A stretch of 64,000 nt of DNA. Origin: Ruegeria atlantica (GTDB lineage Bacteria > Pseudomonadota > Alphaproteobacteria > Rhodobacterales > Rhodobacteraceae). Location of the stretch: contig NZ_WQCF01000002.1 in the NCBI RefSeq assembly GCF_013032455.1, positions 310,001 to 374,000 of the forward strand, in the 5' to 3' direction. Below, piece after piece: positions 1 through 64,000 of the stretch; the stretch's first letter is position 1, and each line of letters starts with the position of its first letter. The notes beneath the pieces were generated by a model. It ran no database searches, was not told where the DNA came from, and worked only from the letters and a program-made list of their open reading frames with translations. The translations under genes were made by a program, and so were the position numbers.

Positions 1-22
1 GAGCGCTCCGCCAAGGGCTGCC

Positions 23-79
23 TTAACAGGCGATCCCCCCGGTTGTTCCGACACCTCTCTCCAATCTCTTTCTCGACAC
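23..79 (-). CDS. Short 18-codon reading frame behind a near-perfect Shine-Dalgarno; possible leader peptide or 5' end of a gene leaving the window
   Basis: Read on the minus strand, bases 95 to 81 give AAAAGGAGGTGATCC, almost fully complementary to the 3' end of 16S rRNA. Seven bases separate AGGAGG from a GTG start at 79. The frame encodes a basic peptide beginning MSRKRLERGV and stops at 23-25. A run of six G lies at 35-40. With one G fewer the frame would stay open to the left edge of the window, so this may be a leader peptide, a frameshifting start of a longer gene, or a sequencing error. No function is recognised. Confidence 0.3.
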   Translation of the reverse strand: MSRKRLERGVGTTGGIAC

Positions 80-154
80 TGGATCACCTCCTTTTCTATC
101 TGTTGCGGTTAACTTTGAGCCTGACACAAGATGCGCCATTCTCAAAGCACTTTT

Positions 155-799
155 TTACGCAGGCTGAGCGGTCAACCGCGCAACGATCACCTTGAACGGA
201 ATCAACGCGATCAGCGCCAGCGACAGTTTCACCAGCCAATCGGCAAAGGCCAGCGTTACCCACAGAGGGGCCATCGGACCGGTCAGCATGAATGGCACAG
301 GTTCCCACGCCCAGTTGATTGCGGCGTCTGCGTTGGCGCCGAAGAACGTGACCGAAGCCGAGAATGCGATGGTGAAGAACAGCGCGGTATCCAGCGCCGA
401 ACCGACCAAGGTTGAAACCAGCGGCGCGCGCCACCAACGGCCACCACGCATCGCGTTAAACACGGTGACATCGGTCAGTTGCGCGATCAGGAAAGCCGTT
501 CCGGACGCGACTGCGATCCGCAGAGGCACGGCGGCATAGGTAAAGCCATCGCCCTGCAGCATGATCTGGCTGCCGACCAGCGAGCAGACGATACCAGTGA
601 CAAACCCGGCAAAGACGACCTTGCGGGCCGGGCCTACGCCATAGACGCGGTTCATGATGTCTGTGACCAGGAAGGCCAGCGGATAGGTGAAAGCACCCCA
701 GGTCAGCAGACCGTCAAGGATCAGGAACTGGACCAGGATGTTTGAGGCCACAACAATGGCGGCCATGGCAATGATGCCGGGAATAAAGCTGCGTTGCAT
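155..799 (-). CDS. yhhQ: Queuosine precursor transporter, YhhQ/QPTR (VUT) family
   Basis: Inner-membrane protein of about 214 residues predicted to import queuosine precursors (preQ0/preQ1) for tRNA modification. It has about six hydrophobic segments and the family pattern near the N terminus: a conserved TYPLAFLVTDI stretch followed by NRVYG. The start MQRSFIPG at 799 fits the family better than an upstream ATG at 859, which would add 20 non-hydrophobic residues. The gene ends a minus-strand group and is separated by about 90 bases from the phytase-like gene. Family assignment is firm; substrate is by family only. Confidence 0.85.
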   Translation of the reverse strand: MQRSFIPGIIAMAAIVVASNILVQFLILDGLLTWGAFTYPLAFLVTDIMNRVYGVGPARKVVFAGFVTGIVCSLVGSQIMLQGDGFTYAAVPLRIAVASGTAFLIAQLTDVTVFNAMRGGRWWRAPLVSTLVGSALDTALFFTIAFSASVTFFGANADAAINWAWEPVPFMLTGPMAPLWVTLAFADWLVKLSLALIALIPFKVIVARLTAQPA

Positions 800-890
800 T
801 TTCAGATGCCCGTTTTGACAAGGTAGCGGCGACTTGGCCCCGGGCTCATCCCAAGGCAAGCCGTGCGTTTAGACCTTTGGCTGACCCGAG

Positions 891-1775
891 TCAATCAGGC
901 AGAAGGTATTCCACCAATTCGGTACGCTGCAGGGCCATGAAATTATCATCCGAGACCATCGTGGCCCGCAGCCGCCCCTGATCATCGCGCCAGACGGACA
1001 GCCCTTCAAGGTTGTCATGCGCGCCAGTACCGGTGGTGAAAAGAGTTTCCTCGGAAATTGGTTCACCCTTTGTGATCTGCCATCGTCTCAGGCGTGACTG
1101 AAAGCCGATTAGGGAAAGCTTGCGCTCCAAAACATAGAACCTGCCATCGGGTCCGAAATCCGCAGAGACAGGCAGGAAATCATCTCGCTGTGGCAGCACG
1201 AATGGCGTCGACCAGACTTTTCCGTCCCAGCGATAAACCGGGATGTCGCCCTGATCGGTCCGGCTTTTTTCAGGCAGGGTGTATAACCATCCCTTTCCGT
1301 CTATTGCCAGCGCTTCGAGTGACCCATTCCCACTTAGACCCTTGAACGCTTTGGGGCGCGGCAACACCTGCGCCTTGGCACCTGGGCCTGCATAGCGGGC
1401 TACGCGATGCACTCCTTCGAATGAGATGAAAAAGCCGCCGTCCGACGTGACGGCGATACCTTCAGAGTCCCCCGCTCGTCCAGAAAGGGGACGACCTGTA
1501 CTGGACAGAACAGGCCAGTTTCCAGTAATCCGAACGCCGGTGATATTATCTCGGTCCCGGGAAATAGCGGCGCGCACCAATACCGCTCGGTCGCTCAGCA
1601 CGATCAACTGATGACCATCGTCCGAAACGTGCAAAGCGGAATACCCTCCGAACCAGTCGGCACTGTGACGCCAGGCAAAACTGCTCAGGTGTGTTGCCGT
1701 CTTGACCTCGACCGCCCATGCCGAAGCAGCCCACAGCAATGCCGTGCTTAGTTGGATTGCAAAACTGAAGCGCAT
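891..1775 (-). CDS. Secreted esterase-like/phytase-like beta-propeller protein
   Basis: A 294-residue protein with a cleavable signal peptide (hydrophobic core about residues 4-20, ending in ASAWA). The remainder looks like the 'esterase-like activity of phytase' domain: beta-strand rich, with repeats such as SEGIAVTSDGGFFISFEG and GSLEALAIDGKGWLYTLPE that recall propeller blades. It is presumably periplasmic. Its start overlaps the 3' end of the murein endopeptidase gene by 28 bases, so the two are probably co-translated. Substrate is unknown, and true phytase activity should not be assumed. Confidence 0.75.
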   Translation of the reverse strand: MRFSFAIQLSTALLWAASAWAVEVKTATHLSSFAWRHSADWFGGYSALHVSDDGHQLIVLSDRAVLVRAAISRDRDNITGVRITGNWPVLSSTGRPLSGRAGDSEGIAVTSDGGFFISFEGVHRVARYAGPGAKAQVLPRPKAFKGLSGNGSLEALAIDGKGWLYTLPEKSRTDQGDIPVYRWDGKVWSTPFVLPQRDDFLPVSADFGPDGRFYVLERKLSLIGFQSRLRRWQITKGEPISEETLFTTGTGAHDNLEGLSVWRDDQGRLRATMVSDDNFMALQRTELVEYLLPD

Positions 1776-2611
1776 TGCTGAGGCAAATCGGCCAGAACAT
1801 ACTCCCGGCGTTTCTTCGGTGGTGGTGCGTTTGGATCGGGTGGCGGCGGGTTGAGGATATTACGCACCCATTGCTGCGCCTCAGCACAACCATCCCCTTT
1901 GGGCGGCGGGTCCTGATTGACACAGCCGCGCGAGCCCTTGGGGCATTTCAAACGAACATGGAAGTGATAGTGATGCCCCCACCACGGGCGAATTTTGCGC
2001 AGATAGGCGCGGTTACCTTTCTCATCATTACACATCTGAACCTTGGCGCCGGGAAAAACAAAAATCCGCGCCACACGCTTGTCCTTGGCGGCTTCGCGCA
2101 GGACGGCGTGGTGCTGTTTGGTCCAGTTGCCATTCACATAGGCCCCGTTTGCGCGGCGCAGAGAAACCGACGAGATATTCTCACGCGCTTTCCGCGACAG
2201 CCGCATGTTGTCGCCGGGCAGCATCCAGATATCGATGTCCAGACCCAGTTGGTGAGAGCGGTGGCCAGATGTCATCGGCCCACCCCGCGGCTGGCTAATA
2301 TCCCCGATATAGAGACCATTCCATCCTGGCTGTTTGGCCGCGAATTTACTGAGATCCTGCACGTAATCGACCGCCTCTGGGTGCCCCCAATTGCGATTGC
2401 GCGACAGGCGCATGGCTTGCCATGTCGGTCCCGTCTCGGGCAGTTGCACCGACCCGGCGGCGCATCCGCGCGAATAACTGCCGAAAGCCGCCGCTTTTTG
2501 CTGCGAGCTTTGCTTTTGCGCCCCGAATAATTGCTTGGCCAAGGGCTGCGCCCCTGCGGCACCACCCAATGTCATCGCGGCAATTACTGCCAAAAAACGT
2601 AGTAAAATCAT
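1748..2611 (-). CDS. mepA: Penicillin-insensitive murein DD-endopeptidase MepA
   Basis: Periplasmic zinc peptidase that cuts D-alanyl-meso-diaminopimelate crosslinks in peptidoglycan. The 287-residue protein has an N-terminal signal peptide ending near GGAAGAQP. It carries the LAS-type metal motif SGHRSHQLGLDIDIW (about residues 115-130) and a downstream HYHFHVRLKCP segment that supplies the remaining histidines. A proline-rich tail (NPPPPDPNAPPPKKR) follows the catalytic domain. Its start overlaps the stop of the upstream MFS gene by four bases, placing MFS, mepA and the phytase-like gene in one transcription unit. Confidence 0.92.
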   Translation of the reverse strand: MILLRFLAVIAAMTLGGAAGAQPLAKQLFGAQKQSSQQKAAAFGSYSRGCAAGSVQLPETGPTWQAMRLSRNRNWGHPEAVDYVQDLSKFAAKQPGWNGLYIGDISQPRGGPMTSGHRSHQLGLDIDIWMLPGDNMRLSRKARENISSVSLRRANGAYVNGNWTKQHHAVLREAAKDKRVARIFVFPGAKVQMCNDEKGNRAYLRKIRPWWGHHYHFHVRLKCPKGSRGCVNQDPPPKGDGCAEAQQWVRNILNPPPPDPNAPPPKKRREYVLADLPQQCASVLQSN

Positions 2612-3975
2612 CTGCTCTGATCCCCTTCCGGTTTAACCCAGCGCATTAGGAACAGTCCCAGAATAAACAACAGAATGATCGGTGACACCCCCAGACGCGC
2701 GCTGCCGGTCATGGTTGTGGCAAACCCAATCAGTAATGGTGCGGCAAAGGCGGTCGCGCGGCCTGACAGACCATAAAGTCCAAAGCTTTCAACCGGGGTC
2801 TTGGGATCGGTGTGGCGTACCATCAAGGAGCGACTGGCCGATTGCAAAATGCCTCCCATGCCGCCAATCAGAATACCGCAGCCGAAGAACACCATGTCTG
2901 GCAGGCCCGAGCCTTCGGGCAGCGGGAAGCCGTAAATCTGCGTCCGATCCATCGAAACGACCGTGAGGCAGACAAAGATCAGCACCCATATGGCGACCAA
3001 AATTACCGGTTTAGGGCCGTACTTTTTGTCCAGCTTACCGCCAACCCACGCAAAGATGGCCGAGGCCAAAACGCTGACAATTCCGAAAACGCCGATCTTG
3101 ATCAGATCCCACTCCAGCACCAGTCGCGCATAGACACCGCCAAAGCTGTATAGCCCGTTCAGCGCGTCCCGATAGAACATCGAGGACCCCAGGTAAGTGG
3201 CCAAACTCACCCGGTGACGCAGCGCTGCCACTGATTTGCCCAGTAACCGCAGCGCTTCACCCAGGCTGCCCTTCTTTTCGGTGTTCGGGTCGTCCCGGAC
3301 CCACAGGAAATAGGGAACCATAAACAAGACGAACCAACCGGCGGTAAACGGCCCGACAAAACGCGTACCCTCACGCGTCGCGGCCTCCAGCCCGAACAAA
3401 GGGTCCATTCCGACCAGCGTCTTACCGTTGGGCTGCTCTACGAATAGCGCCAGCATGATCGCAAGAGACAACAGGCCCCCAAAATAGCCGAAGGCAAAGC
3501 CTGAACCTGAAATCTCGCCGACCTCGTTGTCATCGCCCAGATCAGGCAGTTGAGAGTTGATGAAGATCAGCGCATATTCCGCACCCACAAACCCCAACCC
3601 AAAGGCCGACAACATCAACCACATGTTCGAGCCATCGGGCAACGTGAACCACAGTGCGGCAGATCCCACCGCATACATGATTGAAAAGGCAAAAATCCAC
3701 GGGATGCGCCGACCTGACACATCCGCCATCGCCCCCAAGAGAGGTGCGCCGAAGGCAATAATCAAACCTGTAATGGTCAGGCAATTGGCCCAGACCGTCT
3801 GCGCCCGCGCCGCGGCGGCCTCGGCATCCAATCCGGTTCCGGCGAAATACCCTGCCGCGACACCGGCGAAATAAGGGCCAAAAACAAAGGTGACCAGAAG
3901 CGTGTGATAGGGCTGACTGGCCCAATCGAAAAACCACCAACCCCAAATGCGCCTGCGCTTGGAAAGCTCTGCCAT
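2608..3975 (-). CDS. MFS transporter, UMF1 (Atg22-like) family
   Basis: A 455-residue integral membrane protein with about twelve hydrophobic segments. The N-terminal signature WGWWFFDWASQPYHTLLVTFVFGPYF is typical of the UMF1/vacuole-effluxer branch of the major facilitator superfamily. Atg22 proteins in yeast export amino acids from the vacuole; bacterial substrates are unknown. It is the first gene of a three-gene unit with mepA. The plus-strand YggT gene starts 130 bases away on the other strand. Confidence 0.85.
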   Translation of the reverse strand: MAELSKRRRIWGWWFFDWASQPYHTLLVTFVFGPYFAGVAAGYFAGTGLDAEAAAARAQTVWANCLTITGLIIAFGAPLLGAMADVSGRRIPWIFAFSIMYAVGSAALWFTLPDGSNMWLMLSAFGLGFVGAEYALIFINSQLPDLGDDNEVGEISGSGFAFGYFGGLLSLAIMLALFVEQPNGKTLVGMDPLFGLEAATREGTRFVGPFTAGWFVLFMVPYFLWVRDDPNTEKKGSLGEALRLLGKSVAALRHRVSLATYLGSSMFYRDALNGLYSFGGVYARLVLEWDLIKIGVFGIVSVLASAIFAWVGGKLDKKYGPKPVILVAIWVLIFVCLTVVSMDRTQIYGFPLPEGSGLPDMVFFGCGILIGGMGGILQSASRSLMVRHTDPKTPVESFGLYGLSGRATAFAAPLLIGFATTMTGSARLGVSPIILLFILGLFLMRWVKPEGDQSR

Positions 3976-4105
3976 GACCGCCCCTGTTTTTTGTTGCGCT
4001 CATAAGACGAACCTTTGACCCATTTCGCAAGCGTTCTGTTGGCGCGGGCTTGCTCTTTGTCGCAGGGGCGCTTACCTCTCGTCCCAACGACTTACCGGAG
4101 GCCCC

Positions 4106-4393
4106 ATGCTGTCGCTGATCCAAATTCTGCTGCTGATCCTGGACATTGTCTGGTTCATCATTCTTGCCCACGTGATCATGAGCTGGCTGATCAATTTTCA
4201 GGTGCTCAACCTACACCAGCAGCTGGTCGCGCAAATCTGGTACGGCCTGAACCGGATTTTAGAGCCTATCTATGGCCCAATCCGACGCGTTCTACCCAAT
4301 ATGGGTGGGCTGGATCTGACGCCTTTGGTGGTGCTGATCGGGGTCTATGCGCTGCGGATCATTCTGATCAACAACGCGCCCTATTTCTACTGA
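4106..4393 (+). CDS. YggT family small membrane protein
   Basis: A 95-residue protein with two hydrophobic helices flanking a conserved central segment (LNRILEPIYGPIRRVLPNMGGLDLTPL). This matches the YggT/YCF19 family, including the P-x-R-R and G-G-x-D-x-x-P residues. In other bacteria these proteins are linked to membrane stress tolerance and envelope or division factors. The start is supported by CGGAGG seven bases upstream. It stands alone, followed by recQ 78 bases later. Confidence 0.88.
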   Translation: MLSLIQILLLILDIVWFIILAHVIMSWLINFQVLNLHQQLVAQIWYGLNRILEPIYGPIRRVLPNMGGLDLTPLVVLIGVYALRIILINNAPYFY

Positions 4394-4470
4394 CCTCTTG
4401 TTCACCGAATCTTAGTATGTGATTGTCCTGTCTTAAGAGCAGATAAACCTTAAAACAGGGCAACCCCCAC

Positions 4471-6510
4471 ATGTTCGACGCCGCGCCTATGCTGCGAGAT
4501 GTCTTTGGATTCGACGACTTCCGCCCCGGTCAGGAAGAGATCGTCGATGCCGTGACCGCAGGCGAAAACGTGCTGGCGATCATGCCCACTGGCGGCGGCA
4601 AATCCCTGTGTTTCCAATTGCCTGCCCTACTGCGCGACGGAGTAACGGTGGTGATCTCCCCCCTTATCGCCCTGATGCGCGATCAGGTCCGTGGATTGCA
4701 GGAGGCCGGGGTCGAGGCTGGCGCGCTGATCTCAGGCAACACCCCCGAAGAAACTGATGCCGTGTGGGAAGCATTGGAGGCCGGGCGGCTGAAACTGCTT
4801 TACATGGCACCCGAACGCCTAGCTGCCGGGTCTGCCTTGGGCATGCTGCGTCGGATCAATGTCAGCCTGATTGCGGTGGACGAAGCCCACTGCGTCAGCC
4901 AATGGGGTCACGATTTCCGCCCCGATTACTTGCGGATCGGAGAGCTACGGCGTGCATTGAACGTGCCGCTGGCCGCCTTCACCGCCACCGCGGACGCTGA
5001 AACGCAAGACGAAATCGTTCAGAAGCTGTTCGACGGCACTGCGCCACGCAAATTCCTGCGCGGATTCGATCGACCGAATATCCATCTGGCTTTTGCCGCC
5101 AAAGACGGACCGCGCAAACAAATCCTCGACTTTGCCGCTGCCCGCAAAGGGCAATCCGGCATCGTCTATTGCGGCACGCGCAACAAGACCGAAGTGCTGG
5201 CGCAGGCCCTACGCGCCGAGGGACACGTGGCTTGCCACTATCACGGTGGGATGGAAGCCGAAGATCGCCGCATCGTCGAATCCCGCTTTGCCCGAGAGGA
5301 TGGGCTGATCGTTGTCGCCACCGTGGCCTTTGGCATGGGGATCGACAAACCTGATATCCGCTGGGTTGCCCATGCGGACCTGCCCAAATCCATTGAAGCC
5401 TATTATCAGGAAATCGGGCGCGCTGGGCGCGATGGCGGCCCTGCTGAAACCCTGACCTTGTTCGGCCCCGACGATATACGCCTGCGCCGCTCGCAAATTG
5501 ACGAAGGATTGGCCCCGGCTGAACGCCGCATGGCGGATCACGCGCGCCTGAATGCACTCTTGGGATTGGCCGAAGCATTGGTCTGCCGACGTCAGAACCT
5601 GTTGGGCTATTTCGGTGAACAGGTAGCGCCTTGCGGCAAATGTGATCTGTGCGATACCCCGCCCGAGATATTCGACGGCACCACACCCGTCCGCATGGCT
5701 CTGTCCGCGATCCTGCGCACCGAGGAGTGGTTTGGGGCGGGCCACCTGATTGACATACTTGTGGGGAATGAAACGGATAAAGTTCGCGCCCGTCGACATG
5801 ACAATCTTTCCACTTGGGGCATCGGCAAAGAATGGTCGCGCCCACAATGGCAGGCGATCTTTCGGCAGATGATGGGGCACGATCTTGTCCGCCCCGACCC
5901 CGACCGCCACGGTGCGCTGCGCATGACCGAGGCCGCCAAGCCGATCCTGAAAGGTGAGGCGCAGATCAGTCTGCGCAAGGACACCATCCGCAAGGCCACC
6001 CGCCGCCCCGCCGTCAAGGCAATGGTGACCGAGGAAGACGGGCCCCTGCTATCAGCTCTTAAAGCCAAACGCCGCGCACTGGCGGAATCCGCGCGCGTGC
6101 CTGCCTATGTCATCTTCCCTGACCGTACCCTGATCGAAATGGCCGAGACCCGCCCCATGACGCTTGACGAGATGGCCCGGATCGGCGGCGTGGGCGCGAA
6201 AAAGCTGGAGCGCTATGGCGACACTTTCCTTGAGGTGATCGCTGGTGAGGCCGCGGCCCTGCACCCTGCCCGCCGTAAACTGGCAGGCCGGGATCAAGGC
6301 GAAATCTATGACCAATTGCTGGCCGTGCAGAACGATCTGGCGCGAGGGCCGGACGGTATCGACAAGCCGCTGACCTGCTCGGCCTCGCAACTGGCCAAGG
6401 TCGCACAACTGCGCCCCAATGATCCGCGCGGGATGGAGCAAGTGCTGGGCGACCGTCGTCACGAAAGGTTTGGTGCCGCATTTCTGGACGTGTTGCGTCA
6501 AGCGGGCTAG
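4471..6510 (+). CDS. recQ: ATP-dependent DNA helicase RecQ
   Basis: A 679-residue 3'-5' DNA helicase of recombination and replication-fork repair. Visible motifs: Walker A MPTGGGKS (K44), DEAH at 137-140 followed by CVSQWGHDFRPDY, the helicase C-terminal motif QEIGRAGRDG, the zinc-binding cysteines including CGKCDLC after RRQNLLGYFGE, an RQC winged helix, and an HRDC domain near residues 525-590 (GVGAKKLERYG). A further 70-residue C-terminal helical segment follows, common in alphaproteobacterial RecQ. No LexA box was seen upstream. Confidence 0.96.
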   Translation: MFDAAPMLRDVFGFDDFRPGQEEIVDAVTAGENVLAIMPTGGGKSLCFQLPALLRDGVTVVISPLIALMRDQVRGLQEAGVEAGALISGNTPEETDAVWEALEAGRLKLLYMAPERLAAGSALGMLRRINVSLIAVDEAHCVSQWGHDFRPDYLRIGELRRALNVPLAAFTATADAETQDEIVQKLFDGTAPRKFLRGFDRPNIHLAFAAKDGPRKQILDFAAARKGQSGIVYCGTRNKTEVLAQALRAEGHVACHYHGGMEAEDRRIVESRFAREDGLIVVATVAFGMGIDKPDIRWVAHADLPKSIEAYYQEIGRAGRDGGPAETLTLFGPDDIRLRRSQIDEGLAPAERRMADHARLNALLGLAEALVCRRQNLLGYFGEQVAPCGKCDLCDTPPEIFDGTTPVRMALSAILRTEEWFGAGHLIDILVGNETDKVRARRHDNLSTWGIGKEWSRPQWQAIFRQMMGHDLVRPDPDRHGALRMTEAAKPILKGEAQISLRKDTIRKATRRPAVKAMVTEEDGPLLSALKAKRRALAESARVPAYVIFPDRTLIEMAETRPMTLDEMARIGGVGAKKLERYGDTFLEVIAGEAAALHPARRKLAGRDQGEIYDQLLAVQNDLARGPDGIDKPLTCSASQLAKVAQLRPNDPRGMEQVLGDRRHERFGAAFLDVLRQAG

Positions 6511-6543
6511 ATACCCAGCATCAGGCAAGGAATGAGGGCGGAT

Positions 6544-7314
6544 ATGCTGGTAGTGGTTTCCCCGGCCAAGCGGCTGGATTGGGCAGAACGGGACATTGAG
6601 GTCACGCAACCCGACTTTCAGGATGACGCGATCCGGCTATCGAAAACCGCACGCAACCTGACGCTGGGCGATCTCAAGAAACTGATGGACCTCAGCGATG
6701 ATCTGGCGCGCCTGAACCGCGATCGGTATCGTGCGTTTTCTGACGCTCCCGACGCTAATTTGACCCGCCCGGCGGCGCTGGCCTTTGCGGGAGATACCTA
6801 TCAGGGTCTGGAAGCGGCCTCGTTGGATGCTGATGAAATGGCCTGGGCGCAGGATCACCTGCGTATTCTGTCCGGTCTTTACGGTGTGTTGCGTCCTTTG
6901 GACGCCATTCAGCCCTACAGGCTTGAGATGGGCAGCAAGCTGAAGACCCGGCGCGGCAAGAACCTGTATGAATACTGGCGTGACCAGTTGAGCAAGGCCC
7001 TGAACGCGCAAGCGGCCGAGGTTAGCTCGGATGTTCTGATCAACTGCGCCAGTCAGGAGTATTTCGGGGCCGTCGACCTGAAGGCGCTGAAATTGCGGGT
7101 GGTCACCCCAGCTTTCATGGAAGACAAGGGCGGCACCCCTAAGATCGTCAGTTTCTTTGCCAAGAAAGCACGCGGTGCTATGGCGCGCTATATCATTCAA
7201 CATCGGCTGTCAGACCCCAAGGGTCTGCTAGATTTCGACACCGGTGGTTATGAATACCGTCCCGACCTATCGGAAGAGGACAAACCCGTCTTCGTGCGGC
7301 CCTATCAGGCCTGA
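6544..7314 (+). CDS. yaaA: Peroxide stress protein YaaA (UPF0246)
   Basis: A 256-residue protein matching YaaA/UPF0246: N terminus MLVVVSPAKRLDW, internal YQGLEAASLDADEMAWAQDHLRILSGLYG and the C-terminal FVRPYQA-type ending. In E. coli YaaA lowers intracellular iron during H2O2 stress and binds DNA. The ATG at 6544 is preferred over one at 6532 because GAGGG lies five bases upstream of it, whereas the earlier ATG is too close to AAGGA. Its 3' end overlaps the convergent VOC gene by ten bases. Confidence 0.92.
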   Translation: MLVVVSPAKRLDWAERDIEVTQPDFQDDAIRLSKTARNLTLGDLKKLMDLSDDLARLNRDRYRAFSDAPDANLTRPAALAFAGDTYQGLEAASLDADEMAWAQDHLRILSGLYGVLRPLDAIQPYRLEMGSKLKTRRGKNLYEYWRDQLSKALNAQAAEVSSDVLINCASQEYFGAVDLKALKLRVVTPAFMEDKGGTPKIVSFFAKKARGAMARYIIQHRLSDPKGLLDFDTGGYEYRPDLSEEDKPVFVRPYQA

Positions 7315-7763
7315 TCCAGCATTGAAGGGTCATAGGCGACCAGTTCAATGGTGTTGCCCTCAGGGTCTTCGGTGAAAATTCCGCGCCAACCGATCCAGCC
7401 GAACTGTTCAACGCGATAGGGTTGGCCCATTTTATCGTACCACCGCATCGCGGCTTCTTGCTCCTCAAACGGCAGCGAGAGCGCGATGTGGTGCAAGGAT
7501 GATCCGCCCCCGGTCACAGGAGTGCTGTCGCCCGCTGGGTGCAAACCGGGCCGTGGCGCTGCTGTGTGGTGAAACAGAGCCAGCACCTGAGTATGCCCAC
7601 CAAACCCCTCGGCAACACGAAAAAAGGTAATGGCGGCGTTGTGATCACCAGACAGACGCTGCAGACCAATTATATTTTCATAAAATTCGACCATGGCACC
7701 CATATCGGCGCAGCGAATGGCAATCTCGCCTAATGCGCGAGGGTGAAATCCACGGTCTGACAT
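7305..7763 (-). CDS. VOC family protein (glyoxalase/bleomycin-resistance fold)
   Basis: A 152-residue single-subunit vicinal-oxygen-chelate protein with paired beta-alpha-beta-beta-beta modules. Candidate metal ligands are the histidine in FHPRALGEIAIRCADM, a histidine near SSLHHIALSLP, and the glutamate in PEGNTIELVAYDP. The family includes lyases, dioxygenases and isomerases, so no reaction can be assigned. It lies nine bases downstream of the hybrid kinase start region on the same strand order (kinase first, then VOC) and converges with yaaA. Confidence 0.8.
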   Translation of the reverse strand: MSDRGFHPRALGEIAIRCADMGAMVEFYENIIGLQRLSGDHNAAITFFRVAEGFGGHTQVLALFHHTAAPRPGLHPAGDSTPVTGGGSSLHHIALSLPFEEQEAAMRWYDKMGQPYRVEQFGWIGWRGIFTEDPEGNTIELVAYDPSMLDQA

Positions 7764-7772
7764 GGGTCCAAC

Positions 7773-10013
7773 CTAATCAGCCTCAGACCCTTCGGCAATC
7801 ACTGGCAATGCTTCCTTAGGGCGGTGATCCAGAATCATCTGGTGGATTTTCCGTTTTTGCAGCGGCTTGGTCAGGTAATGATCCAACCCGGCCGACAGGA
7901 TGCTTTGATCATCCCCGGCCATGGCATGGGCAGTCAGAGCGACGATTGGCACGTGCCGCCCTGTTTCAATCTCGCGCCGACGAATTTCGGCTGTGGCCTG
8001 TTTTCCATCCATCTTTGGCATCGAGATATCCATGAAGATCAGATCCGGATCGAAGTGCTGATGCTTATCCACCGCCTCGGCCCCATTGCCCGCAAATTGC
8101 AGGTCTATGTTCAGGTCCTTGACCATCTTTTGCAGGATCAACTGATTGGTCCTGTTATCCTCGGCCGCCAGCACGCGCATCTGGCGTTGGCCTCCAGCGG
8201 CGTCCTTCGAAGAGGTTTCCGGGGCAACTGACACAGTTTCCCGCGGCACCGAAATCTGATCCAACGTGCTGAGGCGCGAATAGAGTTCGGCCCGAGGGAT
8301 CGGTTTCTGCAGAACTCCTTCAATCAGATGGCGAGCCGGGCTGGCGTGTATGACGCCGGGATTGGCCGACATCACCACCACAGGCAGATCACCCCATCCA
8401 CGATCTTTCAACGTCGTTGCCAGTTCCATCCCGTCCATATCCGGCAGGTCATGATCGCACAGCACCAGATCGACAGTATCATCAACCGCCGCAAGTGCCT
8501 CTCGCCCCGAAGTGCAAACGGTGACCCGTGATCCCAGCCGCCCCAATTGTTTGGTCAGAATAGCGCGGTTGACCGCCATATCCTCGACCAGGAGCACGTG
8601 GTGCAGGTGGCCCGCCAGATCGGGTGGCGCAGGTTGTGGGCATTCTGCTGCAGGCAAGGAAACCCGGAAACCAAAGCACGATCCTTGCCCCGGTTCGCTT
8701 TCGACCCAGACAGCGCCACCCATCAGGGTGATCAGACGCTTGGTGATGGCCAGACCCAGCCCTGTACCTTCGAATTCACGGTTCTTCTCATCCTCGACCT
8801 GATTGAACTCTCCAAAGATGTGCCCGATCTTGTCGGTTTCGATGCCGATGCCAGTGTCCTCGATCGCCACGTGTATATCGCAAACATTAGTTTCAGAATT
8901 GGGAACTCCGGTCACCCGGATCAGCACGTGCCCCTCTGACGTGAACTTGACAGCGTTGCTCACCAGATTGGTCAGCACCTGCCGCACACGGCCGGGATCG
9001 CCCACGAACAAGGTCGGCAGGAACAGGTCATAATCGACCAGCAAAGACAGCCCCTTGTCGCGAACGCTGGGTTGCAGCAGCATCGCGACCTCAAGGATGC
9101 AGCGCTCAAAGTCGAACTGTTCGGGGTGCAGGACCAGCTTGTCGGCTTCAATCTTGGAATAATCCAGCACGTCGTTGATGATCACCAGCAGCGCTTCACC
9201 CGAGTTGCGAATGGTGTTGAGATACAGCCTCTGATCCTCGTCCAGAGGCGTTTCCGACATCAACTCGGCCATCCCGACAATGCCGTTCATTGGGGTTCTG
9301 ATCTCGTGACTCATATTGGCCAGAAAAGCCGATTTGGCCCGGTTCGCCGCCTCTGCCCGTTCGCGGGCGGCCTTTAGCTCGGTTTCCTGCCGGACCGCAG
9401 CGGTGATATTCAGACCCAGACTAACCACATCGCCGCCATTGCCGCGCTGGTCAATCATCTTGAAATACTCTCCGTTCCATAGCTTGATCACAACCGAGTC
9501 GGGCTGCGGCTGCGCCCAGCGCCTTAACATTCGAGCCTGCCACTCTACCGGTGATTCCGCGCCGATGTCTATCAGCCCCTCTTCGGTCAGAATCTCAAGA
9601 ATACGGGCATAAGAGATGCCGGGCGCGACCTCATCCAGACCGTCAAACAGGCTGAGATACGTAGCGTTGGCACCAATCAGGCGGCTTTGATCATCAAAAA
9701 ACGCGAACCCGTCCTGAATGGTCTGCATCGAATGCCACAAACGACGCTCGGCCACTTCGATCTTGGCATTGGCCTCGGTCAGATCGGATTTGACTTTTTC
9801 ATTCTCATCCCGAACCGTCTCGACCTCGGCCTGGGTTTCGCCGATGCGTTTGGTCAAGGCCATCGCGTGCTGACCCAACTTGCGGTTGGCTGCCGACAGT
9901 TCGGCTTGCTTCATCTCCAACAGGCGCTCGGCCGCCAGCCGCGCACGCCGTTCCTGTGCCAGTTTGGTAGCAAGACTCATCTTTGGCGATCCCAGATACT
10001 TTGCACCCAGCAT
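7773..10013 (-). CDS. Hybrid sensor histidine kinase with PAS-like domain and two receiver domains
   Basis: A 746-residue soluble kinase with no transmembrane segment. Order: N-terminal coiled coil (residues 15-95), PAS-like sensor domain (95-215), HisKA with phospho-acceptor His236 in NMSHEIRTPMNG, HATPase (N box near 350, DTGIGIE at 386, GTGLGLAI at 416), then receiver 1 (Asp520 in LCDHDLPDMDG) and receiver 2 (Asp662 in MDISMPKMDG). Receiver 1 is divergent; receiver 2 is canonical. No Hpt domain or output regulator is adjacent. An alternative start is MSLATK at 9980. The signal is unknown. Confidence 0.93.
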   Translation of the reverse strand: MLGAKYLGSPKMSLATKLAQERRARLAAERLLEMKQAELSAANRKLGQHAMALTKRIGETQAEVETVRDENEKVKSDLTEANAKIEVAERRLWHSMQTIQDGFAFFDDQSRLIGANATYLSLFDGLDEVAPGISYARILEILTEEGLIDIGAESPVEWQARMLRRWAQPQPDSVVIKLWNGEYFKMIDQRGNGGDVVSLGLNITAAVRQETELKAARERAEAANRAKSAFLANMSHEIRTPMNGIVGMAELMSETPLDEDQRLYLNTIRNSGEALLVIINDVLDYSKIEADKLVLHPEQFDFERCILEVAMLLQPSVRDKGLSLLVDYDLFLPTLFVGDPGRVRQVLTNLVSNAVKFTSEGHVLIRVTGVPNSETNVCDIHVAIEDTGIGIETDKIGHIFGEFNQVEDEKNREFEGTGLGLAITKRLITLMGGAVWVESEPGQGSCFGFRVSLPAAECPQPAPPDLAGHLHHVLLVEDMAVNRAILTKQLGRLGSRVTVCTSGREALAAVDDTVDLVLCDHDLPDMDGMELATTLKDRGWGDLPVVVMSANPGVIHASPARHLIEGVLQKPIPRAELYSRLSTLDQISVPRETVSVAPETSSKDAAGGQRQMRVLAAEDNRTNQLILQKMVKDLNIDLQFAGNGAEAVDKHQHFDPDLIFMDISMPKMDGKQATAEIRRREIETGRHVPIVALTAHAMAGDDQSILSAGLDHYLTKPLQKRKIHQMILDHRPKEALPVIAEGSEAD

Positions 10014-10096
10014 CCGAACAGAGCGTGAAGAAGTGTTTAAGCCGTTGCCCCTGCTCCGACGATCATGTCAGGGTTACTGAAAACCGGAGTTCGGCC

Positions 10097-10945
10097 ATGC
10101 GACGAAAGACGTACTTATTCATACTCTGCGCCGTCATTCTCGGCTCTCAGGCAGCGGCAGAATGTGCTTCGGACGCTCAGATCGACCAGTACGTGCAGGA
10201 CTATCTGAACAATACACCCACAGTGGCTTTGTCTGCGGGTGGCAGCATGCAGGACGCGTTGTGCACACAAACCAAAGTGATAGCTGCGTTAGAGCCGCAT
10301 CTGGGGCCGGTGATCGGCTATAAGGCGGGTCTGACCAGTGCCCCCGCACAGGAACGGTTCGGCGCTTCCGAACCGGTGCAGGGCGTCCTGTTTCGCGACA
10401 TGATGTTGGATGATGGGGCGAGGGTGCCAATTACGTGGGGCGCGCGCCCGGTCTTTGAGGCCGATTTGGTGTTGGTCGTCGGTGATGACGGGATCAATCA
10501 AGCAACAACTCCGGCCGAGGTTATCGCCAATATCGCATCCATACGCCCATTCATCGAACTGCCCGACCTGACACTGGCCAAAGGAGAGCCGATCTCTCCA
10601 GTGACCCTGACTGCCATTGGGGTCGCGCCGAAACTTGGCGTATTAGGCTCTGAAATACCGGTAACTGACCCCGAGGCGATGACACACGCTCTGGCGGATA
10701 TGACTGTAACCCTCAGCGCAGCGGACGGAGAGGTTCTGGCACAGGCACCGGGCGCAGCGGTTCTGGGGCATCCGGCCAATGCTGCCCTCTGGTTGATGTC
10801 GAAAGGCATCAAGTTCCAGCCCGGCGACCTGATCTCGGTCGGGTCTTTCGGGCCGCTCATGCCGCCAGCAAAAGGCAAGGGCGGGGCATCCGCCACCTAT
10901 AGCGGGTTGCCTGGTGACCCTACGGTCAGCGTAGTGTTCGAATAA
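10097..10945 (+). CDS. Exported 2-keto-4-pentenoate hydratase/FAH-like protein
   Basis: A 282-residue protein whose body resembles the MhpD/fumarylacetoacetate hydrolase fold: VIGYKAGLTSAPAQERFG, a metal-ligand stretch FEADLVLVV, FIELPDL (equivalent to the E-x-x-D of hydratases) and a C-terminal PGDLISVGSFGPLMP. Unusually it begins with a clear signal peptide (residues 1-20, LFILCAVILGSQAAAE), so it should be periplasmic, and it keeps a cysteine pair (about residues 21 and 54) that could form a disulphide. The start at 10097 was chosen for the signal peptide. Substrate is unknown. Confidence 0.75.
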   Translation: MRRKTYLFILCAVILGSQAAAECASDAQIDQYVQDYLNNTPTVALSAGGSMQDALCTQTKVIAALEPHLGPVIGYKAGLTSAPAQERFGASEPVQGVLFRDMMLDDGARVPITWGARPVFEADLVLVVGDDGINQATTPAEVIANIASIRPFIELPDLTLAKGEPISPVTLTAIGVAPKLGVLGSEIPVTDPEAMTHALADMTVTLSAADGEVLAQAPGAAVLGHPANAALWLMSKGIKFQPGDLISVGSFGPLMPPAKGKGGASATYSGLPGDPTVSVVFE

Positions 10946-12988
10946 TCACCGCCGTCCTTCGCGTAGCCAACCGCCCAGCAGGAAGCCGCCCGCCAGCACC
11001 AGCACCAACCATGGCGGCAACAGCCCGGCCTGTGTGACATCGCGCGTCTCATATGCCTCGCGCGGGGTGAGACCGATCCAGCCCCGCCCCGAGGCCGGGC
11101 GCCCGGACCTTACGTTACGGATCGAGGGCAAACCGTCTTCCAACCGCATCACGCCGCCTCGCAACTCGTCCAAAACCGGCTCCAGAATCTCTCCGGTTGC
11201 GATGGTGCGTTCGAATTCCTTTGGCGCCGCGGGGCCAAGACCAATCACTGCCATCTGATCGCCTTCCTGAAGGCGATAAAGGCCAATTTCCGGCCCGTAA
11301 TACAGCACCTCGAACCGACCCGGAGATACCTCCTCCAGCGTGACCTCAAGGTTTTCTCCATTGGGACGGGTGATGGTGACCGGACCGACCTCATCCTCTA
11401 ATGTCTGGCGGATGATGCGCATGACCTGACCGTTGGCCTCGGCCCACAACGCTTCTTCCTCCAGTTCGGGCTCTTTCATCATCCAATGGGCCAGACGACG
11501 CAGCAATTCCAGTTGAGGACCGCCGCCTTCAAACCCCCGGCTCCAAAGCCACGCATGGTCCGAAGCCAGCAGCGCCACGCGCCCCTCGCCCACGCGGTCC
11601 AGCACCAGCAAGGGGCGTTCATCCACGCCGGTCATCAACATCTCACCCGTGCGGTGGTTGACGTCGATCTGACGCAACCACGCGCCCCATTCCTCGGATT
11701 CACCCAGATCGGTGGTCACCGGATGGCGATGGCCCAAATCGGTGACCTTGGGAACAAACCGTTCTTCGATCACGCGTGCGGTGGGCTGCGCAGGCAGGAT
11801 GGGCGCCAAGGGAGAACGAAAGATACTGTCAGCACTGGCGAAATCAGGCCCGGCGGCAATCAGCACCGCACCGCCTTCGTTGATATAGTTGGTGACGTTG
11901 TCCAGATAGATCGCAGGCAGGATGCCGCGGCGCTTGTAGCGGTCAAAGATGATCAGGTCGAAATCGTTGATCTTTTCCAGAAACAGCTCACGCGTCGGGA
12001 AAGCGATCAGCGACAGTTCGTCCACCGGAACGCCATCCTGTTTCTCGGGCGGGCGCAGGATGGTGAAGTGCACCAGATCAACCGAACTGTCGGATTTCAG
12101 AAGATTGCGCCATGTCCGCCCGCCGGGATGAGGCTCGCCCGAGACCAGCAACACCCGCAGCCGGTCGCGCACACCGTTCATCTGGATCAGCGCCGTGTTG
12201 TTGCGGTCAGTCAACTCGCCCTCGGCCTGCGGCACAGAGAATTGCAGGACGTTGCGTCCACCATGCGGCAGCGTGATGGGCAATTCCACATCAACGCCGA
12301 TGGGAATGCTGAATTGCTCGGGCTCGGCCCCATCCACCGAGATCTCGAGCGGCGCGGTCGGGGCGCCAATCGGCGCGGCACCACTGTCTTCGACCCGCAG
12401 GGTAAGAGTGACGGGCTCGCCGATAATGGCAAAAGCCGGGGCGTTACTGACGATCAGGCGGCGGTCCCAGTCGCTTTCACGCCCGGTCTGCAAAAGATGC
12501 ATCGGGGCGGGCAAATCGGGCGCTTGATCGACATCGTGTACAATCCCGTCTGAGATTACGAGAATACCGGCGATCCGTGCACGTGGCTCCTCGGCCAGCG
12601 CGGCGTTTACAGCGGCCATGACCTGCGTGCCTTCGTCACCATCACCGTCGCCGACCCTTATCCGGCGCAGTTCGGTGTTGTCACGGGCTTCAATCTCGGC
12701 TGCCAGTTCTTCAGCCGCCTGCTTGGTCTGCTCAGCACGGTCCGAAAGGGATTGACTGGCGCTTTCATCCTCGATCATCAGAACGATATCTGTGAGTGGC
12801 GCGCGATCTTCGATCTGATAGACCGGCCCGGCCAACGCCGCGATCACCACCAAGGCAGCCAGACCGCGCAGGGCCCATCCGGACAGGCCGCGCCATAGGG
12901 CAAGCATTACCCCACCCACCGCGATCGACGCGACGATAGCCAGTACGGGCCATGGGATCAGCGGATCAAATATGACGGTTCCTGTCAT
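10946..12988 (-). CDS. Membrane protein with extracytoplasmic domain, last gene of the MoxR-DUF58-DUF4159 operon
   Basis: A 680-residue protein with two N-terminal transmembrane helices (about residues 12-32 and 36-57) and one at the C terminus (GLLPPWLVLVLAGGFLLGGW). The long intervening region begins like a degenerate von Willebrand A fold (DIVLMIEDESASQS, then GILVISDGIVHD) and continues with a glutamine-amidotransferase-like fold (LRVLLVSGEPHPGGRTWRNLL, LIIFDRYKRRGI). The start overlaps the preceding stop by ATGA. It probably works with the other three products at the cytoplasmic membrane; the process is unknown. Confidence 0.75.
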   Translation of the reverse strand: MTGTVIFDPLIPWPVLAIVASIAVGGVMLALWRGLSGWALRGLAALVVIAALAGPVYQIEDRAPLTDIVLMIEDESASQSLSDRAEQTKQAAEELAAEIEARDNTELRRIRVGDGDGDEGTQVMAAVNAALAEEPRARIAGILVISDGIVHDVDQAPDLPAPMHLLQTGRESDWDRRLIVSNAPAFAIIGEPVTLTLRVEDSGAAPIGAPTAPLEISVDGAEPEQFSIPIGVDVELPITLPHGGRNVLQFSVPQAEGELTDRNNTALIQMNGVRDRLRVLLVSGEPHPGGRTWRNLLKSDSSVDLVHFTILRPPEKQDGVPVDELSLIAFPTRELFLEKINDFDLIIFDRYKRRGILPAIYLDNVTNYINEGGAVLIAAGPDFASADSIFRSPLAPILPAQPTARVIEERFVPKVTDLGHRHPVTTDLGESEEWGAWLRQIDVNHRTGEMLMTGVDERPLLVLDRVGEGRVALLASDHAWLWSRGFEGGGPQLELLRRLAHWMMKEPELEEEALWAEANGQVMRIIRQTLEDEVGPVTITRPNGENLEVTLEEVSPGRFEVLYYGPEIGLYRLQEGDQMAVIGLGPAAPKEFERTIATGEILEPVLDELRGGVMRLEDGLPSIRNVRSGRPASGRGWIGLTPREAYETRDVTQAGLLPPWLVLVLAGGFLLGGWLREGRR

Positions 12989-15747
12989 TGTCCCAACCTA
13001 TCCAATAGTGCAGGCACATGGACCTGATCGGATTTATAATTCCCGGTCAGCACATGCATCACCAGATTGACCCCAAAACGATTGGCCAGTTCTCGCTGAC
13101 GTTCACCCGCATAGCCACGCCCGACCGGCAGCAGCGCCTGACCGTTGCGGTCCACCGCCCAGGCCGATGCCCAGTCGTTGCCACCAATTACAACCGGCGT
13201 CACGTTGTCGTTGAGATTGCGGAAGGGCATCCCTTCGATCTGTTCCGCATCCAGTGGGGCGGCTTCGACCCAAATCTCGGTACCGGCATAGCGGCCGGGG
13301 AAATCCTGCAGCAGGTAAAAAGCACGCGTCAGCACATGATCGCGAGGAACGGGCTCTAATGCGGGGATATTCAGCGGTGCGGCCAGTTGTTGCAACTTGC
13401 GTCCATTGGGGCTGGAGGCCCCGAACTGCGCCACATCCGCATCCCGCGTATCAAACAGGATCATACCGCCCGAGCGCAGATACGCATTTAGCTTTGCATA
13501 GGCGTCTGCCGAGGGTTGCGGTTGGTTCGGGGTGATCGGCCAGTAGAGCAGCGGGAAGAACGCCAGCTCATCACGCTCCAAATCCACACCAATGGGTTCG
13601 GCTGGTTCAACCGATGTGCGATAGAACAATGTCTGCGCCAGCCCGCGCATCCCCGCACCGGCCACATCATCGACCTGCGCGTCGCCGGTCAGCACATGAG
13701 CCAAAACCAGTTCATGTGTTGCGTTCAGGGCAAACTCAGTCTCTTCAGGCGTCTGTGCCTGCACCTCGGGCACCAGCAGCATCGCACCCAGAGCGACTGC
13801 GGCGACTTTGGCCAACCCAAGGCGACCAGACAATGCCAGTGAGGCAATCACATCAACCGTCAGCAGCAGCAGCGCGAGGCTGAGCAAAATACCCCCGATG
13901 GGTGTTTCATTTGTTACTTCCTGACCTTTGATCGGCACACCCGATGGCCAAGCCAACGGGGTCAGCACCGTGTCCTCGGACAACACGTTCAGGGCCAGCT
14001 TCTGCTTACCACTTTCATATAGGCCCGGCTGCAAATCCGGGCCGATGGTACCAGAGACCAGCTCAACCCCGTCCACACCAGCCAGATTGCCCGCGTCGGA
14101 CAGGGTACCAAAGCCGTCCATGACCTGAATCGGTTCCCATGTAGTTCCCTGAAACTGGGCGTCCTCGCGGGACTTCGCAGCCGACGCCACGGCCAGACGG
14201 TCCAGCATTTCAACAAATAGACCCGAAAGAGGCAGGCTGGACCATTCCGCATCCGCCGTCACATGGAACAGCACCACTTGACCCAGCCCCAGCGCCTTAC
14301 GCGTCACCAGAGGAGTGCCGTCCGACAATGAGGCAATCACCCGGTCAGCCAAGTTAGGGTCAGGCTGCGCCATTACCTGAGTGGTGACCGAAACGTCACC
14401 AGGAACTTGCAACCCATAGAAAGGCGAGTTTTCGGGGAAAGGCGCCAGCCCCTTGGCCTCACCCCAGCTCATCGCGCCACCGACCGAGCGGCCACCGCTG
14501 CGCAGGCGTACCGGCAGCAGCGTATCCTCAGCGTCGCGCCCCAGATCACTTGCGGCCATGCGCGGGCCAGCAAAACGCAGCAGCAGCCCGCCTTGTTCGA
14601 CCCATTCGACCAGCGCGGACTGTTCTGGGTCAGAAAGCTTCGCCACATCGGCCAGAACGATCACATCCGGGTTCGCGGGCAACACCTCCAGCAATCCACC
14701 ATCAACGAAATCGGCCGTGGGGATGAGTACCTGAGTCAGGTAGTGCAGCGGCGAAAGCAGTTCCAAACCCTCACGGTTTAGTGTCCCGGCGATCAAGGCG
14801 ACCTCGCGCCTTCGCAGGCTGTCATCCGTCAGCGTCACCGCGCCTGCCGAGCGTTCACCCTGAAGTTCAAACCGGGTGATGCGGGCACGCAGCTCCGACG
14901 GCAGCGCCAGATCCACCTGGGCCAGTGTTTCCCCGGCGGGAAATTCCACCTCGGCCGATTGCAAAACCCGCATCGCACCGGCCGGGTCCCGCCCTTGTGC
15001 CAGCACTGTGATGGATTCGTTCGGACCGGGCTCTGCTCTTTGAGCCGTCAATTGGATCACCCCGTCCTGATATGCAGCAGGCAAGATGGCCATGACCGGC
15101 CTTGGCGATTGATAAACCGTTACTTCGCCCCGCGCCTGCAGCGCAGTCAGAATCCTGTCATGACCGTCATAGGCCAGTCGATCACTGAACCAATGAGTGT
15201 CAAAACCAGCATCCAGTTGGTCTATCGCAGCCAGCGCCTGATCTATCTGCACCTCTGTCGGCTGCCACGGGGTTGGGGCCAAGCCCGGCAAACGCCCGCG
15301 CCAGGCTTCCGCCGATTGAAACACCGGTGCTTGCGGCTGGGTCAGGCTTAGGATTGCCACTGTGCGACCCGCCCGTCCGGCCTCGGTTAATTGCACATCG
15401 ATCTGGTCCAGCGTGGACGACCACTGGCTTGCCCCGGCCCAGCTGGCATCCAGCACCAGCAGCAAAGGTCCGGTGCCGGTCTGTTCGCGTGACGGGTTCA
15501 GGACCGGCCCTGCCAGCCCAATGATGATTGCCGCCGCCGCCAGCATCCGTAGCAGCAAAAGCCACCACGGGGTCCGGTCCGAAACACTTTCGTCATCCTT
15601 CAACCCTAACAGCAATGTCACTGCCGGGAACAACCTGCGGATCGGCGCAGGCGGCACCGCGCGCAGGATCAGCCACAGGATCGGCAGGGTCAGCAGACCC
15701 AGCAGCACCCAAGGCGCGGTAAAGCCGATGCCCGCCAGAACCGTCAT
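12985..15747 (-). CDS. DUF4159 membrane protein with BatA-like N terminus
   Basis: About 920 residues. The N terminus has two hydrophobic helices and the BatA-type motif 'FTAPWVLLGLLTLPILWLIL ... PPAPIRRLFPA', followed by a VWA-like region, a further membrane helix pair near residues 640-690, and a C-terminal DUF4159 domain (FFPLLYWPITPNQPQPS ... GGMILFDTRDAD). The start at 15747 gives an ATGA overlap with the DUF58 stop; a longer upstream frame would run into DUF58. Proteins of this type are conserved in alphaproteobacteria beside MoxR but uncharacterised. Confidence 0.85.
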   Translation of the reverse strand: MTVLAGIGFTAPWVLLGLLTLPILWLILRAVPPAPIRRLFPAVTLLLGLKDDESVSDRTPWWLLLLRMLAAAAIIIGLAGPVLNPSREQTGTGPLLLVLDASWAGASQWSSTLDQIDVQLTEAGRAGRTVAILSLTQPQAPVFQSAEAWRGRLPGLAPTPWQPTEVQIDQALAAIDQLDAGFDTHWFSDRLAYDGHDRILTALQARGEVTVYQSPRPVMAILPAAYQDGVIQLTAQRAEPGPNESITVLAQGRDPAGAMRVLQSAEVEFPAGETLAQVDLALPSELRARITRFELQGERSAGAVTLTDDSLRRREVALIAGTLNREGLELLSPLHYLTQVLIPTADFVDGGLLEVLPANPDVIVLADVAKLSDPEQSALVEWVEQGGLLLRFAGPRMAASDLGRDAEDTLLPVRLRSGGRSVGGAMSWGEAKGLAPFPENSPFYGLQVPGDVSVTTQVMAQPDPNLADRVIASLSDGTPLVTRKALGLGQVVLFHVTADAEWSSLPLSGLFVEMLDRLAVASAAKSREDAQFQGTTWEPIQVMDGFGTLSDAGNLAGVDGVELVSGTIGPDLQPGLYESGKQKLALNVLSEDTVLTPLAWPSGVPIKGQEVTNETPIGGILLSLALLLLTVDVIASLALSGRLGLAKVAAVALGAMLLVPEVQAQTPEETEFALNATHELVLAHVLTGDAQVDDVAGAGMRGLAQTLFYRTSVEPAEPIGVDLERDELAFFPLLYWPITPNQPQPSADAYAKLNAYLRSGGMILFDTRDADVAQFGASSPNGRKLQQLAAPLNIPALEPVPRDHVLTRAFYLLQDFPGRYAGTEIWVEAAPLDAEQIEGMPFRNLNDNVTPVVIGGNDWASAWAVDRNGQALLPVGRGYAGERQRELANRFGVNLVMHVLTGNYKSDQVHVPALLDRLGQ

Positions 15748-16619
15748 CGCGTTCCCCCATCCAGCGCCTGATAGAGCCACAATAGAGCCGCTTGCGCGCT
15801 GTCTCCGGTGTGGTGCAGACCCAATTGCCAGCCCGTTGCGCGGCACAGTTGCGTCAGCGCATCCTTGCGTTTCGCAAGACGTTCCAAATAACGGTCGCGC
15901 AGCTCTCCGGCCTTAAGGGTCTCGTGACGGGTCGTGCCGCCGACACTCTCAAAGATGGTGCGACCCCGATACGGGAAGGTTTCTTCGCTCGGATCCAGAA
16001 CCTGCAATAGAACACCCCGTACACCGCGATCAGCGGCTTTGGTCAGGGCCAGCTCGACTTCGTCCATCGGGCCGAGGAAATCGGAAATGAAAACAGCACG
16101 GGCATGCGGAATCATGGCGCGGTGTTCAGGCGGAGAATAATCCGTCTCAACATCCTCGGACCACGCTTCTGCAAGCCGAATGATCTGTGCATTGCCGCGC
16201 CGGGGCGGCAGGGTGGTACCAGTCAGGCCCACACGCTCGCCTCCGCGCACCAACAGGATGGCGGTCGCCAGCCCCAGCAGGCGCGCGCGATCCGCCTTGG
16301 TGGGATGGTTCTTGTCCGACGCAAACCGCATCGACGCGCCCTGATCCACCCACAGCATCACCGATTGCGCGATCTGCCACTCGCGCTCGCGCACGAACTG
16401 CTGATCCCCGCGGGCCGAGCGCCGGTGGTCGATCATTCGGCGGCTGTCACCCACCTGCGCGGGCCGATATTGCCAGAAATCATCGCCAAGGCCCGAGCGT
16501 CTGCGCCCGTGGTCCCCCAGCAGAACGGTTCCGGCCAGATGTTCGGCACGTGCCAGCAGCGGCGGCAGCCGGGACGCCTCGGCCTCAGATCTTTCACGAA
16601 GGGTCAGCGCGGCATTCAC
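15744..16619 (-). CDS. DUF58 domain protein
   Basis: A 291-residue cytosolic protein with the DUF58 signature GDDFWQYRPAQVGDSRRMIDHRRSARGDQQF (roughly residues 42-75, cited in parts: YRPAQVGDSRRMIDHRRSA) and a VWA-like continuation (MLWVDQGASMRF, AVFISDFLGPMDE). DUF58 proteins are nearly always encoded next to MoxR AAA+ ATPases and are thought to be their clients or adaptors. It overlaps both neighbours by four bases, which implies translational coupling and fixed stoichiometry. Confidence 0.93.
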   Translation of the reverse strand: MNAALTLRERSEAEASRLPPLLARAEHLAGTVLLGDHGRRRSGLGDDFWQYRPAQVGDSRRMIDHRRSARGDQQFVREREWQIAQSVMLWVDQGASMRFASDKNHPTKADRARLLGLATAILLVRGGERVGLTGTTLPPRRGNAQIIRLAEAWSEDVETDYSPPEHRAMIPHARAVFISDFLGPMDEVELALTKAADRGVRGVLLQVLDPSEETFPYRGRTIFESVGGTTRHETLKAGELRDRYLERLAKRKDALTQLCRATGWQLGLHHTGDSAQAALLWLYQALDGGTR

Positions 16620-17623
16620 GCCGCTGCCTCAGAACGGATCAGACCGGCGGCTGTCGTTTCGATCAGGTCAGCCAGACTGTCGCCGCGCGCGCGCGCCGCG
16701 AAGTTCAGCGCCATCCGGTGGCTAAGCACCGGGCGCGCCATGTCCAGCACGTCCTCGGCATTGGGCGCCAGGCGCCCTTGCAGCATTGCCCGCGCGCGGA
16801 CGGTCATCATCAGAGCCTGCGCCGCGCGAGGACCGGGACCCCAGGCGACGGTTTCGGCGACTCGGTCCGAAACGCCCGCCTCTTCAGGACGGAAGGCGCG
16901 AACCAGATCGAGGATCAGTTCGACCACCGAATCCCCCACTGGCATCCGGCGCAGCAGAACTTGTGCCGCCAGCAGCTCTTCCTTGGTGAAAATCTGATGC
17001 GCGTCATCTTCTTCGACGCCCGTGGTCGCCAACAGGATATCGCGCTCGGTCTGACGATCCGGGTAGTCCACGTCAATCTGCACTAGAAAGCGGTCCAACT
17101 GCGCCTCAGGCAGCGGATAGGTGCCTTCCTGTTCAATCGGGTTCTGCGTTGCGAGAACATGGAAAGGTTCACCCAGCGACCGATCTTCGCCCGCCACAGT
17201 CACAGTGCGTTCCTGCATCGCCTGCAGCAGCGCCGATTGGGTCCTCGGGCTAGCACGGTTGATCTCATCCGCCATCAGCAACTGACAGAAGATCGGGCCG
17301 GAAATGAACCTGAAATGCCGCGATCCATCATCGGCGGTGTCCAGAACTTCGGAACCGAGGATATCGGCCGGCATCAAGTCAGGGGTGAACTGAATACGGT
17401 TGCCGTGCAGCCCCATCACGGTCGACAAAGTCTCGACCAATCGCGTCTTGCCCAAGCCCGGCAAACCGATCAGCAAGGCATGCCCGCCGCATAACAGCGA
17501 AGTCAGGGTCAGGTCGACGACCCGTTCCTGTCCGATAAAGCGACGGGTGATCGAGAACTTGGCCTCTTGCAGTTTGGTTTCCAGCGCTTCGATCTCGGAC
17601 ACGAGGTCGGCAGGTTCGGTCAT
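16616..17623 (-). CDS. MoxR family AAA+ ATPase
   Basis: A 335-residue AAA+ chaperone-like ATPase. Walker A is GLPGLGKTRLVETL, Walker B is LLMADEINRASPRTQ, and the sensor region is ATQNPIEQEGTYPLPEAQLDRF, all diagnostic of MoxR. MoxR proteins help assemble or activate VWA-domain partners. It is the promoter-proximal gene of a four-gene operon extending to 10946. DUF1285 starts about 65 bases away on the opposite strand, so the promoters share a short intergenic region. Confidence 0.95.
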   Translation of the reverse strand: MTEPADLVSEIEALETKLQEAKFSITRRFIGQERVVDLTLTSLLCGGHALLIGLPGLGKTRLVETLSTVMGLHGNRIQFTPDLMPADILGSEVLDTADDGSRHFRFISGPIFCQLLMADEINRASPRTQSALLQAMQERTVTVAGEDRSLGEPFHVLATQNPIEQEGTYPLPEAQLDRFLVQIDVDYPDRQTERDILLATTGVEEDDAHQIFTKEELLAAQVLLRRMPVGDSVVELILDLVRAFRPEEAGVSDRVAETVAWGPGPRAAQALMMTVRARAMLQGRLAPNAEDVLDMARPVLSHRMALNFAARARGDSLADLIETTAAGLIRSEAAA

Positions 17624-17687
17624 GACTTTCCCTTCCGTGGACTATTATGATTGAAGTGTATCGCGCTGAGAGGAAATGGCAAAAGCA

Positions 17688-18266
17688 ATGAGCGGACAAA
17701 AACCTGTGACACCTTCGCCTGATGGCTTGGCTGCATCAGTCAAAGCGACCAAAACCAAGGGTTTGCCTCCCGTTCACCTTTGGAATCCTCCGTTTTGCGG
17801 CGATCTGGACATCCGGATCGCAAAAGATGGCACATGGAGTTATTTAGGGTCGCCCATCAACCGGTTCGAGCTTGTGAAGCTTTTTTCCTCAATTCTTAAG
17901 AAAGAAGACGGGAAGTACTTCCTTGTGACACCGGTCGAAAAGGTGGGAATCACCGTCGAGGATGCACCGTTCATTGCGGTCGATTTCGACTTGGAAGGCG
18001 AAGGGACGACCCAAACCCTGTCCTTTACCACCCATGTTGGCGATGTGGCGACGGCCGGGTCAGACCATCCGATCCGAATTGTCACCGATCCGGACACAGA
18101 AGAACCATCACCCTACATATTGATACGCGCAAACCTCGAGGCACGGATCGACCGCAAAAGCTTCTACCGCCTCGTGGACATCGCCGAACACAAGGACGAC
18201 TGGTTCGGAGTCTGGTCCAGCGGGCAGTTTTTTCCGCTGATCCGATCAGGCGATCTACCGGACTAA
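17688..18266 (+). CDS. DUF1285 domain protein
   Basis: A 192-residue protein with the DUF1285 pattern: PPVHLWNPPFCGDLDIRIAKDGTWSYLGSPI near the N terminus, then LVKLFSSILKKEDGKYFLVTPVEK and a C-terminal WFGVWSSGQFFPL. Function is unknown; in Rhodobacteraceae it is typically found beside the MoxR operon, as here (divergent). ATG 17688 is preferred because AGGAA lies about 12 bases upstream, while an ATG at 17676 directly abuts that site. The last four bases overlap the convergent DMT transporter. Confidence 0.87.
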   Translation: MSGQKPVTPSPDGLAASVKATKTKGLPPVHLWNPPFCGDLDIRIAKDGTWSYLGSPINRFELVKLFSSILKKEDGKYFLVTPVEKVGITVEDAPFIAVDFDLEGEGTTQTLSFTTHVGDVATAGSDHPIRIVTDPDTEEPSPYILIRANLEARIDRKSFYRLVDIAEHKDDWFGVWSSGQFFPLIRSGDLPD

Positions 18267-19207
18267 ACCCGGCGAGATGCCCGGCGATCCTGTGCCAGAA
18301 CGACGGCCAGCGCGACGATACCCGCGCCCAGCGCACGGGTGCTGTTCCACTCCTCACCCAGTATCATCATGATCACCATCACGTAGAACGGTGCGATGTT
18401 GATGTGGAATGAGGACAGGGCAACACCCAGCCTTCCGACAGAAGCAATGAAAAACACCTGGCTCAGCCCCATTGATATGAGTGCATAAATCACCAACATC
18501 CCGGCTTGTTGCATGTCAAAAGCGGTTGAGGGCATGAAATCCATTCCAAATAGCGCCGCTCCGGACAGCAGAACCGAGGCCATGACCAAACCTCCGATAA
18601 AGGTAATCGTGGCTCGGCCAGTCTGGCTCAATTCAGGAAAATCCCGCGCTGTTGCCATGCTGGCCCAGCAGAACAGGCCGGTCGATGCAATTGCAAGAGC
18701 AGCACCAAGGCCCAATTGCGCCGGTGCCACTGCACTTGTTGCAATCAACCCACCGACAATCGACACCAGCACACCTAAAGCGAAATTCCTGCTCAACCGT
18801 CGCGTGCCCGCAGTCAACTCCAACAAAGTCGCCGTCAGCGGCGCACAAGATGCGATGATCGCCACTGTCACCGGATCGGTCACCTTCTGCGCCACGATCA
18901 ATAGGATCATGCCCAGACCGATCCCAAAGCCGCCAACCACCATCGCGCGCATCCATCGGGCATTCAGCACCCTGCGCGGCCCGTCGATCAACAGCCAGAT
19001 AGGAACCATCACCGCCACCGCCAGAGCAAGCCGTGCCGCGAACAACGCCACGGGAGGCCAGGTCTGCAAGAGCACCTCGGCCGCGGGAAATCCTGCCGCC
19101 CATGTGAGCATCGACGCCACAGCCAAACCGTTTCCGGACAAGGCCGAATTCCCGCCTGCAGACATCGAAAGAGCGTTCCCGCGCGCGGGGTCAGGGCTCA
19201 TCGCCAT
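18263..19207 (-). CDS. DMT superfamily (EamA) transporter
   Basis: About 314 residues with ten hydrophobic helices in two EamA repeats (first from LAVASMLTWAAGFP, second around LALAIASTGLFCWASM). EamA proteins export metabolites such as amino acids; the substrate cannot be inferred. ATG 19207 has AAGG about ten bases upstream; in-frame ATGs at 19240, 19201 and 19165 are alternatives. It is the first of three different EamA genes in the window (also 28748 and 50435), which are not close copies of one another. Confidence 0.83.
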   Translation of the reverse strand: MAMSPDPARGNALSMSAGGNSALSGNGLAVASMLTWAAGFPAAEVLLQTWPPVALFAARLALAVAVMVPIWLLIDGPRRVLNARWMRAMVVGGFGIGLGMILLIVAQKVTDPVTVAIIASCAPLTATLLELTAGTRRLSRNFALGVLVSIVGGLIATSAVAPAQLGLGAALAIASTGLFCWASMATARDFPELSQTGRATITFIGGLVMASVLLSGAALFGMDFMPSTAFDMQQAGMLVIYALISMGLSQVFFIASVGRLGVALSSFHINIAPFYVMVIMMILGEEWNSTRALGAGIVALAVVLAQDRRASRRV

Positions 19208-19382
19208 TGTGATCAAACCTTCTGTAGGCACGGCGCGCAAGAATGATTCGCCGCGTTTCTACAAACGTCTCTGATTCACATCGGGCGATCTGGTCGATTT
19301 TCGACAATCTGTCGTTTTTGGTCCCCTTCCCCAAAAAACGCTGCACCGTTATGGTCCGGCCGACAACTGCCCGAGACCACGC

Positions 19383-20138
19383 ATGCCCAAATTCGCCGCC
19401 AATATCTCACTGCTCTTTGCCGAGCTGCCGTATCTTGAGCGTTTCCAGGCGGCGGCAGAGGCCGGGTTCAAAGCGGTCGAGATTCTTTTTCCCTATGAAT
19501 TGGCCGCCAAGGAAACCCGCCGCGCCCTGCTGGCCAACGGGCTGGAGCTGGTGCTGATCAACGCGCCACCGCCGAATTACACGGGCGGAGAACCCGGCTA
19601 TGCCGTCGTTCCCGGAGGAGAATCGCGTTTCCAATCCGATATCCGCCGCGTCCTGCGCTATGCCGAAGTCCTGCGACCGGGTCTGATCCACATCATGTCA
19701 GGTTACGCCACCGGTTCCGAAGCGCAGGATCGTTTCGTGCATAACCTGCAGTGGGCTGCCGATTTTGCTCCACAACAGCAGTTTACAATCGAACCGCTCA
19801 ACCCGTTATCGCAACCCGGCTACTTCCTGAATGATTACGATCTCGCGGCGCGGGTGCTCGACCGCGTAAACCGCCCAAATGTCGGATTGCAATATGACAG
19901 TTTCCACGCCCATTTGATCCACGGGGATGCACAAGCCGTCTGGGATCGCTTTCACCCGCGAATTGTTCATGCTCAAATCGGCGCCGCGCCTGACCGAACG
20001 GAACCGGGAAACGGGCCGACGGATTTCCAGACTCTGTTCTCGGCCATCGACGCCACAGGCTATGCCGGTTGGGTCAGTGCCGAATACACGCCGTCGACGC
20101 CACGAACACCCGACAGCCTTGACTGGATGCGGGTATAG
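19383..20138 (+). CDS. hyi: Hydroxypyruvate isomerase-like TIM-barrel protein
   Basis: A 251-residue sugar-isomerase-type TIM barrel. Family landmarks: N-terminal MPKFAANISLLFAELPYLERF, NAPPPNYTGGEPGYAVVPG, the metal-binding glutamate in FTIEPLNPLSQPGYFLNDY, and QYDSFHAHLIHGD. Hyi interconverts hydroxypyruvate and tartronate semialdehyde in glyoxylate metabolism; paralogues (OtnI) act on 2-oxotetronate, so the substrate is uncertain. It is isolated from other glyoxylate genes and followed 62 bases later by DUF2798. Confidence 0.82.
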   Translation: MPKFAANISLLFAELPYLERFQAAAEAGFKAVEILFPYELAAKETRRALLANGLELVLINAPPPNYTGGEPGYAVVPGGESRFQSDIRRVLRYAEVLRPGLIHIMSGYATGSEAQDRFVHNLQWAADFAPQQQFTIEPLNPLSQPGYFLNDYDLAARVLDRVNRPNVGLQYDSFHAHLIHGDAQAVWDRFHPRIVHAQIGAAPDRTEPGNGPTDFQTLFSAIDATGYAGWVSAEYTPSTPRTPDSLDWMRV

Positions 20139-20200
20139 CACTGGAAATTCAACTGAAAATACGGCACATCAAGGATATCTCGACCACTAGGAAGCCCAAT

Positions 20201-20431
20201 ATGATCCCTTCCCGCTATGCACGCGCCATATTCAGCCTGATCATGTCGGGCCTCATGTCCTGCATCGTGACCGGCATCGCGACGGTAAAGGCCATCGGGT
20301 TCAGCCCCAGCACGGTCGGAGACTGGCTGGCATCTTGGGCCTTTTGCTGGCCCATCGCATTCACGGTAATCCTGTTACTTGGCCCTTCTGTGCAACGGTT
20401 GGTCAATCGCATGGTCAGTCCACAGGACTGA
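20201..20431 (+). CDS. DUF2798 small membrane protein
   Basis: A 76-residue protein with two transmembrane helices and the DUF2798 pattern: short N-terminal basic stretch, LIMSGLMSCIVTGIAT, then WLASWAFCWPIAFTVILLLGPSVQRLV. Function is unknown across the family. It follows hyi on the same strand and converges with polA, 45 bases away. Confidence 0.83.
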   Translation: MIPSRYARAIFSLIMSGLMSCIVTGIATVKAIGFSPSTVGDWLASWAFCWPIAFTVILLLGPSVQRLVNRMVSPQD

Positions 20432-20476
20432 CCCGCTGCAAAGAGGGCCCGCCGGGCCTGATGAACAGCGCCTTGC

Positions 20477-23278
20477 TTAATGCGCCTCGGCCCAATTGGC
20501 CCCCTGCCCGGCATCCACGCTCAGCTTCACATCCAGTTTCACTGCCGGGTCCGAGGCGCCTTCCATCACGTCGCGCGCCACGTTGATCACCTGGTCCACC
20601 GAGTTTTCGGCCACTTCGAACAGCAATTCGTCATGAACTTGCAGCAGCATCTTTGCGGGCAACCCGTTGATCGCATCCGGCATCCGCACCATCGCGCGCC
20701 GGATCACATCCGCTGCAGTGCCCTGAATCGGTGCATTGATCGCTGCCCGGCGCGAGAACCCGGCATGCGGACCCTTGGCGTTGATTTCAGGCGTATGGAT
20801 CTTGCGTCCGAACAGAGTTTGGACATAGCCATGCTCTTTGGCAAACGCGACGGTGTCGTCCATATAGCGGCGAATACCCGGAAACCGTTCAAAATACCGG
20901 TCGATGAATCCTTGCGCCTCGGCCCGTGGAATACGCAGGTTGCGTGCCAGACCAAAGCCCGAAATACCATAAATTACACCAAAGTTGATCGCTTTGGCCT
21001 GTCGGCGGATGTCCGGTGTCATTTCGTCCAGCGGCACATCAAACATCTCGGATGCCGTCATGGCGTGAATGTCCAAACCATCCGAAAATGCCTGTTTCAG
21101 AGCCGAAATATCAGCGATATGCGCCAGAATGCGCAACTCGATCTGGCTATAGTCGAGGCTGACCAGCACATTCCCTGGCTCGGCAATAAACGCCTCACGA
21201 ATACGGCGGCCTTCTTCAGTCCGCACGGGAATGTTCTGTAGGTTCGGATCGGTCGAAGCCAGACGACCCGTATTGGCTCCGGTGATCGAATAAGACGTAT
21301 GCACCCGGCCAGTATCCGGGTTGATATGGGTCTGCAGCGCGTCCGTATAGGTCGATTTCAACTTGGACAGCTGCCGCCAGTCCAGCACCCGACGCGGTAG
21401 TTCGTGCTCGGTTGCCAGGTCCTCAAGGATGTCGGCACCTGTGGAATACTTCCCGGTTTTACCCTTCTTGCCGCCTTCAAGGCCCATCTTGTCGAACAGG
21501 ATCTCACCCAGCTGAGCAGGCGAGCCAACATTGAAGTTCTCACCCGCCAGTTCATGAATTTCAGCCTCTAATCCGGCCATTTTTTGCGCAAACGCGTTCG
21601 ACATGCGGCTTAGCACATCGCGGTCAACCTTGATGCCATGCATCTCCATCTCGGCCAGAACCGGGACCAGCGGACGTTCCAACGTCTCATAAACCGTGGT
21701 CACCTGCACCTGATGCAGCTGCGGCTTGAACAGCTTCCACAGGCGCAGCGTGATGTCGGCATCCTCCGCGGCATAGGCGGTGGCCTCGTCAATTGGTACT
21801 TTGTCGAAGGTGATCGCCGACTTGCCCGAGCCCAGCAGCGGCTTGATCGGGATCGGCGTGTGGCTCAGGTAGCGTTCGGACAGCGTATCCATACCGTGCC
21901 CATGCTCGCCCCCATGCATGGCATAGGACATCAGCATCGTGTCATCGATCGGGGCCACGTCGACGCCGTAACGCTTAAATATCTTGGCGTCGTATTTCAT
22001 GTTCTGCCCGATTTTCAGGATCGACGGGTCCTCAAGCATCGGTTTCAGCAGGGTTAGAGCCTCATCCAGCGACATCTGACCCTCGGCCAGAGCATCCGAA
22101 CCGAACAGATCATCCGCCGCTCCCTCGCGGTGTGTCAGCGGGATGTAGCAGGCCTCACCGACTTCCACACACAAGGAAATGCCAACCAAATCGGCGATCA
22201 TTTCGTTCAGCCCGGTGGTTTCCGTATCAACGGCCACCCAACCCCGTTCATAGGCCTGATCGATCCATTTCTGCAGCACCCCTGCGTCCCGTACACATTC
22301 GTATTTGGACGCATCAAACGGCAAGGCCTCGGCCTCTTCCACCTCGGCAGCCGGCGCAGGGGCATCGGCGATCACCGGGGCTTCGGCGCCCAACTTGTCA
22401 GCGATCCGTTTGGTCAGGGTGCGGAACTCCATCTCAGCCAGGAACCCCAACAGGGTCTCGGCATCCGGGTCCTTCACCTCCAGATCATCCAGCGTGAAAT
22501 CCAGCGGTGTGTTTTCGTCTAACTGCACCAGCTTTTTCGACAGCTCGATCTGGTCGCGCTTCTCCAGCAGGGTTTGACGGCGCTTGGGCTGCTTGATTTC
22601 CTCCGCACGATCCAGAAGCGTTTCAAGATCGCCGTATTCGTTGATCAATAGCGCCGCCGTTTTCACGCCAATCCCCGGCGCGCCCGGCACGTTATCCACC
22701 GAATCTCCGGCCAAGGCCTGAACATCGACCACTCGTTCCGGCCCCACGCCGAATTTCTCGAACACGCCATCGCGGTCGATGCGCTTGTTCTTCATCGCAT
22801 CCAGCATTTCTACGCCGCCGCCGACCAGCTGCATCAGGTCTTTATCCGAGCTAACGATGGTGACGCGCCCACCCGCATCACGCGCCTGCACAGCGAGAGT
22901 GGCAATGATGTCGTCGGCCTCATAGCCCTCAAGCTCTTTGCAAGCGATGTTGAAGGCTTTCGTCGCCTCGCGCGTCAGCGGCATCTGCGGACGCAAGTCC
23001 TCGGGCATAGCCTCACGGTTGGCTTTGTAGAGATCGTAAAGATCGTTGCGGAACGTATGTGACCCCTTGTCGAAGATCACAGCCACATGGGTCGGTGCGT
23101 CCGGCCCGGCATTTCCTTCGACATATTTCTGCAACATATTGCAGAATCCGGAAACGGCTCCGATCGGCAACCCATCTGATTTTCGCGTCAGAGGCGGAAG
23201 GGCGTGGTAGGCCCGAAAGATAAAGGCTGATCCGTCGATCAGATGCAGATGGCATCCTTTTCCGAAATTCGTGGTCAT
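20477..23278 (-). CDS. polA: DNA polymerase I
   Basis: About 933 residues, full length for the family. It contains the N-terminal 5'-3' exonuclease (HLHLIDGSAFIFRAYHAL; SSDKDLMQLV), a 3'-5' proofreading domain with an intact DTETTGLN motif near residue 365, and the polymerase domain with motif A (SLDYSQIELRILAHI), the O-helix (RRQAKAINFGVIYGISGFGLA) and motif C (LLQVHDELLFEV). It acts in Okazaki fragment maturation and repair. ATG 23278 is preceded by GGGAGAGGG; an upstream ATG at 23320 lacks this. Confidence 0.97.
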   Translation of the reverse strand: MTTNFGKGCHLHLIDGSAFIFRAYHALPPLTRKSDGLPIGAVSGFCNMLQKYVEGNAGPDAPTHVAVIFDKGSHTFRNDLYDLYKANREAMPEDLRPQMPLTREATKAFNIACKELEGYEADDIIATLAVQARDAGGRVTIVSSDKDLMQLVGGGVEMLDAMKNKRIDRDGVFEKFGVGPERVVDVQALAGDSVDNVPGAPGIGVKTAALLINEYGDLETLLDRAEEIKQPKRRQTLLEKRDQIELSKKLVQLDENTPLDFTLDDLEVKDPDAETLLGFLAEMEFRTLTKRIADKLGAEAPVIADAPAPAAEVEEAEALPFDASKYECVRDAGVLQKWIDQAYERGWVAVDTETTGLNEMIADLVGISLCVEVGEACYIPLTHREGAADDLFGSDALAEGQMSLDEALTLLKPMLEDPSILKIGQNMKYDAKIFKRYGVDVAPIDDTMLMSYAMHGGEHGHGMDTLSERYLSHTPIPIKPLLGSGKSAITFDKVPIDEATAYAAEDADITLRLWKLFKPQLHQVQVTTVYETLERPLVPVLAEMEMHGIKVDRDVLSRMSNAFAQKMAGLEAEIHELAGENFNVGSPAQLGEILFDKMGLEGGKKGKTGKYSTGADILEDLATEHELPRRVLDWRQLSKLKSTYTDALQTHINPDTGRVHTSYSITGANTGRLASTDPNLQNIPVRTEEGRRIREAFIAEPGNVLVSLDYSQIELRILAHIADISALKQAFSDGLDIHAMTASEMFDVPLDEMTPDIRRQAKAINFGVIYGISGFGLARNLRIPRAEAQGFIDRYFERFPGIRRYMDDTVAFAKEHGYVQTLFGRKIHTPEINAKGPHAGFSRRAAINAPIQGTAADVIRRAMVRMPDAINGLPAKMLLQVHDELLFEVAENSVDQVINVARDVMEGASDPAVKLDVKLSVDAGQGANWAEAH

Positions 23279-23403
23279 CTTGCGCCCTCTCCCGATCCGA
23301 TCCGACAACACTATTGCCACGAGCGCGACAGTAGAACCACCCGCACCACAGCCTCAAACTTCATCTTTTCAAAAATACTCAATGCCCCGTGCGGACAACG
23401 CAC

Positions 23404-23622
23404 TCAGGCTTCGGCCTCACGCCCTGCCAGCACGTATTTGCAGTCGCAATAGGGGCACTCGACCCAGCCGGCATCCTCGGGAATCTGAAGCCAAACACGC
23501 GGATGGCCCAATGCGCCTTCACCGCCATCACAGGCAACACGGGTGGTTTCCACGATCTTGGTTTCCGGCGCTTCGATTGTCACGGCTGGCGATCCTTCTT
23601 CGGTTGTCGGCCTCGTGGGCAT
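23404..23622 (-). CDS. Zinc-finger (CHCC-type) domain protein
   Basis: A 72-residue protein with a C-terminal zinc-finger: C (VACDGG), H (LGHPRVWLQI), and a closing C-x2-C (WVECPYCDCKYVLAG). This matches the CHCC family related to the NDUFS6/13-kDa subunit of complex I, which in alphaproteobacteria is often encoded apart from the nuo operon. It starts only 15 bases from the divergent ABC ATPase gene. Confidence 0.85.
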   Translation of the reverse strand: MPTRPTTEEGSPAVTIEAPETKIVETTRVACDGGEGALGHPRVWLQIPEDAGWVECPYCDCKYVLAGREAEA

Positions 23623-23637
23623 GTATTAGGTGCGTTT

Positions 23638-24660
23638 ATGAGCGATGAGCAAACCGGGGGCAAGGGTCACATGAGCGATGCGGCAATCAGGATCGAAGGG
23701 CTTCGCAAGACCTACCGGGGCAGCAAGGGCCAGCCCGAAAAGCACGCGCTGAAAGGAATTGACCTCAGCGTTCCGCGCGGTTCGGTCTTTGGCCTGTTGG
23801 GGCCGAACGGAGCCGGGAAATCAACCCTGATCAACATTCTGGCCGGTTTGGTAGTAAAATCGGCGGGCAACGTGTCGATCTGGGGGTTCGATCAGGACCA
23901 GAACCCACGCCAGTCCCGCGCAGCGATAGGTGTGATGCCGCAGGAACTGAACCTCGATCCATTCTTCACCCCACGCGGCGCGTTGGAGGTGCAGGCCGGC
24001 CTTTACGGCGTGCCAAAGGCGCAGCGCCGCAGCGATCAGATACTCGAACTGGTTGGTCTCAGCGACAAGGCCGAGGCCTATGCCCGCACCCTGTCCGGCG
24101 GGATGCGGCGGCGGTTGCTTCTGGCCAAGGCGCTGGTCCATCACCCAAAGATTCTGGTGTTGGACGAACCCACGGCAGGCGTGGATATCGAACTGCGCCA
24201 GATGCTCTGGGCCAATGTGCGCAAGCTGAATGAACAGGGCATGACCATCATCCTGACCACCCATTATCTGGAAGAAGCGCAGGAGATGTGCGACGAAATC
24301 GCCATCATCAACCACGGCGAAAAGATAGCGCAGGACAGCACCGCGAACCTGCTGGGCCGCATGGACAGCCGGACGATGGTCATCTCGCCCGACAGCCCGG
24401 TTGTTAATCTGCCGACAACGGACGGCGTCGAGACCACCCTGCGCGACGATGGCAATCTGGTGCTGCAATATCACAGCGCCGAGACCAGCGCCGAGCAGGT
24501 GCTGGAATCCGTCCGCGCCGCGGGTATTCGCATTCGCGACGTTCGAACCGAGGAAGCCGATCTCGAAGATGTCTTCCTCGCCCTGACGTCGTCTCGCGCG
24601 GATGAACCCGCCGAGGATCAGGACCAGCCGCGCCGGGGGATGCACCGGGTCAAGCTCTAG
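23638..24660 (+). CDS. ABC transporter ATP-binding protein (YadG/ABC-2 export type), no permease nearby
   Basis: A 340-residue ATPase. Walker A GPNGAGKST, Q-loop in GVMPQELNLDPFF, signature LSGGMRRRLLLAKAL, Walker B ILVLDEPTAGVD, and H-loop LTTHYLEEAQEMCDEIA. This is the YadG/DrrA-like branch that pairs with an ABC-2 permease, but none is adjacent. A C-terminal regulatory domain of about 100 residues follows. ATG 23671, with AAGGG upstream, is an alternative start giving 329 residues. The stop overlaps the convergent DUF1203 gene by four bases. Confidence 0.9.
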   Translation: MSDEQTGGKGHMSDAAIRIEGLRKTYRGSKGQPEKHALKGIDLSVPRGSVFGLLGPNGAGKSTLINILAGLVVKSAGNVSIWGFDQDQNPRQSRAAIGVMPQELNLDPFFTPRGALEVQAGLYGVPKAQRRSDQILELVGLSDKAEAYARTLSGGMRRRLLLAKALVHHPKILVLDEPTAGVDIELRQMLWANVRKLNEQGMTIILTTHYLEEAQEMCDEIAIINHGEKIAQDSTANLLGRMDSRTMVISPDSPVVNLPTTDGVETTLRDDGNLVLQYHSAETSAEQVLESVRAAGIRIRDVRTEEADLEDVFLALTSSRADEPAEDQDQPRRGMHRVKL

Positions 24661-25121
24661 GCGCGATCGATTCGCGCCTGATAGCAATTGTTCCGGGCTG
24701 ACCGGACATGGATATAGGTCACTTCCGGACGGGCAAAGATATCCCTGACTTTCGCGTCAATCTGGTCCGTGGGCGTGATGGATCCGGTGCCATAGACGAT
24801 CCGGTCATCCTTTCCGTAACCTTTGATCAGATAATCGGGCGAGGCGGTCAGTATCTCGGGCAATGCGTCCCCGTCGTAGCGTTCACACGGTTTGGCGCAC
24901 AGAAAGATCGGACCGGTTTCTGCATAAGGATGTGTCTCTAAAAAAGGTCGATAGGCCAATATCAGCATTTCCTGCCCCTGGGGGATATTCCGCAAGCAAT
25001 GGCGGCAGGGATTACCTTCGCCCGATGCAACGGCACGCTCGGGCGCAGCACCATAGGCATCCGGCCCTCCGGACTGAAGGGCGCGCACGTCTGCGGTTGG
25101 CAGCGCGGTGATCTTGAACAT
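24657..25121 (-). CDS. DUF1203 domain protein
   Basis: A 154-residue protein starting MFKITALPTADVRALQ, with cysteines in NPCRHCLRNIPQGQEMLILAYRPF and FLCAKPCERY, and a C-terminal ending YIHVRSARNNCYQARIDRA. This matches DUF1203, a small family of unknown function. The start at 25121 has AAGGAG seven bases upstream, far better than the long upstream extension. Its promoter region is shared with the divergent dnaE2-type gene. Confidence 0.88.
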   Translation of the reverse strand: MFKITALPTADVRALQSGGPDAYGAAPERAVASGEGNPCRHCLRNIPQGQEMLILAYRPFLETHPYAETGPIFLCAKPCERYDGDALPEILTASPDYLIKGYGKDDRIVYGTGSITPTDQIDAKVRDIFARPEVTYIHVRSARNNCYQARIDRA

Positions 25122-25201
25122 ATCGGGTCTCCTTTTTCTGCTGACCTTGCCCATCGCCTCAATTCCAAGCGACCCGTTTCCTGCGCAAAGGACTCGAAAA
25201 A

Positions 25202-25216
25202 GAACAAAACGTGAAT
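25202..25216 (+). promoter_or_regulatory. Near-consensus LexA box upstream of the DnaE2-type polymerase
   Basis: GAACAAAACGTGAAT matches GAAC-N7-GAAC, the alphaproteobacterial LexA operator, at seven of eight specified bases. It lies 17 bases upstream of the ATG at 25233 and shares its first eight bases with the perfect box before imuB. This suggests SOS control. Confidence 0.6.
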
Positions 25217-25232
25217 ATAATAGGGAATCGCC

Positions 25233-28151
25233 ATGTATGCCGAGCTGTCGATCACGTCGAACTTCACCTTTCTCACCGGGGCCTCGCACCCCGAGGAGTA
25301 CATGGAGCGTGCCGTCACCCTCGGTCTGCCCGCCATCGCGGTTGCCGATGACAATTCGGTCGCCGGGATCGTGCGCGCCCATACCCAAGGGCGCGAGATC
25401 GCCCGCAAAGTGCGCGAACGGCTAGAGTGGGAGGCACAGAACACATCGATCGGTCCGCCCTGCCCCGATCACATCCCCAAACCGCCTTCATACCCGATCC
25501 ACGCGGTGCCGCGCCTGATCCCGGCAGCGCGGCTGATCTTTACCGATGCGCCCACCGTCACCGCCCTGCCCCTGAACCGACAGGGCTGGGGGAACCTGTG
25601 CCGCATCCTGTCCAACGGCCGCCTGCGCGCCGAGAAAGGCGACTGCATCCTACACCTATCCGACCTGCTGGAGTTTTCCGACGGCCTCCACCTGCTGCTC
25701 TGGCCACAGGCAGACCGGTCAAAGGGCGGCGCGAGCGCGTGGCGGACACAGGCGCAACAGCTGACGCGCCGCTTTGGCGGGCAGATGCATCTGTTGATGC
25801 ACCCTCGATATGATGGCACAGATGGTACGTATTTCTTATTATTAGAGACTGAATCCAAGCAACTCGACATCCCCACCCTCGCCAGCGCCGCGCCAATGAT
25901 GCATCACGGCACCCGCCGCAAGCTGGCGGATGTGCTGACCGCCATCCGCCTGCGCCGCAAGGTCGATGATCTAGGCCGCGAGGCGCTGGCCAATGGCGAA
26001 CAACGCCTGCGTTCGGAATCCGAAATGCTGCGTATCTTCAAGGGGCATGAGGGCGCCGTTGCCCGCGCCCACGCGCTCAGCGAAGACCTCAGATTTTCAC
26101 TCGACGAGCTGCGTTATGAATATCCCAGCGAGGGCAGCGAGCAGGAAACCCCGACCGAACGCCTGCACCGTCTGGCGCATGAGGGGTTGAAATGGCGCTA
26201 TCCGGCTGGTGCGTCCGAGAAGGCCAAAAAAATGCTGGCCCATGAACTCACCCTGATCGGCAAGCTGAAATACGAACCCTATTTCCTGACGGTCCGCGAT
26301 ATCGTCCATTTCGCCCGGTCGCGCGGTATTCTCTGTCAGGGGCGTGGCTCGGCAGCCAATTCGGTGGTCTGTTTCTGCCTCGGTATCACCGAGGTCAGCC
26401 CCGAGATGGGCACAATGGTCTTCGAACGCTTTGTCTCCGAGGCGCGCGACGAGCCACCTGACATCGACGTCGATTTCGAACATGAACGGCGTGAAGAGGT
26501 GATCCAGCACATCTACGAGCGCTATGGCCGCCACCGCGCGGGTCTCTGCGCCACTGTCATCCACTATCGCGGCAAGCGCGCCATCCGCGAGGTCGGCCGC
26601 GCCATGGGCCTGACCGAAGACACCATCTCGGCGCTGTCATCGCAGCTTTGGGGGTTCTTCTCAGCTACCGGTCTTGAAGCGGAACGTATGCGCGAGATTG
26701 GTCTCGACCCCGAGGATCGACGCCTGAAACAGACCCTAATGCTGGTTTATGAGATCAACGGTTTCCCCCGCCACCTCTCGCAGCATGTCGGTGGCTTCAT
26801 CATCACCGAGGGGCGGCTGGACGAACTTGTCCCCATCGAAAACGCCACCATGGAGGAACGCACGGTCATCTGCTGGGACAAAGACGATATCGACTCGTTG
26901 GGCATTCTGAAGGTCGATGTCCTCAGCCTCGGGATGCTCACCTGCATCCGCAAGGCGTTCGATCTGATCGGCCAGCACCACCAGACCGCTTATACACTGG
27001 CGACCCTGCCGCCCGAGGACCCAACGGTCTATGACATGCTGTGTAAGGCGGACAGTATCGGCGTGTTCCAGGTGGAATCACGTGCACAGATGAACTTTCT
27101 GCCCCGGATGCGGCCACGCAATTTCTATGATCTGGTGATTGAGGTCGCCATTATCCGACCCGGTCCCATTCAGGGCGACATGGTCCACCCCTATATCCGC
27201 CGCCGGAACGGAGAGGAGGAGGTCAGCTTCCCCTCGGACGCGCTGGGTGAGGTATTGGGAAAAACGCTGGGCGTACCCCTGTTTCAGGAACAGGCCATGC
27301 AGATCGCCATTGTCGGCGCAGGTTTCACCCCGGAACAGGCCGACCGGCTGCGCCGGTCTCTGGCGACGTTCAAGAAACACGGCAATGTCAGCGAATTCCG
27401 CGCGCTTTTCTTACGCGGTATGAAGCGCAACGGATATGAGGGCAACTTTGCCGAGCGCTGTTTTTCACAGATCGAAGGCTTCGGCTCATACGGTTTCCCC
27501 GAAAGCCACGCGGCCAGCTTTGCGCTGCTGGTCTATGCCTCGGCCTGGATCAAATGCCACCATCCGGGCATCTTCGCCTGCGCGCTGCTGAACTCGCAGC
27601 CGATGGGGTTCTATGCCCCTGCCCAGATCGTGCGCGACGCGCGAGAACATGGCGTTCAGGTGCGCCCGGTCTGCATCAATGCCAGCTTCTGGGACAATGT
27701 GATGGAACCCGACGGCCATGGCGGGTTGGCCTTGCGGCTGGGGTTCCGCCAGATCAAAGGCTTCAGCGAGGAAGATGCCAGCTGGCTGACCGCCGCGCGC
27801 GGCAATGGCTACCATCAGGTCGACGATGTCTGGCGTCGTGCCGGGTTGGGACCGTCGGTGATCGAACGACTGGCCGAGGCCGATGCTTTCGCCGCCTGCG
27901 ACCTGACCCGGCGCGAGGCGTTGTGGCAGGCCAAGGCGATTGCGACCGCGAAACCGCTGCCGCTGTTCTCGCAGGATCTGGAGGGTGAGGCGCTGGATGA
28001 GCCCGAAGCCTATCTGCCGCAGATGACGCTGGGCGAGCAGGTGGTCGAGGATTACGTGGCCACCCGCCTCAGCCTCAAGGCGCATCCGGTGGCCTTACTG
28101 CGGCATCTTCTGACGCCCGAGCCGCGCGACAAAACCACGCCTGTCGCCTGA
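25233..28151 (+). CDS. dnaE2: Error-prone DNA polymerase DnaE2 (C family), lacking the C-terminal OB-fold region
   Basis: A 972-residue translesion polymerase of the DnaE2/ImuC type. It has a PHP domain (starts MYAELSITSNFTFLTGASHPEE), the palm motif PDIDVDF with Asp410 and Asp412, the third catalytic region LKVDVLSLGML (Asp562), and a helix-hairpin-helix region (about 790-880). DnaE2 proteins are usually about 1,050 residues or longer; this one stops shortly after LGEQVVEDYVATRLSLKAHP, where others continue into an OB fold. The PHP histidine of the usual 'ELHxxSNFSFL' motif is replaced. Start is supported by TAGGGA. A near-LexA box precedes it, and imuB lies 3.2 kb downstream. Confidence 0.9.
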   Translation: MYAELSITSNFTFLTGASHPEEYMERAVTLGLPAIAVADDNSVAGIVRAHTQGREIARKVRERLEWEAQNTSIGPPCPDHIPKPPSYPIHAVPRLIPAARLIFTDAPTVTALPLNRQGWGNLCRILSNGRLRAEKGDCILHLSDLLEFSDGLHLLLWPQADRSKGGASAWRTQAQQLTRRFGGQMHLLMHPRYDGTDGTYFLLLETESKQLDIPTLASAAPMMHHGTRRKLADVLTAIRLRRKVDDLGREALANGEQRLRSESEMLRIFKGHEGAVARAHALSEDLRFSLDELRYEYPSEGSEQETPTERLHRLAHEGLKWRYPAGASEKAKKMLAHELTLIGKLKYEPYFLTVRDIVHFARSRGILCQGRGSAANSVVCFCLGITEVSPEMGTMVFERFVSEARDEPPDIDVDFEHERREEVIQHIYERYGRHRAGLCATVIHYRGKRAIREVGRAMGLTEDTISALSSQLWGFFSATGLEAERMREIGLDPEDRRLKQTLMLVYEINGFPRHLSQHVGGFIITEGRLDELVPIENATMEERTVICWDKDDIDSLGILKVDVLSLGMLTCIRKAFDLIGQHHQTAYTLATLPPEDPTVYDMLCKADSIGVFQVESRAQMNFLPRMRPRNFYDLVIEVAIIRPGPIQGDMVHPYIRRRNGEEEVSFPSDALGEVLGKTLGVPLFQEQAMQIAIVGAGFTPEQADRLRRSLATFKKHGNVSEFRALFLRGMKRNGYEGNFAERCFSQIEGFGSYGFPESHAASFALLVYASAWIKCHHPGIFACALLNSQPMGFYAPAQIVRDAREHGVQVRPVCINASFWDNVMEPDGHGGLALRLGFRQIKGFSEEDASWLTAARGNGYHQVDDVWRRAGLGPSVIERLAEADAFAACDLTRREALWQAKAIATAKPLPLFSQDLEGEALDEPEAYLPQMTLGEQVVEDYVATRLSLKAHPVALLRHLLTPEPRDKTTPVA

Positions 28152-28199
28152 CGCCACAACCGGATATTAGCCCAAAACAGAGTCGAAATCGGTGCCTTC

Positions 28200-28613
28200 A
28201 TGACCAGACCCACCCTGCCGCCGCGCTTCCCGGCGACACCCGATCAGATCAACGTACAGGTCCGCGCCTTTTACGCCCGGGTGCGCGAGGACACGGTGCT
28301 GGGACCGGTCTTCAACAATCATGTCACCAACTGGCCTGCGCATGAGGAGAAGATCGCCGCCTTCTGGCGCAACGCAATCCTGTTTGAACGCAGCTATGAT
28401 GGTAACCCGCAGCGCGTGCATATCGAACGGCCCGACGTGAAACCTGAGATGTTCGCCCATTGGCTGGACCTGTTCGAAGAAGTCGCCACCCAAACGCTAC
28501 CACCTGAAACCGCCACGCCGTGGGTCGCATTGGCTCGTCGCATCGGCGCGGGGATGAAGGCCGGTGTTCAATCGGCGCGCCAGCCAAAGAATGCACCGCC
28601 GATCCTGAGTTGA
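28200..28613 (+). CDS. Group III truncated haemoglobin
   Basis: A 137-residue haem protein of the trHbIII type: FYARVREDTVLGPVFN, the PAHEEKIAAFWRNAIL segment with the family tryptophan, and a proximal histidine candidate in MFAHWLDLFEEVA. Roles proposed for this family involve nitric oxide, peroxide or electron transfer and are unsettled. It starts 48 bases after dnaE2 on the same strand and may be co-transcribed. Confidence 0.88.
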   Translation: MTRPTLPPRFPATPDQINVQVRAFYARVREDTVLGPVFNNHVTNWPAHEEKIAAFWRNAILFERSYDGNPQRVHIERPDVKPEMFAHWLDLFEEVATQTLPPETATPWVALARRIGAGMKAGVQSARQPKNAPPILS

Positions 28614-28747
28614 CCCCACAACATAGCGGCTTTGCAATGTTAGCGGTAAAATAGGGGCTATGCGGGCTGGCCAAATCGGTTTACTCAGAGGCAAGACAGC
28701 CCCTGTGCGCTGCCCCTTCACACCGACACATCACCCGAGGCCGATCC

Positions 28748-29686
28748 ATGAGCACTCAGAACACCACCCTCCGGGGCCTTGGCTATGCGTTTGCGGGTTT
28801 TGCCGTCTTTGCCAGCCATGACGCGCTGATTAAAGTGCTGGGCGGCACCTATTCGGTGATGCAGATCATCTTTTTCGCCACGCTGTTTTCCTTTGTACCA
28901 ATGGCGGTGACGATCCTGACTGATCGAACCACCGGGAACTTCCTGCCGCATCACCCGTGGTTGGTGCTGCTACGCTCGGCGCTGATGGTTTTGGCCATGG
29001 TCTGCGCCTTCTACGCTTTCTCGGTGCTGCCGCTGGCCGAGGTCTATTCACTGCTGTTTTCTTTCCCGCTGATCGTCACGGTCCTGTCGATCCCAATTTT
29101 GGGTGAAGTCGTCCGCGCTCAGCGATGGGCAGCCGTTGGCGTTGGCCTGATCGGCGTTCTGATCGTTCTGCGCCCCGGAGCAACGGATATCACGCTGGGC
29201 CACCTTGCCGCCCTGACGGCAGCGTTTTGCAGCGCCTTTGCGTCTGTTCTGGTCCGCAAGATCGGGAATGAAGAACGCTCGGCCGTGCTGATCCTGTACC
29301 CGATGTTGCTGGCCATCGTGGTAATGAGCCTGCTGCAACCCGCCGTCTACCAACCGCCGTCACTACTGCATCTGGCGATGATGGCGCTGGTGGGCGTGTT
29401 TTCGGTCATCGCCCAGCATCTGATCATCCTGGCCTATCGCGCAGCCCCCGCCGGGGTGGTCGCCCCCAGCCAGTACAGCCAAATTATCTGGGCCACGTTG
29501 TTCGGAATGATATTCTTTGGCGAAACGCCTGATATCTGGGTTGCGGTCGGGGCCAGTATCATTATCGCATCCGGTGTGTTTGTTGTCTGGCGCGAGAGCC
29601 GGGCCAATACTTCGTCGGTCAATACTCCGGTTCTGCGAGTCCGGTCTCCGCGATCGGACACCGGCGCTACACGGCCTGGGAAATAA
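28748..29686 (+). CDS. DMT superfamily (EamA) transporter
   Basis: A 312-residue membrane protein with ten helices in two EamA units (LRGLGYAFAGFAVFASHDALIKVLGG at the N terminus, cited as its opening; AALTAAFCSAFASVLVRK in the second half). It resembles the RhaT/RarD-type permeases of roseobacters. Substrate is unknown. It is preceded by a 135-base spacer after the haemoglobin gene and converges with adhC, with a hairpin terminator between them. Confidence 0.85.
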   Translation: MSTQNTTLRGLGYAFAGFAVFASHDALIKVLGGTYSVMQIIFFATLFSFVPMAVTILTDRTTGNFLPHHPWLVLLRSALMVLAMVCAFYAFSVLPLAEVYSLLFSFPLIVTVLSIPILGEVVRAQRWAAVGVGLIGVLIVLRPGATDITLGHLAALTAAFCSAFASVLVRKIGNEERSAVLILYPMLLAIVVMSLLQPAVYQPPSLLHLAMMALVGVFSVIAQHLIILAYRAAPAGVVAPSQYSQIIWATLFGMIFFGETPDIWVAVGASIIIASGVFVVWRESRANTSSVNTPVLRVRSPRSDTGATRPGK

Positions 29687-29712
29687 GAAACGGCGCGCCA
29701 TACAGCGCGCCG
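29681..29712 (-). terminator. Rho-independent terminator downstream of the formaldehyde dehydrogenase gene
   Basis: An eight-base-pair GC-only stem CGGCGCGC/GCGCGCCG (29691-29698 and 29705-29712) with a six-base loop is followed on the minus strand by TTTCTTATTT. It may also help stop the convergent plus-strand gene. Confidence 0.75.
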
Positions 29713-29738
29713 CCCTCGAAAATCTTCGGTTTAGAGCC

Positions 29739-30851
29739 TTAGTAGACGACAACCGAACGGATGCTTTCGCCCTTATGCATCAGGTTGAAACCATGGTTGA
29801 TGTCGTCCAAGCCCATGGTGTGGGTGATCATCGGGTCGATCTCGATTTTGCCGTCCATGTACCAGTCAACGATCTTGGGCACGTCGGTCCGCCCCCGCGC
29901 GCCGCCAAAGGCGGTGCCGCGCCACGACCGGCCGGTGACCAGCTGGAACGGACGGGTCGAAATCTCGGCCCCCGCAGGCGCAACACCGATGATGATCGAT
30001 TCACCCCAGCCCTTATGCGCCGATTCCAGCGCGTCGCGCATCACGCCGACATTGCCGGTGGCGTCAAAGGTATAGTCCGCACCGCCCTTGGTCAGGTTGA
30101 CCAGATAGGGGACCAGGTCGCCTTCGACCTCTTTGGGGTTCACGAAGTCGGTCATGCCGAACTTGGTGGCCATTTCTACTTTGGACGGGTTCAGGTCGAC
30201 ACCAACGATCTGATCGGCCCCGGCCAAACGCAGGCCCTGGATCACGTTCAGGCCGATGCCACCCAGACCGAACACGATGGCACGGCTGCCGATTTCCACC
30301 TTGGCGGTGTTGATCACCGCACCGATGCCGGTTGTGACACCGCAGCCGATGTAACAGATCTTGTCGAACGGTGCGTCCTCACGCACTTTGGCCAGCGCGA
30401 TTTCCGGCAGAACCGTGTGGTTCGAAAAGGTCGAGCAGCCCATGTAATGCAGGATCGGATCTCCATCCAGCGTCGAAAAGCGAGAGGTCCCGTCAGGCAT
30501 CAGACCCTGACCCTGCGTTGAGCGGATCGCCTGACACAGGTTGGTTTTGGGATGCAGACAGTACTCACACTCACGGCATTCCGGAGTGTAAAGCGGGATC
30601 ACGTGATCGCCGGGCTTCAGGCTGGTTACGCCCGGGCCGACCTCAACTACGACGCCTGCACCTTCATGGCCCAGAATCGCGGGAAACAAGCCCTCGGGAT
30701 CTGCACCCGACAGGGTGAATTCATCGGTGTGGCAGATACCGGTGGCTTTGATTTCCACCAGAACCTCGCCCGCCTTAGGGCCTTCGAGGTTCACATCCAT
30801 CACTTCCAAAGGTTTGCCCGCCTGAATGGCGACGGCGGCACGGGTACGCAT
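29739..30851 (-). CDS. adhC: S-(hydroxymethyl)glutathione dehydrogenase / class III alcohol dehydrogenase
   Basis: A 370-residue zinc-dependent enzyme that oxidises the formaldehyde-glutathione adduct with NAD+, and can reduce S-nitrosoglutathione. Visible residues: catalytic zinc Cys in [22 protein letters not shown], the structural zinc cysteines in [27 protein letters not shown], and the nucleotide-binding [10 protein letters not shown]. The family name is secure; alternative symbols are flhA and frmA. No glutathione hydrolase (fghA) gene is adjacent. A hairpin terminator follows. Confidence 0.95.
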
Positions 30852-30980
30852 ATCTTTGTCTCCCTGTCTTCTTTGACCTGACCCTGCGTCAAACGCAGGG
30901 TATTTTCAACTGCGCTTTGGTGACAGATTGGCTAATGATTTGATATTGCAGAAACGACATTGCCGCAAAGAGGAACGCCA

Positions 30981-31271
30981 ATGCGCCGTTTTATCCCAGT
31001 TTTGATCCTGCTGACCGCCTGTGCCGAGACGCCGCCCACGCCCGATGATACCCGTCTTGCGCCCGAAGCGGCACCGGTTGATCTGGCCGTTTGCCTTGGC
31101 GATCCGTTTGCCGATTCCATCGGTCAGCCGGTGTCGGCCATTCAGGCTGCGCTGCCCGAGCGGTCACGGGTTCTCGGGCCGGACGATATTGCCACGCAGG
31201 ATTACCGCATCGACCGGCTGAACGTTTACGTCGATGACGCCGGGATCATTCAGCGCCTGACCTGCGGGTAA
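30981..31271 (+). CDS. Peptidase inhibitor I78-like lipoprotein
   Basis: A 96-residue protein with a lipoprotein signal (RRFIPVLILLTAC, lipobox LTAC). The mature part resembles the I78 inhibitor family: DPFADSIGQPVSAIQAALPE followed by SRVLGPDD and a C-terminal YRIDRLNVYVDDAGIIQRLTCG. A Cys pair, one early and one at the C terminus, is typical. Target proteases are unknown. ATG 30981 has AGAGGAA upstream. It sits between adhC and imuB. Confidence 0.8.
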   Translation: MRRFIPVLILLTACAETPPTPDDTRLAPEAAPVDLAVCLGDPFADSIGQPVSAIQAALPERSRVLGPDDIATQDYRIDRLNVYVDDAGIIQRLTCG

Positions 31272-31301
31272 GCGTGGACTCAGGGCATGATTCTACGGTA
31301 A

Positions 31302-31316
31302 GAACAAAATGGGAAC
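31302..31316 (+). promoter_or_regulatory. LexA (SOS) box upstream of imuB
   Basis: GAACAAAATGGGAAC is an exact match to GAAC-N7-GAAC, the reverse complement of the alphaproteobacterial LexA operator GTTC-N7-GTTC. It ends 16 bases before the imuB ATG, close enough for LexA to block the promoter or start. Confidence 0.82.
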
Positions 31317-31332
31317 ATTTTGATGTCTGCCG

Positions 31333-32985
31333 ATGCCCAAACGCCGAATACTCTCACTGTGGTTCCCCCGTCTGGGGGCTGAACGGCTGGTCCGCGCTGC
31401 GCGGGGCCTGCAGGATGGACCTTTGGCCGTGGTGGCCGAACAGTCGAACATGCAGGTCATCACCTCTCTGAATACCGAGGCCCACGCTGCCGGTTTGCGC
31501 GTCGGTCAACCGGTGCGTGACGCCCATGCCATGTGTGCGGCGCTGGTAACGCGCCCCCGCAACGCCCCGGCCGAGGCCGCGTTCCTGACCGCTTTGCGCC
31601 GCTGGGCGGGGAAGTTCAGCCCGTGGGTGGCCGAAGAAGTCCCCGATGGTTTGATCGTCGACCTGTCGGGCTGCGCGCATCTGTTCGGCGGGGAAGAGGC
31701 CTTGTTGAGCGTGCTTGAGACCGACTGCGCCGATATGGGGTTGAGCGTGCAGATGGGCATTGCCGACACGCTGGGCGCGGCCTGGGCACTGGCGCGCTAT
31801 GCCGGGCAAGAGGCCACATCGGATCGCAACGGCGACGCCATCAGCCAAGAGGCTCGCGCCACCCGTGCCCGCGCCACCAAGCGGCGGCACTGGACCAAAG
31901 GTGGCGCCGCGCCGCAGGTGATGGCCTTGGGCGGCGGCGCACGGATTGCAGCGCCGGGGCAGTCTTATGGCGCACTCAGCCCCCTGCCCATTGCGGCGCT
32001 GCGGCTGGAGGATCAGGTGGTGGCGCAGCTGAACCGGCTGGGTCTGCGCCGGATCGGCGATCTGCTAGGCCAACCGCGTGCCTCTCTGGCACGGCGCTTC
32101 GGGCGGGGGCTGGTGCTACGGCTGGATCAGGCGATGGGCAGCGCGCCCGAGCCGGTCTCACCCGCCCGCCCGCCGCATCACTTTGCGGTGCGGATGACCC
32201 TGCCCAACCCGATCGGCCTGATCGAAGATGTGATGGCCGCGATCGACCGGATTCTGCCGACGCTCTGCGCCAAACTGGAAGAGAAAGGCCGCGGCGTCCG
32301 CACCCTGCGGCTCGAGGCGCATCGCGCCGATCAGGCCGCCGAGATCATTGAGGTCGGGTTGGCCCGCCCGACTTATGACAAACACCGTATTCGGCCTTTG
32401 TTAGAGATGAAAATCAACCAGATCGATGCCGGCTATGGCATCGACATGCTGCGGCTTGAGGCGACCCAGACCGAACCTATCCACGCCCGCACGATGGCTG
32501 GCCATGCCGAGGCCCGCCGCGTTGGCCGCGAGCGGTTGGAGGGCAATACAGGCGTGGACGATCTGATCGGCAAGCTGGGTGCCCGGGTGGGGCTGGAGGC
32601 GATTACAAGGCTACACCCGGCGGCATCACATATCCCCGAGAAAACCGCGCAGATACTGGCGGCGGCCTGGTCGGAACCGGCCCGTGACTGGCCCGCCCCG
32701 CCGCGCCCGCGCCCCCTGCAGATGTGGCAGCCCGAACCGGTGATAGCCCCGGAAACCCCGGATGTACCCAGCGCCTTTCGCTGGCGCGGGCGCGACTGGC
32801 AGCTGGCGCAGGCCACCGGCCCCGAACGCATCGCCCCGGAATGGTGGCTGGACGACCCCAACTGGCGCAGCGGCGTGCGCGATTACTGGGTGGTGGTGAC
32901 CGAACAGGGGGAACGGCTGTGGCTGTTCTACGGCCATGGTGGCACCATGTCGGCGGGCTGGTTTTGTCAGGGGCAATTTGGCTGA
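31333..32985 (+). CDS. imuB: ImuB, Y-family polymerase-like mutagenesis protein
   Basis: A 550-residue DinB/UmuC-superfamily protein: N-terminal PKRRILSLWFPRLGAERLVRA, the DLSGCAHLFGGEEAL segment of the palm, a helix-hairpin-helix region LNRLGLRRIGDLLGQPRASLARRFG, a little-finger region, and a C-terminal tail (DYWVVVTEQGERLWLFYG) typical of ImuB. ImuB lacks polymerase catalytic residues and bridges DnaE2 to the beta clamp. No Shine-Dalgarno is obvious before ATG 31333. imuA, normally just upstream, is absent from the window; dnaE2 lies 3.2 kb upstream. Confidence 0.9.
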   Translation: MPKRRILSLWFPRLGAERLVRAARGLQDGPLAVVAEQSNMQVITSLNTEAHAAGLRVGQPVRDAHAMCAALVTRPRNAPAEAAFLTALRRWAGKFSPWVAEEVPDGLIVDLSGCAHLFGGEEALLSVLETDCADMGLSVQMGIADTLGAAWALARYAGQEATSDRNGDAISQEARATRARATKRRHWTKGGAAPQVMALGGGARIAAPGQSYGALSPLPIAALRLEDQVVAQLNRLGLRRIGDLLGQPRASLARRFGRGLVLRLDQAMGSAPEPVSPARPPHHFAVRMTLPNPIGLIEDVMAAIDRILPTLCAKLEEKGRGVRTLRLEAHRADQAAEIIEVGLARPTYDKHRIRPLLEMKINQIDAGYGIDMLRLEATQTEPIHARTMAGHAEARRVGRERLEGNTGVDDLIGKLGARVGLEAITRLHPAASHIPEKTAQILAAAWSEPARDWPAPPRPRPLQMWQPEPVIAPETPDVPSAFRWRGRDWQLAQATGPERIAPEWWLDDPNWRSGVRDYWVVVTEQGERLWLFYGHGGTMSAGWFCQGQFG

Positions 32986-33001
32986 ATTGAGCCTTTAGGA
33001 T

Positions 33002-33727
33002 CTATTTTCCGCGGTAGACTAACCAGTCCGGCAGGTAATCCAGCAACCAGATCACCCAGGAAAACGGCGCCGGGAAATTAGTGCGGAAGCGGCGGCGTAA
33101 CATTGCTTTGACCACCCGATCCGCCGCGTCTTCGGGTGTCATCAGCATCGGCATCTTGAAATTGTTCTTATCGGTCAGACGAGTCTTAATGAAACCCGGA
33201 TTGACGATCCGCACCGTCACCCCCGTGCCAGCCAGATCGAACCGCATGGTTTCCGCCAGTGAAACCAGCGCCGCCTTGCTGGACGCATACCCCACCGCTG
33301 CTGGCAGTCCACGATAACCGGACAGTGACCCGATCAGCGTGATATCCCCCCGGCCCTCACGGACAAAGCCCGGCACCGTTTCGCCCAGAACCCGCAGCGC
33401 GCCGGTATAGTTCACGTCGGCCATTGCCAAAACGGCCTCGGTATCCCAATCCCCCGTACGCATCGGCTCATAGGCCCCGGCGTTATAAACAAGCCCATCG
33501 ATTTCACCGACTTCACTCACGGCGCGGCGCACTGTGTCCAGATCGGTCACGTCACAAGGTACAGCCTGAGCGTTTGGTAGCGTGGCACATATCTCGACCA
33601 AGCGGTCGGCATTACGGGCAGACAGGATCAGATGCGCGCCCTGGCGGCTTAGCGCCTCGGCCAACGCCCGGCCCAGCCCTTCGCTGGCACCGATGATCCA
33701 GTAGGTTTTTCCCTCAAATCTGCTCAT
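33002..33727 (-). CDS. Short-chain dehydrogenase/reductase, divergent from the furan fatty acid-type operon
   Basis: A 241-residue SDR with the cofactor motif GASEGLGRALAEA, the NAG of VYNAGAYEP, catalytic Ser in LIGSLSGYRGLP, and the YxxxK motif YASSKAAL. The C-terminal region has a hydrophobic stretch (FSWVIWLLDYLPDWLVY) suggesting membrane association. ATG 33727 is chosen over 33775 because the RpoE-type promoter at 33760-33785 would start transcription between them. SDRs of this type accompany COG2907 oxidoreductase clusters in many bacteria. Confidence 0.88.
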   Translation of the reverse strand: MSRFEGKTYWIIGASEGLGRALAEALSRQGAHLILSARNADRLVEICATLPNAQAVPCDVTDLDTVRRAVSEVGEIDGLVYNAGAYEPMRTGDWDTEAVLAMADVNYTGALRVLGETVPGFVREGRGDITLIGSLSGYRGLPAAVGYASSKAALVSLAETMRFDLAGTGVTVRIVNPGFIKTRLTDKNNFKMPMLMTPEDAADRVVKAMLRRRFRTNFPAPFSWVIWLLDYLPDWLVYRGK

Positions 33728-33759
33728 GCCCCGGCCATTCCAGTTGTGATGCGGGTTTT

Positions 33760-33785
33760 TACGGCCGAAGCACATGGCTGGATCA
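33760..33785 (-). promoter_or_regulatory. RpoE/ECF11-type promoter for the SDR gene
   Basis: On the minus strand: TGATCC (33785-33780), a 16-base spacer, then CGTAA (33763-33759). This agrees with the ECF group 11 (RpoE-ChrR) promoter form. The -10 lies about 33 bases upstream of ATG 33727. It mirrors a plus-strand copy 50 bases away. Confidence 0.7.
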
Positions 33786-33836
33786 CATCGCCAGACGGCA
33801 CAACATAGGTCATTTGCGAAAAACTTCTAATTCGAT

Positions 33837-33863
33837 TGATCCACCCCCGCATCTGCTGCGTAT
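33837..33863 (+). promoter_or_regulatory. RpoE/ECF11-type promoter for the FAD oxidoreductase operon
   Basis: TGATCC (33837-33842), a 16-base spacer and CGTAT (33859-33863), with the ATG 33 bases beyond. Spacing and both hexamers match the opposite-strand copy, which argues against chance. Confidence 0.75.
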
Positions 33864-33895
33864 CCTATTGTAAAATGTCGTATAAAGAGGATGGC

Positions 33896-35230
33896 ATGTT
33901 CGACGAAACCCGAGGCGTACGCAAGAAAATCGCAGTAGTAGGTGCAGGGATCTCAGGTCTATCGGCTGCTTATTATCTTTCCAAAACCAACGATGTGACA
34001 GTGTTTGAGGCCGAACCCCGGTTGGGCGGACACGCCCGTACCGTGATGGCCGGCAAGAACGGGGATCAGCCCGTCGATACCGGATTCATTGTATTCAACT
34101 ATGTTACCTACCCTTATCTGACGCGCCTATTCGATGAGTTGAACGTACCGGTCATCAAGTCCGAGATGAGCTTTGGCGCAACTATCGACAATGGCCGCAT
34201 CGAATACGGGTTGAACAACCTACGCACGCTGACGGCACAGAAACGCAACCTCGCCCGCCCCGCTTATTACAAGATGATCGCCGATATCCTGCGGTTCAGC
34301 AAAGAAGCTCCCGAGGCCGCACAGGACGACGACACAACAATCGGGGAACTGGTCGATCAGCTCCGCCTCGGTTACTGGTTTCGCCATAACTACCTAATGC
34401 CCATGTGTGGTGCGATCTGGTCCACGCCGGTCGAGTTCGTGGATCAGTTCCCAGCGCGTTCGCTGGTCCAATTCTTCCGCAACCACGCCCTGCTGGCCAG
34501 TGGTCGCGCCAAACAGCACCAGTGGTACACGGTAAAAGGCGGCAGCATCGAATATGTCCGCCGCATCGACGCTGCTCTACGCGCGCGGGGGAGCGAAATA
34601 CGATTGGCCTCAGCCGTCGATCACATCCAACGCAATGATGCAGGCATAACCGTTCACAGTCAGGGTCAGGCAGATTTGTTTGATGAGATCATTCTGGCCA
34701 CCCATTCCGATCAATCGCTTGCAATACTCGGTGAGTCAGCCACAGATGCCGAAAAGTCAGCATTAGGGTCTATTAAATACCAACCTAACACCGCCATCCT
34801 GCATTGTGACCCAAGCCAGATGCCCCGGCGTCGGGCCTGCTGGTCCAGTTGGACCTATCGCTCTCAGGCGGGAAATGTGGGGGTTACCTATTGGATGAAC
34901 CGGCTTCAGAACATTCCGGACAGCGATCCGCTGTTCGTGACGCTGAACGCATCATCAGAAATTCCCGCGGACAAAATCTATGATCAGGTCGAATTTGCCC
35001 ATCCGGTGTTCGACAAGGCGGCCCTGAAAGCACAAGGGCAAATCCGCGAGATGCAGGGACAGAACCACACTTGGTTTGCTGGTGCGTATAACCGGCATGG
35101 CTTTCACGAAGACGGGATTGCCAGCGCGATGCATGTTGTCGAGCGCCTGAACGGCACCCCGCATACACTCGGAGCTGACAATGGCTTTCTTGCAAAAGAC
35201 CCGACCATCCCTGCCCCGGCCGATATTTAA
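33896..35230 (+). CDS. ufaD: FAD-dependent amine-oxidase-like oxidoreductase (COG2907), probable UfaD-type fatty acid desaturase
   Basis: A 444-residue flavoprotein with the Rossmann motif VVGAGISGLSAAYYLSK, then EAEPRLGGHA, DTGFIVFNYVTYP, and a C-terminal FAD motif AGAYNRHGFHEDGIASA. From memory, the R. sphaeroides operon RSP1091-1087 is RpoE-controlled, and RSP1091 (UfaD) dehydrogenates methylated acyl chains in furan fatty acid synthesis; gene order here looks the same, so the symbol is assigned by inference. ATG 33896 has AGAGGA upstream and follows the ECF promoter. It overlaps the next gene by 50 bases. Confidence 0.72.
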   Translation: MFDETRGVRKKIAVVGAGISGLSAAYYLSKTNDVTVFEAEPRLGGHARTVMAGKNGDQPVDTGFIVFNYVTYPYLTRLFDELNVPVIKSEMSFGATIDNGRIEYGLNNLRTLTAQKRNLARPAYYKMIADILRFSKEAPEAAQDDDTTIGELVDQLRLGYWFRHNYLMPMCGAIWSTPVEFVDQFPARSLVQFFRNHALLASGRAKQHQWYTVKGGSIEYVRRIDAALRARGSEIRLASAVDHIQRNDAGITVHSQGQADLFDEIILATHSDQSLAILGESATDAEKSALGSIKYQPNTAILHCDPSQMPRRRACWSSWTYRSQAGNVGVTYWMNRLQNIPDSDPLFVTLNASSEIPADKIYDQVEFAHPVFDKAALKAQGQIREMQGQNHTWFAGAYNRHGFHEDGIASAMHVVERLNGTPHTLGADNGFLAKDPTIPAPADI

Positions 35231-35726
35231 CCCTCTTCGCGCGGCATGTCTGTCGCTTGCCCTGCTGACCCCGTCCGGGTTAGTAGCGTCTTCCGGCCTG
35301 AACACGCTTGACGACGCGCAGCTGCGCGGCACCGCGACATTCCGGTATCTGGGCTTCCCGCTATACGATGCGCGATTGTTCACCTCAGGTGGCACGGCTT
35401 TCAGCTGGTCACAGGATTTCGGGTTGGAACTGAAATATCGCCGCAACCTGACTCAAAAGGCGCTGGTTAACTCGACATTGGACGAGATGGCGCGCATTGG
35501 CCGCCCGGCCCCGGTGCGAGATCAGCTTCAAACCTGCTTCAAGGCCGTGAACAAGGGTGATCGCTATCTGGCAGTCTCGGACGGGCCGGACGCTGTCTCG
35601 TTCTGGCTGAACGGGCGAAAGACTTGCACGATGACATATCCGGGCATCAAACGCAGCTTCATGTCGGTTTTCCTTGGTGAAAACACCCGATCCGCTGCGT
35701 TTACGCAGAAATTGCGCGGGCAGTGA
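35181..35726 (+). CDS. Chalcone isomerase-like exported protein (UfaO candidate)
   Basis: A 181-residue protein with a signal sequence (LRAACLSLALLTPSGLVASS) and the chalcone-isomerase-like fold of bacterial periplasmic homologues: GTATFRYLGFPLYDARLFT, then LELKYRRNLTQKALVNSTLDEM. It starts inside the FAD oxidoreductase gene, with GGAG seven bases before ATG 35181, and its stop overlaps the MFS start. By position it would correspond to RSP1090, which I recall as UfaO, needed for the oxygen-dependent furan step; this is not certain from sequence alone. Confidence 0.78.
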   Translation: MAFLQKTRPSLPRPIFNPLRAACLSLALLTPSGLVASSGLNTLDDAQLRGTATFRYLGFPLYDARLFTSGGTAFSWSQDFGLELKYRRNLTQKALVNSTLDEMARIGRPAPVRDQLQTCFKAVNKGDRYLAVSDGPDAVSFWLNGRKTCTMTYPGIKRSFMSVFLGENTRSAAFTQKLRGQ

Positions 35727-36949
35727 TGCTGTACCCGAGGGTCAGTCTCTATGCGCTGATGCTGGCTGCGGCGGGTATCCCGCTTTATATCCACCTGCCG
35801 CGCTTTGCCGCCGTCAATTTGGGTGTCGGGTTGGGGGTGATCGGTACCGTTCTGCTGGTGATCCGCATTGTTGATCTGGTGCAGGACCCGCTGATTGGCT
35901 GGGCCATCGATCGCTGGCCACAAGCGCAAATGCTGTTCGCTGCTGCGGCTGCGCTAGGGCTGGCAGTTGGGTTTCCCTTACTGTTTGGTCTGCCCGAAGA
36001 CATCAATCTCCCCGTATTAGTATCTGTTCTGATACTTTTATTTTCCGCCTACAGCCTTGGCACCATCTTGCTCTACGGCCGCAGTGCGACTTTGGCGACA
36101 AAACCCGAGGCGAAAGAATTGATGACTCTAGCCGCGTGGCGCGAAGGCGGGCAACTGACCGGAGTGGTCGTCGCCGCCAGCGCCCCTGCTCTGTTCGTGG
36201 CTTCTGGGGCGAGCGCGCAGGGCTATCCGGCATTCGGCCTGTTTCTGGGGTTGCTCGCCTTCCTGACCCTGATCCTGACCCTGCCCATGTGGCGGCGCGC
36301 GCCAATAACCGGTGAGGGCCTGTCTGTTGCCGGGTTGGGTCAGGCTGGTGCTCTCCGGCTACTTTTGTTGGCGCTGGTCAACAGCTTACCTGTGGCGATT
36401 ACTTCGACTCTGTTTCTATTCTTTGTCGAAGATCGCCTGCAATTGCCTGGAAAAGCCGGGCCGCTGTTGATCCTGTTTTTCCTCAGTGCAGGGGCTACAG
36501 TGCCGTTTTGGGCCAAGCTCAGCAATCGAATTGGCCCGAAACAGACTCTGATCATTGCCATGCCATTGTCGATTGCGGGCTTTATTGGTGCTGCCATGTT
36601 GTCGGCTGGAAACCTGACCGGCTTCGCCCTGATCTGCCTAACCTCAGGCGCGGCGCTGGGCGCGGATATGGTGGTGCTGCCTGCCATGTTTTCTGTCGTG
36701 CTGACACGCGCGGGGCTCAATGCTTCGGCGGCATTCGGCATTTGGTCCTTTGCAGGCAAGCTGGGCCTCGCTCTTGCTGCTTTTTTCACACTGCCGCTGC
36801 TGGAACGCAGTGGGTTCTCACCGGGGCAACCCAATTCGACGGAAGCATTGAGGACTCTCACCCTCGCCTATGCCGTACTGCCCTGCATCCTGAAACTCGG
36901 CGCGTTCGGGCTGGTACTGACGCTGCCTACGGAGGCCTCAGCCAAATGA
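35726..36949 (+). CDS. MFS transporter, GPH/melibiose-like type, in the RpoE operon
   Basis: A 407-residue membrane protein with about twelve helices. The N-terminal block PRFAAVNLGVGLGVIGTVLL and DLVQDPLIGWAIDRWP match the GPH cation-symporter-like MFS branch. Its ATG overlaps the chalcone isomerase-like stop (a GTG at 35723 is also possible), and its stop overlaps the next gene by ATGA. In this context it might move lipids or lipid precursors, but no substrate can be read from the sequence. Confidence 0.85.
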   Translation: MLYPRVSLYALMLAAAGIPLYIHLPRFAAVNLGVGLGVIGTVLLVIRIVDLVQDPLIGWAIDRWPQAQMLFAAAAALGLAVGFPLLFGLPEDINLPVLVSVLILLFSAYSLGTILLYGRSATLATKPEAKELMTLAAWREGGQLTGVVVAASAPALFVASGASAQGYPAFGLFLGLLAFLTLILTLPMWRRAPITGEGLSVAGLGQAGALRLLLLALVNSLPVAITSTLFLFFVEDRLQLPGKAGPLLILFFLSAGATVPFWAKLSNRIGPKQTLIIAMPLSIAGFIGAAMLSAGNLTGFALICLTSGAALGADMVVLPAMFSVVLTRAGLNASAAFGIWSFAGKLGLALAAFFTLPLLERSGFSPGQPNSTEALRTLTLAYAVLPCILKLGAFGLVLTLPTEASAK

Positions 36950-37563
36950 CTGTCGTTGCTATCCTTCTTCTTGCCATCCTCGCCCTAGTCATCGCTCAGC
37001 GCCAATTTCTGAGTTTCCGGTCGCAAGCGCCATCGGACTACACCGGCACCGGGCCTGCGTTCAACATTAAGGAAAACCTGAACGGAGAGATCCTGTCCGA
37101 AGGGCTGATCTATGGCCCCATTGGCAAGATGTCGAACAGCTTTGTTGCCCGAATGGTTGGCGAATGGGAGGGCAATACCGGCACGCTGGCCGAGTATTTC
37201 ACCTATTCCAACGGCAAGCAGATGACCCGCAAATGGTATCTGACGCTGGGCACCGGCAACACATTCACCGCCACGGCTGATGATATCGTCGGCGAAGGCA
37301 AAGGCACCATCTCAGGCTCGACCGTCAAGCTAACCTACCGCATCATCCTGCCCGAGGACGCGGGCGGGTACACATTGGATGTCACCGACTGGATGTACCT
37401 GGCTGAAAACGGCGTGATCATGAACCGGTCCGAGATGCGAAAATTCGGCATCAAGGTCGCGGAACTCGTCGCCACTATGCGTCCGGCGCCAGAAGTTAAC
37501 GCCGCTTATGTCAGCGGTTCAAACGGCTTTGACTCAGCGACCGAGACGAGGACATTGCAATGA
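36946..37563 (+). CDS. DUF3833 family protein (first of a tandem pair)
   Basis: A 205-residue protein with an N-terminal membrane anchor (VVAILLLAILALVIAQ). Its body has the DUF3833 plan: FNIKENLNGEILSEGLIYGPIGK, VGEWEGNTGTLAEYFTY, then VTDWMYLAENGVIMNRSEMRKFG. A longer upstream frame exists but would overlap the MFS gene extensively; ATG 36946 with GGAGG upstream is chosen. It shares about the same layout as the next gene but has no lipobox, so the pair likely arose by old duplication. Function unknown. Confidence 0.78.
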   Translation: MTVVAILLLAILALVIAQRQFLSFRSQAPSDYTGTGPAFNIKENLNGEILSEGLIYGPIGKMSNSFVARMVGEWEGNTGTLAEYFTYSNGKQMTRKWYLTLGTGNTFTATADDIVGEGKGTISGSTVKLTYRIILPEDAGGYTLDVTDWMYLAENGVIMNRSEMRKFGIKVAELVATMRPAPEVNAAYVSGSNGFDSATETRTLQ

Positions 37564-38102
37564 ACGCCCGCCGTGTTCTGATCTGGGCGCTTGCCATCAT
37601 GGGGCTGGCCATGTTGGCGGCCTGTTCCGCAAAACCGCGTGTGCCCAAGAGCTTTCTGTCTGACAGGCAACTGAACCTTGAAGAGTTCTTTGAGGGCAGG
37701 ACTGTTGCCTACGGTCAATTTCAAGACGTGTTGGGGAATATTCCCCGTCGCTTTACCGTCGATATCGAGGGCACATGGGACGGTAAAATCCTGACCCTAG
37801 TCGAAGATTTCGTCTATGACGACGGCGCGACCGAGCAACGTATCTGGACCCTGACCAAAACGGGCGAGGATATTTGGACCGGCACCGCGCCCGGCGTTCT
37901 GGGTTCTGCCAGCGGGGTCGAGCGTGGTGATACGTTCAACTGGAAATACAAGATCGACCTGCCTGTGAAGGACGGCACGATGCGGGTGAATTTTGATGAC
38001 TGGATGTGGTTGCTGAGCGATGACCGACTGCTGAACCGTGCCTATGTCTCACGCTATGGCGTCCGGTTGGGTGAAGTTATTCTGTTTTTTGAGAAGCGAT
38101 GA
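37560..38102 (+). CDS. DUF3833 lipoprotein (second of the tandem pair)
   Basis: A 180-residue lipoprotein: signal peptide with lipobox LAAC (about residue 22), then LNLEEFFEGRTVAYGQFQDV, FTVDIEGTWDGKILTLVEDF, and a C-terminal DDWMWLLSDDRLLNRAYVSRYG. This is a close DUF3833 match. It overlaps the preceding paralogue by four bases and ends the five-gene operon, converging on the TonB-like gene 24 bases later. Function unknown; its lipid anchor suggests a membrane-interface role. Confidence 0.87.
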   Translation: MNARRVLIWALAIMGLAMLAACSAKPRVPKSFLSDRQLNLEEFFEGRTVAYGQFQDVLGNIPRRFTVDIEGTWDGKILTLVEDFVYDDGATEQRIWTLTKTGEDIWTGTAPGVLGSASGVERGDTFNWKYKIDLPVKDGTMRVNFDDWMWLLSDDRLLNRAYVSRYGVRLGEVILFFEKR

Positions 38103-38126
38103 GAGATACGGCAAAGCAGGGCGATC

Positions 38127-39296
38127 TCAGTTGCTGGAATAGACAAAAGACAGCTTGCGGCTGACCCCTCCGGGCGGTTTAGGGAAGGGAGACGCCGCAC
38201 GGACCTGAGCCTTGGCAGCACGCTCGACATCAGGAGTTCCGTTGCTATCCACCACATCGACCCAGGCCAGGGTACCATCCGGATTGATCTCAAAGAACAC
38301 TTTCGCAAATCCACGCGCGGCCGTGTAAACGATCGGCGCGCGGTTCAGGTGGACCAGAACGCGCCCTGCATAGTTGGTCCGGTCCGAGTTTCCGGGGTTT
38401 CGCCCGCCCGAACGCGTGCCACTGTCGCCCGAGGTGAAAGCATCAACGCCCCTGCGCCTATAAGTCGTCAACGGCGACTCGATCTCGCGGGTCGGAAACC
38501 GCAAAGCGCTGAAATCCCGCGCCCTGTTCAACGTACCTTGCGGTTCAGGTTGTGGGCGTCGATCCGGCAACTTAGGCCGGATCGAAGATGTCACCGCCTG
38601 TTCCGAGCTCTCACTGCTGTCTTCGTTATCCGCCACTTGTTCACTCTCGGCTTCATTCTCAGCGGGAATATCGGCCTCAACTACCTCGCTTTCGGATGGA
38701 ACGACCGGGACAACTGACGGAACAGGCTCTTCGGCTGGCACGGGCAGCGCGGCTAGTTCCTCAGTCTCGGCTGGTTCGGGCGCAGCAGGGGTTTCATCAA
38801 CCGGCCCTGTCGCATCGGGGTTGCCTTCGGGCGCCTCAACAACCTCTGCCGTTTCGGTGGGCGGGGTCTCATCCACTTCGTCACTGGCGTTTGCGTCACC
38901 ATCGGTGGTGTCTTCGGTCTCGGGCGCTTCGGCCTCAACGGGCTCGGGCGCGACCGGTTGCAAGATTTCGGACGTACCTGTATCGGGCGCGAAAGTCTGC
39001 TTTGGGTCGTCCGAGGCCACATGCACCTCACTGGTCGGAATCTCCGCCGGTTCCGGTGCCGGTTCGGGCGATTCCTCAGCCGGTGGTTCCGGGGCCGCCT
39101 CGGGCTCGGGTTCAACCGGCTCTGCAACGGAGTCGACCAGATCTTCGAAGCTGTTGCTTAGCTCGACCGCATCCGATGTGCCCGTCTGACTGGGTTGTTC
39201 GGCCAATCGCGGCGCGGTCAAGCTCAACCCCATCAGGTGCAAGAACAAGGACAGCAGCACGGCCAGAACCGCGATGACGACCGAACCCCGGATCAT
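38127..39296 (-). CDS. TonB family protein with long acidic Pro/Glu linker
   Basis: A 389-residue protein with one N-terminal transmembrane helix (IRGSVVIAVLAVLLSLFLHLMG), about 200 residues rich in proline, glutamate and alanine, and a C-terminal TonB domain (VLVHLNRAPIVYTAARGFAKVFFEINPDG...). TonB transmits proton-motive force from ExbB/ExbD to outer-membrane receptors. The linker is strongly acidic, unlike the mixed Pro-Glu/Pro-Lys linker of E. coli TonB. ATG 39296 overlaps the ExbD stop. No outer-membrane receptor gene is adjacent. Confidence 0.85.
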   Translation of the reverse strand: MIRGSVVIAVLAVLLSLFLHLMGLSLTAPRLAEQPSQTGTSDAVELSNSFEDLVDSVAEPVEPEPEAAPEPPAEESPEPAPEPAEIPTSEVHVASDDPKQTFAPDTGTSEILQPVAPEPVEAEAPETEDTTDGDANASDEVDETPPTETAEVVEAPEGNPDATGPVDETPAAPEPAETEELAALPVPAEEPVPSVVPVVPSESEVVEADIPAENEAESEQVADNEDSSESSEQAVTSSIRPKLPDRRPQPEPQGTLNRARDFSALRFPTREIESPLTTYRRRGVDAFTSGDSGTRSGGRNPGNSDRTNYAGRVLVHLNRAPIVYTAARGFAKVFFEINPDGTLAWVDVVDSNGTPDVERAAKAQVRAASPFPKPPGGVSRKLSFVYSSN

Positions 39297-39670
39297 TCCA
39301 GCGCCTTTTCGGTCACGACAAATACCGACTGCGCGCCCATACGGCGCAGCTGTCCGGTTACTTCGATCAGCCGCGCGCCCGACACTTCGCGATCGGGTAC
39401 GATACGTACCGCCCCCGGCTCTCGCCCGTTCATATAGGTTTCCGGATCCATCGGCGCACCGCGAAAACTGAGTGTACCGTCCTGATGCAACACCAATGCG
39501 TCGGGCGGCTCGCGCCCATCCAACTCGGACGTGTCGACCAAATTCAGATCGGGGTCCAATGGCGCGGCTACTGTGCCGGCGATCAGAAAGAAGATCAGCA
39601 TCAGGAACACGACATTGATCAGTGCAATGGTCGAGTCGCGTTTGCGGCGAGGGCGGCTGGCACGGATCAT
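39293..39670 (-). CDS. ExbD/TolR family biopolymer transport protein
   Basis: A 125-residue protein: short basic N terminus (RASRPRRKRDSTIALINVVFLMLIFFLIAG), one transmembrane helix, then a periplasmic TolR/ExbD domain. The usual membrane aspartate is replaced by asparagine in ALINVVFLML, whereas its paralogue at 39667 keeps Asp (PLIDVIFLL). It overlaps both flanking genes by four bases. Confidence 0.88.
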   Translation of the reverse strand: MIRASRPRRKRDSTIALINVVFLMLIFFLIAGTVAAPLDPDLNLVDTSELDGREPPDALVLHQDGTLSFRGAPMDPETYMNGREPGAVRIVPDREVSGARLIEVTGQLRRMGAQSVFVVTEKALE

Positions 39671-40032
39671 TCCAGCACCAATACGCTGAGACCCTCACGC
39701 CCCCGCAGCAACACCAGCAGATCTACCAATCGCTGCGCTGTTGTATCAGGATCAAGGGTGATCAACACCTGTCCGGTTTTCACCTGTTCTGCCAGTTCCT
39801 CCAGCGTGATCGCCGCGCCATTCAAAACCAAACGATCCGCCCCCAACTGAACAAAGGAGCGATCTTGCGAAGCGTCCGAAGGTGCGCCTCCGGATGTGGC
39901 GTTACTCAGCTCGATCTCACCGTATTTCGAGAAGGTCGAGGTCAGCATGAAAAACAGCAACAGCAGAAAGATCACGTCGATGAGCGGTGTCATCGCCAGT
40001 GGTCGTCTGACAAAGGGTGCCCGATTACGCAT
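39667..40032 (-). CDS. ExbD/TolR family biopolymer transport protein
   Basis: A 121-residue protein: RRPLAMTPLIDVIFLLLLFFMLT contains the conserved membrane Asp that conducts protons, followed by the periplasmic domain. ATG 40032 is used since the upstream extension is basic and overlaps ExbB. It overlaps the ExbB gene by eight bases. Together with its degenerate-looking partner it forms the ExbD component of one complex. Confidence 0.9.
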   Translation of the reverse strand: MRNRAPFVRRPLAMTPLIDVIFLLLLFFMLTSTFSKYGEIELSNATSGGAPSDASQDRSFVQLGADRLVLNGAAITLEELAEQVKTGQVLITLDPDTTAQRLVDLLVLLRGREGLSVLVLE

Positions 40033-40690
40033 GTCCGGGCGTGGCCGCCATGGTCTGTGCATCCTCGGCCAAAGGTATCGCCTGCCCCGGCATAAGAACC
40101 GTGCGCAGCGCCTTGTCGGCGAACACGCGTTCACGCGCCGTGCGGCTTTCGAACCAAGACAACACCATCGAGGTCGGCATCGCCACGGCCAGACCCACAG
40201 CCGTGGTCACAAGCGCCACCCAAATGCCGCCCGCCAGTAACGATGGATCAACCGACGACCCGGCCGATTGCAGGCTGCGGAACGCTTCGATCATACCCAG
40301 AACGGTGCCGAACAGCCCCAGCAGAGGTGCCAGCTGCGCCACAGTATCCAACAGGCGGAACCCTCGTTCGAGCCCGGCCAGCGCCAATCCGGCTTCGGCG
40401 TCCAATCGTTGATCCAGACCGGGCGCATCCGGCGCGTCCATTGCCACACCCACCAGTGGCGCGAGATAGCTATGACTTTTCGCCAACCGTGCGCGGGCCT
40501 CCTGTTTGTTACCCGCATCCCAGGCCTCTAACGCCTGTGATAGCACCCGGTGCCGTCCGACACCTGAAACGGCGAACTGCCAGAGCTTGTACAGCGCCAC
40601 AGCCAGTGTCACCACGGACATGGCGATCAGGATGGCCACGACCGGCCCGCCAAGGGCCAAGATCTCACGGAGTGCATCAAGAAAACTCAT
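40025..40690 (-). CDS. MotA/TolQ/ExbB proton channel family protein
   Basis: A 221-residue membrane protein with three helices: the first at GPVVAILIAMSVVTLAVALYKLW, the others around VAQLAPLLGLFGTVLGMIEAF and IWVALVTTAVGLAVAMPTSMVL. This is the ExbB/TolQ signature. It works with the two ExbD proteins and the TonB protein downstream. It overlaps the preceding periplasmic-protein gene by four bases. Confidence 0.92.
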   Translation of the reverse strand: MSFLDALREILALGGPVVAILIAMSVVTLAVALYKLWQFAVSGVGRHRVLSQALEAWDAGNKQEARARLAKSHSYLAPLVGVAMDAPDAPGLDQRLDAEAGLALAGLERGFRLLDTVAQLAPLLGLFGTVLGMIEAFRSLQSAGSSVDPSLLAGGIWVALVTTAVGLAVAMPTSMVLSWFESRTARERVFADKALRTVLMPGQAIPLAEDAQTMAATPGHA

Positions 40691-41118
40691 CCCAAAAGCT
40701 CCACTTCTGTCCGGCTGCGCAGGGTTGGTGTCTGATCGCATATATTGCTTTCGGACCCGTCGACAATACAGCTGCTCACACCATTGATCAGAACACGCCC
40801 CAAGTTGTCACAAGTGATGTTTCGGACATCGAATTGACGCACCCGAGGGCGTCCGGCGGGCAATTCCCGAAACCCGAAGAGGGTAAGGCGTTCGAATACG
40901 CCAGAGGCATCGAAAATCACCACCTGATAGCTGGCAGAGTCAATCGACGCTTGGGTTTCGTTTTCAACCAGAAAGGTCAGCCGACAGGCGCCTTCGACGT
41001 CCTGAACCGCGTTTAACTCGACCATCAATCCGGGCTCAGCCTCGTTTGCAGACTGAGCCTGAGCCGAGATAGGCAACGCACAGAGGATGGCGACAATGAC
41101 CGAATGGTGAAACTTCAT
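40687..41118 (-). CDS. Periplasmic protein heading the ExbB-ExbD-TonB operon
   Basis: A 143-residue protein with a signal peptide (MKFHHSVIVAILCALPISAQAQ) and a beta-rich mature region with four cysteines, including ITCDNLGRVLINGVSSC. TAGGAG precedes ATG 41118. No characterised family is recognised, but proteins of this kind sit at the head of ExbB operons in Rhodobacteraceae. Its position suggests an accessory role in the energised complex; this is inference. Confidence 0.75.
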   Translation of the reverse strand: MKFHHSVIVAILCALPISAQAQSANEAEPGLMVELNAVQDVEGACRLTFLVENETQASIDSASYQVVIFDASGVFERLTLFGFRELPAGRPRVRQFDVRNITCDNLGRVLINGVSSCIVDGSESNICDQTPTLRSRTEVELLG

Positions 41119-41195
41119 GATTGCGCTCCTATTTGCCATCTACAGACTTCCCAAGTGCCAATACTTGGAAGCAGAACTTAAATTTTCAGTGGTGC

Positions 41196-41555
41196 TCACT
41201 CTATAGTGAGGTAACAGCCCTCGGGAGATGTCCAGACCACTCTCTTCGCCACTTCGTCTAAATAGAAAACTATCAGATGCCTTTCGGAACCGACGTCTCT
41301 AATTTCAAAAAAATCGCATCTGGCTGGGCGGATGGTTGCCTTTTCGGTTTCTTTGGGAGGCCCAAGAATCTCTAGAACTTCAGCCCTCGTCATACCGGCA
41401 GAAACAGGCTTTTCAGGTATCGATATGGGCTCGGCTAATGCGACGATACCTAAACTAGATTCTATTTGTGCCTGAGAACTCTCACCGTGGCATCCTGCCA
41501 TTGCAATCAACGCAGGTAGAAGCAAAAGCACATTTATTGCTCTAGTATCAGCCAA
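41196..41555 (-). CDS. Small BamE/SmpA-like lipoprotein
   Basis: A 119-residue protein with lipobox MAGC near residue 22. The segment VSAGMTRAEVLEILGPPKE is the hallmark of the SmpA/OmlA (BamE) fold, where a conserved G-x-T-x-x-E-V-x-x-x-L-G-x-P motif occurs. True BamE has further conserved residues, so the specific role is not assigned. It is more AT-rich than its neighbours and ends 78 bases from the ExbB-operon gene, with its own promoter likely in the gap at 41556-41792. Confidence 0.68.
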   Translation of the reverse strand: MADTRAINVLLLLPALIAMAGCHGESSQAQIESSLGIVALAEPISIPEKPVSAGMTRAEVLEILGPPKETEKATIRPARCDFFEIRDVGSERHLIVFYLDEVAKRVVWTSPEGCYLTIE

Positions 41556-41767
41556 CTCTTTGCTCCCAGTTGTTCAAGGCAGACGGGGCTCTGACTACGT
41601 CATCCTGTCTTATCCAAGACCGTTACGCCGCGAAAGAGTTGCCGACATCATTGTGATAAAGGGCGATCTTCAGCCCGTTCAACCCTGCCACCTATGCGAC
41701 GGGACCCTCAATCTGTGATCGACTTGCGCCGACCAAGCACCTTGAACCCCAAAAGGGATCTCTCTTT

Positions 41768-41789
41768 ACCGGCCCATGCACAGGCCGGT
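41768..41789 (-). terminator. Hairpin just after dxs stop
   Basis: A perfect seven-base-pair stem ACCGGCC/GGCCGGT with an eight-base loop begins three bases past the dxs stop codon. No U-tract follows, so it is either a weak or Rho-assisted terminator or an RNA-stabilising hairpin. The rest of 41556-41767 shows no gene or clear motif. Confidence 0.45.
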
Positions 41790-41792
41790 AGA

Positions 41793-43721
41793 TCAGGCGC
41801 GTTTTTCGCCGATAGTTGTCACACCCAGAACCGATAGCACCTTGGCTTCGATCTGTTCGGCATTCATGCCTGCAACCGCGTACATATCCGCAGGGCTCGC
41901 CTGATCGATAAAGATATCCGGCAGCACCATCGAACGGTATTTCAATCCGTGATCGAATACACCCTCATCCGCCAAAAGCTGCGCCACATGGCTGCCGAAA
42001 CCGCCAACGGCTCCTTCTTCAATCGTGATCAAGGCTTCGTGGTTGGCAGCCAGATCAAGGATCAATTCGCGATCCAGAGGTTTGGCAAAGCGGGCATCGG
42101 CGATTGTTGGGGTAATTCCTCTTGCCGAGAGGACCTCGGCTGCCTTTTGAACCTCGGCCAGACGGGTACCGAAGGAAAGCAACGCCACACGCGCCCCTTT
42201 CTGGATCATACGGCCCTTGCCAATCTCCAACACTTCGCCGCGCTCGGGCAGTTCGACACCCACGCCCTCACCACGCGGGTAACGGAAGGCGATAGGGCCG
42301 TCATCATGAGCAGCGGCAGTGGCGACCATGTGCATCAGCTCCGCCTCATCCGCTGCGGCCATGACGGTCATGCCCGGCAAGTTGGCGAGATAGGCAATAT
42401 CAAACGACCCCGCATGTGTCGCGCCATCCGCGCCCACCAGGCCAGCGCGGTCGATGGCAAAACGCACAGGCAGGCGTTGAATGGCCACGTCATGTACCAC
42501 TTGGTCATAGCCACGCTGCAAAAAGGTCGAATACATCGCGCAGAAGGGCTTCATTCCCCCCGCAGCCAGCGCAGCCGCAAAAGTCACGCCATGCTGTTCG
42601 GCAATAGCCACGTCGAAACAACGAGACGGATAGCGCTCGGCAAACAGGTTCAGCCCGGTGCCATCCGGCATTGCCGCAGTAACGGCGACAATCTTGTCAT
42701 CCCGCCCGGCCTCATCCACCAACGCCTTGCCAAAGACCGATGTATACGAAGGCGCGTTTGAGGGGGCTTTTTTCTGCTCACCCGTTACCACATCGAATTT
42801 GGCGGTGGCGTGGCCCTTGTCGCGGGCCTGCTCAGCGGGGGCATAGCCCTTGCCCTTTTTCGTCAGCACATGGATCAGGATTGGCCCGGTTGCCCGCGCC
42901 TTGACCGTGCGCAGCACAGGCAGCAGCTGATCCATATCGTGTCCGTCGATCGGACCGATATAGGAAAAACCCAACTCTTCGAACAGTGTGCCCCCAACGG
43001 CCATGCCTTTCAGCATTTCCTTGGCGCGCTTTGCACCTTCGCGGAAGGGTTCCGGCAACAACGAAACTGCGCCCTTGGCAGCGGCTTTCAGGTCGTGGAA
43101 TGGAGCCTCGGTATAAATTCGCGACAGATAGCTGGACAGAGCGCCGACGGGCGGGGCGATGCTCATCTCATTGTCGTTCAGGATCACGATCAGGCGTTTC
43201 CGCAGGTGACCTGCATTGTTCATCGCCTCAAAGGCCATACCCGCGGACATCGAGCCATCGCCAATTACCGCAATCGCATCGCCTAGACCTTCGGGTGTGA
43301 CGCCGCCTAAATCGCGGGCCACGGCAAATCCCAGCGCCGCGCTGATCGAGGTTGAGCTATGGGCCGCGCCAAACGGGTCATAGGGGCTTTCGCTGCGTTT
43401 GGTGAACCCGCTGAGGCCGTCCTTCATCCGCAGGGTACGGATGCGGTCGCGGCGTTCAGTCAGGATTTTATGCGGGTAGCACTGATGCCCCACGTCCCAA
43501 ATGATCTTGTCGCGAGGTGTATCGAACACGGCATGCAGCGCGGTGGTCAGCTCGACCACGCCCAGACCCGCGCCTAGATGCCCACCGGTTACCGACACGG
43601 CCGAGATCGTTTCGGCCCGCAATTCCTGCGCCACCTGATGCAACTGGGTATCCGAGAACTGCTTGAGATCCGCAGGGCGGTTCACAAGGTCCAGCAAGGG
43701 CGTTTTCGGACGATCAGACAT
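41793..43721 (-). CDS. dxs: 1-deoxy-D-xylulose-5-phosphate synthase
   Basis: A 642-residue thiamine-diphosphate enzyme that condenses pyruvate and glyceraldehyde-3-phosphate, the first MEP-pathway step. It has the ThDP motif [16 protein letters not shown], the catalytic glutamate region [18 protein letters not shown], and the C-terminal transketolase domain ([19 protein letters not shown]). Length is normal. It lies downstream of ispA (14 bases) in an xseB-ispA-dxs group common in bacteria. Confidence 0.97.
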
Positions 43722-43735
43722 TTGGCGTTCCTGGC

Positions 43736-44602
43736 TTATCTGTCCCGGGCAATAACGAAGCGGGCGGCGTCCTTCAAGGTTTCAGCCGAGGGTCCGTACC
43801 CATCCAGTGCGGTGCAGGCCTGATCAATCAGCTCTGCAGCACGGTCCTTTGCCGCGTCCAGCCCCAATAGCGATACAAATGTAGCCTTACCGGCCTGAGC
43901 ATCCTTTTGTAGACGTTTACCGGCCTTTTCCGCATCACCTTCTACGTCCAAGATGTCGTCAGCGATCTGAAAGGCAAGCCCTAAGGCTTGGGCATATTGG
44001 CGCAACGGCTCGGGGTCCACCTGCGCCAGCCGCGCTCCCGCGCAGGCGGACCATTCGATAAGGGCGCCGGTCTTTCCCGCTTGAAGGTGCGTAATCTCGT
44101 TCAATGTCAGTGGAACTGCCGCCGTTTCCGCCGCAATGTCCAAGGCCTGACCCAGCACCATGCCCTGTGCTCCGCTGGCCTTAGCTAATGTTAGAGCCAA
44201 TTCAGCGCGAATCTCTGCCGTCCCAACCTCAGCCCGAACGCACAATTCAAACGCTAGCGTTTGAAGTGCGTCCCCAGCCAGAACAGCGGTGCCTTGATCC
44301 CATTTCACATGCACGGTCGGACGCCCGCGACGCAGATCATCGTCATCCATGCAGGGCAGATCATCATGCACCAATGAATAAGCGTGCAGCGCCTCGATTC
44401 CCACAGCAGGCCAGATTGCCCGATCTTCGCCCACACCGTGCAGGCGCGCGCTTTCCAACACCAGAAACCCGCGCAACCGCTTGCCGCCTTCGGTGGCATA
44501 GGCCATCGCACGGGTCACATCCAGATCGTCCAACGCCCCCAGAACCAGATCGAAATGGCCCTGAATCCGCGCCGCATCCTGCGCCAGCTTTCCGCGAAAC
44601 AT
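43736..44602 (-). CDS. ispA: Polyprenyl (farnesyl/geranylgeranyl) diphosphate synthase
   Basis: A 288-residue prenyl chain-elongation enzyme. First Asp-rich motif [20 protein letters not shown], second motif [17 protein letters not shown]. It uses IPP and DMAPP to make C15 or C20 chains for quinones, sterol-like lipids or carotenoids; product length cannot be read reliably. It immediately abuts xseB with no spacing, so translation is probably coupled. Confidence 0.94.
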
Positions 44603-44845
44603 TTACTGACCTTCGACAGGCGTCGTCCCGGTCGGATCACCGTCCGCATTCAATGTGATGGCGTGGACCTTTTCCTCGGCCCGTTTCAGCTCATCCTCAC
44701 AGCGCTTTTTCAACGCTGCCCCGCGTTCGTACAACGCGATGGACTGGTCCAGCGCCACGTCGCCGCGTTCCAGCTGGCCGACCACGGCCTCAAGCTCTTT
44801 CATCGCCTGTTCGAATGTCATCTGATCAACGGGAGTATCGGTCAT
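44603..44845 (-). CDS. xseB: Exodeoxyribonuclease VII small subunit
   Basis: An 80-residue protein with the XseB signature MTFEQAMKELEAVVGQLERGDVALDQSIALYERGAALKKRCE, cited in parts: FEQAMKELEAVVGQLE and LDQSIALYERG. It partners XseA, not found here, to cut single-stranded DNA. Its start overlaps the deacetylase gene by four bases. Confidence 0.95.
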   Translation of the reverse strand: MTDTPVDQMTFEQAMKELEAVVGQLERGDVALDQSIALYERGAALKKRCEDELKRAEEKVHAITLNADGDPTGTTPVEGQ

Positions 44846-45768
44846 CGGGCTGCCTTCATCAATTCTTCCACATGGGCGCGTGTGGCCTCGGCCAGTGCGT
44901 TCAGATCATACCCGCCTTCCAGAGTCGAGACGATACGTCCTTCGCATAGCTCATCGGCGATCTTGCACAGCTCGGCGGTGACCCAGGCGAAATCGCCAGT
45001 GGACCAGTTCAGATTGGCCAGCGGATCGTCCTGATGCGCATCAAAGCCGGCTGAAATGATGATCAGTTCCGGCTTGAAGGTACGCAAACGCGGGAAAGCC
45101 TGCGCTTCATAAGCCGCGCGCATCTCGGCGCCACCAGTGCCGGGCGCCAGAGGGATGTTCAAAACAGTCTCATACGCGCCGGTCTCATCCGGACGCCCCG
45201 ATCCAGGCCACAAAGGCATCTGCTGACTGGTGATCACCAGCGCGCGCTTCTCGTTCCACAGCAAATCCTGCGTGCCATTGCCATGATGCACGTCGAAATC
45301 AACGACGGCAACCCGGCTCAGCCCATGGTGATCCAGCGCGTGTTTCGCCGCAAGCGCCGCATTCCCGAACAAGCAGAACCCCATAGCAGTGTCTGTTTCC
45401 GCATGATGCCCCGGCGGACGGATGGCACAAAACGCGTTCGGGGCCTCTCCGCCAAGCACCATATCCACCGCCCGCACCACGGCTCCGGCGGCGCGATAGG
45501 CCGCATCGACCGAGCCCGGAGAAATGAACGTATCCCCGTCGATCTGGGCGAACCCGTCTGCCGGGCGCGTTTTTCGAATATCCCGGATGTAGCTCTCTGG
45601 ATGCACCCGCAACAGATCATCATCCGCTGCCAAGGGTGCCGTGACACGGTTCAGGTCCAATGACTCCAACGCGTGCAGAATATGCTCCAGCCGCGCCACC
45701 CGTTCCGGATGTCCGCCCGGTGTCACATGCCCAAGGCAATCCGCATGAGTCAAAAGGGCGGTTTTCAT
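44842..45768 (-). CDS. Histone deacetylase family protein (class II, AcuC/AphA-like)
   Basis: A 308-residue arginase-fold zinc hydrolase. Landmarks are HADCLGHVTPGGHPERVARLE, CAIRPPGHHAETDTAMGFCLFGN, the zinc ligands in VAVVDFDVHHGNGTQ, and a later ISAGFDAHQDDPLANL. It deacetylates lysine or acetylpolyamine substrates; specificity is unknown. ATG 45768 has AGGGGA upstream. It overlaps xseB, so the order deacetylase-xseB-ispA-dxs is one operon. Confidence 0.92.
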   Translation of the reverse strand: MKTALLTHADCLGHVTPGGHPERVARLEHILHALESLDLNRVTAPLAADDDLLRVHPESYIRDIRKTRPADGFAQIDGDTFISPGSVDAAYRAAGAVVRAVDMVLGGEAPNAFCAIRPPGHHAETDTAMGFCLFGNAALAAKHALDHHGLSRVAVVDFDVHHGNGTQDLLWNEKRALVITSQQMPLWPGSGRPDETGAYETVLNIPLAPGTGGAEMRAAYEAQAFPRLRTFKPELIIISAGFDAHQDDPLANLNWSTGDFAWVTAELCKIADELCEGRIVSTLEGGYDLNALAEATRAHVEELMKAAR

Positions 45769-45838
45769 CACGATCCCCTGTTCATCTGGCCAAAAATATC
45801 CTCGCCGAAGGCATAAAAACGCCGCGCAGCGGCTGAAA

Positions 45839-46540
45839 TCAATCCGGCGCCAACATATACCCTGCACCGCGCACCGTCTGCAAATAGCGCGGCTGCTTCG
45901 GATCCTGCTCGATCTTGCGGCGCAGACGCGTGATCTGCACGTCCACCGCGCGTTCCTGCGCCTGCCCCTTGTCGCGACCCAGATCTTCGACCAGCTTGGC
46001 TCGGCTGATAGGCTCGCCCGGCTGGGCCGAGAAAATTTTCATCAACTGGCTCTCGGTGGCTGTCAGACGAACGGGTTCTTCGCCCTGCCACATCTCTCCA
46101 CGTTCCACGTCATAGCGGATCGGTCCAAGATTCAAAATCTTGGTTGCTGTATCCTGCACTGGCGTTTCCGGCATGCGCCGCAGAATTGCGTTGATCCGCA
46201 GCAACAGCTCCTTTGGCTCAAACGGTTTGGCCAAATAGTCATCCGCACCCGCCTCAAGCCCGGCAATCCGGTGTTCGGTCTCGCCCCGCGCGGTCAACAG
46301 CAGGATCGGGGTCGAATGGGTTTCGCGCAGTGTTCTGGTCAGGCTCACGCCATCTTCGCCCGGCATCATCACGTCCAGAACGATCATGTCGAAGTCCAGT
46401 CCCGACAACACCCGGCGGGCATGGGCCGCATCACGGGCCGCCGTGACCAGAAATCCGTTCCGCATCAGGAACTTCTTGAGCAGGTCACGAATACGCTCAT
46501 CGTCGTCAACAATCAGCAGATGGGCATCCATATCGCTCAT
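45839..46540 (-). CDS. petR: OmpR-type response regulator PetR
   Basis: A 233-residue regulator with receiver domain (acidic pocket VDDDERIRDLL; phospho-acceptor in DMIVLDVMMPGEDG; K in YLAKPFEPKELLLR) and a winged-helix output domain (RAVDVQITRLRRKIEQD). In Rhodobacter capsulatus the petP-petR pair lies just upstream of the bc1 genes and is needed for growth. Here it overlaps petP by four bases, but petABC lies 9 kb away on the other strand. No cognate kinase is adjacent. Confidence 0.88.
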   Translation of the reverse strand: MSDMDAHLLIVDDDERIRDLLKKFLMRNGFLVTAARDAAHARRVLSGLDFDMIVLDVMMPGEDGVSLTRTLRETHSTPILLLTARGETEHRIAGLEAGADDYLAKPFEPKELLLRINAILRRMPETPVQDTATKILNLGPIRYDVERGEMWQGEEPVRLTATESQLMKIFSAQPGEPISRAKLVEDLGRDKGQAQERAVDVQITRLRRKIEQDPKQPRYLQTVRGAGYMLAPD

Positions 46541-47049
46541 GAGGTAGTATCCCGCAGTTTCGTATAGGCATGACGCATATCAGTATCCATCATCGCTTCA
46601 AGCACTTTACGAAATCCAGACACGGCCTCGGGGCCCGCATCCTTGTAAGCTGCGCGCATGCGCACGCGCTGGGCTTCGGACAGTTTCGCCTCCAGCGCCT
46701 TACCTTTGTCGGTCAAAAACAAGTGACGTTCACGCTTGTCTACGGTGCCAACACGGCTTTCAACCAGACCATCTTCGATCAAAGTCCGCAGCACTCGGTT
46801 CAGCGATTGTTTCGTCACCCCGAGAATGGCCAGCAGATTGTTTACCGTCGTCCCCGGTGCACGGTTTATGAAATGAACGGCGCGATGATGCGCTCGGCCA
46901 TAGGCCAACTGTGCCAGAATTCGATCGGGATCGGCAGTAAAGCCCCGATAGGCAAAAAACATCGCCTCGATCCCCTGCCTCAGCTGTTCGTCAGTCAAAA
47001 ACAAAAGGCTTTCGCCGCCAAAGACTTGAGCGGGACGCGTATCCGACAT
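46537..47049 (-). CDS. petP: MarR family regulator PetP
   Basis: A 170-residue MarR-type winged-helix regulator: HHRAVHFINRAPGTTVNNLLAILGVTKQSLNRVLRTLIEDGLV (central segment, cited through its NLLAILGVTKQSLNRVLRTL helix) followed by RVGTVDKRERHLFLTDKG. It precedes petR with overlapping ends. The start MSDTRPAQVF at 47049 avoids a poorly supported four-residue extension. A palindrome at 47083-47101 may be its operator. Confidence 0.86.
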   Translation of the reverse strand: MSDTRPAQVFGGESLLFLTDEQLRQGIEAMFFAYRGFTADPDRILAQLAYGRAHHRAVHFINRAPGTTVNNLLAILGVTKQSLNRVLRTLIEDGLVESRVGTVDKRERHLFLTDKGKALEAKLSEAQRVRMRAAYKDAGPEAVSGFRKVLEAMMDTDMRHAYTKLRDTTS

Positions 47050-47082
47050 GGCATGCCTCATTCATTACTCAGTGTCGACTTT

Positions 47083-47123
47083 ATGTCAGTGTTATTGACA
47101 TTCCAAGAGTGGACAGGTATCGA
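47083..47123 (+). promoter_or_regulatory. Sigma-70-type promoter for ilvE overlapping a candidate MarR operator
   Basis: TTGACA (47095-47100), a 17-base spacer and TATCGA (47118-47123) make a good promoter about 85 bases upstream of the ilvE ATG. The inverted repeat ATGTCA-N7-TGACAT (47083-47101) covers the -35 and faces petP, the expected place for autoregulation by a MarR protein. Confidence 0.6.
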
Positions 47124-47208
47124 TCCGCAGTTTCTGTGCCATTTATGTCCGCTTCGGACTTAGGTGGTTCAACCATCGAAAAATTCAACCCAGTTCAGGA
47201 GGATTCGC

Positions 47209-48075
47209 ATGGCGGGGTATGATGATCGTGACGGCGTGATCTGGATGGATGGAAAGTTGGTGCCCTGGCGCGACGCCAATGTGCACATCCTGACCCATGC
47301 GATGCACTATGCATCCTCGGTCTTTGAGGGCGAGCGCGCATATAACGGCAAGGTCTTCAAAAGCCGCGAACATTCCGAACGTCTGATCGCCTCGGCCAAG
47401 GCACTGGACATGCCCATGTCCTATTCGGTCGACGATATCGAGGCAGCCAAGGAAGAAACGCTGAAAGCCAGCGGCCTGCAGGACGCCTATATCCGAGTGC
47501 TGGTGTGGCGCGGATCCGGCGAAGACATGGGCGTGGCTTCCGCCCGGAACCCGGTACGGATGGCCGTAGCCGTCTGGCCGTGGGGTGCCTATTACGGTGA
47601 CGCCAAGATGCAGGGCGCCAAGCTGGATATCGCGGAATGGAAACGCCCCAGCCCGGAAACCATCCCGGTCCACGCCAAAGCGGCGGGCCTTTACATGATC
47701 TGCACCATTTCCAAGCATAAGGCCGAGGCCAAGGGTTGCTCGGACGCGCTGTTCATGGATTGGCGCGGCTATGTGGCCGAGGCAACAGGGGCCAATGTGT
47801 TTTTCGTCAAGGATGGTGAGGTGCACACCCCGCTGGCGGATTGCTTCCTGAACGGCATCACCCGCCAGACGGTGATCCAGATGCTGAAAGACAAGGGCAT
47901 TACCGTCCACGAACGCCGCATCAAGCCCGAAGAGATGGCTGGTTTCGAACAATGCTGGCTGACCGGTACCGCAGCCGAAGTAACGCCAGTAGGTCAAATC
48001 GGTGATTACACGTTCGAGGTTGGCGACCTAACCCGTGAGATTGCTGCCGATTACGAGGCACTGGTGCGCGCCTGA
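47209..48075 (+). CDS. ilvE: Branched-chain amino acid aminotransferase
   Basis: A 288-residue class IV PLP transaminase converting branched-chain 2-oxo acids and glutamate to Val, Leu and Ile. Features: AMHYASSVFEGERAYNG, the lysine of PETIPVHAKAAGLYMICTISKHKAEAKG, and EATGANVFFVKDG. CAGGAGG precedes ATG 47209. A strong terminator follows. Confidence 0.95.
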   Translation: MAGYDDRDGVIWMDGKLVPWRDANVHILTHAMHYASSVFEGERAYNGKVFKSREHSERLIASAKALDMPMSYSVDDIEAAKEETLKASGLQDAYIRVLVWRGSGEDMGVASARNPVRMAVAVWPWGAYYGDAKMQGAKLDIAEWKRPSPETIPVHAKAAGLYMICTISKHKAEAKGCSDALFMDWRGYVAEATGANVFFVKDGEVHTPLADCFLNGITRQTVIQMLKDKGITVHERRIKPEEMAGFEQCWLTGTAAEVTPVGQIGDYTFEVGDLTREIAADYEALVRA

Positions 48076-48104
48076 TCTTCCAAATCAGGTCAAAATTTTG
48101 AAAT

Positions 48105-48127
48105 CCCCGCCTTTTGGCGGGGTTTTT
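48105..48127 (+). terminator. Rho-independent terminator of ilvE
   Basis: A perfect stem CCCCGCC/GGCGGGG with TTTT loop (48105-48122) is followed by TTTTT. It sits 30 bases beyond the ilvE stop. Confidence 0.93.
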
Positions 48128-48204
48128 CTTTGCCTGAAGTTCAAGTTTTTGTGCAGATCGTTCAGCTGGCTGGACGAATGCGTAGTCGGGTGTAGGTTAC
48201 CCTC

Positions 48205-49155
48205 ATGTTGGACCTGCTCAGCGATATCCTCACCCGCCTGTCCCTAAGGGGGACATTCTATTTCCGCACTTCCTTTACCCCGCCCTTCGGTATTCAGGTT
48301 CCGGCCTTTCAAAACGTGGCCCGATTTCATTTCGTTCAACGCGGAGAACTAAAGGTTTACGTCTCTAACACAGGGGATACATTGCGTCTGAAGCAAGGTG
48401 ACCTGATCCTGATCCCGCACGGGTCAGCCCATGCGCTGCTGTGCAACGAGGTCAAACCGCTCGATGCATTGCCATTGGAACAGGTTCTGGACGAGGCCGG
48501 ATACCAGGGCGACGGCGTGCTGGTCTATGGCGGCGAAGATAAAAGCCGCGACACGCAGCTGATCTGTGGTCATTTCTCGTTCACCGCTCCGCCGGGGCGA
48601 CAGGGTACCGGGCATATGCTGATCGACCGGCTGCCACCCTACATCCTGATTGAAAGCTACGGCGAAGAGGCTGGGGCCTGGATCGAAGCCACCCTTCGCA
48701 TGATCGGCTCCGAGATCAGCGGCGCTCGGATCGGTGGCGATCTGATCGCCCTGAAACTGTCCGAAGTGCTGTTCGCACAAGCCATTCGCGCACATCTGGA
48801 ACATCAAAGCCCAACCGATTCCGCCCTTTCGGGATTTGCTGATCCCCGAATCTCGCGCGCGTTGACCGCCTTTCATCAGGCCCCCGCGCAAGAATGGAGC
48901 GTCGAGTCGCTGGCGCGTGAATCCGGAATGTCCCGCACTGCCTTTGCACAGCTGTTCGCAGAGAAAATGGGGACCACGCCCATGCAGTACCTGACCGACT
49001 GGCGCATGCAGATCGCCTGCCACGGCTTGACCGAGAACCGTTGGAACGTAGCGGATGCGGCGGCTGAGGTCGGTTATGCCTCTGAGGCTGCGTTTTCCCG
49101 CGTATTTAAAAAACAGATCGGCCTGTCACCGGCAGCTTACCGGTCGATGCACTGA
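48205..49155 (+). CDS. AraC family regulator with N-terminal cupin domain
   Basis: A 316-residue regulator. The N terminus is a cupin_6-type sensor (FRTSFTPPFGIQVPAFQNVARFHFVQRGE), and the C terminus holds two AraC HTH motifs (WSVESLARESGMSRTAFAQLFAEKMG and NVADAAAEVGYASEAAFSRVFKKQIGLSPAAYR, each cited in part). Its ligand is unknown. The small membrane protein 110 bases downstream on the same strand could be its target or partner. Confidence 0.9.
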   Translation: MLDLLSDILTRLSLRGTFYFRTSFTPPFGIQVPAFQNVARFHFVQRGELKVYVSNTGDTLRLKQGDLILIPHGSAHALLCNEVKPLDALPLEQVLDEAGYQGDGVLVYGGEDKSRDTQLICGHFSFTAPPGRQGTGHMLIDRLPPYILIESYGEEAGAWIEATLRMIGSEISGARIGGDLIALKLSEVLFAQAIRAHLEHQSPTDSALSGFADPRISRALTAFHQAPAQEWSVESLARESGMSRTAFAQLFAEKMGTTPMQYLTDWRMQIACHGLTENRWNVADAAAEVGYASEAAFSRVFKKQIGLSPAAYRSMH

Positions 49156-49264
49156 TCCGATCCACTTCTGAACGATCTGCAATTTTTCAAGGACGATCCA
49201 GAATTAAACGTCCGGGCGCTCTTGCCTAGTTTGGGGTCAGACCAAACAAGGAAAGGATATTTCA

Positions 49265-49630
49265 ATGTCTGTTCGTTTTGTTACCCGAACCGTACACGCC
49301 TATTTAGACTACCCGGTCGCCTTCGCACTGATGGGGCTGCCTTTCGTCTTGGGGCTGGGGCAATCAAACCCGATGGCCTTGTGGCTGTCAGTTGTAACCG
49401 GAGCGGCGGCCTTTGTACTGACCGTGCTAACCGATCACCATCTGGGGATTTGGCGGGTGCTGCCTTACAGGTTTCATCTGGCTGTCGATTTGCTGGTCGG
49501 CGTCGTTTTTCTGGCCGCGCCCAGCCTGTTTGGGTTCTCGGGCTTGGACGCAATATTCTACTGGCTGAACGGGGCGGCAGTGGTCGCGGTCATCTCGCTC
49601 AGCACGCCGGAAGAGGGTGTGACCACCTGA
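49265..49630 (+). CDS. Small SPW-like membrane protein
   Basis: A 121-residue protein with four hydrophobic segments (LDYPVAFALMGLPFVLGLG; WLSVVTGAAAFVLTVLTDHH; PYRFHLAVDLLVGVVFLAAP; AIFYWLNGAAVVAVISLS). The layout, with an H-x-x-x-D pair before helix 3, resembles SPW-repeat proteins of unknown function. A good GGAAAGGA lies upstream. It follows the AraC regulator and may be its target. Confidence 0.7.
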   Translation: MSVRFVTRTVHAYLDYPVAFALMGLPFVLGLGQSNPMALWLSVVTGAAAFVLTVLTDHHLGIWRVLPYRFHLAVDLLVGVVFLAAPSLFGFSGLDAIFYWLNGAAVVAVISLSTPEEGVTT

Positions 49631-49680
49631 GCGGCTTATTCTCAGATTGCATTGTCCCATCATGGGGCTGCTAGGAATCG

Positions 49681-49711
49681 TGAACCGCTTGTCTAACGGA
49701 CAAGCGGTTCA
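49681..49711. repeat. Perfect 13-bp inverted repeat in a convergent intergenic region
   Basis: TGAACCGCTTGTC (49681-49693), five-base spacer, GACAAGCGGTTCA (49699-49711). It lies between the ends of the SPW-like gene and cobO. Neither side has a T-run, so it could be a bidirectional Rho-type end signal or a protein-binding palindrome. Confidence 0.7.
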
Positions 49712-49777
49712 TTGCGACCTCCAAAAGTATTCCCGATTGAGTAAAATCGTCTTTTTGGCACGGTTTAGACTCTAGTA

Positions 49778-50377
49778 TTAGAAATCCACCCCGCGCTGAG
49801 CCTTGATGCCAGCCTGAAACGGGTGTTTCTCCTCGGTCATTTCTGTGACCAGATCAGCATAGTCACGCAGCGCCTGCGGCGCGTCACGACCAGTCAGGAA
49901 AACGCTGGTCTTGTCCGACCTTGCCTTCAGCCCATCAATCACCTGATCGACCGAGAGATATTCGTAACGCAGGGCGATGTTGATCTCGTCCAGAACCACC
50001 AGATCATACTCACCACTGGCCATCAGCACGCAGGCTTTGTCAAAGGCGGCGTTGGCGGCGGCGATATCACGCTCTTTGTCCTGAGTGTCCCAGGTGAATC
50101 CCTCACCCATCGTGTGCCAAGTGACCAGATCGCGTTCTTCGAAAAATCGCCGCTCACCAGTTTTCCACTTGCCCTTGATGAACTGCACCACGGCAACCTT
50201 CTGACCCCAGCCCAGCGCACGGATCACCACACCAAACGCGGCCGAGGACTTGCCCTTGCCCTTACCGGTGTTGATCAGCACCAGCCCGCGGCCGGGATCA
50301 ACTGCTTCTGAGACTTTCTTGCGGTGCTGGGCTTGCACCTTCTGCATCTTTTCCTTGTGATCCTGTGCGTCGCTCAT
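49778..50377 (-). CDS. cobO: Cob(I)yrinic acid a,c-diamide adenosyltransferase
   Basis: A 199-residue ATP:corrinoid adenosyltransferase (CobO/BtuR type) of the cobalamin pathway. P-loop GLVLINTGKGKGKSSAAFG, then VVQFIKGKWKTGE, TWDTQDKERD and LDEINIALRYEYL. N-terminal MSDAQDHKEKMQKVQAQHRKK is the usual lead helix. It is isolated here; other cob genes are not in the window. Confidence 0.96.
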   Translation of the reverse strand: MSDAQDHKEKMQKVQAQHRKKVSEAVDPGRGLVLINTGKGKGKSSAAFGVVIRALGWGQKVAVVQFIKGKWKTGERRFFEERDLVTWHTMGEGFTWDTQDKERDIAAANAAFDKACVLMASGEYDLVVLDEINIALRYEYLSVDQVIDGLKARSDKTSVFLTGRDAPQALRDYADLVTEMTEEKHPFQAGIKAQRGVDF

Positions 50378-50434
50378 GGGGAACCCTCAATTTGTGTCGG
50401 GCACACCCTAGGGGAAGTTCGGCAAAGGTAAAGG

Positions 50435-51370
50435 TCAGGCTTTGGGATCGGTAGCGGCGCGGGCCTTGCCGCGTTCCAGACCCAACTGATGCTCGCGCCA
50501 GATCACCACGATATTGCCCGCAATCACCAGCGCTGCACCAGCCAGCATAACCATCGTGGGCAATTCACTGAACCAGACATAGCCGATGACGATGGCAAAC
50601 AGCATCGACGTATAATCGTAAGGTGCCAGCATCGACGCTTGTCCAAAGCGATAAGAAGACGTCACCAGAATCTGTGCCACACCACCGATCAGACCAGCTA
50701 GGATCAACAGGGCTGCTTGATCCCATGTAGGCACTACCCAGCCCCAGAAGACAGTCAGCCCGGACAGGAACGTCGCAGTCATCGAGAAATAAAACACGAT
50801 GGCCGCTGGGTGATCGACCTGTACCAATTGGCGGATGTGAATTTGCACAAAGGCGCGGGCGATGGTCGCCCCCAGAATGCACAGAGCACCAATAGTGGCA
50901 GCAGTCTCTAAATCGTTACCGCCCAACCGGGGCCAGATCATGACCAGAACACCCAACAGGCCGATGGCGACGGCGGCGATTCGAATCTTGCGAATACGTT
51001 CACCCAGCATGAGCGCAGCCAGAATTAGCGTGAAAATCGGGGTGGCATAGCCAATCGCTGTAGCCTCGGGCAGAGGGATCAGGCCAAGGCCCGTGAACGT
51101 CAGCCCCATTGCCGTGGTGCCCAGAACGCCGCGCCAGAAATGGCCCATGGGTTTTCGCGCGACAAAACCCTGCGCCAGTTCTCCACGTGCGATTAGCCAG
51201 ATGACGATAACCGGAATGGCAAACAGAGACCGAAAGAACACCATTTCGCCCGGTGGAAACGTGTCCGACAGGGCCTTGACCAAGGCTGACATGGCGGTGA
51301 ACAGAAACACCGCGCTCAGTTTCAGAGCGACAGCCAGAAGCGGTCGATGCGATGTTAACGATTCAGCCAT
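50435..51370 (-). CDS. DMT superfamily (EamA) transporter
   Basis: A 311-residue ten-helix EamA permease, opening with RPLLAVALKLSAVFLFTAMSALVKAL, and with ATAIGYATPIFTLILAALML and SMLAPYDYTSMLFAIVIGYV. Export or import of small metabolites is likely; the substrate is unknown. It lies between cobO and the HD-domain gene on the same strand, about 38 bases from the latter. Confidence 0.86.
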   Translation of the reverse strand: MAESLTSHRPLLAVALKLSAVFLFTAMSALVKALSDTFPPGEMVFFRSLFAIPVIVIWLIARGELAQGFVARKPMGHFWRGVLGTTAMGLTFTGLGLIPLPEATAIGYATPIFTLILAALMLGERIRKIRIAAVAIGLLGVLVMIWPRLGGNDLETAATIGALCILGATIARAFVQIHIRQLVQVDHPAAIVFYFSMTATFLSGLTVFWGWVVPTWDQAALLILAGLIGGVAQILVTSSYRFGQASMLAPYDYTSMLFAIVIGYVWFSELPTMVMLAGAALVIAGNIVVIWREHQLGLERGKARAATDPKA

Positions 51371-51408
51371 GCGCGCGACCCTGCGCTCTTAGTTCGGAAA
51401 GATCAACG

Positions 51409-52071
51409 TCAGCCAGGAACCCAGTCTGGTGGAAGTACGCTACCGATTTCTTCCGAGAATTCTTCAAGAAAGCGGATCATGCGCTGCACACGTACCTGTG
51501 CGACAGCCCTGCCGCCTTCGGTCAGCATGTCAGATGGCAGCGCCAACAGCTTCACCTTCCAATGGTCGAGAGAATAAGTCAGATCGTCCAACGGGCGCTT
51601 GGCTGCAAATGGGTCTGCCGGATCATAAAGCGACCGGCCCAAAGCGCCAGAGACGGAAAAATTCCGCGCAATGCCAATCGCGCCCAGCGCGTCCAGACGA
51701 TCTGCGTCGCGCAAAATGCACGCTTCGGGTGATACCGGCGTAATATTGGCAGAGAAGCTGTGCGCCTCGATCGCATGCTGAATTGCAAGAATTTGAGCCG
51801 GATCATAGCCGAGTTTCCCCAGAATAGGCTCTGATTCCTCAGCGGACCGACGTGATGCCAGATGGCGGTCGGGGGCGTCTTTGGACAGATTCACCAGATC
51901 GTGCAGATAGCTGGCGGCTAACAGGACAGGCATATCAGTCTGCTCGTCCGCGATGGCCTGCGCGTTCACCCAGACGCGGTCCAGATGGGCCAGATCATGC
52001 GCCGGATCAGTCTCCATCCGCTGCGCGACGACTGCGCGCAGGCGCGTGCGCAGATCAGCCGATCCGTCCAC
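51409..52071 (-). CDS. HD-domain hydrolase
   Basis: A 220-residue HD-superfamily phosphohydrolase: metal ligands H in [13 protein letters not shown], the HD pair in [16 protein letters not shown], a later H in [11 protein letters not shown], and D in [23 protein letters not shown] 52071 with GGAGA five bases upstream is preferred to an ATG at 52113, which would overlap aroC much more. It overlaps the aroC 3' end by 17 bases. Substrate unknown. Confidence 0.85.
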
Positions 52072-53155
52072 GGTTCTCTCCGATCTGTCCGCGATGCAGC
52101 AGCAGGTGGTCAAGGATCACGCAGGCCATCATTGCCTCACCCACCGGCACCGCGCGGATGCCGACGCAGGGGTCGTGGCGGCCCTTGGTGATGATCTCGG
52201 TTTCCTCACCGGATTTGGTGATGGTCTTGCGGGTGGTCAGGATCGACGAGGTTGGTTTCACCGCAAAGCGCACAACAAGGTCCTGCCCGGTCGAGATACC
52301 GCCCAAAATGCCGCCTGCGTGGTTCGAGCTGTATTGCGGGCCGTTCTGGCCCATGAAAATCTCATCGGCATTGGCCTCGCCGGTCAGTTCAGCTGCGGCC
52401 ATGCCTTCGCCGATCTCAACGCCTTTGACAGCGTTGATCGACATCATCGCGGCGGCCAGATCAGTGTCTAACTTGGCGTAAACGGGCGCTCCGATCCCGG
52501 AGGGGACACCGCGCGCGACCACTTCGACCACCGCACCAACCGAGTTGCCGGACTTGCGAAGGTCGTCAAGGTAGGTCGCCCAATCCTCAGCCGCCTGAGC
52601 ATCGGGCGTCCAGAACGGATTCTGCTCAATCTGTGACCAGTCGAAATTGTCCCGGTCGATCTTGTGCGGTCCGATCTGGGTCATATAGCCGGTGATCTGC
52701 ACATTCGGCGCGATCTGCTTGATGGCTTCGCGCGCCAACCCACCTGCGGCCACACGCGACGCAGTTTCGCGGGCTGAACTGCGCCCGCCACCGCGATAGT
52801 CGCGGATACCGTATTTCTGCCAATAGGTGATATCGGCATGTCCCGGACGGAACTTGTCCATGATGTCGCCGTAATCTTTTGAGCGCTGATCGGTGTTTTC
52901 GATCATCAGTTGAACAGGCGTGCCGGTAGTCTGACCTTCGAAGACGCCGGACAGAATCTTCACTTGATCGGGCTCGCGCCGTTGCGTGGTGAACTTGTTC
53001 TGCCCCGGTTTGCGCTTGTCCAGCCAGTGCTGGATCATGCTCTCGTCGATTGCAACGCCAGGTGGGCAACCGTCCACAGTCGCGCCCAAAGCGGGCCCGT
53101 GGCTTTCGCCCCAGGTGGTGACGCGGAAGAGGTGTCCAAAGCTGTTCATCGACAT
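52055..53155 (-). CDS. aroC: Chorismate synthase
   Basis: A 366-residue FMNH2-dependent enzyme that converts EPSP to chorismate, the last common aromatic amino acid step. Signatures: [40 protein letters not shown], and [19 protein letters not shown] precedes ATG 53155. It is downstream of ribH and its FMN-responsive leader, though the enzyme itself requires reduced FMN, so co-regulation would make sense. Confidence 0.97.
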
Positions 53156-53280
53156 GGGGCGTGCTCCTTTGCGCGTCGTGATTAGCGGGCAAGGGCCGCG
53201 GCCTCAAGCGGATTTGCTGTTGAGAGCGGGTTGCACTGCCCGATGGGCAGCGCGTTTGAGTATTTCTGAAAAGCTGAAGA

Positions 53281-53721
53281 TCAGGCCGCTTTCGCGATTT
53301 CGGCACGGGTTTTCGTGATCTTGAGCGCGGCCTGCGCAGCCTCGCGGCCTTTTTCAACGAAATGCGCGCTATAGATGGCATTGTGGTGGTCGGTTTCCTG
53401 ATATTGGTGCGGGGTCAAGGAGATAGACAGGACAGGAACACCAGTATCCATGCCTACGCGCATCAGCCCGTCAACCACAGCCTGTGCCACGAAATCGTGC
53501 CGGTAGATGCCGCCATCCACCACAAAGGCGGCGCAGGCGACGGCGGCATACTGGCCGGTTTGGGCTAGGTCACGCGCCAGCAAGGGCATCTCGAACGCGC
53601 CTGGAACGTCAAAGACATCGACCTGCTCTGCGGGGATGAGGTCCAGAAACCCATCCAGTGCGCGGTCAACGATATCGGAATGCCAGTTGGCTTTGATAAA
53701 AGCAAAGCGGGTGTGTGTCAT
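53281..53721 (-). CDS. ribH: 6,7-dimethyl-8-ribityllumazine synthase (RibH2-like)
   Basis: About 146 residues. It joins the pyrimidine intermediate and butanone phosphate in riboflavin synthesis. Recognisable segments: FAFIKANWHSDIVDRALDGF, DVFDVPGAFEMPLLARDLA, VACAAFVVDGGIYRHDFVAQAVVDGLM and LTPHQYQETDHH. It resembles the RibH2 (lumazine synthase II) type of Brucella and Mesorhizobium. AAGGAG lies before ATG 53721; an ATG at 53724 is too close. The leader carries an FMN riboswitch. No other rib genes are adjacent. Confidence 0.93.
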   Translation of the reverse strand: MTHTRFAFIKANWHSDIVDRALDGFLDLIPAEQVDVFDVPGAFEMPLLARDLAQTGQYAAVACAAFVVDGGIYRHDFVAQAVVDGLMRVGMDTGVPVLSISLTPHQYQETDHHNAIYSAHFVEKGREAAQAALKITKTRAEIAKAA

Positions 53722-53748
53722 CATGATCTCCTTTCGGTTTGGTGGCCT

Positions 53749-53790
53749 GCTGGCGGTCGCGAAAACCGGTTCCCACTTTTCGCTGCCAGC
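53749..53790 (-). repeat. Palindromic repeat, copy 1, between the FMN riboswitch and the ribH ribosome-binding site
   Basis: Core GCGAAAA...TTTTCGC (53759-53783) around CCGGTTCCCAC, extended by outer arms GCTGGC/GCCAGC (53749-53754, 53785-53790). The 23-base core 53760-53782 is identical to copy 2 at 53937-53959. The whole folds as one long hairpin about 16 bases upstream of the ribH Shine-Dalgarno. Confidence 0.8.
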
Positions 53791-53851
53791 CTGGCATGAC
53801 ACGTCACCCAAGGCGATCACGAGCAGACGCACCGTATCACCGGCACGCTGC

Positions 53852-54045
53852 ACGTTCTCTTTCATCCGGACTGTAACCGTCGGCTCTGGCCTCTCACCAA
53901 ATCTGCTGACACCCTTTGGTGGTTCCACAATTTGTCCGAAAACCGGTTCCCACTTTTCGGATCGTGGACACTGCGAGGCCGCTCGCGGGCTTACGGGTCA
54001 TTGCCCGCATACCGCCGGTGGGGAATTTCGCCCCGCCCTGAGAAC
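53852..54045 (-). promoter_or_regulatory. FMN riboswitch (RFN element) controlling ribH
   Basis: On the minus strand the RFN consensus segments appear in order: TCTCAGGGCGGGGCGAAATT, CCCCACCGGCGGTA, AGCCCGCGAGC, then GTCAGCAGATTTGGTGAGAG, GCCAGAGCCGACGGTTACAG and TCCGGATGAAAGAGA. P1 forms between the two ends (GTTCTC near 54041 and GAGAAC near 53854). It senses FMN and lowers ribH expression when FMN is high. A palindromic repeat fills the variable arm at 53936-53960. Confidence 0.96.
53936..53960 (-). repeat. Palindromic repeat, copy 2, inside the FMN riboswitch variable arm
   Basis: CCGAAAA...TTTTCGG around the same CCGGTTCCCAC centre as copy 1. The core AAAACCGGTTCCCACTTTT recurs unchanged. 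From memory, closely similar palindromes are scattered through Rhizobiales and Rhodobacterales genomes. Confidence 0.85.
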
Positions 54046-54159
54046 GAAGCGAACCTTGCCAAGCCATACGCAGTTACGCAAGGGGTGTCGCCACCCAAGA
54101 ATTGAAGGTTTCGATTCAGGCCCTGTAATGTAAGGTCGGCGCAAGCAGGGAGATCGCGA

Positions 54160-54768
54160 ATGAAACTCTATCACAGTCCGACGTCACCTTATGTGCGCAA
54201 GGTCATGGTGTTGCTGCACGAAACCGAACAGTTGCAAGATGTTGAGCTTGAGACGGTCGCAAATACACCGGTTTCACCCGCTGCGCCCTTGCTGAGCAAA
54301 GCGCCGCTGACCAAGGTTCCGGCGTTAGAGCGCCCGGACGGCCCTACCTTGTTTGACAGCCGAGTGATTTGCGCCTTTCTGGACACGCGCGCAAAGGCCG
54401 GGCTCTATCCTGAAGGTGCCACACGCTGGGACGTTCTGACGCTCGAGGCATTGGCCGACGGTATCCTGGATGCCGCGTTGTTGATGACCTACGAAGTCCG
54501 CCTGCGCCCCGAGGACAAGAAATGGGACGACTGGTGCGAAGCACAATGGGTCAAGATCGAACGTGCCTGCGCGGCGCTAAACCAGCGCTGGATGGCACAT
54601 TTGTCGGGCTCACTGGACATGGGGCAGATCGCCGTAGCTTGCGCGCTGGGCTATCTAGACCTTCGCCACGATGCGCGCGGCTGGCGCAAGGGAAACGACG
54701 CGCTTGCTGCTTGGTATGCCGAGTTCAGCAAGCGCCCCAGCATGGCTGCCACACGCCCGCCGAGTTAA
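54160..54768 (+). CDS. Glutathione S-transferase family protein
   Basis: A 202-residue GST: thioredoxin-like N domain starting KLYHSPTSPYVRKVMVLLHE, with the cis-proline region LTKVPALERPDGPTLFDSRVIC, and an all-helical C domain (LEALADGILDAALLMTYEVR). This layout matches the roseobacter GST group related to YibF. Substrate unknown. The active residue is likely the N-terminal Ser rather than Cys. Confidence 0.87.
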   Translation: MKLYHSPTSPYVRKVMVLLHETEQLQDVELETVANTPVSPAAPLLSKAPLTKVPALERPDGPTLFDSRVICAFLDTRAKAGLYPEGATRWDVLTLEALADGILDAALLMTYEVRLRPEDKKWDDWCEAQWVKIERACAALNQRWMAHLSGSLDMGQIAVACALGYLDLRHDARGWRKGNDALAAWYAEFSKRPSMAATRPPS

Positions 54769-54811
54769 AAATGACGCCCCGCGCCTTGAGCGAGGGGCAA
54801 GGCGCTTATGC

Positions 54812-55258
54812 TCATTGGGCATTGAAGGTGGCGAGATAGGCGGCGATATCCTCGGCGCCTTTTTTCAGCTTTACGCTCATGTTCGGGCGGGCCGTCTCAT
54901 CATTCAGATATTCCCGAATGAAACCGATAGGATCTTGGGAATAGGCAGCGATGTTGTCTTCGGTCCAGATTAAACCTTCGTCACCTGCGCGGATCATGTC
55001 GTCAGTGAACATGCCTATGGGCAGACGCTCGCTACCAAAGCGGTAATCACTCTCAGATCCGGCAACACGCCCCACAACTCCGTAAAGATTCGGTCCAGTG
55101 ATGCCTCCTTTGACCAAAAACTCTCCATCTTTGATGATCGCATGGCAAGAGGAGCAACGATTAAAGAGTTTTTCGCCTTTCGCCGGGTCACCGGCCGCTG
55201 CGGCTTGAGACGCAAGGGTCAGAACAAGGATCAATGTGGGGGCGATAAGCTTTGACAT
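54812..55258 (-). CDS. Cytochrome c2-like periplasmic electron carrier
   Basis: A 148-residue protein with a signal peptide (LIAPTLILVLTLASQAAAA) and one haem site FNRCSSCHAI. The segment GPNLYGVVGR and the methionine ligand region NMSVKLKKGAEDIAAYL closely match cytochrome c2 of Rhodobacter. It would accept electrons from the bc1 complex encoded next to it on the other strand. A lipid or membrane anchor is not seen. Iso-c2 rather than the main c2 cannot be excluded. Confidence 0.88.
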   Translation of the reverse strand: MSKLIAPTLILVLTLASQAAAAGDPAKGEKLFNRCSSCHAIIKDGEFLVKGGITGPNLYGVVGRVAGSESDYRFGSERLPIGMFTDDMIRAGDEGLIWTEDNIAAYSQDPIGFIREYLNDETARPNMSVKLKKGAEDIAAYLATFNAQ

Positions 55259-55746
55259 GGGAGACGTCCTGCTGAGGTTCGAAATTTACCGCGCCTTCGT
55301 GGATTCCCGTAAAAAGTGCAATCGAAATCGAGCACATGTAAGCCGTTATAAAATATCTATTTTTAACTCAGTTTTTATCCAGCCACACATTCCAGAAAAG
55401 TGGGAAATTGCGTGGCAAAATCTGGTCAGAATCTTGCCCGCCATCTGCTCTTCGAAAGGATTTGGGACGCCCCAACCACAACCTTCCGTTAGGCGATTTT
55501 CTAGCCCGAATCACATAGACCCCGAATCCAGGGCGTAGGGCGGGTTTCTTCACTTAAACCCGCTTGCATCTTGAAAAAATGCCGCCTCGTTGTGACATGA
55601 ATGCCCAGATGCGGCGTAGTGCGCGCCTATGACCGCTGGACGAACCGATTTCTCCCCGCTAGATAGCCGCGATGAGACGCCGTATTTGATGCGGTGCTGA
55701 TGCATGTTTGCCCGCAACCGCGGGCGCCGGAATCGGAGAAAACCTC
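55259..55746. promoter_or_regulatory. Divergent intergenic region between the c2-like gene and petABC
   Basis: No gene is recognised in these 488 bases. They must hold the petABC promoter and that of the c2-like gene. A perfect eight-base-pair stem GCGGGTTT/AAACCCGC lies at 55540-55563 and could be a leader hairpin of petABC. AT-rich runs near 55345-55380 and TTGAAAAAA at about 55572 may contribute to promoters, but no clear -35/-10 pair was found. Confidence 0.5.
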
Positions 55747-56331
55747 GTGTCCCACGCAGAAGACAACGAAGGCACCCGCAGAGATTTCCTCTACTACGTC
55801 GCTGGCGGCGCAGGTGTCGTTGCGACGGGTGCAGCCGTATGGCCCCTGATCAACCAAATGAATCCCTCGGCAGACGTTCAGGCGCTGTCCTCGATCCGCG
55901 TGGATGTGAGCGGCGTTGAGCCGGGTACGCAGCTGACCGTGAAATGGCTGGGTAAACCCGTGTTCATCCGTCACCGCACTGGTGCCGAGATTCAGGAAGC
56001 GCAAGCGCAGGACGCCGAAGGCGTTGGCGCATTGCCCGACCCGCTGGCGCGTAACTTCAACCAGCCAGCGGATGCACCTGCGACCGATGCCAACCGCGTG
56101 ATGCCCTCGCCCGAAGGCGAAGCACCGGGTGCTTGGCTGGTTCAGATGGGCGTGTGTACCCACCTGGGTTGTGTGCCTCTGGGTGATGCTGGTGACTTTG
56201 GCGGCTGGTTCTGCCCCTGCCACGGCTCGCACTACGACCTTGCCGGTCGTATCCGCAAAGGCCCCGCGCCTGAAAACCTGCCTGTCCCGCCTGCGGAATG
56301 GGTGGACAACAGCACAATCAGACTCGGCTAA
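55747..56331 (+). CDS. petA: Ubiquinol-cytochrome c reductase iron-sulfur (Rieske) subunit
   Basis: A 194-residue Rieske protein of the bc1 complex. TAT-type N terminus [14 protein letters not shown] with a membrane anchor, and cluster ligands CTHLGC and CPCHGSHYD. It carries electrons from ubiquinol to cytochrome c1. The GTG start at 55747 gives an N terminus ([17 protein letters not shown]) that matches Rhodobacter homologues; GGAG lies eight bases upstream. Confidence 0.97.
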
Positions 56332-56345
56332 GGGAGACCTAACTT

Positions 56346-57677
56346 ATGTCCGGAATTCCCCACGATCATTACGAGCCGAAGACAAACGGCGAGAAGTGGC
56401 TGAACAGCCGCCTGCCCATCGTCGGCCTGCTGTATGACACCCTGATGATTCCCACCCCGAAGAACCTGAACTGGTGGTGGATCTGGGGCATCGTCCTGGC
56501 GTTCTGCCTGGCGCTGCAAATCGTCACCGGTATTGTTCTGGTGATGCACTACACCCCGCATGTTGATCTGGCCTTTGCCAGCATCGAACACATCATGCGC
56601 AACGTGAATGGCGGCTATATGCTGCGCTACCTGCACATGAACGGCGCGTCGCTGTTCTTTGTTGCGGTCTATATCCACATCTTCCGTGGCCTGTTCTATG
56701 GCTCCTACAAAGCTCCGCGTGAAATCACGTGGATCATCGGGATGCTGATTTACCTGATGATGATGGGCACCGCCTTCATGGGCTACGTTCTGCCCTGGGG
56801 TCAGATGTCCTTCTGGGGTGCGACCGTGATCACCGGCCTGTTTGGCGCGATCCCGTTTGTGGGTGAAGCAATTCAGACCTGGCTTCTGGGCGGACCCGCG
56901 GTGGACAACGCCACGCTGAACCGCTTCTTCTCGCTGCACTACCTGCTGCCGTTCGTAATTGCGGCGCTGGTGATCGTGCATATCTGGGCCTTCCACACCA
57001 CGGGCAACAACAACCCCACAGGTGTTGAAGTACGTCGCGGTTCGAAAGCCGAAGCAGAAAAAGACACCCTGCCCTTCTGGCCCTACTTCGTGATCAAGGA
57101 CCTGTTCGCGCTGGCCGTGATCCTGGTCGTGTTCTGGGCCATCGTCGGTTTCATGCCGAACTATCTGGGTCACCCGGACAACTACATCGAGGCCAACCCG
57201 CTGGTCACGCCTGCACACATCGTTCCCGAATGGTACTTCCTGCCGTTCTACGCGATCCTGCGCGCGTTCACCGGTGAGGTCTGGGTCGTTCAGTTCGCCA
57301 GCTTCATCACCGGCGGCATCATCGACGCCAAGTTCTTTGGTGTGATCGCGATGTTCGGTGCGATCTTGGCCATGGCTCTGGCGCCCTGGCTGGACACGTC
57401 GACCGTGCGTTCGGGCAAGTACCGTCCGATGTTCAAATGGTGGTTCTACCTGCTGATCATCGACTTCTTTGCCCTGATGTGGCTGGGTGCGATGCCCGCG
57501 GAAGAGCCCTATGCGACCTTCTCGCTGATCGCGTCCGCCTACTGGTTCGCCTATTTCTTCGTGATCCTGCCGATCCTCGGCGTGATCGAGAAACCTCTGG
57601 CCCAGCCCGAGACCATCGAAGAAGACTTCAACGCGCATTATGGCAAGGCTGACGCCGACGCCACGCCGGCCGAGTAA
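56346..57677 (+). CDS. petB: Cytochrome b subunit of the bc1 complex
   Basis: A 443-residue protein with eight transmembrane helices binding two b haems (His pairs in helices B and D, e.g. [13 protein letters not shown] and [18 protein letters not shown]). The Qo-site motif [15 protein letters not shown] is intact. It is the proton-translocating core of complex III. It begins 14 bases after petA and is followed 17 bases later by petC. Confidence 0.98.
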
Positions 57678-57694
57678 GAAGAGGGACCGGAAAC

Positions 57695-58480
57695 ATGTTC
57701 AAGAAACTTGCAATCGGTGCCGCGTTTGCTCTGGCTCTTACCCCTGCTGCGTCCTTCGCGGCAGGTGGCGGCGAGCAGCATATCGAGGATTTCCACTTCT
57801 CGTTCGAAGGGCCTTTTGGCACCTGGGATCAAAACCAGCTGCAGCGCGGTCTTCAGATCTATACCGAGGTTTGCGCAGCCTGCCACGGCCTGCAATATGT
57901 GCCTCTGCGTGATCTCGAAGCGCTGGGGTATTCGGAAGAAGAAGTCATCGCCTACGCTGCGGGCAACTTCGAAGTGTTCGACCCCGAGCTGGACGATTTT
58001 CGCCCGGCGATCCCAACCGATCACTTCCCGGCCAATAACGGTGTTGGCGCACCGGACCTCAGCCTGATGGCTAAGGCCCGTGCCGGCTTCCACGGCCCTT
58101 ACGGTCTGGGTATCAACCAGCTGTTTAAAGGCATGGGTGGCGCGGAATACATCGCCTCGCTGCTGGACGGCTATACCGGTGAGGAAAAGGAAGAGGCAGG
58201 CGCCGTTCTCTATGAGAACAAAGCCTTCCCCGGCGGCTGGATTTCGATGGCACCGCCGCTGTCCGACGATCAGGTGGAATTTGCCGATGGTCACCCGGCC
58301 ACGGTTGAGGCCATGTCCGAAGACATCGCCGCCTTCCTGATGTGGACCGCTGAACCGAAGATGATGGAGCGCAAGTACTCCGGCTTCGTTGGCGTTATCT
58401 TTCTGTCGGTGCTGTCGGTGCTGCTGTACCTGGTCAACAAGCGCCTGTGGGCCGCTGTGAAGGGCAAAAAGACTGTCTGA
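57695..58480 (+). CDS. petC: Cytochrome c1 subunit of the bc1 complex
   Basis: A 261-residue protein with a signal peptide ([15 protein letters not shown]), the haem c motif [16 protein letters not shown], Met ligand region [14 protein letters not shown], and a C-terminal membrane anchor ([25 protein letters not shown]). It passes electrons to cytochrome c2. A strong terminator follows at 58504. Confidence 0.97.
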
Positions 58481-58503
58481 TCGGACTTCCACAAGGATTT
58501 AGA

Positions 58504-58534
58504 AAGGCCCGGCGCACGACGCCGGGCCTTTTTT
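58504..58534 (+). terminator. Rho-independent terminator of petABC
   Basis: An 11-base-pair stem AAGGCCCGGCG/CGCCGGGCCTT with a five-base loop, followed by a T-run (TTTTT), 24 bases past the petC stop. Confidence 0.95.
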
Positions 58535-58624
58535 GTTTGCAACCATTCGGGTGCTATACTCGACCCGTCCCCTTTTGTTTCGGGGCAGTGCATTTTTACC
58601 GGATATCATTTGGGAGAACGGATT

Positions 58625-59038
58625 ATGGACACGCAGCGCAACGTCGAAAAGATGCGCAAGGCTTTCAAGGAATGGAATGACTGCAAAGCCTCTGATGTCG
58701 GTATGTGGAAAAAGTACACAACCGAAGATTTGTGCATGCGCTCGCTGGGCAGGGGGCAATACGGGCTGGATTTCAGCTGCGGACGCGATGGTCGGGCCGA
58801 AATGCAGGAATATCTGGAAGACCTGACCAAGGCGTTCGAAATGCAGCATTGGACGCTGAAAGATACCATTGCCCAGGACGACAGGGTAGTAGGTATTGGC
58901 GTTTGTGCCTGGACGCATAAAGGCACCGGCAAAACAGTGGAGACGCCAATCGTTATCATATGCCGATTCCGCGATGGGCTTGTCTGCGAATATGAAGAAT
59001 TCTACGACACTGCTGCGGTATCTGCCGTGACCAGCTAA
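58625..59038 (+). CDS. NTF2-like (SnoaL-type) protein
   Basis: A 137-residue protein starting MDTQRNVEKMRKAFKEWND, with the cone-shaped NTF2 fold expected from the alternating pattern and a C-terminal CRFRDGLVCEYEEFYDT typical of SnoaL-like domains. ATG 58625 has GGGAGA upstream; 58610 is an alternative. Such proteins can be enzymes or binding modules; none is assigned. It follows petABC on the same strand after a terminator. Confidence 0.78.
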   Translation: MDTQRNVEKMRKAFKEWNDCKASDVGMWKKYTTEDLCMRSLGRGQYGLDFSCGRDGRAEMQEYLEDLTKAFEMQHWTLKDTIAQDDRVVGIGVCAWTHKGTGKTVETPIVIICRFRDGLVCEYEEFYDTAAVSAVTS

Positions 59039-59049
59039 GTGCGCGTGCC

Positions 59050-60306
59050 TCAGGCGACCAACTGAGTCACGGTACACCCCAGCACTTTCGCAGTCACAAT
59101 CTGTCCCTCGGTTTGTGGGGTATCGAATGTGACTTCGGTGAATTGCTCGGTCCGGCCCATATGGGGGTTCTCCATCAGGATGTGATGGGTTTTGCCGATC
59201 TGGGCGCTCAGGTGTTTGGTGACCTGAGCCTCACCTGCAGCGCGCAAGCGGGCTGCACGGTCTTTGATGATATTCCCGTTGATCTGCTGCGGTATCCGGG
59301 CCGCTGGGGTGCCGTCGCGCTTGGAATAGGGGAAGACGTGCAGCCAAGTCAGATCGCAGTCTGTGACCAGCTTCAGTGAATTCTCGAAATGGGCATCAGA
59401 CTCGGTCGGGAAGCCTGCAATGATGTCGGCGCCAAAGGTCATTTCAGGGCGCAGTTTGCGGGCTTCTTCGGTAAAGCGGATGGCATCCTCGCGGAGGTGG
59501 CGGCGCTTCATCCGTTTCAGGATCAGGTCATCCCCGTGCTGCAGCGACAGGTGCAGATGCGGCATCAGGCGCGGTTCCGTCGCGATGGCCTGCATCAGGT
59601 TTTCATCCACCTCGATCGAGTCGATCGAGCTGATCCGCAGGCGCGGCAGGTCGGGCACCAGTTTCAGGATGCGCATCACCAGATCGCCCAGTTTGGGCTG
59701 TGCGGGCAGGTCTGCGCCCCATGAAGTCAGGTCAACGCCGGTCAGAACAACCTCGTTATACCCCCGGTCCACCAGCCGTTTGATCTGATCCACCACGACA
59801 CCAGCCGGGACGCTGCGAGAGTTGCCTCGACCATAAGGGATGATGCAAAAGGTGCAGCGGTGATCACAGCCATTCTGCACCTGCACATACGCGCGTGAGC
59901 GTGTTCCGAACCCGTCGATCAGGTGCCCGGCGGTTTCGGTGACCGACATGATGTCATCGACCTGCACGGCCTCGGTTTGGCCGATGAAGTCCGCCGCCAT
60001 TCCCTTCCAGGTGTTGGGCTGCATCTTCTCGGTATTGCCGATGACCGCATCGACCTCTTCCATCCGAGAGAACGTCTCGGGTTCGGTCTGAGCGGCACAG
60101 CCGGTTACGATCAGTCGCGCGTTCGGGTTCTCGCGGCGCAGCTTACGAATCTCCTGCCGTGCCTTGCGCACCGCCTCGGCCGTGACCGCGCAAGTGTTCA
60201 CTACCACCGCGTCGGTCAGCCCCGCCTGTTGCGACAGCTCCTTCATCGCCTCGGTCTCATAGGCGTTCAGGCGGCAGCCCAGCGTGGTGAACTTGGGGGG
60301 ATTCAT
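59050..60306 (-). CDS. mtaB: tRNA t6A37 methylthiotransferase MtaB
   Basis: A 418-residue radical SAM enzyme that adds a methylthio group to t6A37 in ANN-decoding tRNAs. N-terminal cluster cysteines: TLGCRLNAYE, NTCAVTAEA, VTGCAAQTEPE. The radical SAM motif is QNGCDHRCTFCIIPYGRG. MiaB-type paralogues differ in the N-terminal sequence. It overlaps dapF by four bases, a pairing common in Rhodobacteraceae. Confidence 0.94.
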   Translation of the reverse strand: MNPPKFTTLGCRLNAYETEAMKELSQQAGLTDAVVVNTCAVTAEAVRKARQEIRKLRRENPNARLIVTGCAAQTEPETFSRMEEVDAVIGNTEKMQPNTWKGMAADFIGQTEAVQVDDIMSVTETAGHLIDGFGTRSRAYVQVQNGCDHRCTFCIIPYGRGNSRSVPAGVVVDQIKRLVDRGYNEVVLTGVDLTSWGADLPAQPKLGDLVMRILKLVPDLPRLRISSIDSIEVDENLMQAIATEPRLMPHLHLSLQHGDDLILKRMKRRHLREDAIRFTEEARKLRPEMTFGADIIAGFPTESDAHFENSLKLVTDCDLTWLHVFPYSKRDGTPAARIPQQINGNIIKDRAARLRAAGEAQVTKHLSAQIGKTHHILMENPHMGRTEQFTEVTFDTPQTEGQIVTAKVLGCTVTQLVA

Positions 60307-61136
60307 CCCAAAGACCCCAGGAATTCAGGCGTCAACGTGCCTGAGAAAACATGGCACGTCGGCCCAGTCATCCAGACGCCATCCTCGCGCCAGTCAATCC
60401 AGATGGTGCCGCCATCCAGATCGATCTGCACCTTGCGCCCGGTCAGGCCGCGCCGTGCGGCTGCAACGGCCGTTGCACAGGAAGACGAACCCGACGCCAG
60501 CGTAATGCCCACGCCCCGCTCCCACACGCGCATACGAATGTGATCCGGCCCTATGACCTGCGCCACTTGTACGTTGGTACGCTCGGGGTAGAGCGGATGA
60601 TGCTCATAACGCGAACCAAATTCGGTCAGCGGAATCGCTTCGGCATCTTCAACAAAGAATGTGCAATGCGGGTTGCCCATGCCAGTGGCACTTGGGCCGC
60701 CCTCAATCGGCAGTTCCAGCGTGTCGACCTCTTCGGCCAGCGGAATCTCGTGCCAGTTCAGCTGCGGTTGCCCCATGTTAACTGAGGTCAGGTCGCCTCC
60801 AGCGTCGCGCGCATAAAGCGTGCCGCGTTCAGTGGTCAGCGTCAGTTCGGATTTTCCGGATTCTGCCATAAGAAAGCGAGCAATACAGCGCGTCGCGTTC
60901 CCGCAAGCCGCCGAGGTCGATCCGTCCGCGTTGTAAAACACAAGGTGTGCATCCGCTTCACCGTTTTCAATCACAGCCAACTGGTCAAAGCCCACACCGA
61001 ATTGCCGGTGCCCGATTCCCCGTGCCAAAGCGGGGGTGACCTCAATGTTATCCACGCGTGCATCCACAATGACAAAGTCATTGCCTAGCCCGTGCATCTT
61101 CATGAAGGGCAAACCGGTGTCGTGTGTCTGTTGCAT
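60303..61136 (-). CDS. dapF: Diaminopimelate epimerase
   Basis: A 277-residue PLP-independent racemase converting LL- to meso-diaminopimelate for lysine and peptidoglycan. Active-site cysteines lie in SAACGNATRCIARF and GSSSCATAVAAARRG; MKMHGLGNDFVIVDAR is the N-terminal hallmark. The start MQQTHDTGLPFM at 61136 fits homologues; 61172 and 61145 are alternatives. It overlaps mtaB by four bases. Confidence 0.96.
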   Translation of the reverse strand: MQQTHDTGLPFMKMHGLGNDFVIVDARVDNIEVTPALARGIGHRQFGVGFDQLAVIENGEADAHLVFYNADGSTSAACGNATRCIARFLMAESGKSELTLTTERGTLYARDAGGDLTSVNMGQPQLNWHEIPLAEEVDTLELPIEGGPSATGMGNPHCTFFVEDAEAIPLTEFGSRYEHHPLYPERTNVQVAQVIGPDHIRMRVWERGVGITLASGSSSCATAVAAARRGLTGRKVQIDLDGGTIWIDWREDGVWMTGPTCHVFSGTLTPEFLGSLG

Positions 61137-61201
61137 GGCGGGCATATAACGATGGTCAGGAAAGGAATCCACCCTGCGGTGAAGATTCCCGAAAAAAGGG
61201 G

Positions 61202-61230
61202 TTGACCCCCCTAAGCCACCTGCCTAAGTA
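61202..61230 (+). promoter_or_regulatory. Sigma-70-type promoter upstream of tRNA-Lys
   Basis: TTGACC (61202-61207), a 17-base spacer and TAAGTA (61225-61230). It lies about 125 bases before the tRNA, leaving a long leader, but is the only convincing pair in the interval. Confidence 0.5.
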
Positions 61231-61356
61231 GGCCGCCTATCGGGACGCTGGAAACAAGTTAAGTTAAGGTGGAACGAAGCGCAAAATAAAGGCTTGAACC
61301 CGGATGGGAAAATGCCTTAGAGAGCGCCACGGATCGAAGAGATCCATAAAAAGAGT

Positions 61357-61432
61357 GGGCCGTTAGCTCAGTTGGTAGAGCAACTGACTTTTAATCAGTG
61401 GGTCGCAGGTTCGAATCCTGCACGGCTCACCA
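61357..61432 (+). tRNA. tRNA-Lys (anticodon TTT)
   Basis: A 76-base cloverleaf: acceptor GGGCCGT/ACGGCTC, D arm with AGCTCAGTTGGTAGAGC, anticodon stem-loop CTGACTTTTAATCAG (anticodon TTT), T arm GCAGGTTCGAATCCTGC, discriminator A and encoded CCA. The CTTTTTT after the CCA may end transcription. Confidence 0.97.
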
Positions 61433-62004
61433 CTTTTTTCAATGAAAACAAAAAGTTACGCAGGCTTGCGCGGAGATCGTTTCGTGCCGCGTAGCTTGCC
61501 GGAAGCAATACGGAAGCACTGTAGCAAAGATTGAAGTGTGCCTATAGGACCACAATGACAAAGCGCGCCTTATTCTGATTTTGGTTGCTAAGGCCACCGA
61601 GCAGACCTTCGCTGTATTAGCAACACTGACCATTACGGGCGGCGGCTTTGCGCAAAAGCGGACTTTGCAAAGTTTCGAGTACCTCACGAAATTGCCCTTA
61701 ACCAAACGACGAACATGCTGGGGTGTCGTCAGGTAAACTAGCCGTTCGCAGCATTCCAACAGAATCTCTATGCGAAACCCATAATTGCTTTAAGGCCGCT
61801 TAGACATCGTTGGTCCCTCACTTTGATCATCGCCCACATTATGTCGGCGTCTTGTGGTTACCATGCTTGGTCTCCACTTCGAAAAATCTGACTTTGTCAT
61901 CGCCAGACCGACGCCTCACAAAAGTGAATAGGAATAGGGCGAATAGCAGAACTATGGATTCAATGGATCAGGATGGATAGTCTTCCGTGCAGGGGAGGAC
62001 GGGA
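61433..62004 (+). other. Gene-poor, lower-GC spacer between tRNA-Lys and the cyclase gene
   Basis: No convincing gene in 572 bases. A 106-residue frame on the minus strand (61439-61759) has no family resemblance or Shine-Dalgarno. The base composition is visibly poorer in GC than the rest of the window, and it directly follows a tRNA 3' end, a common insertion site. No integrase or direct repeat of the tRNA end was found. Confidence 0.5.
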
Positions 62005-63885
62005 GTGGAACGTCGCCTTACTACCATCTTGAGTATTGACGTCGTGGGCTACTCGCGGCTGATGGAACGCGACGAGTCAGCGACCTTGGCAGCACTAAAG
62101 TCGCACCGGTTGGAACTCATTGACCCCTTTGCAGCGAGTTTTGGTGGCAAGACGATCAAGTTGATGGGTGATGGTGCACTGCTGGAGTTTGAGAGCACCG
62201 TACAGGCAATGAAATTTGCCGTTTCTGTACAAAACGAAATGCTTTCTCGAAACTCGGACGTTCCAGAAAACGAAAGAATTGTGTTTCGGATCGGCATAAA
62301 TATCGGAGATGTGATTGCCGAGGACGGAGACATTTATGGTGATGGTGTTAATGTCGCTGCCCGCCTTGAAGGCTTGGCTGAGCCCGGAGGTATTTGCATT
62401 CACCGCAGCGTGCGGGATCAGGTGCAGGACAAACTGGATCTGAATTTCGAGGATCTGGGTGAGACCGAAGTCAAGAACATAGAGAGACCAGTCCGAGCCT
62501 TTGAAGTCGTACTGGATGACAAGGCCAAGGCTTTGGCTGTATCAGAGCCAGTTGCGCATACGAAACCACACATATCCAAATGGGTGCCAACTCTGGTCGG
62601 TGCAGTATGCATCTGCTTGGTGCTGGTTGCGGTAATATGGTGGCGATCCAGAGATGTGGCCCCCCTGACCGAACAAGAGGAGTTGGCGCTTGCCATCCCG
62701 GACGAACCTTCCATCGTCGTTTTGCCCTTTGAGAACCGCTCAACAGTTGAAGAGGTCGGCTATCTGGCGGAAGGCTTTGGAACAGCGATCACTACGCAGC
62801 TTTCGAAGTTTCCACAGCTATTTGTGATCGCTGGTTCGACTTCGATTACCTTTGCGGACAGCTTGGCCAAACCGCGAGAAATAGGTCGAGAGCTCGGTGT
62901 GCGATATGTTCTGTCAGGTAGCGTTCAGAGCGTTGGCGAGAATATTTCAGTTAACTCGACACTTATAGAAACGGAGACGGGGCACGCATTATGGTCGGAA
63001 CAATATGACATTGGGATCGAAGAATTGTTTTCCGCTCAGGCCGACCTTATTCGGGAAATCGCATCCACCCTGAAAATAGTAGTTGAGGAAGAAGAAGTCG
63101 CGTCGCTGAAGAAACGACCGACCGATGATCTTGAAGCATATGAGCTATTTCTGAGGGCCGTTGCCAAAAGCAAGCTGTTGAATACTGCAAGTCGGCAAGA
63201 GGCAATTGACCTGCTAGAACAAGCTATAGTGCTCGATCCAGACTACCTTTCTGCACATATTGAACTGAGCGGTCGCTATCTTAGCCTTTGGCGTTTCGGT
63301 GGGTCGGACGATCCGAAAACTGCACTGAACAAAGCTCGTCAACACGCAGAGCGCGCATTGGAACTGGATCAATCTGACTATCGTGTTCAACATCGCTTAG
63401 GACAGCTACACTTGTTTGCCGACCACGATCACCAACTCGCTTACCAAGCGTTTCAGCGCGCAATTCGGGAGAACCCGAATGATCCTGAGGTCTTGTATGA
63501 CATGGGTTTTTTGCGCTCGCTCATGGGTGAGCCAGCCGAAGCGATTGAATGGAACAACAAGGCAAAAAGGGTCAACCCGCGTTATCCCGGCTGGTATAAT
63601 TTTAACGCGGCCCTTTCTCATTTTCTAATCGGAGATTACGAACAGGCAATTCTGCTGGCAAAAACCGGTATCTCAACTTATCCAAGGTCGCTTCCTCCGC
63701 GCCGCATCTTGGTCGCAACCCTTGCAGAAATGGGACGTCTGGAAGATGCACAGGTTGAAGCAAAAAAATTACTCGAAATCAGGCCGGACTTTCGTGTTTC
63801 TACACACAGAAACACGCCCTTTTTGCGTTCAGAGGACCAGGACCGGTATTTTGGTGCGATGATTGCAGGTGGGTTGCCTGAGTAG
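62005..63885 (+). CDS. Class III adenylate/guanylate cyclase fused to a TolB-like domain and TPR repeats
   Basis: A 626-residue membrane protein. The catalytic domain (1-170) has SIDVVGYSRLM, the second metal Asp and purine-selecting Lys in GGKTIKLMGDGALLEF, and NVAARLEGLAEPGG. A transmembrane helix (about 197-214) is followed by a TolB/FlgO-like region (IVVLPFENRSTVEEVGYLAEGF; VRYVLSGSVQSVGENI) and several TPR repeats (about 380-610), probably periplasmic. GTG 62005 behind AGGGGAGGACGGG gives the usual VERRLTTIL start. Composition is less GC-rich than its neighbours, suggesting transfer. Confidence 0.9.
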   Translation: MERRLTTILSIDVVGYSRLMERDESATLAALKSHRLELIDPFAASFGGKTIKLMGDGALLEFESTVQAMKFAVSVQNEMLSRNSDVPENERIVFRIGINIGDVIAEDGDIYGDGVNVAARLEGLAEPGGICIHRSVRDQVQDKLDLNFEDLGETEVKNIERPVRAFEVVLDDKAKALAVSEPVAHTKPHISKWVPTLVGAVCICLVLVAVIWWRSRDVAPLTEQEELALAIPDEPSIVVLPFENRSTVEEVGYLAEGFGTAITTQLSKFPQLFVIAGSTSITFADSLAKPREIGRELGVRYVLSGSVQSVGENISVNSTLIETETGHALWSEQYDIGIEELFSAQADLIREIASTLKIVVEEEEVASLKKRPTDDLEAYELFLRAVAKSKLLNTASRQEAIDLLEQAIVLDPDYLSAHIELSGRYLSLWRFGGSDDPKTALNKARQHAERALELDQSDYRVQHRLGQLHLFADHDHQLAYQAFQRAIRENPNDPEVLYDMGFLRSLMGEPAEAIEWNNKAKRVNPRYPGWYNFNAALSHFLIGDYEQAILLAKTGISTYPRSLPPRRILVATLAEMGRLEDAQVEAKKLLEIRPDFRVSTHRNTPFLRSEDQDRYFGAMIAGGLPE

Positions 63886-64000
63886 CTAGGTTTTCGAAAC
63901 CCTGAATACTGTCAGGACGTGCAGTCTCCACTTTTTGTAGCATAGTTGCTTGAATGAGCCCGCCCGCTCCTCGGGATCAACAAAGCTCGCTGATGAATGT

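Follow-up and report, generated by a model that had tools for sequence, protein, structure and literature searches.

Back-to-back ECF11-type promoters at a ufaD locus of Ruegeria atlantica and an apparently hybrid furan-lipid pathway

Two promoters of ECF11 type stand back to back between an SDR-family oxidoreductase gene and a ufaD-like operon in the window, the whole 64-kb stretch of Ruegeria atlantica DNA analysed here. It is highly likely that RpoE, released by an oxidant, drives both the ufaD operon and the SDR gene from these promoters for the synthesis of furan lipids, and that a locus of roseobacter type is here served by an RpoE of sphaeroides type. This reading builds on the promoter sequences, their conservation, the presence of RpoE and ChrR, the relatives of the encoded proteins and phylogenetic trees; from these we infer RpoE dependence, induction, the lipid product and the order of losses. 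The singlet-oxygen regulon itself is known. The gene arrangement is new, and the split, apparently hybrid pathway is the part for which no published account was found. The locus puts both a singlet-oxygen regulon and the synthesis of furan lipids into a marine bacterium where no reaction centre was found, and it offers a natural experiment in which an operon of one lineage is apparently run by the sigma factor of another. It thus becomes directly testable to what extent a reshuffled pathway is held together by its ECF promoter codes and not by gene linkage.

Architecture of the divergent region and its genes

The preliminary description held that TGATCC-N16-CGTA occurs on both strands, with equal spacers and with -10 boxes 32-33 bases before the start codons, and direct reading bears this out. 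Both spacers measure 16 bases, and the -10 box lies 33 bases from the ATG of ufaD (33896) and 32 bases from that of the SDR gene (33727). The coordinates then given are right for the minus site (33785-33760) and for the start of the plus site (33837), but the plus site ends at 33862, not 33863. The promoters had also been called facing. This orientation is rejected, as the -35 boxes are innermost, separated by 51 bases within a divergent region of 170 bases, and the -10 boxes point outwards (Table 1). Each site has the boxes, the 16-base spacer and the gene just downstream expected of ECF11 promoters, and both are very probably real promoters of the RpoE-ChrR kind. A longer SDR frame starting at 33775 begins inside the promoter, which makes 33727 the likely start. 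In an alignment of the Ruegeria gaps, the A-rich tract above the -35 box of ufaD is mostly kept, as are ATTGTAAAA and the GAGG of the ufaD leader; the tract may be UP-element-like.

Table 1. Features of the divergent locus, in window coordinates.
Feature	Position	Strand	Details
SDR-family oxidoreductase, 241 aa	33002..33727	-	PF00106, E 4.9e-41
ECF11-type promoter of the SDR gene, TGATCC-N16-CGTA	33760..33785	-	-35 TGATCC 33785-33780, N16, -10 CGTA 33763-33760; direct reading
Region between the -35 boxes	33786..33836	.	A-rich tract GAAAAACTTCTAA upstream of the ufaD -35 box
ECF11-type promoter of ufaD, TGATCC-N16-CGTA	33837..33862	+	-35 TGATCC 33837-33842, N16, -10 CGTA 33859-33862; direct reading
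Short leader of ufaD	33863..33895	+	ATTGTAAAA and Shine-Dalgarno-like GAGG
ufaD-like FAD oxidoreductase, 444 aa	33896..35230	+	PF01593; relatives adjoin ufaO/ufaM/rpoE-chrR
181-aa protein	35181..35726	+	relatives in many roseobacter-type ufaD operons
MFS/GPH-type transporter	35723..36949	+	PF13347
DUF3833 protein, 205 aa	36946..37563	+	PF12915, E 3.7e-51 (scored on a longer frame)
Further DUF3833 protein, 180 aa, final operon gene	37560..38102	+	PF12915, E 2e-57

The plus-strand genes overlap in series and the next open reading frame is convergent, which makes a single five-gene operon likely. By homology, the ufaD-like product is predicted to be a methyl-branched fatty acyl desaturase, and the right-hand operon would be the ufaD furan-fatty-acid operon. 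Family and context make the SDR and the MFS/GPH-type transporter putative counterparts of RSP_1087 and RSP_1089, respectively, while the 181-aa protein matches no Pfam or NCBIfam model. The locus is flanked by genes for a dnaE2-like polymerase and an imuB-like protein (25233-32985), which we take to be an SOS mutagenesis cassette; imuB lies near the SDR gene in 22 of the 29 Ruegeria loci among the best 80 of at least 586 UfaD relatives.

Chance expectation and sites across the genome

The pair had been judged unlikely to arise by chance, and the counts agree. TGATCC-N14-18-CGTA occurs three times in the 64-kb window against 0.37 expected, with three or more in 0 of 100 shuffles. The third match (12968-12944, minus strand, spacer 15) is rejected as a promoter, lying at the start of and within a 515-aa frame. 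Across the genome (4.24 Mb, 40 contigs, 99.9% complete), sites with spacers of 15, 16 and 17 bases number 8, 19 and 8 (binomial p 0.009 if equal thirds are expected). Roughly half of the N16 matches may therefore be background, and a match by itself is no more than suggestive. The divergent pair has much greater specificity. Among 248 genomes of the family, this one included, it occurs with a gap of 40-70 in 17 and with a gap of 10-39 in 46, while the reversed pattern is found in 0 of the 248 in both gap classes. When 32 of the 65 divergent-pair matches were read as loci, 22 proved to lie between ufaD and rpoE, 8 between ufaD and ufaO and 1 between ufaD and an SDR gene; in the remaining one the pair precedes rpoE and the opposite gene is not identified.

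A genome search for the same motif had been proposed in the preliminary description, and its N16 sites do precede rpoE, ufaO and further regulon-like genes. Ten of the 19 directly precede genes, most of them regulon-like: those for a fasciclin, photolyase-CMAS, an 83-aa protein, a 167-aa protein, ufaO, rpoE, the SDR, ufaD, a glutathione peroxidase and an RpoH-type sigma factor. The other nine are unlike promoters, being within reading frames or without a fitting start. Of the 13 sites inspected among the 16 with spacer 15 or 17, none looks like a clear intergenic promoter; one (L015) is followed by a GTG at 40 bases, yet lies within a 333-aa frame. As judged by promoter sequence, ECF11-type sites stand before rpoE-chrR, furan-lipid genes, a photolyase gene and an rpoH gene, which are kinds of target known from the RpoE-ChrR regulon (PMC7074977 and PMC6852236, in excerpt). 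The 83-aa and 167-aa proteins (L009, L010) match no Pfam model, begin 33 and 32 bases past their ECF11-type sites and are candidate regulon members.

RpoE, ChrR and the inducing signal

The proposal of RpoE control had been made to hang on an ECF11 sigma factor in the genome, and both RpoE and ChrR are found. The ChrR model TIGR02451 has one gene above its cut-off (222 bits against 124.5), adjoining an ECF sigma gene at C12:203843 whose product is the single RpoE of the ECF11 kind in the genome at E 1e-25. The best PDB matches are R. sphaeroides RpoE (2q1z, E 5.4e-83) and, for ChrR, 2z2s (E 1e-73). All eight zinc ligands of ChrR (His6, His31, Cys35 and Cys38; His141, His143, Glu147 and His177; PMC6852236, in excerpt) are kept in the alignment. 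A second, weak ChrR-like protein (L032, C37:244553-244816) scores 36 bits, below the cut-off. The rpoE-chrR genes are unlinked to the promoter pair, 140 kb away. They are preceded by an exact ECF11-type site of their own with boxes identical to those of the pair, and ufaO (DUF1365, PF07103) diverges from rpoE behind its own exact site, the two -35 boxes being 16 bases apart. The rpoE start codon lies just 8 bases past its -10 box (C12:203835-203843); this short 5' end suggests a message without a leader, or else a true start further downstream.

Both transcripts of the pair would depend on this RpoE. By analogy with R. sphaeroides, the pair may be induced by singlet oxygen: singlet oxygen, or a related oxidant, would lead to loss of the anti-sigma factor ChrR, and the freed RpoE-RNA polymerase would transcribe the ufaD operon to the right and the SDR gene to the left. 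It is possible, though we consider it less likely, that the promoters are real and that organic hydroperoxides or other oxidants, not singlet oxygen, are the main natural signal. No match to PF00124, the reaction-centre family, was found in the genome, and the natural oxidant may therefore be external or not singlet oxygen. In addition, the Caulobacter system is activated by organic hydroperoxides too (PMC6852236, in excerpt), and an RpoE2-dependent glutathione peroxidase of Shewanella takes part in the oxidative stress response (PMC4336711, in excerpt). Against this, the zinc ligands of both ChrR domains are kept, and the same promoters precede genes for furan lipids. Moreover, cells at the marine surface meet external photosensitisers, which also counts against a hydroperoxide signal.

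The furan fatty acid pathway

Methylated furan fatty acids have a reported role as membrane scavengers of singlet oxygen. UfaD, UfaO and a CMAS-type UfaM, named for their functions by homology, are all encoded behind ECF11-type promoters in this genome. The CMAS gene behind the photolyase gene on contig C1 is likely ufaM, a name given by family and neighbours; it has 40% identity to roseobacter-type ufaM, and the photolyase-CMAS layout presumably resembles the phr-cfa operon of R. sphaeroides. An operon of ufaD followed by ufaO was not found, the sole PF07103 match being the gene divergent from rpoE (C12:202977-203675). In the proposed mechanism, ufaO and the photolyase-CMAS operon elsewhere, both with the same promoter type, would join the ufaD operon, and together the expressed genes would yield methylated furan fatty acids that would scavenge membrane singlet oxygen.

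In R. sphaeroides, UfaM, UfaD (RSP_1091) and UfaO (RSP_1090, DUF1365) convert vaccenate to a methylated furan fatty acid, for which RSP_1087, RSP_1088 and RSP_1089 are dispensable (PMC7380195, in excerpt). RSP_1087 is an SDR, and RSP_1089 belongs to the GPH family of symporters (PMC7074977, in excerpt). As RSP_1087-1089 are dispensable there, the roles of the SDR, the transporter and the DUF3833 proteins are putative at most. The turnover of ChrR with singlet oxygen requires furan fatty acids in that organism (PMC6852236, in excerpt).

Conservation of the promoter pair

The loci of the best 80 of at least 586 UfaD relatives were kept, comprising 29 Ruegeria loci by record title and, in our own grouping, 44 loci of roseobacter type and 7 others. 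The closest named relatives of UfaD among the matches listed are Ruegeria proteins, with up to 94% identity. Both promoters read TGATCC-N16-CGTA in all 29 Ruegeria loci among these best 80 of at least 586; in the gap alignment the boxes are invariant, and spacer and flanking letters vary. If the last base of the -35 box is left free, the site is found on the ufaD side in 74 of the same 80 loci, on the opposite strand in 73 and on both in 70. One or both sites are absent in 10 of these 80, and a spacer of 15 or 17 occurs in 1. Together with the presence of RpoE and ChrR and the regulon-like sites, the 29 conserved pairs support the earlier placement of the SDR gene and the five-gene operon under a predicted RpoE-ChrR system.

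Four of these 10 loci have an altered -35 box. Three of them (L101, L102 and L105; two titled Shimia and one a Rhodobacteraceae MAG) have TGAACC-N16-CGTA on both strands, and Shimia marina (L097) has it on the ufaD side; the rpoE promoters of all four remain TGATCC or TGATCT. In the former three, the promoters of ufaD and the divergent ufaO have changed in concert, and that of rpoE is still TGATCC.

It is improbable that RpoE reads the ufaD promoter alone and that the SDR gene, expressed otherwise, has on its side just a chance match or the remnant of a lost ufaO promoter. The SDR gene sits within the ufaD operon in R. sphaeroides (as far as the excerpted source goes) or behind ufaO in roseobacter-type loci, making an SDR-adjacent promoter peculiar to the Ruegeria layout, and RSP_1087 is, as noted, dispensable for furan fatty acids. 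Two weak sigma-70-like sites also point toward the SDR gene from within ufaD (33972-34001), with 2 in the region against 2.5 in shuffles and no excess. However, all 29 Ruegeria loci (among the best 80 of at least 586 relatives) keep the minus site whole and its spacer at 16 bases despite variable letters in flanks and spacer, which favours RpoE-driven promoters on both sides. That another ECF sigma factor reads the pair is still harder to credit: the concerted TGAACC change hints that the sigma dependence of the pair can perhaps shift, but the boxes of the window are identical to those before rpoE, whose product has no second of its kind in the genome at E 1e-25.

Comparison with known systems

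The R. sphaeroides RpoE-ChrR regulon resembles that of R. atlantica in its sigma and anti-sigma factors (the best PDB matches), promoter boxes and spacing, and in its targets, namely ufaD, ufaO, a GPH-type transporter, an SDR, photolyase, rpoH and fasciclin. It differs in arrangement. Here rpoE-chrR lies 140 kb from ufaD, ufaO rather than ufaD diverges from rpoE, and no reaction-centre gene was found; the SDR gene diverges from ufaD with its own promoter, whereas RSP_1087 is described (in excerpt) within the ufaD operon. Compared with the RSP_1091-1087 operon, with RSP_1088 left aside, the window locus likewise has ufaD first, a GPH-type transporter and an SDR, but it lacks ufaO (DUF1365) and has a 181-aa gene and two DUF3833 genes.

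A closer counterpart is the roseobacter-type cluster, as in Thalassovita aquimarina (L066), where rpoE-chrR and ufaO-SDR accompany a divergent ufaD-ufaM-181aa-MFS-DUF3833 series. Here are found the nearest relatives of UfaD (65-73%) and of the SDR outside Ruegeria among the matches listed, together with a divergent promoter pair and the same downstream order. The window locus differs in being without ufaO, ufaM and an adjacent rpoE-chrR, and the RpoE of the genome is of sphaeroides type. The Shewanella oneidensis RpoE2-ChrR regulon shares the TGATCC and CGTA boxes, which at rpoE2 and pgpD belong to promoters with mapped starts, and its targets include glutathione peroxidase, photolyase and cfa (PMC4336711, in excerpt); unlike the present system, it is gammaproteobacterial and has another gene order.

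Hybrid origin of the pathway

In loci of roseobacter type, ufaO-SDR diverge from ufaD, which is mostly followed by ufaM, the 181-aa gene, the transporter and DUF3833, and the whole mostly lies beside rpoE-chrR. In loci of sphaeroides type (our label, n=16), rpoE-chrR diverge from ufaD, and ufaO lies behind ufaD in 14 of 16. The proteins of R. atlantica divide between the two: its RpoE has 62-74% identity to the 16 sphaeroides-type loci versus 45-58% to roseobacter-type ones, and its UfaD 65-73% to roseobacter type versus 51-55% to sphaeroides type. In trees from quick searches on rows of our choosing (63 RpoE and 58 UfaD, our locus types B and C mixing on both), Ruegeria RpoE groups with the sphaeroides type, R. 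sphaeroides included (SH-aLRT 99), and Ruegeria UfaD groups with the roseobacter type (SH-aLRT 99 on the separating branches). Forcing Ruegeria RpoE together with the roseobacter type is rejected by the AU test (p 7e-9; p 6e-7 minus six long or mixed rows), and forcing Ruegeria UfaD together with the sphaeroides type is modestly rejected (p 0.041). A first AU test on RpoE, in which all but the sphaeroides type were held together (p 0.693), was badly posed, ignoring the placement of Ruegeria, and is set aside. The UfaO tree (28 rows, the sphaeroides-type row L192 dropped as too short) separates Ruegeria from the roseobacter type only.

This RpoE type is present at 75% identity or more in 52 of 54 genomes of the genus. 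The rpoE locus was read in 35 of the 52, and ufaO diverges from rpoE in 33 (this one included). In these 33 gaps the rpoE-side site is always exact, and the ufaO-side site is exact in 18, including this genome. The ufaO-side -35 box is altered in the other 15, most often to TAATCC (L164-L166, L168, L170-L178, L181 and L184), which makes RpoE control of ufaO less sure there. In G275 and G283, a sphaeroides-type ufaD diverges from rpoE. In the 16 genomes of the genus that were searched with UfaD, the protein is of the Ruegeria type in 12 (81-100%), of a roseobacter type in G293, of another type in G272 and of the sphaeroides type in G275 and G283. Relatives of RSP_1090/91 are reported to adjoin rpoE-chrR in many Rhodobacteraceae, including Ruegeria litorea (PMC7074977, in excerpt). 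That layout, as excerpted, differs from the 29 Ruegeria loci (among the best 80 of at least 586 relatives) and agrees with the clusters left intact in G275 and G283.

In each of eight genomes examined that carry the ufaD-ufaO pair, a single RpoE is found at E 1e-25; all are 49-55% identical, and none is of sphaeroides type. The stretch TGLPLGTIKSRIRL, which we take to hold the -35 recognition helix, is nearly invariant between this RpoE and those of roseobacter type, although the whole proteins are about half identical. One sigma factor could serve both lineages, as this stretch is nearly invariant and the boxes are the same in both. In most of the Ruegeria examined, the pathway is probably a reciprocal-loss hybrid of a sphaeroides-type cluster minus ufaD and a roseobacter-type cluster minus ufaO and rpoE-chrR, in which the sphaeroides-type sigma factor took over through the shared recognition helix and the TGATCC-N16-CGTA code. 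On the simplest reading, two clusters would have met in a Ruegeria ancestor, each losing what the other kept; the window locus would derive from a cluster with ufaO-SDR opposite ufaD that lost ufaO and its own rpoE-chrR, and it would now be served by the sphaeroides-type RpoE.

This apparently hybrid nature was missed by the preliminary description. Among the matches listed in a literature search of titles and abstract openings, there was no account of the Ruegeria locus or of a hybrid; an earlier prediction of the pair in Ruegeria, for instance in the comparative regulon study of Dufour et al. (2008), is possible.

Three further observations concern other clusters. One roseobacter-type cluster (L073, JAHVJD010000002.1) belongs to an assembly labelled Nocardioides marinus, where a wrong label or contamination may be the explanation. 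Phaeobacter sp. 11ANDIMAR09 carries two roseobacter-type furan-lipid clusters (L071 and L104), one of them on a 23.8 kb contig. Finally, one Ruegeria genome has, besides the usual hybrid set, a second rpoE-chrR/ufaD-ufaO cluster of another type (L187, G267:C27), and its position on a small contig of 48.6 kb suggests mobility.
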